This document shows positions 1 to 64,000 of a DNA stretch of 64,000 nt, piece by piece; position 1 is the stretch's first letter; every line of letters starts with the position of its first letter. A model generated the notes under the pieces. That model had not been told where the DNA came from and did no database searches. It worked only from the letters and a program-made list of their open reading frames with translations. Source of the stretch: Coniochaeta sp. PMI_546 (taxonomy: Eukaryota > Ascomycota > Sordariomycetes > Coniochaetales > Coniochaetaceae); contig MU271145.1 in the NCBI GenBank assembly GCA_021432605.1, forward strand, positions 2,480,001 through 2,544,000, written 5' to 3'. The position numbers were made by a program, and so were the translations under genes.

Positions 1-968
1 ATCTGGGCGCTCAGTTCCTCATCACGGCCGAGCATATCGGCATGAACCGCGCTCTGGCCGCAAGCGAAGCCCTCCGCCGCCTCAACCCCCGTGTCGAGGT
101 CACCGTGGATACGGACGACATCCGCTCCAAGGGACCCAGCTACTTCCAGCCGTTCAGCGTCGTGATCGCTACAGACCTCGATTCCAGCACCTTAAACGTC
201 ATCAACACCGCCACGCGCCTCAACAACCGCCCATTCTACGCCGCCGGCTCCCACGGCATGTACGGCTTCATCTTCGCAGACCTTATCGAGCACGACTACG
301 TCATCGAGCGCGCCAAGAGCAACGTCACCACCGCGCTCAAGGCCGAATCGCGCACCCGCTCCGTCATCGCGGTCAACACCAAGAAGGACGACGACAAGAT
401 CGAGCAAGTCACCAAGCGAGAGCTATATAGCACCTGGCTCCTCGCCTCCGACGTCGCCCCTCTCCCCGCAGAGATCACCAGCTCGGCCCGCCGCCGCCGC
501 GCCGTCACCCCCGCCCTCAGCTGCCTCCGCGCCCTCTGGGAGTTCACGCAGCTGCACGGCCGGGCCCCGAGCCAGGGCAGCCGCGACGACCTGGCCCAGT
601 TCACCCTCCTGGCCGGCCAGAAGCACGCCGCCCTCGGCCTGCCGTCCGAGACCCTCCGGAGCGAGTTCCTCAGGAGCTTCCTGCAGAACATCGGCGGCGA
701 GGTCTCGCCCGTCACCGCCGTGCTCGGCGGCCAGCTCGCCCAGGACGTCATCAACGTGCTGGGCCAGAACCAGCAGCCGATCCAGAACATGGTCGTCTTC
801 GACGGCGAGGCCATCGAGGCCAACATGTACGCCCTGCACTGCGACGGCGAGCTGGGCGCCAGGCTGCTGTCGGCTGCGCCCCAGGCGATGGCCGCTGCGA
901 CTAACGGGAACGGTGTGCCGCCGCCGCCGCCGGCTATGGAGCCGTCGCAGGTCATTAGCTTGGATTGA
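1..968 (+). CDS. aos1: SUMO-activating enzyme E1 subunit AOS1 (3' part)
   Basis: This is the C-terminal part of the AOS1/Rad31/SAE1 subunit of the SUMO E1 enzyme, which with UBA2 adenylates SUMO for transfer to UBC9, mainly in the nucleus. The gene is cut by the window edge; the open frame enters at base 3 (LGAQFLITAEHIGMNRA) and ends at TGA 966-968, leaving about 321 residues. Family marks are the Rossmann-fold stretch with VVIATDLDSSTLNVIN, the FYAAGSHGMYGFIFADLIEH segment typical of AOS1, and the closing GGEVSPVTAVLGGQLAQDVIN helix followed by NMVVFDGE. The catalytic cysteine belongs to UBA2, so none is expected here. A proline run lies near the C-terminus. The N-terminal nucleotide-binding segment is outside the window. 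The assignment to AOS1 rather than ULA1 or UBA1 is from recalled family features. Confidence 0.93.
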   Translation, partial: LGAQFLITAEHIGMNRALAASEALRRLNPRVEVTVDTDDIRSKGPSYFQPFSVVIATDLDSSTLNVINTATRLNNRPFYAAGSHGMYGFIFADLIEHDYVIERAKSNVTTALKAESRTRSVIAVNTKKDDDKIEQVTKRELYSTWLLASDVAPLPAEITSSARRRRAVTPALSCLRALWEFTQLHGRAPSQGSRDDLAQFTLLAGQKHAALGLPSETLRSEFLRSFLQNIGGEVSPVTAVLGGQLAQDVINVLGQNQQPIQNMVVFDGEAIEANMYALHCDGELGARLLSAAPQAMAAATNGNGVPPPPPAMEPSQVISLD

Positions 969-2126
969 TCGGTTGGGTTACGCCGGGTTACCGCAGTATT
1001 TCGAGCTTTGGCCGTGATACAGATTCGCTCAGTTTTCTTTGGGGCTTTCTTCGGTTCAGCCAGAAAAAATGGATTTAATGAGGCATGGCAGGCACGGTAA
1101 ATTGAAAGCGGATAACAGTTCATGTACTTGTATGCGGTTCTGCTTTGGGGCAAGGGGTGGCACGGAGAGTCACTGGCGTTTATCTGGTAAAAGGAATAGC
1201 CACATTGGGTCATGGGGTAGCGAGCCATGAGACGAGATACCAGGGGTTTTACTGACTTCAGCTCTCCTGCTGTTCGTCCTTTTCTGTTGTAGGTATCAGA
1301 AAAGCTCTGTAGAGCACTGCGTCTAGAGAAAATTGATACCATTGCATCACAGTGAGCACATGAGCTCTTCATAACCTTCGACTCACATGTGTGAAGAATG
1401 GGAGATAGATAATTGCAACCTCGTGAATAGTCCGTGCCGTTCCTTTTCCCCCAGGCCATGTCCATGGCAATGGATGGTGGATGGGGAGGATCTAGCTACA
1501 GTCGTCTTCGCTAATCATCTCTGTAACACCTGGAACCTGCGAGACCCGAAGTCCAGCCTCTCCATGGTGCAGTGATTATGATTAACTACTCTACAAATAT
1601 CATTCAAATCAGACAGTGACTATCGTAGTCTATCTCGCACTCCTCGGCTCACAACTCCACGTCTCAAAGGATGTGATAGATCATGAACATATATCACATG
1701 GCATATAACTACTTGTTTGAGTCTACACGTCAAAGCAATGATGACCGGTCACTTGGCGCATCTCACACGAAGTCCATCAATATCAACATGTCTCATCCGC
1801 CTCCAAGCCTCAGTCTTCACCATGTCACCCCCAGCCTAAACAAGACCACTTCGCACGCCTAGATCACAAGTGCAGAAGTGTTCCCAAAGGTTTCGTGTGT
1901 AATATAATACGTGATATTACTCATGCTGGGGGGCCTACTGAGCCAAATGCAATGCTGCCTGGACGGCCACTCCTGGTCCGCCAGAGGGGGAAAAAGAAAC
2001 GCTGATGATTTTATGCCACCAACAAAGGGGAAAACAAAACCAAAACGCCACCAATGATACTCCCACATATACTTAAACATCAACACCGGGCCGCCGCCCA
2101 CACCTCACCTCACCACCTCCCCCCTC
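969..2126. other. Convergent intergenic region
   Basis: This lies between the 3' ends of AOS1 and of the minus-strand nuclear-protein gene. It has mixed composition up to about 2050 and turns very C-rich on the plus strand from about 2100. I see no coding signal, RNA gene or repeat; terminators and 3' untranslated regions of both neighbours are expected here. Confidence 0.6.
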
Positions 2127-2978
2127 TCACCGTCCCTCCCACACCCACCCCCTCCCCTCCCTCACCCTCCTCCACTCATACCCCGCGTATCGTACACCCC
2201 CGTCCCCCTCCCCACCGCCGCCGCGCGGACCACGAGCCGCCACAGACGGGCCGGCAACACCAACCGAAGCAGGCGCAGCCGAAGCCGCCCTCTCCTTCCC
2301 CTCCTCGTCAGGAACAGCCGCAGCCCGACCCCGCGTCCGTCTCGGCATCTCAACACCCGCCGGGTCGGCCGCGACTGCCCTCCCTGCCCTCCCAGCCGCC
2401 TTGGCCGCCCGCCCCGCCCCCTCCAGCCGCTCCTCGTGGTACCGGTGCGGATGCACCCGCATCCTGACCACGTTGTCAGGCCCCGCAACCCGCCACACCC
2501 CGGCGGGAGGCGGCACGAAGCCAGCCACGGCGCTTCCTCCTTCCTCCCCTTCCTCCTTCCTCGCCTTCTTCCTCGGCGGCTCCTGCTCCTCCGCATCGTC
2601 GTCGGCGTGAGGCATCATCAGAGCAGGGGGAGGGGCAGGCACGACCGCCGCCGCCGCGCGAGCAGCAGCAGCAGCCGTGGCCCTCCCGGCACGAGTGCGG
2701 CGAGCTACCGGCGTGTCGCTGGTAACGGCAGCGTGTGCGGCACGCGGGCTCTCCAAGACGACCTCGCGCAGGCCGCGCTTGCGCTTCTTCTCCTTCTTCT
2801 TCTCCTCCTCGGGCTTCGGCTCGGGGGCGACGACGACGACCTCCTCCTCCTCCTTTCCAGAGGCCAGGCCGCGCCTGCGCCCGAGCTTCTGCGGCGGCAA
2901 GACCGTCCTGCTGATAGTCCGTCTGGCAGCCGCAGCGGCCGCGGAGCTCCGAACGGCGGGGTCCAGTTCACCTTCCTC
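2127..2978 (-). other. In-frame open extension after the stop of the nuclear-protein gene
   Basis: Directly after the TAG at 2979-2981 the same minus-strand frame stays open for 283 codons, to a TGA at 2127-2129. The translation starts EEGELDPAVRSSAAAAARR and contains two nuclear-localisation-like basic clusters (KKKEKKRKR and RKKARK), acidic stretches, alanine runs and a less biased segment, VWRVAGPDNVVRMRVHPHRY. That composition resembles the disordered nuclear protein upstream. The region is near 70 percent GC, where long open frames arise by chance, and the opposite strand is also open. It may be a true C-terminal extension (readthrough, an unrecognised intron across the TAG, a strain-specific nonsense change or a sequence error) or merely 3' sequence. 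Confidence 0.35.
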
Positions 2979-5900
2979 CTAAGAAGGCTCGTCGGTCGGC
3001 GCAGCAGGGGGTGCCGCCGCCTCCTTCGAGGCGCGGCGCTGCTTGAGGTTCTGGTGGCTCCACCCGCGGATCGTGCTCGGCCCCTGGCTGGGCGGCGCCT
3101 CGATCGGGGTGTAGTCCTTGATCCCCTCTCGGTAGTCGAACTGGACCGTTCGGAGCTCCGGCCGCTGGGCGCCGGTGCGGGGCTTGTTGGCCGGCTGGGC
3201 CGGGGCCGGCTCCAGCTTCCGGTACGGCCGGCTGCTGCTCCCTGGTGGGCCGCGGCTTGGGACCGGCGTCATCGGGTGCGGCGCGATGGGGTTGTAGGGC
3301 CCCGTTGGCTGGTAGACGATTGCGCCTGGGGCTGGCGCCAAGGGAGGATAGCCGTAGCCGTTGTCTGGTGACGGTGGGTAGGGAGCCGGCGCCGGGGCCA
3401 ACATGGGGTGGATTGCCTGGGGTTGTTGACCGCGGACAGGAGACGGAGCAAGCTGCTGATGAGGAGGAGGGCCGACATGTGGGTGCATATGTTGAGCATC
3501 TTCGACCATGTAGCCGTTATGGTAAGGGCGGGGCGGAGGCGGCGGGTAGTAGACTCCGGTGTTGGACGCTACGAGGCTTGGGCGGTGAGAGGATACCGGG
3601 CTTCCCTGGTAGTCGGGAGCCACTGCGCCATCGTCGAAGGTCGTCCGCACTGGGCGGAGAGCTGGCAAGCTACCTCTCTGAGGAGCTGCATTAATAAAAG
3701 GAGGCCCCTGTGGTTGAGACACCTGTGGCGGGGGTGCTGGGGCGATATGTTGGCCCTGGTAGTCGGGCGGAGGAGGATAAGGAGGGTAGGTCGGCGGCGG
3801 CGGGGTCTGCGGGTTCAGGGCCGTTCGCAGAAAGTCGTGGCCTCTTGCCGGCTCGACGGGCTGCAAGGGCGGCTCCTCTCTCTGCCACTGGGATCCGGAA
3901 TCGTAGGAATGGTATGGGTTAGGCTGCGGAGGTTCGGGATACTGAGACTGGGGTGCCTCAGGTGCGGCCATCTGCGAGTTGCCATGCGGAGCGTCGTGCC
4001 GGAAGAGTCTCGGGTCCATGACCGAGACTTCGACCGGCGCAAGTGCATGTGGCGCTGGTGGTGCATACTCTGGCCTTTGTGCCTCCTGCCTCTCAAATTC
4101 CCGGCGCTGGTGCTCCTGCCTCTCGAAGTCTGCTCTCTGAATCTGCCTCTCCATCTCCTGCCGCTCTGTCTCCGCCCTGTGGGCCTCCCCCCTCTCAGCC
4201 TCGATCCGTGCAATCTGCTCTTGCTCAAGCTCTTGTAGCACGAGATCCGGCCGCTGGGTTTCTGCTCTGCGCATCTCCTCCCTCCGGACCCGCTCTGCCT
4301 TCTCGGGATTCTCGGCGACCTCTGCAAGGAAAGAGAGGTTATAAGTGTTGTTCGAGGGCAGCTCTGCTGGTGGTGCAGGAGCAGGCGCAGGCGCAGGCGC
4401 AGGAGCAGGAGCAGGAGCAGGCATGACTGCCGACGTGTTCTCAGTGAAGACGTCGCGGATAGCATCGTAGGGCCGTGACGATTTGTGCGCTGTCGTGTTG
4501 CTAGCCATCTTGGTTGCATTCTCCTCAGACGCTACATGTTCAGCGGCGTGCAAGAGTTCTTCAATGCCGCGTTGTAGCTGCTCGGCGACCTCAGCTTGAA
4601 CCTCATTATCCTGTCGAGGCTCTGGCTCCAGTGACGGTGATGGTGATGGAGATGGGGACGGCATATCTGGGGGGGTTGGGAGCGACGCAGGGTCAATGGC
4701 CCGAGCAACGAGAACTTTTTCGCGATGCTGCTCTTGTATCTCCTTTGGTGGAGCAACTTCCTCTTCGTCAATGTTCTCAACAGCCAGAAACTTTGAGACT
4801 GAGGCCTTCAATCTTAGTCTCTGCTCTAGCTTCTCGGCTTCTAGATCAAGTCGGTGACGGGGCACCGATCTGCTGGCATGGAAAATTTGGCCCTTGGGGC
4901 CGACCTGAACAACAGGGTTATATTGCTGCAGGTCCTTCTGGACCGGTTCCTCGCCCATATTGACGGAGTCCGGCATGAACAGGCCAAGGGTAGGGTGAAG
5001 CTTGTGCTTCTTGACGAGCTCCTGGTCATAATCCTCCTCTCTCTGCAACACAGAGTTGTAGTTGGCAACACGTCGATCGTAAAACGCGGCATTCGAGTTG
5101 GGCTGCCCGAGATACTCGCGACGACGGGCCTTGGTAGCGCCTTTCAAAGGATTATTCGACGAGTCGCGGTAACCGATCTGCCACTCCTCGAACGGCGAGG
5201 CCACCGGTGCCATGATGCGGTTGTTGGCGTACTCGACCTTTCTGCTCTTGGTGATGATTCGGACGCCATACTCATCCGGAAGGCTGGCGCCCTTGGGAAG
5301 TGGTAGGCCATTAACCTCTTCGACATCCAAGAGGTCTTCATCCTTCTCCTCAACGACTGTTCCATTGGTTGTCGTCCACGTTTGCTTGGCCGGAGCACTT
5401 GGCTTTGCACGGGCAGCTTTAGTGGTTCGGCGAGCCGGCTCTTGCTGCTCCTCTCCGGGGGTGACAGACCGCTCTTCGACATCGTCGTGAGCTGACATCA
5501 GAGCACTCGTGCGACGGGGCACGTCGTCATCCAAGCCGAGTAACCCGGGACGCTTTGCACTGGGCTGGCCCTCCGGGTCTCCATCGGCCTTTCTCTTACC
5601 CCGATGCTCGTCGGCGAACTGGTAAGACTCATTCATGATCTGGCTGAGAGTGGTAACACGCTCGGAGCAAGGGACTGGGACACCTTGCTCGTTGTGGTGA
5701 ACGTATGGGCCCTGCTGATCCACCTGCTGCTGTGTGATGTCCTTGTACTGATAGCTGACATCGGGTAACTGTGTAACGGTCAGCAAGCGTCACATAGTAA
5801 AATGAAGAAGTAGGCTTACATCAACTGGCAGGTTGTTGTCATGCAAGTACTCAAGACGGTCCGCCTTGGCGAGCAGCGAGTCCAACATCTCACATTCTGC

Positions 5901-6648
5901 CTCAAGAATTTTTTCCTATAAGTTCGGGTTAGATGAGTGGATCATTAACAGGACGGCGGTGAATACTCACTGTACACTCCTCGCGAGTTAATCTGGTGTT
6001 GAGATCAAACATCTTGGTGGCATTGCTGACGCGCATCTTGAGCTCGATGTCGGCAGCCTGGAGTGTGTCGTGGAGTCTCTGGTCCAGGAACTTATGGACA
6101 CTCTGAGCCTCGGGTACTTGCTCGTGGATGGTGGGATCATTCTTGAGCTTTGCGAGGGTGCGATCCGCGAGCTCGTTGAGGGCTGGCTTCATGGCACGGG
6201 CGAGCTGGGTGAATTGCGACTTGAGCTCAGTCATGCGTTCATGGACAGCCTGGGCCTTGATAAAGTCATAGACCTTCTGGCGGCGGCCACGTCCGGCTCC
6301 TTGCTTAGCATTGGCGGCAGCTTTGGTGACTTTGGCAACCTTAGCCTTGCTCTTGGCGGGAGCACGACCACCGCGTGGCTTGTTTCTGCCACCGCGACCA
6401 CCCTTTGCAGGGCTGGCATTCTGTGCGGCAACTCCGCTAACATCTTCAGCCATGTTGGGCTCAGCTGGGGTATTGGAGAATTGGGAGTTGGTGGGAGTTT
6501 GTGTGGAAGGAGACATGTCAGGCAATGTATAACCGTTGCCGTTAGTATTAGGTTTCTGTGATTCAGCTTGATAGGGCTGATGAGATGCTTCGACCTGTTG
6601 CTGGCTGAGAACCGGCTGCAGATAGTGCTGGTCAAAGGTTGTTGCCAT
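2979..6648 (-). CDS. Fungal nuclear protein of unknown function, 3 exons
   Basis: Exons are 6648-5971, 5915-5820 and 5768-2979, giving about 1187 residues. Introns start GTGAGT and GTAAGC and end TATAG and ACACAG; the first has a CTAACC branch site. The start is the ATG at 6648 in a strong context (GCCATGG). The N-terminus (about residues 1-115) is disordered with RGG/KPRGGRAPAK-type basic sequence, then a conserved-looking helical region (GRRQKVYDFIKAQ through LTREECTEKILEAECEMLDS, about residues 120-260). A middle block includes SPFEEWQIGYRDSSNNPLKG. An ERQ-rich charged coiled coil spans about residues 750-825, followed by a long Pro/Gln tail. I do not recognise the family by name; basic segments and composition suggest a chromatin or nuclear role, which is inference. 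The frame continues after the stop. Confidence 0.8.
4375..4422 (+). repeat. Hexanucleotide repeat coding an Ala-Pro run
   Basis: Eight tandem copies of GCAGGA/GCAGGC lie inside exon 3 of the nuclear-protein gene. On the coding strand they specify an alternating Pro-Ala tract within the disordered middle of the protein. A repeat of this type is likely to vary in copy number between strains. Confidence 0.85.
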
Positions 6649-7305
6649 GGCTCTCACCCAGAGGTAAGAGCCAGGTTTTGATTACTGAAGAGGGTTGTCA
6701 AGAGTGGCGGGTGACGTGGTATGAGAGATGAGAGATGAGGTCAAGGCAAAAGTGAAAGGTTGATGATGGTGATGCGTGACGAAACACGCTGACTGAAACT
6801 TTGCTCTGGGCGACTGTGTAAGTTGAATCTCTTGTTGAGAGAAGCGAGGGCTCTTGGGTTTCCGAGGAGAAGAATATCTCTGGATGCAAGAGAGCCGTGT
6901 TTCGTTGCTGTAAGTTGAGATAGAGAGCGCGAGAGAGAGAGAGAGGAAAGCTTGGTGGATACCGGTCTGAGTGTCAAAGTCAAAGACGAGGGCGGCCAGA
7001 AGCTGAGACGGACAATGATCAGAGGCTCCTAACAAGCCGAACAATAGGGCCAGGTAAACCGAGGCTGGCGAACAATAAAATACGGGAATGCAGAGAGAGA
7101 CAGCGGATGGACCGATGCTCATTTCTTGTGAATAGCCTCGCTCAGTTGGTATTGTTTGGGATCGTCCGGCGTTGAGGACCGAATAATAGAGGCTCGATTT
7201 TCTTCCAACTACACCAATCTCGCCGCAGAGCCAGGGTCACCAGCAACACCAATGCAGAGGTACCAAGGTACATTCCCCTTCCGGTGCTGAGCGAGTTAAT
7301 CCGGT

Positions 7306-7314
7306 CCAATCAGA
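7306..7314 (+). promoter_or_regulatory. CCAAT box (CCAATCAGA), copy 1
   Basis: The sequence CCAATCAGA is a good match to the site of the fungal HAP/CCAAT-binding complex. An identical 9-mer in the same orientation begins 42 bp downstream. The pair sits about 660 bp upstream of the minus-strand nuclear-protein start. Binding is inferred from sequence only. Confidence 0.5.
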
Positions 7315-7347
7315 GATCATAGCGACCCTTTCCGTCAGCCCTGTCGT

Positions 7348-7356
7348 CCAATCAGA
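7348..7356 (+). promoter_or_regulatory. CCAAT box (CCAATCAGA), copy 2
   Basis: This is the second identical copy of CCAATCAGA, 42 bp (about four helical turns) from the first, so two bound HAP complexes would lie on the same face of the DNA. The functional role is inferred. Confidence 0.5.
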
Positions 7357-8356
7357 TGTTCTCAAATCGACCACCACCGGCAAGGGCCTTGGATACTTTG
7401 CCAGGCTGTTTTAGAACTCTGGGGACTTCAAAGCGGTCACTTGCGGATTCAATCTGCTACAGCAATAGCTAACTATAGGCACAATAAACCCTCTTAATTC
7501 TGTAAAGCCTGATGATGAAGCCTACGTGTAATTCTGGTATATCCCTCTGCCATCAGCGCTCAATGTGTTTATGGTGGGTCAGCAGCGAGAGTCTCGGCTG
7601 GCCGGAGGCACCACTGGATCGCGTCAAACTCGGTTCTTAGTCAGTCTGTAAGATCTGCTGCACCAGAGTTGATGCTAGATCGTCTGAAATAACATTTGCG
7701 TCAAACCCAACGGCGACGTATTGTACCGATTATCCCTCGGGAAAAGGGTTTCAAAGCTGCCAGAGTGTGCACCTTACAACGTCTTCACTTGTGTCTTACT
7801 GACCAATCTCATATGGAGAGCCGTGAAGAGTACAGTCACGTGCTACAGACTCGCGACAGAAGAACCCTTACTGCAGACATCTACAGTCTACCTTAGGGAT
7901 AGGATTGACCAGTGGAGAATACACATCGCGGCGGGTTGACTTTCTCAATTACAATTTGCTAAGGCCTGTCCTGTCGAGTGCAAAACAGAGGACTACACTA
8001 TATATGATATCACCACATGTATGCACATGGTGTACCAGTTGTCTGCGTAACAAAAAAAAAACAGTTATGCACAGAGAGATTTGTGCATTTATTATGCAAC
8101 CGCGAGGGATAGGGTACATCTTATTACTGTGCAATGTAACACGTCGATCCCCGCTCGGCGATGTGGATGTCGAGGACGGACGCTAAGACCGGCGGGCAGC
8201 CCCTGTCTTGTGCGACGGCTAGAGCCGAAAGTGGAGCCAGACTCTAAATTTCCGGACGACGGCAGACATCGGTCCTCGAGAGGCCACCACCAGACCTCCG
8301 TGCCGACCACGTCTGTCCCCGGAACCCCTCTACAACACCTTAAACTCGGTGAAACA

Positions 8357-9367
8357 ATGCCTAAAAACAAGTGGACGGTGTTGCCCAAGAGCATCGGCCA
8401 CCAGTCCAAGAACCGCTGGCGTGACCCCAAAGCTGGAACCCAATCAAAACCGACTCGCAAGAACAATTTTAACAAAGGCCAGCCTTCCTCCTCTTCGACA
8501 CCCGCCAAGTCCACCTCAAGCCAGACCAAACAGCAAGCCCACCAGCAGAAACGGCACCAAGAGCCCACAATCCCCTTCTCGGCCGACGACGCCATCCTCC
8601 TCGTCGGCGAAGGCGACCTCAGCTTCGCCGCCAGCCTGGTATCCCACCACGGCTGCCAGAACGTCACCGCCACAGTCCTGGAGAAGAACCTCGCGGAGCT
8701 GGAAGAGAAATACCCCCACGTCTCCGACAACATAATCAAGATCCTGTCCGGCTCCGCCTGCAAGATTCTCTTCAACACCGACGCCCGCAAAATGGCCCCC
8801 TTCGCCACCAAGAAGACCAAGGACCACCCCGCCCAGACCGGGCTGATGGACCGCATCATCTTCAACTTCCCGCACGTGGGCGGCAAGAGCACCGACGTCA
8901 ACAGGCAGGTGCGCTACAACCAGGAGATGCTGGTCGACTTCTTCAAGCGGGCCGTGCCCTCCCTCGCCCCGGGGGGAACCATCGTCGTGACCCTGTTCGA
9001 GGGCGAGCCCTACACCCTCTGGAACATCAAGGATCTGGCGCGGCATTCCGGCCTGCAGGTCGACACGAGCTTCCGGTTTCAGGCGGCGGCGTACCCGGGG
9101 TATCATCACGCGAGGACGCTGGGGGTTGTGAAGAACAAGGCGGGCGAGACGGGTGGCGGGTGGAAGGGGGAGGAGAGGCTGGCGAGGAGCTACATCTTTG
9201 TCAGGAGGGACGAGACGCCCAAGCCGGTCGTGTCTGGTGCTACTGGTGCTAACGAGGCGCCGCTCGGGAAGAAGAGGAAGCTGGGTGGTGATGACGAGGC
9301 TGGTGCGAAGCGGAGGAAGCGGGGAGGTGACGACTCGGATGACTCTTCGAGTGAAGAGGAGGGATGA
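8357..9367 (+). CDS. bmt5: BMT5-like 25S rRNA (uridine-N3) methyltransferase
   Basis: A single-exon gene of 336 residues, the same length I recall for yeast Bmt5. The protein belongs to the Rossmann-like BMT5/DUF2431 family that methylates a uridine of large-subunit rRNA at N3 in the nucleolus using S-adenosylmethionine. The fold starts with ILLVGEGDLSFAASLV (about residues 79-94), the family SAM-binding signature, followed by TATVLEKN and DRIIFNFPHVGGK, and then LAPGGTIVVTLFEGEPYTLW. The N-terminal 70 residues and the C-terminus (KKRKLGG, KRRKRGG) are basic and disordered, as in nucleolar proteins. The frame is open upstream to about 8081, but 8357 is the first ATG (AACAATGCC), so I chose it. 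I am confident of the family; the exact target uridine is taken from the yeast protein. Confidence 0.92.
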   Translation: MPKNKWTVLPKSIGHQSKNRWRDPKAGTQSKPTRKNNFNKGQPSSSSTPAKSTSSQTKQQAHQQKRHQEPTIPFSADDAILLVGEGDLSFAASLVSHHGCQNVTATVLEKNLAELEEKYPHVSDNIIKILSGSACKILFNTDARKMAPFATKKTKDHPAQTGLMDRIIFNFPHVGGKSTDVNRQVRYNQEMLVDFFKRAVPSLAPGGTIVVTLFEGEPYTLWNIKDLARHSGLQVDTSFRFQAAAYPGYHHARTLGVVKNKAGETGGGWKGEERLARSYIFVRRDETPKPVVSGATGANEAPLGKKRKLGGDDEAGAKRRKRGGDDSDDSSSEEEG

Positions 9368-10352
9368 GGATTCTTGGGGCTTAGTTGGATGAACAGTACA
9401 GTGTGCCGCGGCTGTTGATGGGTGCGAGACTACAAGCGAGTGTAAGGTCGCTTGCGATGGTACCACACTACGGAGCTTGCCGCCTCATCTTTGCGGATTA
9501 CTCATCGTGCCCTGCCGGCGTGGAGAGGTTGGCTTGCGGGCCAAGTTGGAGGGCATTATGGTATACTCACCAAGGTATACTTGTATGTGTAGCCTGGTGT
9601 TGCCGATCAGGACATCCGAGGCCGGCTCGCATGCTCAGTGTCAAGTTCGAAAGCGGCAAGGATCGCGAAGCCTACATCAACCTCTCAAGAGGTGAGCCTT
9701 CGTTGGCTCTACATGTACCCAGCCTCATCCTTTTGCTACATAGAAAGCTGGATGATCATCATGGATGGGCAGTATTAGCACAGCTGTCGTGGGTGGTATC
9801 CGGGCATTCCCTGTGACAACCTAAAACCACGGTTGCGGCCCGTCTGACTCAGACGTATGGCTTCCCATATAGGAGTGCAAATTTACATCAACACCGAGGT
9901 CCGCATGCCATTGAGCATATCTGACAGAGCTCTGATGTCCGGAATCATATTGGTCGGCAGTTCAGAGCCTTCTGCGGTTTAATGGCAATAAGTTCGTTGC
10001 GTCTGGGAGCATCGTGAAACTCGTGATCAGTAATCAGACGTCATACTAGTCTTTGGAGAAGGAGATCTAAGAGACCCCACGTGGTCACGACGTTACCCTC
10101 GCGTCAGAAACTACTGTAGTAGTGTGTAGCTAGCTGGATAGTTCATGACTACGGGGTGAGTAGTCACTGCCGAGCGGAGTCCGTCCCCGGAATAGTTCCG
10201 TCTGTAGATCCTCATCCATATAACTGAGGTGAATTCTTCGAGGACTCTCACTCAGCGTCTTCTCCGTAGTGATCATACCATCAGTCTCCAACCCCAATTC
10301 AAATCTCCATCCAGACGAGGCTCGACCCAAGCCGAACGCACCCGCCGCAACC
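9368..10352. other. Intergenic region
   Basis: Between the BMT5 3' end and the tautomerase start. Short open frames occur on both strands but none resembles a protein. It should hold the BMT5 3' untranslated region and the tautomerase promoter. Confidence 0.6.
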
Positions 10353-10921
10353 ATGCCCCTCTGGCACATCTACCACCCACCCACAGCCTTCAGCGACCAA
10401 GACTCCAAGGCCGCTCTAGCAAAGGACATAACCTCAATATACACCCGCTTCGGCATGCCAGCCTTCTACGTGAACGTCATCTTCCACCCCACGCCGGGGC
10501 AGGACGTCTTCATCGGCGGCACTCCCCAGTCCCTCCCGTCCGGAGAACTCACCTCCGAGACCCTTCCCCGACCTTTCATCCGTCTCGTCGGCGACCACAT
10601 CGCCTACAACCACGGGCCAAAGACGGATAAAATGATTGCCTTCTGTGACAAGTTCGACCAGGTATGTTCACTTTATCATAATCTGCGTTGGCAGTATAAT
10701 ATAGATATCTCCAAGGTTTTGAACAACCAAGAAGACTCATAGACTGCTATCAGGTCCTCAAGCCGCACATCCAAGACAAGGGCTACGACTGGGAGTACCA
10801 CGTCGACGAGACGCCGACGGACTTCTGGCGCGTGCAGGGCCTGAAGCCGCCTCCGTTCGGGAGCGAGGCGATGAAGATGTGGGCAAAGGGTAACAAGGCT
10901 GTGGCGTGGGAGAAGCTTTGA
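10353..10921 (+). CDS. Tautomerase_3 / cis-CaaD-like tautomerase
   Basis: Two exons, 10353-10661 and 10754-10921, joined in phase 0 across a 92 bp intron (GTATGT donor, CAG acceptor), give a 158-residue protein. The start MPLWHIYHP is the family N-terminus: Met is removed to expose a catalytic proline that acts as base or nucleophile. The stretch FYVNVIFHP and later RPFIRLVGDHIAYN fit the fungal tautomerase_3 family, which is related to cis-3-chloroacrylic acid dehalogenase and 4-oxalocrotonate tautomerase. The likely location is cytosol. Substrate is unknown; there are no pathway genes beside it. The frame is open upstream of 10353, but choosing an earlier start would bury Pro1 and lose the mechanism, so 10353 is strongly preferred. 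Confidence 0.85.
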
Positions 10922-13900
10922 AGCTCGACTGGTGCTACTTAGATGTGATAAGGGGGAAAGGAAATGGATGCTGAAAACGGGGTTTGGTCTGTAGTAGCGC
11001 ACTGAAAAGGACAGCCGATGTGTTCTCTGTTGCCGGTCTTCTCCTCTCGTTCAGTCGTTCCGAGGGAAAACAGTGATACGTCCGTGACCATGTTTGGCAT
11101 TTCCCTTGCGGAGCAACATAGCTGCCGTTTCCAGCACCTGGGTATGCACCTTGAGGTTCCTCGATTCGGGAACCAGTTCGTGGGAAGTTCGGATCACAAG
11201 TTGCTGGCCAAGGATAGCCACATCTTGTAGCATTAGCCGCACATGTTTCCTTTGTTCATCTTGGTTCCATGGCTATCGAATACGTGATCAGCCAAACCTT
11301 CCACTCCAGCCCATCTGTGCGAACGGTTTCTTGCCTCGTAGGAGCCTGCATGTCTCAGTACCCAGGTACGAACCGGTTTTCCTCGTCCGCGCGACTAACG
11401 AATGTTTCACTCCCTAGGGCTAGTCGTGCGCGCGCAGGCGGCGCGGTTACACAGAACAAACCGCATCGTGCATATGCGGGCTTCGGGAAAAAAAACATGC
11501 AAAAAGAGTCTGCATCTCCCATATTTCCATACCGTGTTTACTTATACTGGCTACTTCGTCTCTACTCGGCAGCACAGTGCCAGGTTTAGCTCCATGCATC
11601 GTCTCATCTCATCTCAATCTCAAATCTCAAATCTCGTCGTCCCAGACTTTGTATTCCCTGGTTCAGATGTGAGGCAAGGTACATGCTGCGGGGAAGATCA
11701 TATTTGGACTGCTATGCACGTAGCCGGGGGGGAGTGGTGAGTACTAGACTCCAGATGGTCACACGGCGGTGAGGTTGCAAAGCTCGAGTCGAACCACGTT
11801 TACATGTCTTTTGACGAGGATACAGAAGTAGATGCGTTCCCACGGTTACACAAGGAAGAAAGACACAGCGGTACTTTGAAGATGACGGTACGTTACCTTC
11901 AATCTCTCCGAGACATAGCTGGGCCCGTACCCGATAGTACATAGTCCCTCACAAACAGCAAAGTCCCAGCCGGCATGGAATAAACAACCACCATATGCAA
12001 ACGCTTGCTCCGTCTGCAAGCAAGCAAGCCTCTCCTCCTCATTTTATCGTACGATCGATGTGACCCCCAATCTGTAGTCTGCCCAAACGACGGGGGAGAT
12101 GTCTCCGTCCGGAGAGCGTCAAACACCGCCCTTGGCTGCAGGTAAAAAAAAAAAAAAACAAGCTGCAAGCCTCGTCACATCACATCGGCACTGCCCTGCC
12201 CCGTCGCTAGTCCAGACTCACCGGTTGAACCCGCCGCGCGGGAAGTGAAGCCCGGTTCCGAGAACCGGGTTACCAGAACGAAGCAGTGGTGGCTGGCTGG
12301 GCCTGCGGCCGGGGGTGGTGGGGACCGATGCATATATGCAATGACAGGTAGCTAGTTCGAAAGCAGGGTAGCCGGATCGCCGACCTGGACAACGATAGCC
12401 AAGTAGGTGCCATCGATCCGATGCTTGATTGGTCGGGGTCAGTAAACATCGTGCTTGCCATTGGCTTGGTTTCGAGCCCTCTTCAACTCGGACGACGTTT
12501 GCCTGTTTTCCTACTCAGGCGGTCATGTGTGGATGTGTCATGTGGATGTTGAGAGGGCCGTTTCACACTCCATTCGTGTCTCACATCTCAGTTATCAGCC
12601 GCTGGAAACAGGTGGGGAGCGACATGGCAAGGTCAGAGGGAGACTTGCAAGGTAGCAAGCAAAAGAGAGAAAGACGCAAGCCGGTCGATGGTGTGGTTCC
12701 TCAGTCTGCGAGGTCCTTCATTGGGAAGTTGGGGATTCGACATCCACCATAGTTCCTCGATGCTGTCTCTGGCGAGTTGGCATCTGGGATCTGCCTGGTG
12801 GCTGCAATCGAAGGCAGTAGAATAGCTGAGGATGAATCCCTCGCTCCAGCTGTGCCCGTTCGTTCTCATGACTGGACGCCACTGTCGTAAGTCCTGGTTG
12901 TTCCAGCGCAGGTTCCCTTGCGAATTCAATGATTGTGCTGACTGTGGATCGCGTGCGCTGGCAGTGACTGCAGCAGGTCATGTAGTGACTATTCGAAAAT
13001 GTCTTTCGTGGGAGGGGACTACTCTAGGCTGGGGAAGGGCCGTTGATACTCCCCGGTTGTCTAGTTCTGCCGCATCACAGAGGAGCAGGGACATCTCGTC
13101 GCAACCTCCTTTGCTCTAGAGAGCTGGTAGTATAGGTGGTCGGTAACTGGTAATCCTATCGTCGACTCGAGGATCTGCGCAGGTACAACCGCTTCGGACA
13201 GCCCATAGCAATATAACATTGACAAGAAAGATTATTTGTGAAGGGCAGTAACACCCTTTCGGGCAACAAGTCTCATTTGAGGCAAAACATAACACAAGGA
13301 ACCGCCCGCGACACAGAGGGTCGCCCCTGAACGCCCCTAGGATCTGTCATGCTTGCCTCCATATGTAAGTGCCCAGAACATAACTAAGATACTGTAAAGG
13401 ATAGACAGAATGGTAGGTATCGAGTAATAAGTCTGATAGGGGGAGTGTGTGTAAAGTGTCATGGACCGGAAGCGAAAGCAGCCAAATATCGCAGGTTCCA
13501 GTACCTAAAGATGAGGTTTTCTAGCAGGCAAGACAATAACCAAAGGAAAAAACGAAAAAACGAAAAAACGAAACCAAGACCTATCAACCACAGCACTCAA
13601 GCTGTGAAGCGCGTGTAAAGCAAATTAAATAAAAAAGACCGCCGCCCGTTGTTCACCTGTTCAACTCCGTTGTGTACGGCAAGACATTCTCCCCAGTTCC
13701 TTTTTTTGGCTGCCCAGCGACCCCTTTTCGTGTAATGCTCGGCAGTAATGATGCTCGATGCCTGCCATCATCAATACCTCCGTATATTTGGTGATTCGGT
13801 GGCTCTGGACAGTTTGGGCAGTGGTGCAACTTGTACCGTGATGCCGAAGTTGCAGTCCAAGATTGGATACTAATCAAGTCAGATGTCGAGCCATCTGCCC

Positions 13901-14591
13901 AAGCCGTATATCCCCAAGGCTCCCCAGTTACACCATGTCCGCTCATTCGTAAATGTCTATAGAGATCTCCCGGGAAAACAGCCGGTTCCCAGAACACCGT
14001 TGCGATGATGGGTCGAAGTTGAACGCAAACTCGCCAACTCCAAATCGTCCTCTGTGGTGGGTATTTCTTGCAGCATGTTGCAATCGCTGGGAAAGATAAA
14101 TGAAAAGCATGAACCTCGCTCGACTGACAAGTTGGCGGCGACAGCCGCATCCAGGTAGCATATAATTCGTAAGTTCCGTGTATTAGGTTTCCTCTTGCCT
14201 ATAGAGCAAATGGAAGGAGAAACATTCTTTTCGCGCCGCAAAATTCGTAGAACCTCTGAACCCCGATTGAAAATGTTGTCCGACGTTTCGAAAAAATGAA
14301 AGTGACCAAGGTCGTGTCTTGAAGGCCGGCCGCTGTATCTGGTTGAACCTAGGTGCTGTGTTGCTGTATCAGGCGCTCATTGTGTCATTGTATTTGATGG
14401 ACAGCAAGTCCGACTATTTGCATCCCCGCCACATGTGATGCTGGCAACAAGGCCGCGAAGCCACGGGGTAGATTCATGTCTTGCCCGAAGAGCTGTGTTC
14501 CCATAGTGTGTAGTGGTAGAGCACAGAAGACCGAGATGTAGGTAACATCTCATCGCGCCAAATCGCCGGTAGCGGACCCGTGTGGCGAATC
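10922..14591. other. Gene-poor region of 3.7 kb
   Basis: No convincing gene on either strand. The longest open frame (minus, 13653-14150) has no family resemblance and lies just downstream of the DUF2841 gene, where a long 3' untranslated region is possible. A run of 14 A lies at 12145-12158 and a small tandem repeat at 13547-13570. No tRNA, terminal inverted repeats or transposase signature was seen. Confidence 0.55.
13547..13570 (+). repeat. Tandem 8-mer repeat (AAAAAACG)x3
   Basis: Three perfect tandem copies of AAAAAACG in the gene-poor region downstream of the DUF2841 gene. It appears to be a simple microsatellite with no evident function. Confidence 0.8.
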
Positions 14592-16653
14592 TCAATGAAG
14601 AGTGTTACGACCAAGAGGATCAAGCTTGTAACCCGTTGCAGGCTGCGGACGATTGTCGTGGTGAACATAGGTGGGATACCCTGGGGACTGAGAAGCAGGA
14701 TTATGCGAGACTGCGGTGGGCCGGAATAAGTCGTTAACAGAGTCATAGCGATGCATTCCATCGTATGAAGCTCCCATATATGGTTGTCCCTGCGCCATAG
14801 TAACTCCTTGCTGTGGCGCATACGCGCCTTGGGCAGGCGGGGTAGGGTGATGTTGTTGCTGTGGCGTGAAAGCATTGGCATACATCGGAGCGGCGCTCGG
14901 GGCAGTCGTAGCCGTCTGCCAGTTGTTTGCATTGTATATGCCAGTGCTCGGCGGGTTCGTGTACTCGGACGGTGAATAGAAGGACGATCGACGGCTTGGG
15001 TCAGACGAGGCCAAGATGTCAGTCATTGCCATGCTTCCATGTGACTGAAGTGTAGTTGGTGCCCCGCCTGTGATGCCGCCTCCTTCCGCATAGTGATGTT
15101 GTTCGTTCACAAGTTCTGAGGTTATCATGGACTGGGTATACTGGGCAGGTCGAACGGGCAAATCATTGACGAAAGGCCCACCGTGTAGCGCGCCGGCCGG
15201 GCTGTGCTCAGTACTTGGAGTTGTTATCAGCGCGTGAGGAGCCGTTGCCTCGTTTGGCGATAGGCTGGACGAAATGGAAGTAGGTCCGTTGTCGTCCCCC
15301 TCTCTTGCAGCGCTGTCCTCATTGTCGGATTGGTAGCTGTCCGGCATCTTGTCGTCCGGCATTACGTGGATAGTATAATCCGCGTCTATTGAACAGTTAG
15401 CAGGATTCCCCATTGCTTGTAACAAGGGCAGTGTTCATTACCGATCTCGCCATTCTTGTACCGCTCCTCAGCCTTGGCCACCTTGAAGATCTCCTTCAGG
15501 AAAGGCTTCTTTTTGGCGTTGTTGTTGTTCTCCTTGTCCGAGAAAAAAGTAGATAGCGCGTCAGTCGTCACTTCTTCCAGCTTCTTGACATTCAAGTTCA
15601 GCTTCTGGATGTCTGGATGTTGTTTGGCATTCGGTTCAACGACCATCCTGAGGATGTGGTTCAGAAGATGAACGCGTTCTGGGCTTTGTCAGTTTCAACT
15701 GGTTTCAGGACCTCGTACAAGGTCTCTAGGACTCGAAGTACCAACCTTTCTTGTAGAGATGATCGGGCTCCTTATGGCGGACCTTCTCATCGCGCGACGG
15801 GCCCCATGGCTTGGGCCACCAGTCAGGAGCCTTCTCGTCACTCCCGGTGTAGGGATGGTTTGACTGTTTCTTAGGCTCCACTGCCTTCACCCAAGCTTTG
15901 GCTATCAGCTTGCAGGCCGTCTGCTGGCAGTTGCGGAAGCGCTGATCGTAGAATTGCCACAGGGCATCCGAATCTCCAATCTTGATGGGCTTCCTTGCCG
16001 ACGTGCTGGATACCGGAGCGTCATCGTCATCAAGGTCGCGCCGGTATACGTGCGCTCGAGGGCGTTTCCTGGTCTTGTACTGGAACGGTTCATCCTCAAA
16101 CGTGTCTGCCTTTATTTGCCGCCTGTCCAAAGTTCGACGACTGGGATACTGCGGGCCACCAGACTGACGACCAAAGTTGTTCTCAAGCTGTGTAGCAGTA
16201 AAGTCCTCGAAGAAGGTCGGACTCGAGACTGTATGATTTATCAGTGTACTGGGATCTTTGTGCAACAAGAATATGCCTACGTACCTGCTAAGCCCCGGCT
16301 CTTGTTGTATTGAATGTAATGTGGCAGGCTGAAGAACTGTTGAACCTCTGGATCTGGTTGCGGGAGATTGTCTGGTCCGGAGAAATGAAGAGCTCTGCCA
16401 TCGTCGGTGACGACCGCCAAGAAGTATGACCTGACCGGAATATTGCAATGTTCGCGAAGTGCCTCATCAATGCTCTGCTGCTGTTAGCGGAGGAGGTCCT
16501 GCTGTGCGCACTCGGATTGAGAATTCAACTTACGACAAGTGGTCGTCGAACTGGGGGGCTGTCGTTATACCGGTTGTCACCCGGCAGACGCTCGACGGGA
16601 AGGCGGTCTCCTGGCCATCGAGGAAGGTCGTTCCTTGAATAGTCGTGAACCAT
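14592..16653 (-). CDS. YDR124W-like helical-bundle (DUF2841) protein, 5 exons
   Basis: Exons are 16653-16534, 16474-16285, 16228-15746, 15678-15442 and 15385-14592, in frame for 607 residues. Donors are GTAAGT, GTACGT, GTTGGT and GTAATG; CTAAC-type branch sites precede the acceptors of introns 1 and 4. The N-terminus starts MVHDYSRNDLPRWPGDR. A conserved block around residues 185-270 (WQFYDQRFRNCQQTACKLIA, KAPDWWPKPWGP, KERVHLLNHILRM) matches the DUF2841/YDR124W-like domain. The C-terminal 260 residues are disordered and rich in Ser, Pro, Gln and Ala, as in transcriptional regulators. Family members include yeast YDR124W and a protein of the Aspergillus fumigatus hrmA-associated subtelomeric cluster, recalled from family naming; the biochemical role is unknown. 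The gene is isolated by large gaps on both sides. Confidence 0.85.
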
Positions 16654-19600
16654 GACTAGCAAGTTTGAAGACGCGTAAGATATGCTATTGAGGGAATATA
16701 ATCATGCATATGTGCCAGATCCCTGGTGTTGTTGGCAAGATGAGCTGTCGAAGGAACTGGGCTGGACGGCCACAGTCAATATATGTTGTACGGAAGCAGA
16801 GGGCCAGAACTCACTGCAGAGCACACGCCACCAGAACAGACTAGTATGGAATAGTCTAACCGCCAGATGCTGGGAGGATCAAAGAACTGTGGACGAAGCT
16901 ACTGTGGTAAAGAGAGGTTGTCTTTGAGAATAGCAACAGTCTCTGTAAGCCAGTACTAGCAACCGGGATGAGCTTGGACTGCCTTGAGACACAGAGCCCT
17001 TTGAAAGCCGCCAAATATGATAGCAGTGTTTTCCCTGGTATTGCAGCGTATGCTCCTTTAGAAGACAGGCACGTAGGCTGAACGGAACAGTGTAAGGTTA
17101 GACGTGGGCTGGATGAGGATCAGGAAGGTAAGAAAACTATCCCAGAATGAGAGAATGGCTCGTGAATCGTCCTTGAAGACCTCGACCGAGCCGGGCCAAG
17201 TAGTCTGGAAGCCGACTGGCAATCGAGATTTTGAGCCAATGACACCGGTAATGTTCAAGGAAGGCACAGCGTGATGACGGGTGCTTGCTCCTCGTCCGAA
17301 TTAGCTAGCGGGGCTCGAAACAGGCGAAATGTGACCGGAGAGCCGCCAACGCGGGAGCTGAAACAGATGATATGAGGACGGGCACAGCAACAAAGGACTC
17401 TTGCCAGAAGCTGGACCCTAGTGTATGTAGTCGACGCGAGGTGCGGAAGCGGCCGGCCTGGGGGAGCCTCAGGTCAGGATGGATCAGGATGAGGGTGACG
17501 ATGGGCGTTTGGCCATAGGGACTAGACGGTGTCTTTATTTGTGATGCGGTTGTGAGACATCGGCGAGTTGATGGCCTCCGCCGCTTCGTAGTCGTGTATA
17601 GCTGGAGTCCACACAAACGATTACAGACGGACGTGCGTAGCAGAATGTGGCTGGCCATCAACATATGATAAGTTCGATGATGAGCACCCCATATGCCAAG
17701 AGCTGTCCATCCAGTTCCAAGGCAAATACGTTTCCCTGAGCAAGCAGAATGGCTCTATACCATAGCGGCTGTGGCAAGGAACTGTAGCCGAAGCAATGTC
17801 ACGAAGAGGCGGGAGACAAGGAAGGCGGTAATATCACAAGTCGTGGTCGTTGTACAGACGGTAGGTAGGTGGCACCGGATATGTGAACCCGCTGGGGGGC
17901 AAGCTTCCTCAAAAGGTAGGAGGTCCTGCTAAACGAGAAGAGCCACGGGCGCTCAGAAGTTCCTTGGAAGCTCCAATCAACTTCCCGAAGGCGGCGGGAA
18001 ATGGCAGAGGGAACAGGACAGGCTTGTGGATGCGAGGCGACAGAGTGGATGTGGTGAGGCCGTACTATGGTACAGCCAGGGCACACAGGTGAGGACTGGT
18101 GGAGGACGCTGCAACTAGAGTGGTCCACCGACGGAGGCAGGTTCGGGAGGGATGCTGGTCACCGCAGGAGGGACAGTCGGCAACAGATTTTGGCGTTTGG
18201 CTCCAGACGCAGCCCTTGAAGCGACTGCGGACAGCAACGAAAAGCCCCGGCCTTGCGCGAGTAGGCGATCGAGATTGGATCACCGCGACGGTCTAGCCTT
18301 GCACCTCGAGAGGTGAGAAGTGATGGATATTTCAGCAGAACGAAAGCAGTTGGGAATAACCCCAGCTTCGGTGGGGTCCCAGCTGATATTGTACTTCCCG
18401 TTAAACGTCTCAAAAGCCAAGCTGGACTGAAAAGATTCATGGGCAGGCATTAACTGGACAAAATGTGAAAGAGCCGGCCAACCCCTGTAGGCAGTCCCGG
18501 CTAGCGGAGGGTGCGCGCGCAGTAGTGCAATGTACGTACAAACAAGAGATATGTTCGTACGTGTAGTAGTAATAACACAGTAAGTGTAAAGGGGTGGTGA
18601 GAGAAACTGGATGGAACCCCGGATGGTTCGAAAGTAGCATGATCTGCCAGCGAAGTGGACGATGCTGCCAGGGCTGCCAGGGTGTTATGGATTGGAGCCA
18701 CACCACCCGCCCACACCACCGTCTGTGGCAGTATGCAGTACGCGGTGGATACGGCGATAGGCCGTACACTCCGGTACACAGTGCCCCTGGGATGCTTATA
18801 CATCCGTCACCAGGGACAGGTACGTTTGGCGGGAAGTTTGACGATGTCTGCCGACCTGTGTGCATACATAGTTTCTGTGCTCTTGGCCTTGGCCCGAGGA
18901 AGATGTCGACCGTTTGGCCGTGCAGCACAACGAGCTTCCGAGGAGTCAGAGTGGCTACTGTATACCTATGGTGAAAAGTTCAGCATACAGCTCCGTCGTG
19001 CCGAGCGCAATAAAAGTGTCAGCGGGTTCGTCGCTCATCGACAGAGATTTCTTCACCCGAGAGAAGCTGCAGCATCGAAGGCCGACTGACTTAATTGATA
19101 AACGGTAGCTCAGAACCCCGCAGCGCCACAGAATGTCGAACCAATACGCAGGAGACGTAGGTGCAAATCTGCAAAGCCGACCAGTGGCATTGAAACGCTG
19201 CTGTGGGTTCTGATATCGAGACTAGCATCCGGGGAATCTCTCCCCTTGCCGAAGGGAAACAATGTGGCTGCAAACCCAGCAAGAGAGTCGGCCATGGCTT
19301 CAGCTTTCCTTCTTCGAGATTGTCCAATCCCACGAATATCGTGATTGTCTCCGATGCTCCACGGCAATTGTCGAGGAAACTCACTGATGACAGACAACGC
19401 TAGTTGAGCAAGACCACAGGCAAGATGCAATTGGCATCCATCATCCAACTAGCCAGCAAGAAGAAGACACTTCTTGTTAGAAGGGTCAATTACCACAGTA
19501 GAGCTGTGTTGTTAAGCTCGTTCAGCTTCGGTGTCAGAGACGTGTCGTTTCTTGAACATCGTGGAGGAGGAAAGCAGTTGGTAACGGTGCAGTCGGTGCT

Positions 19601-22600
19601 GCGGTGGTGGATCGCTGTCGAGGTGTGGGAGACAACCCTGGTCAAGGACAAGGGTTCGAAGCGACCCTAGTGAGACGCATCTGTGGGTCGGCGTGGATTT
19701 TAGTTCCAATTCCCGCCCGTCTACATAGTATTGTGCGCCGTTGTCTCCAGAGCTTCAAGCTCTGCAGCTGTCCGTGTAATCCTGGCCCTAGTGTACCATG
19801 TATGGCGTTCTGCTGCCCCGCCCAAAGAAATTCAGGCGAAGCGAGGAAGAGGGCTCCGACTGCCGTCATTCGTTGCGCAAACATCGTGTACACTTACCTC
19901 TACTACCTTACCTTATGCAGTACGATACTAAACGTACTTCTACACTAGTGTAGCTTGTACTGCGTGGCTGCGTCCGGCTTCGTCCCTCCAAGCATTTCTC
20001 AATTGCTTTCCGACTCGAGCCTGAAACTGAAGAAATGCCGTAGAAGGAGGAGGCGAGAAGGGTTAGAGATACTCTAACGCGCTGGTCCCCCGGTACTGCA
20101 GTGATAGATCAGGGAACTCCGTTTTGCTCTTACGCTTTCACAGAACTTGACAGATTGTCTGACCCAAGGCGTCCAAAGTCAGCCGGGATCAGCCCACGAT
20201 GCCGGATCGGTGCCTTATCAACGTTGAGAAAGCCCACAGGATATTATGCGCGTGGTCGATCCCGGCACTGGATGGCCAAAACTCAGCAACATTGCGTAGT
20301 GTAGTGTACACTTCACGATACTGCTGAGAATTGCCGTTCTTATTAAACCAAACCGAAGATAAAGAAGGTAAGGTACCTAACTGAACCTTGCTGCGTACTC
20401 GTGGGCCTTTTGGCGGAGCACGAGCGACATTGAATCGTCGAGATTGGCTGGGCGGGACGGTACGGAGCGGGTTAAGCGTCACTTAAAAAAAAAGATGTCA
20501 CGGTCAAACCTGGAAGCTCAATGTCGCCATCGGCCCCGCAAAATAGTGTTCCAAGTGGCTAGTGCGTTCAGTCACTGTCCATCGCTGCTCGACACTAACC
20601 TCTAACTGCCATGCATCCACGTGGGTCATGAAGTTATCTTCAGGGTTCGGGGAGTCTACACGTATTGCTGCAGTACATTCATATATGGTCAGGGAAGCGG
20701 AAACTCGAGTGATAGACGCTCTCAGAAGGGAGTCCCGCGTCCTTACTGCTTGCTCCAAATGATCTATATCTCCCGGGGCCCGAGGCCCAAGTATCAACCT
20801 TGAACTACCTCCGCCATGACCCGCGCTAGGACTCAGCTTGCCTCAGCTTGACAAAGGCTTCGACTTACCTTGAGATGGAAGCTTTGGGTTGAATGAATTT
20901 TGATGGGAATTTCAAGAGATTGGATGTAGACACAATCGTCTGTCAAGGTGGATTCCGGAGATGTACTCGGCGGAAGGTGCGATTCTACGAGGCTGAAAAT
21001 ACGAATACCGGCACAGATTGCCGGAAATAAACAGGCTAGTGTGGACTTATTGCCCTCATCTCCCTAGAAAATTCTTTCGTCCTGAGACTCGATCGTGCAC
21101 TGCGTACACGTGTGATGTGTAGTATAATGTGTCGTCTCGAATCCACTCTGCGATCGACAGAGCGTGTGTCTTCAGATGGTTCGGCTGCCGGGACAGGTTC
21201 CATCAACCCCATTCTGCCCATGCGCCCCTTGAGGCAGGACGAGATGCGGGCTCATGGTGGGGGCCTCGGTACGTTTGGCAGCTTTGGTTTTGGTAGCGAG
21301 CGACGTGGGGGTCCATTGAAGCAACAGTCTGCCAATGGCATCGCCATGATCAATCGCGAGTCTTCAAATATCCGAAGCAAGTGCTGGCCCAATCCACGGT
21401 TACAATAAAAATCTGTCGATCCCCAGCGCGAAACCTACCGGCAACTTCAAAGGGGACGAAGGACGCACGGCCGGGAAACCTGGCGCGGTTACGAAGGCAG
21501 ATCTAGCAGAGAAGTCCATCATGCAACATGCTCGTGCTGGTGAGCCATCATCTCGCCGGTTTCATGAAATTGAGATCCTGCGCCCAGGCCAAGAGACTAC
21601 CTTCGTCGTCAGATGTCGCCGTTGGTTACACTGGAGACTACCGTACTTTAATTCGGATGAGCAACAACCCTACGAGACGCCTGCTGGTAACACGACGGTA
21701 TCTCGACTGGTCGCTGTCTCAATCGCACCGCACCTGTCCTCTCACGTAATAACATTTCCCCGACCGGTTTCCTATATCAACAGCTCTCGTCCATTTACTT
21801 AATGCCTTAAGCCGTTGCGGCCCGTCGTTTGGTCCTTCGCATTTGGATCGGACTAACCCAGCCAATGGCCACTGTGAGCGCATGTCCACACGCCGTCCAC
21901 GTCCACGATACCTCTTGTAAGGTGCGATGTTTCCCATTCGGGAGTGCCGGATTTGAGTTGTGGTGCCCTGATGGCTCTTTCCGTCTCATAACGCTCATAT
22001 GTCGCCTTAATCACGAATTACCACTTTGAAAAGCGGTCCACGAGTGCTATACTACATACGAAACACCTGCATGGTCCATCGACCCAAAAAGTCGGGTCGT
22101 CCCCCTGTCGAGCTGTCAGCAATGCCGTAAATACGACGCTCGCCGCCCCGAGTACACGTGTAGGTGAGATGAGATCCGCGTCGCTTGGGCAAATTCATTT
22201 CCCGTACTTCTCGGCAAGAAGCCGACAACGATCGTTTGACGCTTTGATAACGTGAGCTCTAGTGTACGTTACTCATGGCACACACCTGCCAAAGGATACC
22301 ATACCCGACACAGACAGGGGCATATACCCGTGTAGCCCTCCGATGACACCCCCAGGATCGATGCCCCCTTTGGATGGATGCTAACAAGAATGGCCGTTAC
22401 CTAGACTTAAATCGCACCATTCGAGAACTTAATCAGTGACCATTTCTACTCGGCACACAAGTCCCCTAACCCAGTGATAAACAAGATGACGAGTCACCAC
22501 TGTTCTATCACAGCTTATCAGGACCGCGGCTGAAGGAATGTGAAGGTGGATACGGTATATCGATGTCATGTTGGCATGCAGGTACCATCTAGCTCTCCGA

Positions 22601-25600
22601 CAGATACCATCCAGCAACTCTCGGTCTGTCTCGGAGTGGCAGCAACTCTTTTCGGGGTTTGTCTGGTTCTCACTGCAGCTGATGGGATTATTAAGCCCAA
22701 GCATATAGCTCTCACTTTCTCTACCTCTTTCTCGGCACACGGCATCTGCGTACTTTTAACTTCGAGGTGCTCATGACCGCACTTGGTGGCTCCAAACGCT
22801 CCCACAGCCGCCTTAGGATTCTTCCAGCAACAGTCTGTTCGACCGCATGCTCGTCCTTCTACACAACCGTGTTCAGGCGATCAGGTGAAACTACCCAATG
22901 GAATCACGGATTTGTCCCCCGCATCTAAAAGGTTACGCCTCGTCCAGGAGCTTAGTTCGACTTCACCTCGTCTGCGACGAGTTTTCCTGTCATTTGCAGA
23001 TCCAAATCACTTCACACCAACGTTGCTGTGCAGTGTGCAAGTGCAATGGTGCTGGATATGGTAGCCACTATTGATATGCCGATACATGATCAAAGTGGAG
23101 AGCTGTGAGTCTCGGACTAGCCAGTGCATGCAGTATGCTGCAAATGGAATCTCTCCTCACACCTGCGAATCAATCCGGCCTGCATCGCCCTCCCTGGTAT
23201 CGATGCTCCCAGCTAGCTGGCCAGCTTTGCAGCTCGCGTCACACCAGCCCAGGTGCCTTTAGCTCGACTCGGCGGCGATCCGGTCCCCTGCAGCTGGAAA
23301 AAGGAGCAGCCACCAACCCATTTTGGGATCTCCATGCATATGAGTATTTTCGTTTGCCTGATCCGAAATACCGTCCGGAACATGAAGCCTGCATTTCCTG
23401 GCGTAAGTCTCTCCTGCGTTTGCATAGCTAGGTAGTCCCAGGAGGTTCTCGGATTAGTGGCCTCATAAGAAGATATCATGCGTCGATAAGTAGCCCCAAT
23501 GCTGGCGTTCAGCCTAGTGTTGTTCACCAACCCCGGGGGGCGCATCCGGTTCCGCCAGCAGACGCGGAAAAGATTAGCTGAACAGCTGTTTGGAGCGTCG
23601 CGAACCCCAGTAGCTTTCCGTCAGTACAGTCCCGGATCAGTGTGGTTGTCAGCGGGAGGTTTCGGCCAATAAACAGTGAGCTATACGTCTGCCAGTCGAA
23701 CCGATGTATGTACGGTGGCTGTTGGTTGTGATGCAGGCCATGCGCGCCAAGCCTATCACGACGCATAGCGTCAATCATATAACAGGAAGTTTTCTCACTT
23801 GGGAGCACCCTCCCTACCAATATCAAGGGGGCTGCCCCTGTTATAGGAGAGGACCCGAATCGCGTTACGTGTCGACGAGAGTCCCAGGATCCTTTGCTGT
23901 CATCACGGTGACACTGCACATCCGGGGGTTCAGGTGGTTGACCGTCGGACAAACTCACCTTCTTCTGGTTCGTGCACTTTCTGCGATATGCAAGGGTGTG
24001 CCGTACACAGCTTTCCATCTCGAAGCTGGAACCTTCAGAGATGAGGCACTTGCTTCAGCCCTCCCAACATCAAAGGTGGTTGTCCACCACGGGGCCATCA
24101 CACAAGCCCATTGGCGACTAGCTGACGTTGCTCCTGGCACATGCAGGGATAAGGCTTTACTGCAAAGGAGAAATTCACCAAAGCCACCTCGACCATGTGA
24201 GCGCGAGGGCATGCGAAGTGCTTTGCGGGTGCCGCACCCCCTTCCAAGACACAACCGAGACAGCAGACCTCGAAGCTGGCTGAGCCGAGCTCCTTCACCT
24301 TTGCCAGGCTGACCAAGATGGGCAAATTGAGGTTCCGAATCCTACGTAGTACGCTCTTAGCCTTAAGCAAGAAAAGACGGTTGAACCAAACACGACTCGA
24401 TGTTCCGCCGCTGCATACGGTAGGAAATAAGCGGCAATAGTGCCACAGCTGATTCACGGGGATCCATTACTGCAGCGCACGTCGCTGACAGCATCAAGGA
24501 TTCTTTCCAGAACAAGGCGCTCGTGTAACTCCAACCTCACTTCTCACAAGCACCGTTATCTCATCACAACCATCCTTTCCCCGCCTTTTACCACAAATCG
24601 AGAGCTCCGATCTATCCCGTCTCACTCTTCATTCTGACAGAACTGACAGAGAAGCTGTAGACAAGCCCTATCCCAGCGTAGCACGTGTATTTGGCGTGAG
24701 TGGAAAGCACCCATAAGACCGGACGCAGGAAGCGAGGCTTAGTATATGCTAAGCACCTAAAATGCACACCGTCGCTCGGCATGTCGATTATAATCTTCTT
24801 CGGGCGTTGTGCGCCGAACCTGGAACTGGGACGTAGCTCGATGTACTGGCGGTGTCATCAACACCGTTACAGAAAGGGGGCAATCTATGCAAGAGAAGAA
24901 CCGTACATGTCCTTGTATCAAACCGCCGCGCTAGAATATGAGTCCTGCCATCAACGGGTCTCTCTGGACTTTTACTACGTTCTCATGTCATTAGGCACAT
25001 ATATATGTACACACCTTCTTGTTTGGAGTGATACACGACATGGCCATCTGGTCACGATTATCTCGCTCATCCTATCCCATTCTCTATCCTCCCACCTTCT
25101 CACCTGCATCGTTCAGTCAAAGTCAGAACGCATGTGGTAATCATACGCATGTCAGCGTAGTACCACGTACTCAAAGGCCGTAGCTGCGGCAGTCGTGCGT
25201 CCCAGATGGTCCCTCGCCGCCTACCAGTTGTCCGATCATCTGATCCTACTATCTGGACGCTATAAACGAGATAGTATGTATGGTCAAGATGCCACTGTCA
25301 GAGGAGTAGCCGGGATGCGTGCATCGACGCACGCCAGCAAACACGCGGAATCATACAGCAGGTGGTATTGTACTCACAACGTTGCCGAATCACCGCTAAT
25401 TCACGCTATGTAATATACTCTTTACACAAATACCGGGACAACGTATGTACAATACATCTAAATACAATCTCTGCCAGTCCTTTCTATCGTCCAGCTTTTT
25501 GAAGATGTGGATGCATCGTCGCATCCCCGACCAAGCACATGACATCGCAGCGCGGCTGTAGTCGGCTGTCCCCAGCCCGTCTTACAATCACCAACACGCG

Positions 25601-25667
25601 CCCCAGCTCTCACAGTGATACCACAAGCATCCAAACAACCTAAACCGTCTTTCTCCGTTTTCGAAGC
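16654..25667. other. Gene-poor region of 9.0 kb upstream of the DUF2841 gene
   Basis: This is by far the largest gap. It runs from the DUF2841 start to the 3' end of the ABC transporter. Only short open frames are present (longest 202 codons, plus, 23704-24312), none with recognisable composition or splice-linked partners. I found no tRNA and no transposase or reverse-transcriptase motif, and it is not obviously AT-rich as RIP-mutated repeats usually are. It may be a long promoter, a long noncoding RNA locus or eroded sequence. Confidence 0.5.
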
Positions 25668-28600
25668 CTATGCCTCCCCATCAATCAACCCAGCCTGCTT
25701 GACCAGTCCGTAGAACGACCCCTTGGCCTTGATCAGCTCCTGCGGCGGGCCAAACTCCACCACCTCCCCCTTGTCGAGGACCACCACCCTGTCCGAGTCG
25801 AGGATGGTGTTGATCCTGTGCGCGACGGTGATGATGGTCCGGTTCTTGAATAGGGGGCCCCTGAGGGTGGTCTGCAGCATGGCGTCCGTCTGCACGTCGA
25901 CGGCGGCCGTCGCCTCGTCCAGCACGAGGATGTTGGACGGCGTCAGCATCGCGCGCGCCAGGGAAACGAGCTGCCGTTGGCCTTGGGATAGATTCGATCC
26001 TATGACGAGAGGGGGTTAGTGGATCTGAATGCGTTTGTGTCTTCCCCGGAATTTTTTGGAGGGTGGTGGTGATGGTGGGGGGGAAGGCGTGGGCGGTAGG
26101 TTGGCATGTGAAAGAGGCGAGATAGGGCAAAAGGGGGGGGGGAAGAGAAGGGTGGGAACATTGATTGATCGGCAAAGCCAGGAAACGTTAATCGCCGCTT
26201 GACGGAACGTCATACTGTCTGATATCTTCCATTCGACGGTGTAGCACAGGTGAAGACAGTATGTCGCAACCGGGCGAGTAAGAACCGTGTATTTGGTAAC
26301 AGGTTTGGAGTCCGCGGATGCTATTGCTGCATGCGGAGCCGATCATGCAGGCACATCTTGATGGGGCAGATGAAACAGAAAAAACTTTTCGGATCAATGA
26401 AAAGATTGGTCGTGCGAGAGGCGAGATGGCATCCATCCGAAGCAGCACGTATAGGGTCGCTCCTCTGGACTTTTTGCTCCATACTGCCTCTCAAAACCTG
26501 TTCTCTGTACGCTACAGTGCATGTCATGAAGGAGGGCCTCGCATGCAGACACCCGCACCTCTGGTCTGAGTCTGGTCTGTCTGACCTCAAGATGCTTTCG
26601 AGCCAGGTGACGGGATAGGGTAATGGCATGTGAAGAGCAGAAAGCACACGGTAATGGCAATGACGAGGAAAACATATGCACTCACCTCCCTCGTGAATCT
26701 TAGCCTCTAGGCCACCGTCCATGCTCGCGACATGGTCTTTTAGCCGGGCGTGTTCTACACAGACAAGTCAGTCATTTGCTCAGGAGGGGCGAAGCGTTGA
26801 CAGCATCCAGTGCTGTAGAGCGTTCGAGACCCAGGTGCCATCAGGCCATGTGGCGCGCTGAGGGAGGAGGGGCAGCGTTGGTGTAACATACCAAGAACAC
26901 TCCAGAGTTCGGTGTCGTCGTGTACATGTCCCGGGTCGAGGTTGTCGCGGATGGTGCCCTCGAACAGGGCTGCATCCTGAGGAATGATAGCCAGTCTCCT
27001 ACGAAGATCTAGCAGCCCTATGGTCGAAGTATTCAGGCCGTCTATACTGATGTAACCCGTATCCGGCTCGATTATCCTGAACAAGGCCAGAGTCAACGAC
27101 GATTTGCCTGCGCCTGTCCGACCAACCACGCCAATCTTCTCGTGGGACTTGATATCTAGGTTGACGTTCTTCAACACCAGATCAAGCCCCGCGCGATACC
27201 TGGCGCTGTAGTTGTGGAACTCCACCTCACCCTTGGCGGGCCAGCTCACCGGCGGCCGGTTGCGGTGGATGATCTCCGGAGCCTCACTCGGCAGCCGTGC
27301 GTATTCTAGAACACGCTCGACCGACACGATGTTGGTCTCCACCTCGACGCTCTGGCGAACGATCCAGTTGAGCGATGTCGTAATCTGCAAAGCATAAGAC
27401 ATGGCCAAGCCCACCATACCGGCGGTAAGCTTGCTGTGGTTGGCCACCGAAATGATGGAGAAGCCCGCGGCGCCCAGGATGCATATGGCGCCAATGAACT
27501 CCAGCCGCACGGCAAGCCATCTGTTTGCGCTGATGGACGGGAAAAAGGCCCGGAGGTTGGCGTCCACGCGCCACTCGTTCTCGAGCTCGAATCGGGCCTG
27601 CTGTCGGTACGCCCGAATGGTCGAGATGCCGCCGAGGGACTCTTGGAAGTGGGCGTAGATTGGACTGCGACTGACGCTGTCCAACCTCTTGAGCTCTCGT
27701 GATGTCCGGAGGTAGTACCGCTGTATGAACATATACATGAGGGTAAGGGGGATGATCAAGGCCACGAAGGCTGGTGTTGTCACGGAGATGACGACCAATG
27801 TGAAGCACGATCTGGCTGCGTTCACAAACAACATGTTGAAGGTCCGCGCGAGGACCTCATCGACCTTGTAGATGTCACTAACACGATGACCATTGGTTAG
27901 CTTCGCTGCTTTACTCCGCACTGTACTGTTACTGCAGAGTTGCTTGTTCTGTCAGGAAGGAGATGCAAAAAGGGCTGGGTTCTGACTGCGGACTGGCTGG
28001 CAACTCCCGTACTCCCGCATGTTACATGGCCACTTCGCCCGAATTCATCGCGCATTGCATTAGAGCCGTAGGACAGAGTCGATGACGCTGCAGAGAGGCG
28101 GAACCGAAGACAAGAAAAGAACGCACCTTGAGAATCTGTTCAAGATCCTGCCAGCCGGTGTTACGTCGAAGAAGGACATCGGCGACCTGAAAATGGCAGT
28201 TGCCATCCTCTCGTGCAACTTTCTCGATGCCTGCAAACGGGTCATTAGACGACATATCAAGGTTGATCGACCAGTGTGTGTGCATTCGTACCTCGATGGA
28301 ACAAAAGATCCACAATATCAACGTCTGACAGACTGTCAAAGCCGAGGATCCGATACCGAAGGCGAAATAGATGCCAATGTATTTTCCAACATCGGGATTG
28401 CTACCGACCTCCGTGTTATGATCGGACCACGTCTTGAGCCAAACATTGCCGCCTTCGCAATTATCCAATCAGCAATGTTCATCGGAAAGATGAGCACACG
28501 AAACACAGGAATGAAAAGAGGAGGCCCTCGTAGCGCTTCGCTAATGTAAGGAATCCAGCAACGGATCGCGCTCCGGAGCTGACATGCAGAGGCTTGACGA

Positions 28601-31600
28601 AGCCGGTCGAGACCACATACCTATTTGTGCTGTTTGCGCTGCCAGAAGGCAGAACAAATAGATTGCAACCGCCACGAGGTTGTTTGTTTTGGCGTACTCG
28701 GCATAAACTATGCAAGGCGTTAGCTCCAATATGTGCAGGGAATGTCTACATCCTGTGACTGCTCACCTTGCCACTTGACCTTGCCCTGCTCCGAGTGCTC
28801 CTTTAGAGTTTTGGTCCTGTTCGGATTCTCCTCGTCCTGCAGCTTGCCCCGTGGTCCGCGGAAGCTCGCTGTGCTTGCCCGCCGCAGGGTGGCCATGCTA
28901 CCAGTCCGCGGCTTGTTCCTTGCGGAGGAGCTGCCCAGTCCAGATTTGATAGGCTCCAAAGTGCTCAAGCGTTCCTCAGCTTCCTCGATCTCGTCCTTTT
29001 CTTGACTGCTCTGTGCTCCCATGATGGTAGATGACGTTTCGCCGTCACTGTCACTGCCTTCGGGGGATTCAACAGTCGATGAGGGGCCAGATTCAGTTTG
29101 AGTAGACTTGATAAGCTCCGACACCACTCCTTTCATAGCCATGAGTTGCCTATATGTTCCCTTCTCGACAATCTCGCCGTTCTGCAACATGCAGATGAAG
29201 TCAGACTGTACAAGGACAGGGATCGAGTTGGTAGCGAGGATTCGCGTCTTTGAGCTTAGCAAACCCTTTGGCCCAAGGACATTGTCGATCAGATGCCGCC
29301 CAACGTGGGAGTCCACAGCCGATAGGACGTCGTCAAGCAAGTAGATATCTGCTCTGGCGTAGACAGCACGGGCAAGGGCGAGTCGAGCCTTTTGGCCGCC
29401 GCTGAGTGAAATACCGCGCTCTCCCACCGTAGTATCATCTCCGTCGGGAAGCTGAGCAAAATCGTCCAGCAGAGCGCAGGCCTTGACAGTCTTTTCGTAA
29501 AACGTTGAATCGTACTTGTACCCGAAAATGATGTTTTCACGGACGGTTGCGTTCATGATCCATGATTGCTGAGCGACATACGCAACAGTGCCATGGACCT
29601 CGACCTGCCCCTGGATCTTCCACAGGTCTCCAAGAATGCTCTGCAGGAATGAGCTCTTGCCCGCACCGACTCGCCCGACGACACATGACAATTCTCCCTT
29701 CCGTGCCGAGAAGTTGATATCCTTCAAGGCGGGCTTGTTCTCGTGGCGGTTCCAGGAGAAGCTACCGTTCTTGATCACAACGCTCTCCTCCCCGATCTCC
29801 TCGACAGCTGGCTTCACGATGATAGCGTCTGGCTGAATCTCCTCCGCGGCCAAGAATGAAGTCAAGCGGCCTACGGCGACGCTCGCTTCGATGATGGAGG
29901 TGATGACCATGGGAAGGACAGCGAGGGGGAAAGTCAGCAAGTTGAAGAGTGTCAAGGCTGGGAACACAATGTCGGTCGATAGGGGCGTATCGTTAGTCAG
30001 AACGAAAACAGCGAAGGTAACACATGAGACCAGGAACGGAGTGGTGCTCCAAGTAAAATTGGCGACAGCCTGGCCGGCACCTATTTTGCGCAGGTTCTTC
30101 AACTCCTGGTCGTTTCGAATGTAGTTCAGCTTGTTCATGAAAGCCGCTCCCCAAGCGTAGAGCTTGATGCTCTTCATGTTGTTAATGATCTCCGCGATAA
30201 GACGGCTCCTCGCATCTTTGTTCTTCATCTGTTGTTTCTGCAGGTTCTTCATATACCGAGCAATGAAGCCGTTGATTGGGATCATAAAGATCATGACACC
30301 GATGCCAGCAAGCATAGACCAACCGACAAGCTGATAGAGCGAGAGCATGCAAAGCGTGATCTGGAAAGGGGCAGACCATAGCTGCTGCGCGAACTGCGTA
30401 AGGTCTTGAAGACGTTGGGCATCGACAGCCATGAAGTTGACGATGTCACCCGTGCTTTTGGATGCCCGGCCCTCGTTCGACAGCTTCAACGCCTTCCGGT
30501 AGATCGAGGACGTCAGCCCACCCTTGATCCGCATGCCAGTAACAAATGTGATCTGGAAATACTGATGAATCATGGTGGTCTGGAGAACAGCGGCTGCAAA
30601 CATAGCCAATGCAATAGCTGCGCCTTTGATGACGGGTTCCGGCTCCTGTCCGGGCCTGTAGGAATCAACCCAGGTGAGGAGTAGGCGGAGCAGTTGCGGC
30701 TGAGCAAAGGCCGAGAGATCGTTTCCGGCCTTGAAGAAGGCGGCAATGACATATGGTCCTCCGTATGATCGGAACAGGGCAATCCACAGATTAGGATCCT
30801 TGCGATGCTCCACTTCGAGCTGCCATGCAGTTTCAAGGGCCTTGCCGGTCGCCTTTGTCGTATCGCTCTTGGCGAGCGCCCAGAGGTCCTCCTCGGTGAG
30901 AAAATGAGAGTAACCATACTTCATCAGGGGTGTCATCCAGGAGAAGGTGAGCAGGGAGAAGACGGTTGCATATTCGACGGGACACTCCTCGTCGTCGACC
31001 AATGCCTCATAAGTGCTAGACTTTTTGGGCCACAGCCACTCGAAAAAGAACTCGACGACAGCCAAGCCAAGGCCGACATTGTAAACGACGAAATACGGAA
31101 GGTTTTTTTCGTATAGTTGTTGCGAGATCAGAGATCGAAGCTTCACGGCGAGAGCGATAAGCAGGAAGAGCCAGTAGAAGAGGACAACACCGTTGGCGTT
31201 CCGGAGGCGGGCATGTTCGAGCCATTGAATCCAGAAAATGACGCCTAGAGACAAGATGGTGCCTATCGTAGTATATACCCGGAAGTCGCCGTACCATATA
31301 TCGGGGTAGTTGATGATCTGAAGGGCAAGTTGGACACCGAAGTCTGCGACAATGAGGCCTAGAATAGTCTGACAGCACGTTAGCAACTATGATAGAGCTC
31401 TTCTTAAAAAGGACACGGTGAGACGATCAGACGACAGTCATGATCGAATCCCTGATCTCCTCGAAACATACCTGCTTCGTCCAGAAGTGCCAGTCCTTGG
31501 AGATGTCGACTGGCTTCCTCCTCTTTAGCAGGAACCACACCGCCGCCGAGCCAACCACAATGCCGAACGCGGCCACGGTAGCCACCCATATGTCAATAAA

Positions 31601-31789
31601 GCACGGCGTGAAGTCGTAACGGAAGGGACTCAATGGGCCCCAACCCTCTTCGTTACCGCATAGTGGCTGCTTGGCAACTGTTGTTGCGCTGAGATAACCG
31701 TGCCCCAGGTCATGGAGTGGTCTATATCCGGTGAAGGAACCGGATTGAAAGATGACCTGATGTAGGTCACCGTCAAAATCGTCGTCCAT
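25668..31789 (-). CDS. ycf1: YCF1-type ABC-C vacuolar transporter, 8 exons
   Basis: Exons are 31789-31472, 31368-28767, 28707-28621, 28452-28292, 28230-28127, 27877-26892, 26754-26686 and 25999-25668; phases sum to 1552 residues, close to yeast Ycf1 (1515). Most introns have CTAAC or CTAAT branch sites; intron 3 uses an AAG acceptor. The layout is MRP-type: an N-terminal TMD0 with [21 protein letters not shown], a membrane domain, NBD1 (Walker [10 protein letters not shown] about residue 670, signature [14 protein letters not shown] about 760), a second membrane domain, and NBD2 (Walker [10 protein letters not shown] about 1344, signature LSQGQRQ about 1445, Walker [13 protein letters not shown]). 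Such proteins pump glutathione conjugates and metals into the vacuole with ATP. Both sites look intact. The Ycf1 assignment over Bpt1 or Ybt1 rests on overall resemblance and is less sure than the family. Confidence 0.92.
26000..26685 (-). other. Unusually long (686 bp) intron 7 of the ABC-C transporter
   Basis: The last intron runs from a GTGAGT donor at 26685 to a CATAG acceptor at 26000 with an ACTAACCCC branch site close to the acceptor. Its neighbours in this gene are 59-249 bp. The splice joins GGA G to GA TCG, restoring [11 protein letters not shown] just before the NBD2 signature. It holds a 10-G run near 26132 and no clear coding sequence. Confidence 0.75.
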
Positions 31790-33096
31790 AACCGCTGTCT
31801 ATGATGTTCTCTGTCCAAACCAGGAGGTCATACTATCTATGGGCGGTCGCTCGTGTACGTATTGGTCGGAGGGGCGGGTGATGGGCGATGTATTCTTAGA
31901 CTCTAAGGTAGAAGCTCGAAGACGGTTGTCGGTCCTCTCGGCAGTCGGGATGGGGAGCTACTTGGGACTGTTTTGGGATGGGAGTTCGCCTGAGACCAGG
32001 AACCACACGTGCAGGTCTTGTCAAGCAAAAGAGATGCAACGCAATGGGGTTGAGGGCCTGCAGCAGAAAAGCCTGACGTCTTTGTAAGCCGAATTTCCGT
32101 CGAAACGACTGGAGCTGTTTCCGGGGAAGAAACTCGACACTAACGGCCGGCGATGAGCGCGGTCATAATGCACCTGTGTGGGCTCACGCTAGTGTAGTAA
32201 CCGCAGAGTGCCTTGGCGCAGGTGGTGGGGTTGGCTACGATAGTGATCTACTTAGAATATTCCACCACTCTTCCGCAGGATAATAAAATAATTCACGAAG
32301 AATAAAGTGGTCCTAGTAGGTAGTCACTTTCCGTCTGATCAGTGAGATAAGAATGAAAGTATGTAATATGCCCGTGCCAGAAGCCATGTATTCACTAATC
32401 TCACTACAGGGAGATCCTACAAACAGGTTCTGCGAACATACAGCTACCGTACTATGTCGTACATGCGGTGTATGCTCACGCTGTAGAGATGCTTGGAGCT
32501 ATGGCCACTCAATGTTCCTTGATAACAGGGTGTGTACATATTCTTCGTCCGGATATCGGAGCTAAGAACCCTCGTTCCATTATCGCGGGTCATTGATCTC
32601 TTGACCGACGTCAGCATCTTCAGGCACAAACCACAAGTCAATCAACCATCTCTGAAAGCTGTAATGGCATTTGACTGACAACCTTAAAGAGCCGCGATAC
32701 GATGGCGACGACTCTGCATGATTGAAGCATATGTGTGGTTGCCATAGTGTCCAGATTTTATACCAAAGGGACAACAGACGGGATTCAGGATCTCAGGGCC
32801 ATCTGCAACCTCTCAATTGACTCCTTTCCCACTGCATGCTCTGCATAGGATAAATAAATGGTAGCTTGAAAGCGATCGACCTAAAGTAAGGTACTTCTAT
32901 CTAGGCATAATTCCGAACATAATTCCGTGTACGGCTTACCCAATTTGACTCTACTGTGAGTACGCGTGTACGTGTACGGGGGCCAAGTACGGCAGAAACG
33001 GCTTGTGTTACACAGAATTACCCCACACATAAGGCTTCCCAATCACCACCAATGACGTCCACGTCTGGCAGCTGAACCGCTACAAACTCCACGATA
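31790..33096. other. Divergent intergenic region
   Basis: A 1.3 kb promoter region shared by the ABC transporter (leftward) and the YjbQ-family gene (rightward). The part around 32250-32330 is AT-rich. No gene, RNA or repeat unit was recognised. Confidence 0.55.
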
Positions 33097-33786
33097 ATGC
33101 CAAGAACAACTCCAGCAGCTTCCTCAGCAGCAACCATCGGCCTCCTCTGCATTCTCTTCGTTGCCTTCTTTCCCGGCTTATTCCACTACATCTGGACAGT
33201 CCCGCTCAGCATCTTCTTCACACTCCAGCCCTCTCACGCACCTCAAGCTACCAGCCACACCGTCGCCACTTCGACCACCATGTGGGTCCAGCGCCAGTTC
33301 TCCCTCCCGCCCAAGTCGAGGGGCACATACCTCATCACAGACCACGTCCTCAAGGAGCTGCCCGAGATCCGCAACTTCAAGGTCGGCCTGCTCAACCTCT
33401 TCATCCAGCACACGAGCTGCGCCCTAAGCATGAACGAGAACTGGGACGAGGACGTGCGGACGGACATGAGCGATGCGCTGGACAGGATAGCGCCCGACTT
33501 TGGCCCAAAGGGCGAGGCTCTGTACCGCCATGATGCCGAGGGGAGTGACGATATGCCGGCGCATATCAAGAGTTCGTTGATGGGTGTGAGCGTTACGGTT
33601 CCGATTAAGGACGGGAAGCTGGTAGGTCCCCTTGCTCTTGCATTGTGTCGCACTGCATCAGGTAGCTAACGCCTTCAACAGGCGACTGGCACATGGCAAG
33701 GCATATGGTATCTTGAATTCCGGACATCCAAGCATGCGCGACGGGTCATGGCCACGATCCAAGGCGAGGAGAAGAAGGCGGCGTAA
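33097..33786 (+). CDS. YjbQ/UPF0047 family protein with N-terminal membrane segment
   Basis: Exons 33097-33621 and 33682-33786 (60 bp intron, GCTAACG branch, CAACAG acceptor, phase 0) encode 209 residues. The YjbQ domain begins near residue 62 (MWVQRQFSLPPKSRGTYLIT). Its conserved residues are present: NLFIQHTSCALSMNEN, the HDAEGSDDMPAHIKSSLMG block and, from exon 2, GTWQGIWYLEFR. Bacterial members have been assigned low thiamine-phosphate synthase activity; the true role is unsettled. Odd here is a hydrophobic stretch at residues 12-43 (IGLLCILFVAFFPGLFHYIW), which could anchor or target the protein. A second in-frame ATG at 33280 (CCACCATGTGG) would give the ordinary soluble 148-residue form, so two isoforms are possible. 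I list the longer frame. Confidence 0.85.
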
Positions 33787-34131
33787 ACGATGCAGGGAGA
33801 TTTATGCACTCTGAAAAATGCGCTTTATCGGTGTTCTTATCTCTACAAACCGCGAGCTAACTGTTACGCCTCATAACTCCATTGCCAAAGTCCCAACCCG
33901 TAACTCCTGCACCACCAGCCATGGTTCCATGCCACGACCGACTCGATTAGCCAGTAATGCTTCCCAAGCTTCCAGGGCCTGTCGTTGTCGTATTGCCGAG
34001 TAGCTATTTCCTCACGCTGAGCACACCCTGATCTAAGTGGTTGCAGTCATCGTGACCGAAAGTCAAGGGGATTTCCCAGTGGAGCAAATCTCTGTCCAAC
34101 TTTTCCTCCCTCTCGAGAGGCATTTGTCTCT

Positions 34132-34993
<862 letters not shown>

Positions 34994-35994
34994 TGTGGTG
35001 GTAGGTGATGAGGGCGGATGGGAGCTAGAGCTTGCGAAAATGCACTAAGCACAAGGTTACGTAGGTGCCCTGCCGTTTGTGTTGCTGTTGAGTCGCTTCT
35101 GTCCGTTCTTTGCTGGGGATTGTATAATGTTCTGGAGCTGCACTGAGGTCGCAAGTTTGAGGTTGAGCTCGGGCAAAGGAGAGGGTTCGGCAGTATTCGT
35201 AACTGCCAGATATGGAAGGCGGTGAGGACTTAGACCTGTTCTGGATGTTCCTTCCTTCCACCCTCAACATATCAACAAAGTTGGTATCTCTCGTTTCTTT
35301 CTTCTTCATCTCCAAGGTCGTAAGCGAAGTAAGCGAAGTCGTTTCGTGGGAAGGAGCGGTTACGTACCAATCTCTCCATTGCGCAGTACTCATATTCAAA
35401 AGACGCCATGGTCTCCTACCTGCGCTTCAACCTTCAACTGTCCGCTCCCAACCTCGCCACATACTACAACCCTTCTCTCATATCCTTGACCACTTGCTGA
35501 ACTTTCTTTGACTTCCGTTCTCTTCTGCAATTTGCTACGGCTTCTAGGGTCTCGTGGCTTCGGCGCTCAGAGGCATTTGCATATAACTCTGTCTCTCTGT
35601 CATCCAGCCCATTTTCCAAATCGACTTCTTCCTTGTGTCAACTTTCTAGGAACTATCTAAGGCTCTGGCTGACAGCTACTTTCACGTAATCGACTTTCAG
35701 GAAAGGGTTTCGGTCTCTCTGAACGTCGCTCGCTTCTTTGAGTCAAGTGTCCCGACAACAGGTCATCATGGTCTTGACTTAACAAATTTCTTCTAAGACG
35801 TTTCTTCTCATTGCTGAGGCCCAGGGATTGTGCGATTCCAGCGAATCGTCGTCCTTCATCACACTCACAAGACAGTGGTTCTCTCAAGCTCTCAAATTTA
35901 CCATATTACATCTTTTCTCAAAGCACGTCGTCTACCTACGCAATTCAAGTCATAAGCTCTCCATCGTCAGAAGGTTTTGGCGGATAGACAGACC
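34994..35994. other. Divergent promoter between CFIm25 and the GTPase gene
   Basis: About 1 kb of pyrimidine-rich sequence (plus strand from about 35400), typical of fungal 5' leaders. A small open frame with an excellent start context lies within it on the minus strand at 35272-35409 and is listed separately. Confidence 0.55.
35272..35409 (-). CDS. Candidate 45-codon small ORF upstream of CFIm25
   Basis: A 45-codon frame starts at an ATG in near-ideal context (GAGACCATGGCG) and ends with TGA at 35272-35274. Its product, MASFEYEYCAMERLVRNRSF followed by PRNDFAYFAYDLGDEEERNE, has protein-like composition. It begins about 415 bp upstream of the CFIm25 start on the same strand, so it could be an upstream ORF in that mRNA leader or an independent microprotein. 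A possible GTACGT donor lies inside it, so it might also be a first exon. Nothing shows that it is translated. Confidence 0.3.
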   Translation of the reverse strand: MASFEYEYCAMERLVRNRSFPRNDFAYFAYDLGDEEERNERYQLC

Positions 35995-38900
35995 ATGTCT
36001 AGCCCAACAGAGGAGGCTGCGAGGCCATCACAGTCGGCACTATGCCAGGATCTCCCTCCACCTGCCACAGTTACTCCGAAGACGGAAATGGGCAACGAAG
36101 AGTTGTACAGCATCCCTCCCATGTCTCCCATGGCTGAGAAAATGGACAACCACGCCACGAGCACTGCCAACGAAGACATAAACAACGTGAAGAATGAGAA
36201 CATCAACGACAACACCAATGGAAGGGCAGATGGACACACGAATGAGGGATCCCCAAACCCCCGGGTTGAGACGTTCACTAATTTGGAGAGAATCCGGTTG
36301 CCCGGCGTGGCGACAGAAACAGTTGGTGAAGGCGTCAAGATTGGACTGAAGACATTGGACAGCCTCCATACACTTCTTAACATTGAAGCCAAAGATGGCA
36401 ACGAAGCTGCACGTTGGTTGGGCAGATTCGCTACGATCAAGCAGAAACTGAAGGAAACTCGGACTGTCGTTGGGATTCTGGGAAATACGGGCGCCGGTAA
36501 GAGCACTCTGATCAATGCCCTTCTCGATGAAGAGAGCCTCATACCAACGAACTGCATGCGTGCTTGTACTGCCGTGCCGACTGAGATCTGCTATAACCAC
36601 GACGACAATCTCGAGCATCGCTACCGTGGCCAGGCCGAGTTCATCACCGAGGAAGACTGGCAGAAAGAGGTCAGCTTGTTACTCTCCGAGCTGATTGACC
36701 CTACCAAGAAGCTGTCTAAAGACTATCTGCAACCCGACACCGGCGCAGGCGTGGCATACGCGAAGATCAAGGCGGTCTATCCCAAGCTTAGCAACGAGAA
36801 GCTGGCAAAGAGCAGCGTCAAGGATCTCATGGACGATCCTGCCGTGAAAGATGTCTTAGGCTCAGTTAAATCGCACCAGAGGTCGAAAGCAGATGACCTC
36901 AAGACTGATCTTCAGATCTACGTCGACAGCCTTGAGAAGCATGGTCACGCCGCCCAGCCCAGGACTACCATGGCCTACTGGCCTCTAGTCAAGGTGGTGC
37001 GGATCTACCTCAAATCCAAGGTGCTGTCTACTGGCACGGTTCTGGTTGATCTCCCTGGAGTTCAGGACTCGAATGCTGCCCGTTCTGCTGTGGCCGAGCG
37101 GTTCAGGGCAGAGTGCTCGTCCATATGGATCGTGTCGCCAATCAACCGTGCTGTGGACGACAAGGCGGCCAAGCACCTCCTAGGGACATCTTTCAAACTA
37201 CAGCTGACCATGGACGGTAATTACTCGAATGTCACCTTCGTTTGCTCGAAGACGGACGAGATATCCATCAAGGAAGTTGCAGAGAAACTTGATGTGGACG
37301 GCGCTATCCGATCCATCTGGACAAAGGAAGAGGAATGCGGTCGCGATGTGTCAAAGTTGAAGCGTGAGATACAAATGCTGATGGAAGAGAGGGACGAACT
37401 CGACGAGATGAGGGATGAGCTCGAAGCTCAGAGGTCCAAGAAACGTAAACACGGCGAGCTCCATGATAGCGTCGATGGTCCAGATCAACGACTCGTGTCG
37501 CAGGACGTCGCTCCTTCAGCTACAATGGATGCTGGGGATGGAGGCCTAGAAGAAGAGACTGCGCACGTCGTGAAGGAGTCTGTGAGGATCCGCAAGCGGC
37601 TCAAGGAGTTGAAGGCACAGGTGTCGTCGCTTCAGGCAGAATGCACCCAGCTCAACATCGAAGCAACTGCGCGATGTATCGAATTGCGAAATGACTACAG
37701 CAAGGAGGCCATCCGTTCCGACTTTGCAGAGGGGGTCAGGGAAACTGTGGAGGATGCCGAGACTCAGCATGCGGGCGAGGCTCGACCTGCCGCCGAGCCG
37801 GACTATGCTCAGATCGCCGAGAGCCTGCCAGTATTCTGTATCAGCAGCCGCGGGTATCAGTCCCTCATGGGGAGGTCTCTCAAGGATGGTACTATTGGCG
37901 GATATCGGTGCCTAAAGGACACGCAGATCCCGCAATTGCAGGAACATGCCATGCGACTAGGTGACCTGGAGCTTGCCACAACGAACAAATCATTTCTGGC
38001 AGACCTGGCCGGGCTTATGCGATCTTTGCTGCTCTGGGCTTCTTGCAGTCGCTCTAGTGGCTGTTGTAACACAGAGACGCTGTCAGAGGACGAGATCTCC
38101 AAGCTGAGCCGCTTGAACACACTCATCACCACACTCCAGATGGAACTAGACAACTGGATCAAGCTTGCCATTACTGGAATCAGGACAAGGGTGAAGGATG
38201 AACTCCTCGAACCAATTTCGCCTATGTGTGTAAACGCGTCAGTGAACCTACCTGGTGTCGCTCTTGGATGGCCCAAGAACGGGAACGCCATTGGGGGCCC
38301 TCTGCGGTGGCCTACCTACCGCTCCATCATCCTTAACGGGTAGGCTACATGGTACAATGGTCATCATCAGTCACTTCACTGACGAATTCATAGGGGCCAG
38401 GGTGTCACGAGCAAGTCGCGGGGCATGAATTTCAATGATGGTAACTATATACTTTCGAGCGTGCACTAGCTGTGGAAATCTTACTAATTTCTCTCAAGAT
38501 CTGTTTGTTCCTCTCAAAAAGCGGATGGCATTGCACTGGGCCTCAGCCTTCAGCAGCATTTTCAACGATGGCATGACCGTCTATACATCGGGCGCGATAA
38601 AGGCACTCGGGAATTTCCATAAGCAGGTAATAGACTGCCAAGGGCTAGAATACTCCATTTCAGGGCAACTAGGATTGCTAAATGACCAGCTCTACGCCCG
38701 CATGCAATCTATTCAACAAGCTGAGGCGAAATTCAAGATTTTGGTCAAGCACAAGCAGCGGGGAGGTAGCCGCTGGTTTGTTGCGGCAATTGCGGGATAC
38801 ATGAAGGAAATCTATGAGCATTGCTCAACACTGTACGGTGTGTCTACTCGCTTCTATTACGCTTTCAAGCTCTGATCCTTTCATCTTCTTCTCGGCATCG

Positions 38901-39287
38901 TTTCCTCATCTCATTGCTTCCTGCTTGTCTATACCTCGTAACTAACATCAGGCAGGTCCCCGTTGCTTCGACCGAATGAAGCAGGCTATGGAAGACTTTG
39001 TTGACAAAAACCGCCAGGAGATCTTGACCAATTCGCTGGAGGCTGTGGGAAATCTGCTGGTCAAGATATGCTCGTCCTTTGAGAAAAAAATGAGGAAGCA
39101 CGCTGAGGAGGTCATACTTAAGATTAAGGAGGACTATCAGATGGCCATGCTCGGCCGTGAGATCGTCCTGTCGGGCACCGATGCTTCACCGTCTCTCCAC
39201 GCTGTGCAACAGAAGGTCTATGACATACTGCTCAAGGTGGACGGCCAGTTTTCGGATGTGCTTCGCGCCGCAGATGCCGTTCGGTGA
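35995..39287 (+). CDS. SLIP-GC-like large (dynamin-type) GTPase, 4 exons
   Basis: Exons 35995-38339, 38394-38440, 38499-38837 and 38956-39287 give 1020 residues; introns have CTAAT or CTAAC branch sites and short lengths (54-118 bp). After a disordered N-terminus of about 100 residues comes a GTPase domain: Walker A GILGNTGAGKSTLINALLDE (about residues 160-180), the G3 motif VLVDLPGVQDSNAARS (about 350) and a G4-like CSKTDEIS (about 418). An acidic/basic coiled coil with an SKKRKHGE nuclear-type signal follows (about 435-600), then an alpha-helical C-terminus, as in dynamin-like proteins. Fungal relatives are usually named nuclear GTPase SLIP-GC after the vertebrate germinal-centre protein. 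The function in fungi is unknown. ATG 35995 is the first in frame. The extreme C-terminus is the least certain part. Confidence 0.85.
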
Positions 39288-40338
39288 GGATTTGACCGTC
39301 CTTCTTGACGAGTGTAAGCAGGCGGTCTCTCACCTCGAGCAGACTACAATTTCGCGATGTCTACGCACCCGGCTAGATGCGATGATTTTTACTCTCTACT
39401 CGCGCCGATCAGAGTGAGCGGAGACGCTATCTTCATATTCGGTTGCAAAAGCGATGATTTACTATTTTGCGAGAGCTCTGGGAGCATGTTATGATGCGAC
39501 CAGCGCAGATTTGCAATTGCAGTGACGGAAGATCAGGGTGTTCCAACTTTAGACAACATATTCAGCGTGCTTCAGGACCGCACTTTGTGCAAGGCAAGTA
39601 CCTAGAATATGGACCTAACTCTCTAGACAGGAACAAATAAATGATTTCGTCCTTTAGTCGTCGGAGTAGTAGTATAATGGTCGTCTGGTCATGCGGTGCG
39701 TTAATTGTGTGTGGTCATCGTCTCGTCCGCGAGGCTATTAGTTCTGCTGTCTGCCACCTATCCATCTACTTCGTGTTCTGTGCTTATCGTATCTGTCCCC
39801 TATCGCTCGGAGAATATACGCAGTACACGCCTTATGACGGACTTCTTACCGGGTATTTGTGACGACAGTTGACCCCCATGCAAAATTGTCCCCTTTACCC
39901 GACACCATGGTAATGCCGTGGCCGGCCCCGGGCAGTGTGGTCATAATTCGTCTCTAACCCCGACAAGTTTGACTCTAAGAACGGAGCATTTTGACGGCGC
40001 TGCTGCCGACATTTCCGCCCAGCTCCCCGAAGCCAAGCCGGCCGTCCAATGGGGCTCTCTTGGTTAAACATCGAGTCCCCTCCCCCGCATCAAGCAGTGG
40101 CAAGCGTCAGTCCGCAACCGGATTTAGGAGGCAGCGAGCGTCTGCCTTGTCGGGTCTCTTGTCCATGGAGTCACGGGGACTGGCTGTACCCAGTGGTTGG
40201 GTTCGTATAAAGTGAAACAGAGTGACTCAAGATGCCTTCGAGTGGAATTTGTTCTGCCATAATTGTGATCGTCAAGTTGTTAGCCTGACTGGTTCCGGTC
40301 TTAGCTTATACTATCTTTACCAAGGAACTGCAGCAACA
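39288..40338. other. Intergenic region
   Basis: Between the GTPase gene and the dioxygenase-SCA7 gene. It carries short frames only, and a tRNA-like A-box near 39666 that lacks a B-box. Expected content is a 3' untranslated region and a promoter. Confidence 0.55.
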
Positions 40339-41556
40339 ATGGGCTCTACATCAGTCCTCACACCAGAGGAAAAGGAGCACTTCCTCGCCCATGGCTGGCT
40401 GAAGTAACACGCCCCAGACCTACATCGCCATGGATGCACTACGACTAATCACCATCACAGGATTCCCGGTGCCTTTACCCCCGAGCAGGCCGAAACCATC
40501 ACCAAAAATGTCTGGACACGGCTCGGCATGTCGCCGACAGACAAGAGCACCTGGAACCAGGTGCGCGTCAACATGCCGCACCACAGCGAGTTCGACGCGT
40601 CCGAGTTCGCGCCCCGGGCGTGGCAGGCCATATGCGAGCTGTGCGGCGGCGAGGAGCGCATCAACCCGGCGACCAAGATGTGGAAGGACTCGCTGATCGT
40701 CAACCTCGGCAGCGCCGAGCGCGAGGGGAAGCCGGTGCCGCCGCAGGACCTCGACGGGTGGCACGTCGACGGCGATTTCTTCGTCCACTACCTCGATAGC
40801 CCGGAGCAGGGGCTGCTGGTCATCCCGCTGTTTACGGACATCCTACCTAACGGCGGCGGCACGATGATCTGCCCTGAGGCTATTCCCAAGGTGGCAAAGC
40901 ATCTTTACGATCACCCCGAGGGAGTGTCGCCGCGGATGACGCCGAGGGGTCAGCCGGGATTTAAGCAAGAGAAGAATCTCGACTGGTTCAACGCGTTGGC
41001 CAAGGAGTCGACACACTTTGTCGAGGCTCACGGCAAGACTGGTGATGTGTTCCTGCTGCATCCTCTGATGCTGCACTCGGCCTCGAGCAATGCCCTGCGG
41101 AACGTACGGATCATCACCAACCCACCTATCAGTCTGAAAGAGCCGCACGTGTTCAACCGAGAGGATGGGAATTACAGCCTTGTCGAACTTGCCACCTTGA
41201 GGGCACTGGGCAAGGAGAAGCTAGACGACTGGAAGATCGCTGCTCCTCGGGAGGGCGTCGTTCCCGAGAGGCTCCGCGTACAGGAGAGGATGAAGCAGGA
41301 GGAGCTCAGGAGGCTGGCGGAGCTGCGGGCAGCAGCTATCGATGTCGAGCGGCAATGCGGTGTCATACTGCCCAACGGACAACCCTGCTCCCGCTCGTTG
41401 ACATGCAAGAACCACTCTATGGGGGCGAAGCGCGGAGTCCCGGGACGATCAGCACCATTCGACCAGCTTCTGGCGTCATACCAGGAGAAGAACCAGGAAA
41501 TGACGAAGAAAGCTGAGGCTGATGTTTCCTCGAAGGAGGTCTCTGCCTCGGCTTGA
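40339..41556 (+). CDS. PhyH-like Fe/2OG dioxygenase fused to a SCA7 zinc domain
   Basis: Exons 40339-40403 and 40461-41556 (57 bp intron, GTAACA donor, ACTAATC branch, CACAG acceptor) encode 386 residues. Residues about 8-245 look like a phytanoyl-CoA dioxygenase-type fold: [10 protein letters not shown] supplies the H123-x-D125 metal pair, [18 protein letters not shown] the distal His (probably H227) and the Arg for 2-oxoglutarate. A helical linker (about 285-315) leads to a SCA7 domain, residues 318-363: [20 protein letters not shown] then [19 protein letters not shown], with zinc ligands C321, C331, C337 and H340. SCA7 is known from ataxin-7 and Sgf73, where it anchors the SAGA deubiquitinase module and contacts nucleosomes. 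Both parts lie in one continuous exon, so the fusion is not a splicing artefact. Substrate and partner are unknown. Confidence 0.88.
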
Positions 41557-41974
41557 TATGCGAAGGAAGTGATCGGGGAGACTGGATAGGCTGGATGTCA
41601 AGAGCACATATCTAGGTAGTTTAATACATAGAAGGTAGGAAGTACGAGTGTTGCTTGGAGTTGAATGAAATGGAGGCGAGTTGCAGCTAATGAGCAACCC
41701 ATAAATAATATATATCCATAAGATAATGGTTGCATCTGAAGATCAACCCCCAAAAAAGCTTAATCCTTGTTAAGTGTGTCACCGTGCAGGTCTTTAATAA
41801 ACGCTTTGGCTTTAATGACTCCATAAACTCTCGCTAATCTTTCGAACCTCCATTCTCCGATCTGGGCAACACCACGGCTAAAGCCAGAAGTTACCTCAAA
41901 GAGATCCGACCGGGCCAATATTCCCAACAGTTATCTCAACCTTCACGGCTGAAGCGAAATACCCCGCTAGCAGA
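41557..41974. other. Short intergenic region
   Basis: 418 bp between two tandem plus-strand genes; AT-rich around 41690-41730, presumably the 3' end of the dioxygenase gene, followed by the WDR70 promoter. Nothing else seen. Confidence 0.55.
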
Positions 41975-43705
41975 ATGGCCGACGGCGACGATGATTACGA
42001 GGTCGAAGAGCTCGCTCTACCGGAAGATGATCCTATGAGGAAGTTCCTACCAACATCCTTCGGCAAACAGAAGAGGGAAGCTAATATCGCCGCTCAAATC
42101 GAGCAGACCAAAAGAACTGCCGACAAGCCCGCGACGACAGCCAAAGCGAAGCCACAAGATAGAGAGAGCGACAGCGACGACGATGACTCGGACGACTCCA
42201 GCGACGACGATGACGAAGACGAGTACCCTGTATCACACGAGCTCGTGCTCAAGACCCACGAGCGCGCTGTCACGTCTGTATCGCTCGACCCAGCTGGAGG
42301 CAGGTTGATCAGTGGCTCCCTTGACTGCAACGTCAATCTACACGACTTTGCGTCCATGACGCCGACGACCCTCCGCGCCTTCAGAAGTGTCGATCCGTGG
42401 GAAACAAAGGCGTCGGCTGCCTCGTCAGAGTCGCACCCCATACACCATGTCCAGTTCAGCCACCTTTCCGGTAGCGTCTTCCTCTGCGTCACCGCCCACC
42501 CACAAGCCAAGATCATGTCGAGAGATGGCGATACCGTCACCGAGTTCGTGAAGGGCGATATGTATCTGCGCGACATGCATAACACCAAGGGTCATGTGGG
42601 GGAGGTGGCAACGGGTACTTGGCATCCGACCGACCCAAACTTGTGCGTGACGGCTGGCTCGGACAGCACCCTACGGATATGGGATATCAACTATAAACGG
42701 AGCCAGAAAGATATCATTGTCTTCAAGTCCAAAAGTCCTGGTACTGCGGGCCGGTCCAGGATGACGGCAGTGGCTTGGGGTGCTGCTGCGCAAGGCGGAA
42801 GCAATGTCCTCGTTGCTGCCGCTCTGGACGGCTCGTTGGTCATGTACAGCGGCAATGCGCCATTCCACCGTCCAACAGCAGAAGTCAACAAGGCACACAA
42901 ACCGGATACATGGACGGGTGGCATCGACATCAGTTCCGATGGTCGGATGGTTGTCACCCGGGGAGGGGATGGCTTGATCAAGCTCTGGGACACTCGCAAG
43001 TTCAAAGAGCCCCTCGTTACGGTTGAGCATGCGTCGACATCGGACAGATACCCCATGACCAACATCAAATACTCTCCAACATCTACCAGCATTATTACGG
43101 GGTCGGCAACCGGCCATCTGCACATTTTGAATCCGGGCAACCTGCAACCAGAGCATGTCACTCCCATTACACCCGGGGCGCCGCTCATTGTGGTCGACTG
43201 GCATCCCAAGCTCAACCAAATCATCACAGGCTCGGCCAACTCCGAGATACACGTGCTGTACAACCCTACCATGTCTACAAGAGGTGCCGTCGAGGTCATG
43301 TCCAAGGCGCCGAAGAAGCGGCACATCGACGACGACCCCGCCCTTACCATGGATCAGACCTTGGGTATGTCCGGCGACTCTATTGTGGTGCCGGGCAGCC
43401 AATTGCATGGTAACAGGAAGGGAGGCGTGACGGCATCAGGGAAGTCAAGAGACCCGATGAGACCGCAGGTGCAGCAGATCACGCCGTTTATGAGGAGTCA
43501 GCCTGACGAGAAGCACATTTCGGAGAACATCCCGCTAAGTCGCATGCTCCATGAGGATCCGAGGGAGGCCTTGCTGAAATATGCCGATGTCGCCAAGAAG
43601 GACCCCTTGTTCACGAATGCGTGGAAGTCGACTCAGCCGGTGACGCAGTATGCCGAGTTGAGTGACGAGGAGGAAGGGCCTGATAAGAAGAAGGTAAAGC
43701 GTTGA
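41975..43705 (+). CDS. wdr70: WDR70 homologue (WD40 repeat protein)
   Basis: Single exon, 576 residues. The N-terminus MADGDDDYEVEELALPEDDP and the FLPTSFGKQ segment are typical of the WDR70/gastrulation-defective-1 family, followed by a Ser/Asp-rich acidic stretch (about residues 60-90). A WD40 propeller spans about residues 85-440, with repeats such as SGSLDCNVNLHDF, TAGSDSTLRIWDI and TRGGDGLIKLWDT. The C-terminus carries APKKRHIDDDPALTMDQTLG and a DPREALLKYADVAKKDPLF block also seen in orthologues, ending with a basic KKKVKR. WDR70 proteins act in the nucleus and have been linked to histone H2B ubiquitination and DNA end resection in fission yeast and human cells. No oddities seen. Confidence 0.93.
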   Translation: MADGDDDYEVEELALPEDDPMRKFLPTSFGKQKREANIAAQIEQTKRTADKPATTAKAKPQDRESDSDDDDSDDSSDDDDEDEYPVSHELVLKTHERAVTSVSLDPAGGRLISGSLDCNVNLHDFASMTPTTLRAFRSVDPWETKASAASSESHPIHHVQFSHLSGSVFLCVTAHPQAKIMSRDGDTVTEFVKGDMYLRDMHNTKGHVGEVATGTWHPTDPNLCVTAGSDSTLRIWDINYKRSQKDIIVFKSKSPGTAGRSRMTAVAWGAAAQGGSNVLVAAALDGSLVMYSGNAPFHRPTAEVNKAHKPDTWTGGIDISSDGRMVVTRGGDGLIKLWDTRKFKEPLVTVEHASTSDRYPMTNIKYSPTSTSIITGSATGHLHILNPGNLQPEHVTPITPGAPLIVVDWHPKLNQIITGSANSEIHVLYNPTMSTRGAVEVMSKAPKKRHIDDDPALTMDQTLGMSGDSIVVPGSQLHGNRKGGVTASGKSRDPMRPQVQQITPFMRSQPDEKHISENIPLSRMLHEDPREALLKYADVAKKDPLFTNAWKSTQPVTQYAELSDEEEGPDKKKVKR

Positions 43706-44884
43706 GGCTATTTGTGAATTTTGTGAGTTCTTGTGTAACAGAGCTGCCCCCTCAGGACGATGTCAGCGATCATCAAAAAATAAATATCAAAACAGTCTAG
43801 TTGAGAGACAACAATACTAGAACCTGGCCATCGCCGGTATAACGTACCTACCGTGTAAGGTACCTCATGCAAGGTACCGAAGGTTTTCTCTGCAGCTTGC
43901 CAGCTGGCAATAGCTGTCGAGTACGACTCGCACCTTCTCCGCCTTAGGCAGAAGCTGAAAAGGCAAAAAGAGTGGAGCAAAGCGGGGCTTTTGATTAGCT
44001 CACAGTGGGCCGTGCTGAGATGTGCTGTGGCGGGCCAGAATCCATACCAGCTGCCCACTCAAGGCAACCTAGCGAAGGGGCAGAATCTCTTCACCTCTTG
44101 ACGTTCTCCCATCAAATCCAAAGGGCGACCGCGCGCATCAAAAAAATCGCCAAACCCCATCCGCGACCATCGATAACCATCTCGAAAAGGCTGACAAACT
44201 TTTGGACACGCGATTTTCTCGCGCTTCCCACCCGGCGAACGGCATCCACGCGCCACCACAGCCTTGCAACCACGGGTTTTTACTCTTTGCTGAGTTGAGG
44301 CCAACCACAACTCGGACTTTCGCTGTGTGTCTCTCTCTCCCTTGTCCGTTACTGTTACTGGCAACTGCACCGCACAGCACTACCACCACCACCACCACCC
44401 CGAGGCACTGCAACTCCCAGCACGACCCCACATAAAATAACGACACACGTCTCTTGTCCGCGCCCGGCTGAACACGCCGTAAGCTACCCTTCCGGTCATC
44501 GACCACGAACTCTGTTCCACCGACGACGCGACTTTTTCCCATCCGTTGACCCCCCGAGCCACCGGCTCCGCATCGCGACACACAACAACCTTAACCTCTA
44601 ACCTGCGTCCCGACTTATCATTTCGTCCGCGGTCAATCGGCTGTCCACCCTCCCCCCTTGTGTCCGGATTCGCGATCCATTTCATCACAATCCATCCTGT
44701 CTCGCGTCGTCCTAGTTGACATTCATTCTTTTGGCGACATTCGCGAGCTGCCCTTTCTGTTTCTCCCGTCGGTTGATCCGTCAGTCATCACTACGACACA
44801 TTGATACTGGACATGCGCCAATAACTAAGATTATCTTGTGACACGACCTATCCCCGGGGAACATTGTCAAACATTTCGGTCATC
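43706..44884. other. Long 5' region of the SNF2-type gene
   Basis: 1.2 kb between two plus-strand genes. Two GGTACC palindromes lie 14 bp apart at 43859 and 43873. From about 44100 the plus strand becomes pyrimidine-rich with an (ACC)6 run, which looks like a long mRNA leader for the remodelling ATPase. No gene found. Confidence 0.55.
44382..44399 (+). repeat. (ACC)6 microsatellite
   Basis: Six perfect ACC units in the probable 5' leader of the SNF2-type gene. Simple sequence with no evident function. Confidence 0.8.
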
Positions 44885-47800
44885 ATGGCTAGTGTCCAGA
44901 TGCCCCAGGCTGTGCAGCCGCCCAGCTCGGCTATTCCTGTCGGACTGACCAGGCATCAGATCGAGGAAACCATACAGGTGTGTACTACCCCTTGCCGTCA
45001 CCCAAGCCCTATGTCCCTAGAGACGATATCCCAACCATCCCATCTATCCACCTGCGCGACAGCTATTTATCCTACATGTCTTTGCGTGCTAACATATATG
45101 ACAGAAATTCAACCAGATGAGGCAGCAAGGCGTGCCGCCCACGGACCCAGATTACATGAGGACGCAGCAACTGCTTGTCAGCTTGCAACAACAGCAGAAG
45201 CTTCGTAATCAGCAACAGATGCAGCAGCAACAGCTTGCGCGACAACACGCACAACAACAGGCCCAGCAACAGTCCATGGCCCACAGCGGTGCTAATGGAA
45301 TGGTCAATGGTGGACAGCAAGGCTATCCCTCTCAACAGGCTCCGACACCTCCAAGCCAAACTCCCACATCAGCAGGACTTGGCGCCTCCGCTCTGCCGGC
45401 AGCCTCAGCCCCTGGTGCGCCCTCGACAACGACTGCTGAGTCCACTCCAACCAGCGCCAACTCGACATTCCTACCGCAACAACTGGCTCTGCTGAGAAAT
45501 CAGATCTCTGCCTTCAAGTTGCTCGGCAAGAATGTTGGTGTTCCTCTCCAGATGCAGCAGGCATTATTTGCCCACAGAGCGCGCCGGGAAGCGTCGTCAG
45601 CCGAACAGATTCCGCAGCCCTCGTCGACGCCGGCAGCCCAGAAGGGAACACCCAAAGACACACAACACCTCGTCGATGGCGCTGATGCTGAGACTGCCGA
45701 AGACGCGTCTGTCCCAGCTAGGAAGTTCCATACGTTCAAGACTGTCAAGTCGCCATACGAGGCTGGCCAGATCCGCTCGAGTATCAACTACTTCGAGCAT
45801 GCGCGGAGGAAAAACCGGCTCATGCTCCCTGGCGTTTTCCCGACAGGAATAGACTTTGAGCATCTCCGAGCGGAGAGGGAACGTGCCGTCTTCAATCGGA
45901 TGAGCGCTAGATATGCTGAACTCAAATCGCTGCCAGGCAACCTCGCGTATTGGGATACCAAGAACGACGATGTTATCCCCGATGACACACTCAAAAGAAA
46001 GGCGATCATTGAGATGAAATCTTTGGCTCTCTATTCCAAACAGCGCGCACTCAGGGACAAGATTGGACGGCAGATGATGCACTACGACAATCTCGCAATG
46101 ACCACCAACCGAAGTGTGTACCGGCGGATGAAGAAGCAGACGGTCCGGGAGGCGCGTATCACGGAGAAACTTGAGAAGGAGCAGCGTGACGCGAGGAAGA
46201 ACCGCGAGCGGAAGAAGCATATCGACTTCATCCAGGCCGTGCAGACCCACAGGATGGAGATGCAGACCTCCGCACAGACGCAGAGAAATAAGACGCAGAA
46301 GCTCGGGCGACTCATGTACCAGCAGCACTTCAACATCGAGAAGGAAGAGCAGAAGAGGGTCGAGAGGACTGCCAAGCAACGTCTCCAAGCTCTTAAGGCC
46401 AACGACGAAGAGGCCTATCTCAAGCTTCTCGACCAGGCCAAAGATACCCGTATCACACATCTCCTTCGCCAGACCGATGGATTCTTGCACCAACTTGCCG
46501 CATCGGTTAAGGCCCAGCAGCGACAGGCTACGGAACGCTATGCAGACGGCGGTATGGAGGAACCCGAAGAGGAAAGCGAGGTGGACGAGGAAGATGAGGA
46601 TAGCAGCCGCAAGATCGACTACTATGCCGTGGCACATCGCGTCAAAGAAGAAGTCACGAAACAGGCAGACATGCTCGTCGGTGGCACCCTCAAGGAGTAC
46701 CAGATCAAGGGTCTCCAGTGGATGTTGTCGTTGTACAACAACAACCTCAACGGTATCCTGGCAGACGAAATGGGTCTCGGAAAGACGATCCAGACAATCA
46801 GCCTGATCACCTACCTCATCGAAAAGAAGCAGCAAAACGGACCATATCTGGTCATCGTACCCCTCAGTACGTTGACAAACTGGAACTTGGAGTTCGACAA
46901 GTGGGCGCCGGGCATCACGAAGGTGGTGTACAAGGGCCCGCCGAACACACGGAAAATGCAGCAGGAGAAGATCCGGCAGGGCAGGTTTCAGGTGCTGCTT
47001 ACCACCTACGAATACATCATCAAGGATCGACCGATTCTCAGCAAGATCAAATGGTTCCACATGATTGTCGACGAGGGTCACCGGATGAAGAACGCCAATT
47101 CGAAACTGAGTGCCACTATCTCTCAGTACTACAGCACCCGGTTCCGTCTCATCTTGACCGGTACGCCGTTGCAGAACAACATGTCGGAGCTGTGGGCCAT
47201 GCTCAACTTCGTCCTTCCCAACATCTTCAAGTCGGTCAAGACGTTCGATGAGTGGTTCAACACTCCATTCGCAAATACTGGCGGCCAGGACAGGATGGAG
47301 CTCACTGAAGAAGAGCAGATCCTTGTTATTCGGCGTCTCCATAAGGTGTTGCGTCCATTCCTGCTCCGTCGTCTAAAGAAGGATGTCGAAAAGGACCTGC
47401 CGGACAAGACGGAGAAGGTCATCAAGTGCAAGTTCTCGGCACTGCAATCGCGGCTCTACAAGCAGATGGTCTCCCACCAAAAGATTCTCGTTAACGACGG
47501 CAAAGGTGGTAAGACTGGAGCTCGCGGCCTGAGCAACATGATCATGCAGTTGCGGAAGTTGTGTAATCATCCGTTCGTCTTCGACGTGGTGGAGAATCAG
47601 ATGAACCCGACGAACACCAGCAACGATTTGCTGTGGAGAACGGCTGGCAAGTTCGAGCTGCTGGATCGGATTCTCCCCAAGTACAAGGCGACGGGACATC
47701 GCATCTTGATGTTCTTCCAGATGACGGCCATCATGGACATCATGGAGGATTTTCTCCGGTACCGCGGGATGCAGTACATGCGTCTTGATGGTACGACCAA

Positions 47801-49438
47801 GTCGGAAGACCGGTCCGAGTTGCTTCGCGATTTCAACCGTCCGGACTCACCTTACTTTATCTTCTTGCTGTCGACCCGTGCTGGTGGTCTTGGCTTGAAC
47901 TTGCAGACTGCCGACACTGTCATCATATACGACTCGGATTGGAATCCTCACCAGGATTTGCAGGCCCAGGATCGTGCCCATCGTATCGGTCAGAAGAACG
48001 AAGTGCGCATTCTCCGACTCATCAGCTCCTCGTCCGTCGAGGAGAAGATTCTGGAGCGAGCCAGATTCAAGCTGGACATGGACGGCAAGGTCATCCAGGC
48101 TGGTCGCTTCGACAACAAGTCGTCCGAGACGGACCGTGATGCCATGCTGCGCACTCTCCTCGAGACGGCCGACATGGCGGAAACCCAGGAGCAGGAAGAG
48201 ATGGACGACGAAGAACTCAACATGATCCTGGCACGCAATGACGAGGAACTCCAGACGTTCGCGGAACTGGACAAGCAGCGGTACAAGGATCCCGTCTATG
48301 GCACAGAACCCGGATGCAAGGGTGTGCCGCGGCTCATGGCCGAGAGTGAGCTACCGGAGATCTATCTCTCGGATGGCAATCCTGTCGAAGAGGAGGAAGA
48401 AGTCATACTCGGACGTGGTGCTCGCGAGCGTAATAAGGTCCGCTACGACGACGGCCTCACCGAGGAGCAATGGCTCATGGCTGTCGACGATGACGAAGAT
48501 TCGCCAGAAGCCGCCGCTGCTCGGAAGGCGGCCCGCAAAGAGCGACGCGAGCAGAACCGGCTCAAGAGGATGGCCGCCGGAGGTTCTGCATCGTTGGAAA
48601 ACTCGCCATCAGCCAGCCGCGCTAGTACCGAGGAGGTTGAGACGCCAGTCAAGCCTAAACGCGGCCGGAAACCGGGCAGCAAGAACATCGAGAAGCGCAA
48701 AGCCGAAGAGGGCGAGGACGAGCCGCCGGCGAAAAAGAGGCGCGGACCGCAAGGGCGCCCGAAGGCTGTTCACGCCAACGGGACCGGCATGCCGCCCGAG
48801 GTACGGAATGCTCTGGACAAGAGCATGCGCAGGCTCTACGATGGCCTCATGACTTTGGCGGTGGACGATCCGGAGCCGGAGAATGAGGATGACAAAGATG
48901 ACGACGACGACGAGCCGCCAAAGCGCCTCATTATTGGACCGTTCATCAAGCTTCCCTCGAAACGCGACTATGGCGACTACTACATCCTCATCCAGAACCC
49001 GATATGCATGAAAGACATCGAGAAGAAGATGAAGAAGGGCGAGTACAGGAAGCTGAGCGACCTGCGGAGGGACGTCCAGCTGCTGGTCAACAATTGCAGG
49101 ACGTACAACGAGGACGGTAGCATGCTCTACACCGATGCTAATACCATGGAGGTTAGTGCCAGCTGATACTAAATTCTGAGCTAGTGAACTGATTGCTGAC
49201 ATTTGGTTTTCAGAGCTTCTTCAATCAACAATACGAGAAAGAGCTCAGTGAGCATCCGGAGCTGGCCGAGCTAGAGGACGAGTCGGCGACCAAGAACACG
49301 TCGGCCGCTCCCTCTACCGTTGCTGGCACACCTCAGCCCACGTCAAACGGTCCGACCAGGATCAAGCTGGTGTCGAACTCCAACGGCGCAAGCCAGGTGA
49401 ATGGAGGGAGCAGTGGTGTCCAGAGCGACGAAGATTAG
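44885..49438 (+). CDS. SNF2: SNF2/STH1-type chromatin remodelling ATPase, 3 exons
   Basis: Exons 44885-44977, 45105-49151 and 49214-49438 give 1454 residues; both junctions are phase 0 and the 3' one joins E to SFFNQQYEKEL. This is the catalytic subunit of a SWI/SNF or RSC complex, which slides or evicts nucleosomes using ATP. Order of parts: a QLQ motif interrupted by intron 1 (LTRHQIEETIQ/KFNQMRQQG), Gln-rich segments, an HSA region (about residues 340-420), the helicase core with DEMGLGKTIQ (about 583) and DEGHRMKN (about 687), LILTGTPLQNN and RAHRIGQ, an acidic SnAC-like segment, an AT-hook-like KPKRGRKPG (about 1214), and a C-terminal bromodomain (about 1300-1400) with the acetyl-lysine Asn in NNCRTYNEDGS. 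Length is nearer to Sth1 than to Snf2; which paralogue it is cannot be settled here. Confidence 0.95.
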
Positions 49439-50115
49439 CGGTCTTCGAAGCGAAGAAAAATCAAGTAGAGTTGGCTGAGTGGAAATCGTGCTGAAGAACA
49501 ATGGCGGCTCCATTTTTGCCGCCTGGCGCACTTGGCGTTGAAGACACACGGAGTTGGTCTATTGTCGCGGGTATATGCGTTCTTCTCGCCTTTTGATTCT
49601 GTCTGGGAAGTGAGGAGACACAGCCAGGCCGCTCCTCGCTGGGAAGAGTAAATGAAGAGCATGGAATTGTTGTCTTTTGACGGGGCGTCTTTCAAGGTTT
49701 CGACGCGGAATGGTTGGGACGGGAGGCAAGGAGAAACGAGAGATCAGGGCCTTGCTTGTACGAAGTGACTTTCTTGGTCTCTGTGCGCTTTTCCAGAGGC
49801 TCGCTGTGACTGGTTGTGGCCTCATCATCATTCGCCATTGCTTCATGTGGATTGATAGCTTGCCATTCGAGGTCTGTCTACCTAGTGTCTAGATTATTTG
49901 TACTGTAATACACATCATCCAGTTGTCCAACCTGTTTATCTTCGCAGATACATAGTATAGTACACATGCATTCGCCTGGAGTGCCACCCTTCAAATCAAC
50001 CACATCATTGCCATCCATGTCTTGGAAAGTCTCTGAGCCAATTCGTCAACTCCATCCCCACAGCCACATCTGGTGTTCAGCCAAAGGTTCAAGTTCAGCT
50101 AGGAGCAAAAGGGAA
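49439..50115. other. Intergenic region
   Basis: 3' untranslated and spacer sequence after the SNF2-type gene up to the tRNA. No further signal recognised. Confidence 0.55.
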
Positions 50116-50207
50116 TGACCAACCCCGGGATCGAACCGGGGACCTTGTCGGAGAATTGTACACACTTTCATGTGAACGACACGTGATAACCACTACACCA
50201 GTCGGCC
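50116..50207 (-). tRNA. tRNA-Val(CAC) with a 19-nt intron
   Basis: On the minus strand the sequence folds as a tRNA: acceptor stem GGCCGAC pairs with GTTGGTC (two G-U pairs), D-arm GTGTAGTGGTTATCAC, anticodon stem TGTCG/CGACA, loop TTCACAC with anticodon CAC, variable loop AGGTC, T-arm CCCGG-TTCGATC-CCGGG and discriminator A. The 73-nt mature form is interrupted after position 37 by a 19-nt intron at 50152-50170, the canonical place. The anticodon reads GUG valine codons, common in this GC-rich genome. A- and B-box promoter elements are intact. Confidence 0.93.
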
Positions 50208-50474
50208 AGTGAGTGTCGAAGGAGGACTGTTGCGCCCACTATCTGGGCTCCGTCCGCCCCTCCTGCGGGACCCTGGAGCTCAGGGGCTGGAACTTTATAG
50301 CACAATTAGCGGGGCCGCTATATCCTGCGCCTCAACTCCTACGAAGCTCAGCTCAGTAAGGAAACATTACTGCTGCCCGCCGTATTCTTCGATAACGATT
50401 CACGTCATCGACTGCACTCGCCATCAACCGAAATACCGTTACACCTGCTATACATCAATCCGACATCCTGACCC

Positions 50475-52716
50475 ATGGCCGGCCGCTTCGTGCGCGCGTC
50501 GAAATATCGTGAGCCAACCACCCCAGGACTGCTATGAACAGGGCGAGCGAGCTTGAGCTTTGCGCCTGCTGCTGTGGCACAGGTTGCTGACTGAGTGATT
50601 CTCATCCACGCAGGACACGTCTTTGGCAAACCAACAAGGAAAGAATTCTGCTATGACAACCTCCACATCAGCCGGAATGCCTGGGATACCAATCTCGTAA
50701 AGGTTAGACCGACAGCTCTCTTGCCCTTCGAGTCGTTCTAGCATGAGCTGGTTGGTAAACGCTGACACGTGCCCCTCGACATCCAGGCCAACCCCGAGTA
50801 CCTCTCAGTCAATTGGGAGTCCAGCGGCGGAGGCGCCTTCGCCGTCATCCCTCTCAACGAGAAGGGCAAGGTCCCGGACCAAATACCGCTCTTCCGCGGC
50901 CACACCGCCACCGTCCTCGACACCGACTGGAACCCCTTCAACGACCGAATCATCGCCTCCGGCTCCGACGATGGCAAGGTCTTCATATGGCAGGTACCCG
51001 AGGGCTTCACTCTCCACACGGACGCCGAGGAGATAGAGGACGTGTCGCCCTTGTCGAAGCTCACGGGGCATTCAAGGTGCGTCTCCTGGCACGACGGGCG
51101 CAGAAACATGGTCTGCGAAGACGAGCAAGCTTTCTCTAACCACCCCCGCAGAAAAGTCGGTCAAGTCCTCTTTAACCCAGCAGCGGAGAACATCCTCGCG
51201 TCGGCCTCGGGCGACTTCACCATCAAGCTCTGGGACGTCGGCACGGGCCAGTCGCACCTGACGCTCAAGCACGCCGACATCGTCCAGAGCCTCTCCTGGA
51301 GCGCCGACGGCAGCCTGATGGTCACGACTTCGCGCGACAAGAAGCTGCGCGTCTGGGACGTGCGGCAGGAGAAGCCCGTCCACGAGTATCCCGGCCACGA
51401 GGGCGCCAAGAACAGCCGGGCCGTGTGGATGGGGGAGCACAACCGCATCGCCACCACGGGCTTCTCGCGCATGAGCGACAGGCAGATCGGCCTGTGGGAG
51501 CCGGGGCGGAAGGACCCCATTGGCGGGTTTACCATGCTTGATTCCATCTCGGGCGTGTGCATGCCCTTCTGGGATGACGGCTCCAACTGTCTGTACTTGG
51601 CTGGTAAAGGGTAGAGTGGACCTTCAATCCCACCCCGTCTTTACGAGAGGTCGCCGGCGCGCTGACAATGCAACAGTGACGGCAACATCCGCTACTTTGA
51701 GTACGAGAACGACAAGTTCGAGTTCCTGTCCGAATACAAGTCTGGCGAGCCGCAGAGAGGCATTGCCTTCCTGCCGCGGCGCGGAATCAATGTAAGTTTG
51801 AGAGAATCGTCACTAAGCTCCATGCGCCCCTATACTCACCCCCAGCGCTCAGGTGCACGAAAACGAAGTGATGCGCGCCTACAAGACGGTCAACGACTCC
51901 TACATCGAGCCCATCTCCTTCACCGTGCCCCGGAGAGCCGAGACGTTCCAGTCCGACATCTACCCTCCCGCCGTCGGCACCAAGCCCGCCGTCTCGGCCC
52001 TCGAGTGGCTCAACGGCAAGACCGGCCTGCCGCCCAAGATCGACCTCGAGAGCATCTACGAAGGCAACGCCCCGGTCGAGATCGCGTCCGACTACAAGCC
52101 TGCCGCTACCCCCGCCCCGGCACCGGCGTCCAAACCTGCCCCCAAGAAGGAAGAGCCGAAACCAGCATCGCCAGTGGTCGCCCGCGCCCCGCCCTCGACA
52201 GCCGACCAGAAGGCCTCCATCTCCGCCATGGCAGACAAGTACAAGGCCGACGAATCCTCCTCGGAAGACGACGATGACGCCGAGACGTCCTCCTTCGAGG
52301 AGATCCCCAAGCCAGCCCAACGAGCAGCAGCAGCAGCTCCCGCCCAACCCAGGCCGACTCCGGCCGCCCAACCCTCCTCCTCCTCCTTCTCCAAGCCGAC
52401 CCCCGCGCCCTCGTCGCCCGTGGCAGCCAAACACCCCGAGCCCGCGCCTCAACCAAAGCCCACCTCCTCCCAAACACCGGCAGCGGTCGCCCCCGCCGGT
52501 TCGGGTCTCGAGTCCACCCTGGAGACGATCAAGCAGCTCCTCGAGCAGCAGACGCGGATAATAAGCACGCAGAGCGAGCGCATCGGCCAGCTGACCACCG
52601 AGGTCGAGACGCTGAAGAAGAGGGTCGGCAATGCCGCCGCCGCCGCGCCGCCGCCGCAGGACCAGAGCGAGAGGATCAGGCAGCTTGAGTTGGAGCTTGA
52701 GGCGGCTAGGTCGTGA
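50475..52716 (+). CDS. crn1: Coronin (actin-binding WD40 protein), 6 exons
   Basis: Exons 50475-50508, 50614-50702, 50787-51076, 51152-51610, 51677-51791 and 51853-52716 give 616 residues. Donors are GTGAGC, GTTAGA, GTGCGT, GTAGAG and GTAAGT. The start MAGRFVRASKYRHVFGKPTR is the family hallmark. A seven-bladed WD40 propeller (residues about 1-400; HTATVLDTDWNPFNDRIIAS, SASGDFTIKLWDVGTGQ, TSRDKKLRVWDVRQEKPV) is followed by the coronin C-terminal extension (VMRAYKTVNDSYIEPISFTV). A long Pro/Ala/Ser-rich unique region and a C-terminal coiled coil follow (IKQLLEQQTRIISTQSERIG and on) for trimerisation and Arp2/3 contact. It binds actin filaments at cortical patches and regulates Arp2/3. The tiny first exon explains why no long frame reaches the true start. 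Confidence 0.95.
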
Positions 52717-53535
52717 TTGGAGAGATGTCGTGGGTGAGCTTTTAAAGGGGAGGTGGGGGTGGTGGGGTGGGGGGGTTTGGGGAGTTACAGCTGAGGGGAG
52801 TGTGTGAGTTGCCTTGTGTAGGAGCGTGGAATGAGCAGGCTGGTTGGTTGGGTGCGTGTTGTTTATCGGGTGTTGGTTGTTTTTGCGTGCCAAAGCTGAT
52901 GAATTGAAATGAATATGTTTCTCTTGGCCCCCGCAGCCTCTATATCGATGGTGTTGGAGGATCCCTGGGTCGGCGGTCCCTTGACAGTGTCGGCTAAAAA
53001 GTATAGGGTAGGACCTGGAATATGGTTCTCTTCTTGTCCTTGCTTCTGTTTTACTGCTTGATTCTGGGATCTTCAGATTGGGGAGTCAGTCTTCTTGGCC
53101 TGTCTCTTGTGCCGTGCTGTCTTCTGCCTTGCCAGGGACTGATCTGATTGAAGATGATATCACAAACTATAACAATGTGATAGTCATCTTTGTCTTTGGA
53201 AAGTGACAACAGCATTGTCCGGTCTCTAGGAGCCAGATACGGCTTTGTTCCTCTTGCTCGTTGATACCACTTGAGTGTTCTCCTTTGTCCGTCAGAGGTA
53301 GCTTCTTCAGGGGCTTGCTATTATAATATAACCCTTCTCTCCAAGGTTATGTATCACCTCATCTCTGCAACATTGAACTTGAACTGACGCATTCATGAAA
53401 TTGAACGACCTCTCACCAACGTCCTACTGACAGACACATCTCTCAACCCTGTCCACTTTCACATAATACCACCAACTCACACGAGGTAAGCCCTCTCTCC
53501 CCTCTCACTCACCCAAACCACACCCTCCATCAGCC
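52717..53535. other. Intergenic region with a probable 5' leader intron
   Basis: Coronin 3' sequence (G-rich near 52750-52780) followed by the promoter of the next gene. From 53440 the plus strand is C- and T-rich. A likely leader intron lies at 53486-53533. Confidence 0.55.
53486..53533 (+). other. Probable 5' leader intron
   Basis: A 48-bp segment begins ACGAG/GTAAGC and ends TCCATCAG, two bases before the ATG of the following gene. The interior is pyrimidine-rich with a CTCAC stretch as a possible branch site. Its removal does not change the protein. Confidence 0.45.
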
Positions 53536-54786
53536 ATGTCCCCGCCCCTCCTCCCCTCCTTCCCCCTACTAACCACCCAAGGCACCCTCCCCTCCCCTCC
53601 CCCCCGTCCCCCATCCCCCTACCCCCGCGACCCGCGCACAGGCAACACCATCTGGTCCCCCACCTCGCAAGCAGACCACATCCGCCAGCGCCTCAAGCTC
53701 GTCCGCCTGCAGCACCTAACAGCCGACCCGCAGATCGCAGCGACCTGTGCCGAAACCGCCCTGGCCAGACAACAAGTCCGCTACGCCGCCCTGCATGCCG
53801 CCCGGCAGGACAAAAAGTCGAAAGACGAGCGGGCCAGACGCACGAGGTGGGAGGACCCCGACCCGTTCGTCAGCTGGGAGACCCCCGCCACTTTACCGGA
53901 GGATGTCTTTTACCGCCCCGCCGCGCCGGCCTGCGTGGCTGTCCTGAGCGGGGTGCCGAACCTGGCCTGGGGTTATGGACGGGTGTGCATGGTGCATCCC
54001 CTGAGGCAGGATCCGGTCGGTCCAGCCGGTAAGGGGATACCTGTCTTTGCCGGGGAGGTGGGGGAGGGTAAGGGCATTTTGAAGAGGTTGGATCCGAGGG
54101 CCAGGGAGGATCGGACGGAGAGGTTTGACCTGGTTAGGGTCGAGAGGGCGGTTTGTTTTGCTGCGGTTGAGGGGAGGAGGGATGGGAGGGGGAGGTGTTT
54201 GAGGTGTAAGGTTGGGGGGTTGCTGTGTAGTCTTGAGCGGAAGGGGAATTGGGGGAAGAAGAAGTGTGAGGCGTGTAGGAGGAATGGGTGTCGGTTTTGT
54301 CTGAGGCTTGTGTGGGATGTGAAGACTGGACGGGCCGAGGATGATACGGGGAGGCTGGCGAGGTATAAGTATGTCAGGGTCAGGAAGACGGAGGGGTGGA
54401 GGAAGTTCGATGTCCTTGTTTATGTGCGGGATACAGAGGGCGAGGTGGACGTGGAGGAGGTGAGGCGATGTGCGCAGCAGCTGGTTGATGGCGAGGTGGT
54501 CAGCCTCTGGGGTACGGCGCTCAACTCAAACGACAGGAGCTCGATGGCGCTCCCGAGCTGGAAGGACGGCTACTGCAAATCGTTGACTCGGAAGAACCAG
54601 CTTGACACAGCCTTTGTCAGGAGATGGAGAGGAGATGACGGGATACGGGAGCCGGAGATTGACAAGGCGGCCGTGACGTGGCAAGACTACTTCCAGCTGC
54701 TGGACGAGAAGTGGAGGTATTTCAACCCCTACATGCCGCGCGAGCCTAGACCACGAATCCAGTCCGGAGACAGGCCGGCGGCATGA
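53536..54786 (+). CDS. Unknown protein with Zn2Cys6-like cysteine cluster
   Basis: Single exon, 416 residues, unrecognised. The N-terminal 30 residues are Pro-rich, then a basic helical stretch (about 45-105, HIRQRLKLVRLQHL to KKSKDERARR). The notable part is a cysteine cluster at residues 221-255: C221-x2-C224-x6-C231-x12-C244-x2-C247-x7-C255, with an extra C252. This spacing matches the fungal Zn(II)2Cys6 DNA-binding consensus, but it is internal and has few basic residues between the second and third cysteines (KVGGLL), so DNA binding is doubtful. The C-terminus has YFQLLDEKWRYFNPYMPREP. No fungal-specific transcription factor middle region is seen. Start is the first ATG, just after a possible leader intron. 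Function is not known. Confidence 0.75.
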   Translation: MSPPLLPSFPLLTTQGTLPSPPPRPPSPYPRDPRTGNTIWSPTSQADHIRQRLKLVRLQHLTADPQIAATCAETALARQQVRYAALHAARQDKKSKDERARRTRWEDPDPFVSWETPATLPEDVFYRPAAPACVAVLSGVPNLAWGYGRVCMVHPLRQDPVGPAGKGIPVFAGEVGEGKGILKRLDPRAREDRTERFDLVRVERAVCFAAVEGRRDGRGRCLRCKVGGLLCSLERKGNWGKKKCEACRRNGCRFCLRLVWDVKTGRAEDDTGRLARYKYVRVRKTEGWRKFDVLVYVRDTEGEVDVEEVRRCAQQLVDGEVVSLWGTALNSNDRSSMALPSWKDGYCKSLTRKNQLDTAFVRRWRGDDGIREPEIDKAAVTWQDYFQLLDEKWRYFNPYMPREPRPRIQSGDRPAA

Positions 54787-55132
54787 GAACGGGTGGACTG
54801 GATGGACGACTCACGAAGCTAGCTGGGGCCAATTTGTGACAGACTGCAAGCTGATGCTGATTGCAGAAATATACTTCACCATATTAGAGCAAGGTACTTA
54901 GTGATCAAGAGTTCGTAATACAGCCGACAGATGGCCATCATTCTTGTCCAGCTCATACATTCGCCATTCTAGAGCTGGTCCTCGCCTTCATGTCCAAAGA
55001 ACACCGCCAGTATGATACAAACCAACAACCCTCTGTTCCATAGCTCCCCTAGTCCTCTCTTCTGGTTCTTGTCCTCCTTCCACGCGCTTCGTACTGCAAA
55101 TCCGTCTCCATCAGAGTGAACAGTCTCGGCTC
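54787..55132. other. Convergent intergenic region
   Basis: About 350 bp between two converging 3' ends; nothing beyond expected 3' sequence is visible. Confidence 0.55.
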
Positions 55133-57847
55133 TCAATTCGAAACCCTCCCCCTCTTGACCGGCAACGGCGACCTGGACCTGCTCGAGCTACTATTCCGCC
55201 TCCTCTTCCCCGCCGCAGGCGGACTCGGCGACCGTGTCGCCTCCCTCCGTCTCGGCGGGAGCGGAGTCCTGCTACGACTCCGACTCACCGACCGGTCCGA
55301 GTAAGAATCCCTCCTGGGCGCAGCCCGTCTCGGCGGCGGAGACGGCGACCGACTATCTGTCGCCGCCACCGCCCTTGCGCCCCTGGCCGGCGGCGACCGC
55401 GACCGGCTGTAGCTGCCGTACCGCTTCTTGTTCCGCGGTGGCGGGGGGCTGGCGGAGTATGACGCGGCGCGGCGCTTATTTGGCCGCGGGCTCACGGATG
55501 AGCTATTTCTCCTCCGCGGCGGGCTGGGGCTCGGGGTGTAGGAGTCTCGCCGCTTCCGGCCGCGGTCGCGGTCGCTGGCCGACGACCCGCGTCGCCGCGG
55601 CGGTGGTGAGCGTGAGGCAGACGGGCTTCGCCGGCGGGCTGCTGTGGCGCGGGGTGGTGGAGACCTAGATCGCGATTGCGACGAGTATGACGGCGAACGA
55701 GAGTAGCGCTGTGCGCGACCCTTGCGCGGTGCCGGACTTGGCGATCTGGAGTAGTCGTCGCGACGACCAGGACGAGAGACGGAGCGGGAGGGCGATCGGC
55801 CACGCGTAGAAACCGATCGCGACCGACTGTAACTCCTGCCACGGCGCGGCGGTGGCGACTTCGACTCGTACCGTCTGCGATCAATGGCTTTGCGCGGCGG
55901 CGTGCGAGACCGCGACCGCGACCGAGATGAGTAAGAGGAGCCGGTGTATGATGAATAGCTAGACACAGACTCCGAGTCCGAATCTGGCGCAGCCGGGGCA
56001 GGCAGCGCGGGCTTGGGCATGTTCTGGAGGAACTCGCGCATCTCCTGCGTAAGCGCACCCATGCCGATGCTGGTGAAGTAGTTGATGGAGAAGCGGGTGT
56101 TGCGCGGGTTGTCGTGGGGGAAGATGCCCTGCAAGCTGGGCTGGAGCATGTCTTCCTTCATACGGGCCTCGAGCTTCTTCATGCCCATGTTCTCCGCCAG
56201 GTCCTGGAACAGGATCTTGATGAAGATACGGCTGGCCGACGTCGTCTCTTCCTCATTCAGGTGGATGATCGAGAGAACATGCCAGCCGATGGCATCCGTC
56301 GCAAGCAGGTGGCCCCAGAAGCGAGCGATGTTCCTCAGCTTGTTGGTCTCGTACCTGTGAATCGTGTCGTAGTACTTGCAGAATGACTCCTCAAAGAGGT
56401 CGCACCACATGCGGTTGAGACGCGCGAACCGCTCCCCTATCAGGCCGTAGAACTTGAGGTAGGTCTTCGACTCGGCGCAACACTCGACAATCATGCTAAC
56501 GAGCTCCGTTTCCTGGCCCGGGGGAAGACGCAGCTTCATGAGCTTATGCGTCGACTCCTCGGGGTCGGCACTCGACATGATGGTGAGGTAGATGGTCCGT
56601 CGGAGGTTGACCAAGTCCGCATTGCTCTGGTCCTTGATCTCGAGAGCCTTCACCTCTTCGTCCTCCTCCTCCTCAGACGACGACTCATCCTCGTCATCCT
56701 CGTCCTCATCGTCGCTGACCTCGCCGAGAATCTCAGCCTTCAGCCTCTTATACGCCTCCTCGTTCTCCTCCCACTTCTCATCAAACCTGAAGACATTGAG
56801 CGTGTCCTGTCCGTCAATCTCACCGTCGAGCGAGATCTGATGCGTGATCTGGTCCTCTTCCTCAACCAGATCCAACTCCTCCTTGACAGCAGGGTTATCC
56901 TTGAACTTATCCTTCCGGATCTGAAACAGCACCTCGATCATGTACTGGACCCGCCGGTCGATGTCCGCCTCGTGCAGGATGTTCCTGAACTGGTCAAACA
57001 CGATCCGCGCGATTTCGGGATTCATATCCTCGAGATGCTGCCCGACCTCCTTGGTCAGCCCAACCGCAATCTCCACACTATCGTCCGTCGGCTTCTGCAG
57101 GAGCAGCACCAGTATCTGCGCAGCCAGCGTCTCGTGCACGACCTGCTGATTGACCAGGTGCGCGATGAACGTAGTCGTGGCAAGACAGACCGCCTTGTCG
57201 TTCCGCTTGTACGCCTTCCGAAACCTCAGCACCAGCCTCTTCACCAGCAGCTCCCCGACCTGCGGCAGCTTCGTGTTCACGATGGCCGCCATGGCGGCGT
57301 AGATGGGCGTGAAGGGCAAGCTGGCGGCCTGCGCCTTGGTGATGCTCTGGCAGAACAGGCCGCGGCCCCTGACGAGGTTCTCGCCGAAGAGCTCCGGCAC
57401 GATGTGCTTGATGTTGGACACGTTGACCTTGTTGATCAGGCCGTTGATGGACTTCTTCAGGGCCTCCCAGGCCATGCGCTGGTACTCCTTGCTGCTGCGG
57501 TCCGTGATCTGGGCCTGGAGCGCGCGCAGTCGGGCGGGCGGGATGTAGGTGCCTCCCGAGCGCATGTTGAGGAGCTTCTCGTACTCGGCCTTTGCGGCTG
57601 CTTGTTTCTCTTCTTCGGTCTTTTGGGGTGGTTCGGCGGGCGGAGGGTCTCGTCTGGCCGGACGGTCGCGGTCGCTGGTGTCGCGGCCATGACTGCGGTC
57701 GTTGTCTCGACCCGGTCGGTAGCTGTCGCCGCCGCCGCCGCCGCCGTCTCGTCGCGCAGGGGAGCGTTCGCGACGAGGAGAGCGCGGCCGAGAGGGTGGC
57801 GAGCGGTCGTCGAGGTGGCGTGTTGGAAGGGCCTCGGCTGAAGCCAT
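55133..57847 (-). CDS. cwc22: Pre-mRNA splicing factor CWC22
   Basis: Single exon, 904 residues. CWC22 joins the activated spliceosome (NTC-related) and, in many eukaryotes, loads eIF4A3 for exon junction complex assembly. The N-terminal 70 residues are Arg/Ser/Asp-rich. An MIF4G domain follows (about residues 120-310; AWEALKKSINGLINKVNVSN, RGLFCQSITKAQAASLPFTP, NTKLPQVGELLVKRLV). After an acidic linker (SDDEDEDDEDESSSEEEEDE) comes an MA3 domain (about 410-520; LRRTIYLTIMSSADPEEST, LPPGQETELVSMIVECCAES), and then the C-terminal conserved segment ending near GALTQEMREFLQNMP. The last 280 residues form a long RS/RSP-rich domain absent from budding yeast. Antisense frames of up to 431 codons reflect its composition only. 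Confidence 0.95.
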   Translation of the reverse strand: MASAEALPTRHLDDRSPPSRPRSPRRERSPARRDGGGGGGDSYRPGRDNDRSHGRDTSDRDRPARRDPPPAEPPQKTEEEKQAAAKAEYEKLLNMRSGGTYIPPARLRALQAQITDRSSKEYQRMAWEALKKSINGLINKVNVSNIKHIVPELFGENLVRGRGLFCQSITKAQAASLPFTPIYAAMAAIVNTKLPQVGELLVKRLVLRFRKAYKRNDKAVCLATTTFIAHLVNQQVVHETLAAQILVLLLQKPTDDSVEIAVGLTKEVGQHLEDMNPEIARIVFDQFRNILHEADIDRRVQYMIEVLFQIRKDKFKDNPAVKEELDLVEEEDQITHQISLDGEIDGQDTLNVFRFDEKWEENEEAYKRLKAEILGEVSDDEDEDDEDESSSEEEEDEEVKALEIKDQSNADLVNLRRTIYLTIMSSADPEESTHKLMKLRLPPGQETELVSMIVECCAESKTYLKFYGLIGERFARLNRMWCDLFEESFCKYYDTIHRYETNKLRNIARFWGHLLATDAIGWHVLSIIHLNEEETTSASRIFIKILFQDLAENMGMKKLEARMKEDMLQPSLQGIFPHDNPRNTRFSINYFTSIGMGALTQEMREFLQNMPKPALPAPAAPDSDSESVSSYSSYTGSSYSSRSRSRSRTPPRKAIDRRRYESKSPPPRRGRSYSRSRSVSTRGRSPSRSVSRPGRRDDYSRSPSPAPRKGRAQRYSRSPSYSSQSRSRSPPPRATAARRRSPSASRSPPPRRRGSSASDRDRGRKRRDSYTPSPSPPRRRNSSSVSPRPNKRRAASYSASPPPPRNKKRYGSYSRSRSPPARGARAVAATDSRSPSPPPRRAAPRRDSYSDRSVSRSRSRTPLPPRRREATRSPSPPAAGKRRRNSSSSRSRSPLPVKRGRVSN

Positions 57848-58407
57848 CGTGGGTGACGATGTGGCTGGTAAGGTCGTACTGTGTCTATCGCATCAGGCTT
57901 GTGAATGACGGTCGAATGCCGGTTGAAATCTCAAGAATCGACGTGACTGTATATCTGCGTGGTGGCTGTCCGTGAAGTGGCAGAGACAAAAGGATGCAGC
58001 ACGGTTTCGCTTGGCTGCTAGTCTTGCCTTGCTGCAAGGCAGAGAGAGACAGAGCATCCAAAAGTTTTGGAGATAGGTAGATCTTGCCCCACATTTTACG
58101 TGTGCACGTACCACATGAGGCTGACGGCTAGTGCCGGGAGAACCCCGGCTTTTGCACGGGACGCGAACGCGCTGGCAAATGGAACGTATACTACATGTGT
58201 GTACCAAAGTACCCCTGATTTTATCGAGGCACACTGACACTAAGGTAGGTAAGGTAGGTAGTTACTTACTTGCCCACTCTGGACAGCTTTCCAGAACATC
58301 ACCATCAGAACTGGCCCCCAGACTTCCCCAACTGTGGTCGCTGCTACCTTTTTCAAGAAATTCTCTACTCTCGTTCAAGTGACTTTCGAAAGGTCTATTA
58401 ATCTACA
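57848..58407. other. Divergent promoter between CWC22 and DPM2
   Basis: 560 bp shared by two divergent genes. It contains a tandem AAGGTAGGT motif around 58242-58260 close upstream of DPM2. No additional gene. Confidence 0.55.
58242..58259 (+). repeat. Tandem AAGGTAGGT x2
   Basis: Two adjacent AAGGTAGGT units lie about 150 bp upstream of the DPM2 start, next to GTTACTTACTTGCC. Related GGTACC/GGTA motifs occur in other intergenic regions of this window (43859, 43873, 20372). Role unknown. Confidence 0.5.
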
Positions 58408-58881
58408 ATGGTTCGTATCCCCCTAGATAGCTCTCATCTCTCCCGCAGCCGCACCAATACACCCAAACCCATCCCTCCGCAACCCGAACAAGGCGATGCT
58501 AACCACCAAAACCCCGTATTACAGCTCGACAAACTCGTCGGCCTCGCCATGCTCGTGGCCGCCTCCGTCGTCTTCCTCTACTACTCCATCTGGACTCTTC
58601 TCATGGTACTTGACCTCTCTCTCTTCCCCCCATCCCCCATCCCCACTGGGTAGAACCTCTCTCGCAATAAAACACACCGGGCTAACACAAAACAGCCCTT
58701 CGTCGACTCGAACCACCCTCTCCAAAACTTCTTCCCCCCCCGCGTCTGGGCGATCCGCATACCCATCATCCTCATCCTCCTCGGCTGCGCCGTCGTCGGC
58801 TCCTTCCTCAGCGTCGTCATGATCCGGAGCAACAGGAAGAAGGCCGCCAAGGCCAAGGCTGCCGCCAAAAAGAAGGCGTAG
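58408..58881 (+). CDS. dpm2: DPM2, regulatory subunit of dolichol-phosphate mannose synthase
   Basis: Preferred exons are 58408-58410, 58525-58605 and 58696-58881, giving an 89-residue protein starting M-LDKLVGLAMLVAASVVF, very like animal Dpm2 (84 residues). The first intron follows the ATG itself (GTTCGT donor, GCTAACC branch, TTACAG acceptor); the second is 90 bp (GTACTT, GCTAACAC, AACAG). Two transmembrane helices (LAMLVAASVVFLYYSIWTLL and RIPIILILLGCAVVGSFLSV) flank PFVDSNHPLQNFFPPR; the tail is lysine/alanine-rich (KKAAKAKAAAKKKA), consistent with ER membrane retention. Dpm2 stabilises Dpm1 and Dpm3 for Dol-P-Man supply to GPI anchors and N-glycans. The first intron is 114 nt and stop-free in frame, so retention would add 38 hydrophilic residues after Met; that longer form is the alternative model. 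Confidence 0.88.
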
Positions 58882-59569
58882 ATAGGGGGGGAAAGAGGAG
58901 GTCCAACCTTTTTATTTGGAGGGGGGGCGTTGTGGAAAAGGGAATTGTTGTGTACCTTATTCTTGCGGACCGGGGTTACTATAATGAAGCTATAGAACTT
59001 CAGGTTCATCCCGCAGCTGAAGTGTCAGGTTTCTTATTCCCAAGATTTTGCTCTGTTGTTCTCATGGGATCCATCTAGCATTACAGTGACCGGAATAGAG
59101 GGATCTATTCCAGGTCACGTTCAACATTTCACATCAGGGCGGGCGAATGGTCGGGGACATGGATCGCATTGACTAGCATCCAACAAGGCTTTGTGTCTGT
59201 GTGCCTACATCACTGAGAGCTAGCCTGTAGCCAAAGGCAGCGGCTACATCCGCAGGCAGGACGTCCCATCCCACACAACCATGACCACGCAGTCCGGAGC
59301 GAAGAGCTATCTATCCCCTTGTCAAACCCAAGGTCCAGATATTGTAAGGAGTGTTTGTACCAGAGACGCCGCCAGCCATATCATATCCAAGCAGTAAAAA
59401 TGTCCTGACACACTTGCCACCCAGCCGAGATGCCGAGATGTGTCCTCTCGGACCCCAAGACGTCAGGACGTCCCCCATCTCGGAACTACTGGTGTTTCTG
59501 TGCACAAAAAACATGTTTACTCATCACTTAGCCCATGACAAAAACCAAGCAAACAGGGAAAACAACTCC
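58882..59569. other. Convergent intergenic region
   Basis: About 690 bp between the 3' ends of DPM2 and the BCAS3-like gene. No coding signal, RNA or repeat recognised. Confidence 0.55.
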
Positions 59570-62500
59570 TCACACGCGCTGATCAGCAAAATCGAGAACC
59601 TCGCAGTCATCCTCGAAGAAACCGTCCTCGTCCGTGTCGGCAGCCCTTCCGGGTCCCCGTCTGCGACGTGTCGTCACCACGATCTGCTCCGCGTCTCCGA
59701 CCTGGCGATACACCGTCTCCATCGCCGACGAGGGGAGGGCACGGAGGTCACCCGAGGCAATGTTGAATAGTTCATCTTCGGTGACCGCCGGCAGCCCCAG
59801 GTCAAGCTTCGTCGCGTTGATGGGCTGTCCAAATGCCCAGGCCTCTGCGATAGTCGGAGTTGCCACTTGCTGTTGCTGCTGCTGTTTTTGTTGCTTCTTC
59901 TTGGAGGACGGAGCTGTTGCGGTGTCATCCAACGTAGTGTTGGCGAGAAGCACAGACAGAGAAGTGCTTCCACCGTCCGCGCTGTCGCCGCCTTCCGTGC
60001 CCAATTCGTGTAGACCAACACGTCGGTCCGTGTGAAATGGCTGGTACGGAGCACTCGACTCGATCTCGGCCTGTGGGATAGCTGATCCAGTGTACGGCTT
60101 TTGATTCAAATACCGGTCGTTGAAGAGCCCAACGTTGTTGCCTAGCTCCAGTCCTTTCTCTGGAAGGTCCAGGTACTCGTCAGGGTCGATGTAAGCCCTG
60201 ACGGACAGCGAGAGCACATCGTCCGGCAGCTGGCGAAGCCTGAAGTCCGTGTATCGCGTGGGACGAGCTGTCCGGCTCTTGGCACCACCAGATGCCGTGC
60301 GCCGATTCCTCGAGGGGAACGTCCGAACCAGACCGTCGCCCAAGCCGAACAGATGGTGATTCTTCCGCCCCTTGATCCAGATGACGCAGGATGCCCCGTG
60401 AGCCGTCACCGCACCTGGTAGCGACACCCGCTTGTCGCCATTCTGTCGAAGCTGGTTGAAAGCGGCTTTACCCGTCATGCCAAGTGAATGACTGATTCCT
60501 GCGACTATCGCTTTCCCGCCGTAGGCAGCTCCTTCCACCAAGCCCGATCCCGTCAGCGCAGGTACATTCGAATTGCTGCGTCGTGGACGTGAGATCAGTG
60601 GTCCAGCAGCATTGCGAACGGAACTCAGAGCATTAGACGCCATGGCTACAGCCGAAGGACTAGCCTCGCCACCACCGGCATGGCCCTCCCCCTCCTTATT
60701 TCTCCGCCGAGGAGGTGGCCATGTGAAAGCGCTCGACGGCAGGTCGAATAAGTGGACCGTACCCCTCTCCGTGACCATCGCGGCCCGCTCGCCGTTCGGT
60801 CTTGTCCAGGCAACATCGACCACGCGCGCCACAGTCATCCGAGAGAACTGGGCGACTTGGCGGACACGCGGACTACCCGCTACCACGGTCGTTGGCGACT
60901 GGAGGTTCGACGACCTAGTGTGGTGGGTTCGCATGAGATCCCAGACAGTATGCACATCACCCTTGCTGCTGGCTGTGAAAAGTAGGAGGCCCGATGGAGC
61001 AAGCGAGAGAAAGCTGCATCCGTGAGGGACCTGAAATGTCACAACTGGATGTAGTGAAGACGAAGTGCTCAGCGAGTCGAGATCGAGGATCGAAATCAAG
61101 CCAGGTTCCTTTGGCATGGACGGCTGCGTCACCGCGCCATGAGTGGGTGGAAATTGTGCCGGATCCTGCCGCTGTGCATGAGCAGGCCCCCAACCCTGCG
61201 GTCCGTTAGGTGGTGAGCGACCAGGCACCTGGGTCGGCGGGTTCCAGTACTTGTTCCAAGCTGACCAACCCTGTTTACCAACCCATTTCGCCCCTTGGAT
61301 GAGCTCTTGTGTAGCATCGCGCATGATCTTGTTCATGACACTCTCCGACAGCGGCAAGTCTACCTCTGAGTTGATGGGAGGGAGTTGGGGAGGAGTCATC
61401 GAGGCCAAACCAGGTGTCTTGCCATAACGTGGAACTGGAGGAGAAGCGCGCAGGGTAATTTGGGACTGCGGCGCTGCGGGGCAGTAAGCGAGCCATCTTC
61501 CGTTCAAAGTGTAGATGGCCGTCACAGGCTGCTGAGTTGGTTTGATCGGGAACTGGACGTTCCTCGGCCCTGCCGAGTCTTCTGCCTGAGCGTGCTGCAG
61601 CGTAGTCCAGACTTTGCCGAGACAGACAAATTGTATCGACTGCTCTGGAGGCACGATCATGTGGCGGTACACCCAGCACTCACCGGTGGTACCGGACGAC
61701 ACGATGATATTTGACCCATCGGCCTTGATGTTGAAAGCTCCGCTTGGCGGTGGTGGCTTGAAGATCGGACTTGTTATTGGCATACTGAGGGGCACCTTAG
61801 GCGCCTCAAGGAGTACCTGAACGAGTTTGTTGGTCTTCAAAGAATACACCTCCACAGCTGTCTGGTATGCCTCGATAAAGCCGGGGGTCGGCCTGGACCC
61901 TCCGCCTTCCCTGGCTCCCGTGTCCGGGTTTGCGTTAGAGATGGTTTCAGATCTGTCGGCGGATACGGCATCGTAGCCGCCTTCGACGTTGATCCCAGGC
62001 GTTAGCAAAGGGAGCGCGGGCCCATGGACGACGACTGCCACCAACGGGAACACATCTGCGTTCTGCGCAGTCCAAGGAAGTATTTTGGCATAGTAGACAC
62101 CTCCTCGCAGCCCTTTCAGACTGGCAATGTGGTCCAGACCTCGCCGCCCGATCGCGTGTACCTCCAGGCCTCCTTCGTAGCCCGCCAGGGCCACGTTGCC
62201 CTTTCCAGGGGCGTGGTCGACGTTCAGACACGAGAGGGTATCGAACCCGAAGTAGTACCCGCGCTCGCCTGCCTTCAAGCCTGACTGCGGTTGAATATCG
62301 AAGTTGTCGATATTCGTGACGCCATAGAAGTGCGCCTGCGGCTGATATGGCAGTGGTGGATTTGGACTACCCCGCTGCTGGGCGAAATGAGATTGCATCG
62401 AGCTCCTTCTGGCAGCCGCGGCCGCCGAGCTGCCGGTTCTCGTGTGTAGGTCCGGGGGCGAGAAGCGAGTCTCGGACTGATAACTCAGGGGATGTCTGCC

Positions 62501-63162
62501 AAGCATGTTTGGCGGTGAGGCGGCAGCAGGAGACGCGCCAAACGATGGATGAAAATTCGCGGGTCGCGGCGAAGACCAGCCGGATGGTGGCCTCGGATCC
62601 TCATATGATGAGGGCTGCGTAGGGGGGGAGTCCCCCATTAGACTTATAAGGTTTCCTGGGGAGCCTGCCATTCCAGCTGGGGCTCCTTTGGTCCAGTCCT
62701 TCATGCTAGGCGATGCACTCGTTGCAAAGGAGGTTGTGGAGACAGCATCCAGCAGAGGAGATGCGCGTGATGGGCCATTCGAGGAGGGATATGAAGGCTT
62801 CAGATCGGGAGACTGGAATGATGGAGGAGGCGAGGGGACAGGAGAAGGACCCCGAGGGCTGTCCTTTGGGCTTTCCCTGTCGTTGCTTCGGGTTTGTCAG
62901 TAAGTTTGGGAGCTTTGAGGAGGGAGATTGGTGATAACATACGTGAATTTGGGCGCATGCTTTGTCACCTCAGCCGCGACCCTTCCTTCTTTGCCATTCT
63001 TCTTGTCCTTCTTCGAGGCTGCCGCAGCGAGAGTCAGCAATGCCTTTCAGGTGAATTGGGTTCCAGCATTCGAAATGATCGGCTGCTTCACTGCGGAAAG
63101 TAGCTCCGCTCGCTTGCAAGTAAAGCTAGTTGCAAAGGAACTTGAAGCTACTTACAGGGCAT
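59570..63162 (-). CDS. BCAS3-like WD40 protein, 3 exons with a 7-nt first exon
   Basis: Exons 63162-63156 (ATGCCCT), 63018-62943 and 62876-59570 join in frame for 1129 residues. Introns are 137 bp (GTAAGT, GCTGAC branch, GGCAG) and 66 bp (GTATGT, ACTGAC branch, CGACAG). The N-terminus becomes MPSSKKDKKNGKEGRVAAEV and leads to a Ser/Pro-rich region. A WD40/PROPPIN-like propeller starts near residue 210 (GYYFGFDTLSCLNVDHAPGK, NVALAGYEGGLEVHAIGRRG) and includes SFLSLAPSGLLLFTASSKGD; a BCAS3-type C-terminal part follows, ending EDGFFEDDCEVLDFADQRV. Animal BCAS3 binds phosphoinositides and sits on phagophores with PHAF1; a role in autophagy here is inferred. The first in-frame ATG of the long exon (62704) is not the start, since 57 codons of clear coding sequence precede it. 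Confidence 0.85.
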
Positions 63163-64000
63163 GAATGACCCTGAGGAGAATAGGGGGCAGTTTCCTGCCC
63201 AGGCTCAGCCAGGGACAGTGCTGTTAGAAGAGAGTAGTGCTTATCGTGGGGTATAGCAGAACCTAAGGAGCAAGTTGAGAGTCGAGAAGAGGTGGCCGCA
63301 GATCTGTGGTAACCTGAAAGGTAACCTCAGCCGAAAGAAGTATCGCGTATCGACGTGAAGTGTCACGACTGAGCAGTTAGACTGAGCGACTGGTGACAGG
63401 TACGGGAGCAAGAGCTGTAGGTCACGGTACACAGCCGATAGATGATGCAAGAGGAACGAAATCGACGTAGCCGAAGGTTGGAGGACTCAAATAAGAGAGC
63501 CGGGATCTAAGAACAGGCGCAGCCGTGAGATTGAACGAGTCGTAATTGAGGGCAGCTTGAAACGTGATGGCCTAGACTCTAGAGAAGGAGAACAAGGGGA
63601 CTATAGCGCGAGATTACAGGAGAGTCGTTGCAAAGAGAAAGAAACACAGTGTCATAGGGGTATTAGTCAAGGCAGACAGAAGTGTGAAAAGGGCGTGAAT
63701 GTCGACAAGTGAGAGGGAATGACACGATGGGTGCTGTGCTGTTTTGGAAGAGGCGTGGGAGTCAAGAGATGCGTCGGACGTGACTCGAAGCCAGGACCGC
63801 GGTGACAAGCAAGAAGACCCTCTGACTGAGGGGAATGGGATCCGGATAAGACACGCAATGGCGGGGGGAACCCTTGTTGCTTGATAAAGGGAGCGGGTCC
63901 CGGGAAGCGCTGCAAGGAGTGCAGGGAGGGGTAGTCTAGTGTAGTAGGTCTGCTATATACCTCTACAGTACAGTACTGTTAAGGTACGTACAGTAGCAAA
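63163..64000. other. Promoter side of the BCAS3-like gene
   Basis: 840 bp to the window edge with no gene recognised. The last 60 bases carry short repeated TACAGTA/GGTACGTACAGTA motifs. Expected to hold the 5' leader and promoter of the BCAS3-like gene. Confidence 0.5.

Follow-up and report, generated by a model that had tools for sequence, protein, structure and literature searches.

The window, the whole 64,000-nucleotide stretch of Coniochaeta sp. PMI_546 DNA analyzed here, carries on its + strand one gene (40339-41556) that after splicing encodes a protein of 386 residues. Residues 1 to about 296 form a PhyH-type Fe(II)/2-oxoglutarate oxygenase, and residues 311-368 form an SCA7 zinc domain. 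The oxygenase-SCA7 fusion is real and present at these positions, bearing out the proposal of the initial annotation that one protein combines a complete SCA7 with a metal site of the PhyH type.

Read unspliced, the ATG at 40339 leads at once to an in-frame TAA, which lies inside an intron. A script search that took GTA or GTG donors in the first 300 nt and acceptors 30-250 nt downstream returned three splice solutions that keep the frame open. We chose the 57-nt intron (40404-40460, + strand; GTAACA...CTAAT...CACAG) because it is the only one that retains, on both sides of the junction, a stretch aligned with the bacterial N-termini; across the junction, the fungal protein continues like the bacterial ILSQQQAEHFLEHGFVAIKGCFSRDVAE. 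With this predicted splice, exon 1 (40339-40403, + strand) encodes residues 1-21 plus two bases of codon 22 and supplies the N-terminal helix of the oxygenase, with which the bacterial N-termini align. Exon 2 (40461-41556, + strand) encodes the remainder of both domains and ends in TGA. The locus had been described as a single long exon, which is right insofar as exon 2 carries both domains, whereas the first 21 residues sit on a separate exon, giving two in total. The residue numbering given there for H123, D125, H227, R235, R238, C321, C331, C337, and H340 is correct on the spliced protein.

There is only an exceedingly small chance that the one-protein reading is wrong, whether through a gene-model or assembly artefact or because two transcripts are made. 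Exon 2 comprises 364 codons without a stop and stays open across both domains. In addition, the SCA7 bases differ from those of the Sgf73 locus in the same genome at 32 of 168 positions, indicating that the fusion SCA7 did not arise through mis-assembly of that locus.

Upstream of the fusion, a dynamin-type large GTPase is encoded at 35977-38343 (+ strand; Dynamin_N, E 2.1e-14), and the two ORFs that follow, at 38435-38875 and 38976-39287, perhaps represent later exons of the same gene, which would then extend to 39287. A WD-repeat protein gene (41975-43705, + strand; WD40, 65.7 bits, above the cut-off) starts about 420 bases past the fusion. Its best special model is THOC3, with a score far under the THOC3 cut-off.

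The oxygenase domain and its bacterial relatives

Against the Pfam PhyH model (PF05721), the fusion scores 21.6 bits (E 2.8e-4), just below the gathering cut-off of 22 bits, a value reached by three of the six bacterial relatives scanned. The fusion gene was absent from the list returned by a whole-genome PhyH search of its own assembly. The same search gave six matches at five other places (G000:C2, C1, C18, C3, and C6), separate from the fusion. An NCBIfam scan produced a chance-level match alone (E 0.21). The oxygenase half is matched by a bacterial homologue at E 8.9e-74 in one genome, and from such homologues we consider its identity as an oxygenase firm despite the sub-cut-off PhyH score.

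The family alignment contains 38 rows, corresponding to 34 distinct sequences after four duplicates were dropped. H123, D125, H227, N232, and R238 are invariant in all 34, the fungal sequence included. H123 and D125 belong to the HxD metal motif H123-V124-D125 (40762-40770, + strand), H227 is the distal metal ligand (41074-41076, + strand), and R238 (41107-41109, + strand) is the presumed 2-oxoglutarate ligand. The initial annotation had made its proposal depend on retention of the HxD...H triad, which is kept throughout; the site it had outlined with R235/R238 stands for H123, D125, H227, and R238, while R235 is variable. N103, W122, F129, H131, D134, S135, E137, Q138, D148, G154, T156, S261, and E264 are also invariant, in all 38 rows. 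Since the HxD motif, the distal histidine, the asparagine, and the arginine are kept in all 34 distinct sequences, the enzyme is probably active. Iron would be held by H123, D125, and H227, and 2-oxoglutarate probably by R238.

The fusion shares the HxD...H...R metal and co-substrate pattern with solved PhyH oxygenases (PHYH 2a1x, GriE 5nch, FtmOx1, EctD, and PHYHD1 2opw). It differs from them in the attached SCA7 and in a signature proper to its subfamily, WH[VK]DG[DS]xFxHxxDSxEQ. In a profile search of PDB sequences, the family was linked weakly to GriE (E 0.011), PHYHD1 (E 0.05), and PHYH (E 0.089). A further idea, a PHYHD1-like demethylase of 2'-O-methyl nucleosides placed near chromatin, draws on one study. 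There, free 2'-O-methyl nucleosides were demethylated by PHYHD1 and by related PhyH enzymes of bacterial, plant, and animal origin and from a fungus, and RNA was not acted upon (PMC12709175). The latter observation speaks against this idea, as does the family profile, which reaches PHYHD1 only over a partial stretch and falls short of close kinship. We hold it to be very improbable.

An AlphaFold model of exon 2 with 10 bacterial rows had a pLDDT of 80.7; values fell below 50 at exon 2 residues 312-330, within SCA7, which was poorly modelled. The oxygenase alone gave a pLDDT of 86.6 and a pTM of 0.85. Foldseek returned human PHYH as the top match of the first model (E 1.9e-5) and GriE as that of the second, oxygenase-only model (E 4.6e-5). 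Among the 50 best PDB matches listed for the second model, the Foldseek probability was 0.95-1.00, with TM scores of 0.28-0.48 and rmsd values of 7.1-18.5 Å. For the double-stranded beta-helix of solved members, a match that the initial annotation had named as a test, the models thus suggest that the fold class is recognized, with weak superposition and no close structural match. These 50 matches are 2OG oxygenases or halogenases known as small-molecule or carrier-bound enzymes.

Relatives were sought in prokaryotic, viral, and plasmid collections; the fungal search covered the fusion's own assembly alone. Scanning 84,980 species genomes yielded 10 loci. Five are from metagenome-assembled genomes (MAGs; Actinomycetes, Anaerolineae, Chthonomonas, Verrucomicrobia, and one titled 'bacterium') with best segments 42-45% identical, and five are from Streptomyces with 30-31% identity. 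Aligned over the oxygenase, the five MAG proteins are 40-48% identical to the fungal domain. A search that used an alignment as its query matched, at E ≤1e-20, 15 of the 298 genomes from the Anaerolineae MAG's class and 30 of the 291 from the Chthonomonas MAG's phylum; both counts take in the genomes that supplied query rows. Two scans of viral_contigs found no relative of the oxygenase, and none of the phage records matched it. Plasmid records gave 26 matches, and the 10 listed have 27-29% identity.

The bacterial PhyH subfamily (L013-L017 and relatives) has the same N- and C-terminal helices and conserved residues as the fungal oxygenase, but its proteins lack SCA7 and stop where the fungal SCA7 starts. 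We know of no substrate for this conserved subfamily. Of 24 bacterial neighbourhoods laid out, the target gene was recovered in 21, the other three being lost to a simple ORF picker, and no neighbour family is common to more than seven of the 24. Seven of the 21 loci (L013, L048, L049, L051, L052, L060, and L061) have, at most three ORFs away, a gene that serves the uptake or breakdown of sugars or peptides, or a regulator of such a gene. The neighbour Pfam scan behind this count covered eight proteins at five loci, with L049 and L051 judged by protein starts resembling those of L048 and L052; the oxygenases of L048 and L049 are identical. This signal is too weak to name a substrate. Downstream of the matches at L019-L021, which are distant Streptomyces relatives, stand two conserved long ORFs that presumably resemble B12/radical-SAM enzymes, perhaps in a natural-product cluster.

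That the bacterial relatives work without SCA7 lends weight to a purely metabolic oxygenase, in which SCA7 would serve merely as a folding, pairing, or localization module and the site of action would not be chromatin. The sugar- and peptide-related neighbours point weakly the same way.

The SCA7 domain and the separate Sgf73 gene

The SCA7 domain (41326-41499, + strand) matches Pfam PF08313 with 99.1 bits (E 1.3e-28; cut-off 23) over model positions 11-68 of 68 and has the C, C, C, H pattern. We take C321, C331, C337, and H340 to be the zinc ligands. PDB chains of Sgf73, ataxin-7, and 'SCA7 domain-containing protein' match residues 293-378 only, with E values from 1.5e-23 to 1.3e-8.

SCA7 occurs at two places in the genome, the fusion and G000:C3:1817761. 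The gene at the latter has an N-terminal exon with a CxxC...HxxxC finger that matches PDB chain 9ynu_Q, a 'SCA7 domain-containing protein', at 7.4e-46, and on this resemblance we take it as the true Sgf73. A separate Sgf73, for which the initial annotation had suggested looking, is thus found, and its presence indicates that the fusion is not SAGA's Sgf73. A Pif1-type helicase adjoins the Sgf73 gene (L006:318-3107, + strand; Pif1_2B_dom, E 1.1e-13, in the second exon). In Neurospora, the knockout of NCU07579, 'Hypothetical protein (SCA7)', appears in a table from a screen on alternative oxidase, as does SPT8; NCU07579 may be either Sgf73 or the fusion (PMC3484665).

The two SCA7 copies are identical at 44 of 56 residues (79%) and at 136 of 168 bases. 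Such similarity, together with the four presumed ligands kept in the fusion, looks as if a binding surface had been retained. This argues against the metabolic reading introduced above, which we regard as somewhat unlikely. The fusion shares a complete SCA7 with Sgf73 and ataxin-7. Compared with Sgf73, however, it has no N-terminal deubiquitinase (DUB)-module finger and no match beyond the linker and SCA7, and it carries the oxygenase in front instead.

The junction follows a pre-existing element of the oxygenase. A linking helix is predicted by AlphaFold at residues 291-320 (41266-41355, + strand), running to about residue 320 before SCA7 begins. The stretch VVPERLRVQ (residues 288-296) at its start is common to the bacterial enzymes and the fusion. 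Several bacterial relatives end in a (V)VPERxRxQ stretch followed by a charged helix, and the fungal protein retains both. The joining of SCA7 left the catalytic domain whole.

We also considered how the fusion may have arisen. In a tree of 34 sequences, in which the fungal row is the sole eukaryote, the fungal oxygenase is placed amid bacterial rows, weakly supported (89/74) and with a long branch (1.22). An old transfer from bacteria is one reading that would fit this placement. A bacterial origin of the family, if correct, would imply a first substrate other than a histone. For SCA7, 29 of the 44 codons that encode the same residue in the fusion and its own Sgf73 are identical; four codon-usage tables predict 16.9 to 20.8 (p 0.0003 to 0.005). 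The stretch VILPNGQPC is present in both copies, and 9ynu and 6tb4 differ there; SAPFDQLL of the fusion is closer to 6tb4. Together these comparisons hint that SCA7 may have been copied or partly gene-converted from Sgf73, a suggestion on which, without a control from other gene families, we do not rely.

Proposed action at chromatin

Work by Bonnet in 2010 reportedly found SCA7 dispensable for the entry of Sgf73 into SAGA. According to a review, Sgf73 residues 1-104 are the part present in the minimal deubiquitinase module, a C-terminal fragment of Sgf73 provides the link to SAGA, and SCA7 is a reported nucleosome-binding domain (PMC8080568). Nucleosomes are bound by Sgf11 and Sgf73 according to another paper (PMC5190139). 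By analogy, SCA7-mediated nucleosome binding by the fusion is plausible.

The initial annotation had suggested that SCA7 could bring the enzyme to SAGA or to nucleosomes. The SAGA route was not supported, the fusion matching Sgf73 at the linker and SCA7 alone and lacking the N-terminus that assembles the DUB module. The presence of SCA7 without the other parts of Sgf73 makes nucleosome tethering outside SAGA a better reading than SAGA recruitment. The protein hydroxylation activity proposed at the same time found no positive support either. What favors an oxygenase that modifies histones or other proteins, or one recruited by SAGA, is that the other SCA7 proteins met with in this analysis are Sgf73 and ataxin-7. 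Against it stand the missing finger, the close relatives, which are proteins without SCA7 from bacteria, organisms that have no nucleosomes, and the 50 best fold matches, known as small-molecule or carrier-bound enzymes. We judge such an oxygenase decidedly unlikely.

We give about an even chance to the following overall reading: the fusion is an active Fe/2OG oxygenase of the PhyH subfamily with an Sgf73-type SCA7, is most likely held on nucleosomes independently of SAGA, and has most likely a small molecule as its substrate. In the scheme we infer, catalysis, zinc binding, nucleosome binding, and nuclear location would come together in one protein. SCA7, mounted on the helix already present in the bacterial enzymes, would most likely hold the protein on nucleosomes without SAGA, and oxidation, probably of a small molecule, would thereby be placed in the nucleus, at chromatin. 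A bolder extension is that an oxygenase of bacterial type was taken up by the fungal lineage and gained a copy of the nucleosome-binding SCA7 of the host Sgf73. The product would modify chromatin itself without SAGA, would respond to oxygen and 2-oxoglutarate, and would belong to none of the JmjC, TET, and ALKBH families; we think this unlikely.

Both domains are of known kinds, and what seems new is their joining. Among the open-literature matches listed, we found no description of an oxygenase-SCA7 fusion, although domain databases may list the architecture. By their titles or the starts of their abstracts, papers pairing SCA7 with phytanoyl-CoA deal with ataxia in humans, Refsum disease, or disease of the retina, and the one on 'SCA7 domain-containing protein' concerns, by its title, chicken cell vesicles. 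A further paper names a PhyH family member (PMC9769655).

If SCA7 tethers the enzyme to nucleosomes, the fusion would represent a metabolic-type oxygenase with a chromatin address outside SAGA. SCA7 would then be a portable nucleosome tether, and oxygen and 2-oxoglutarate levels would be linked to fungal chromatin by a non-JmjC route. The finding also highlights a conserved bacterial oxygenase subfamily.
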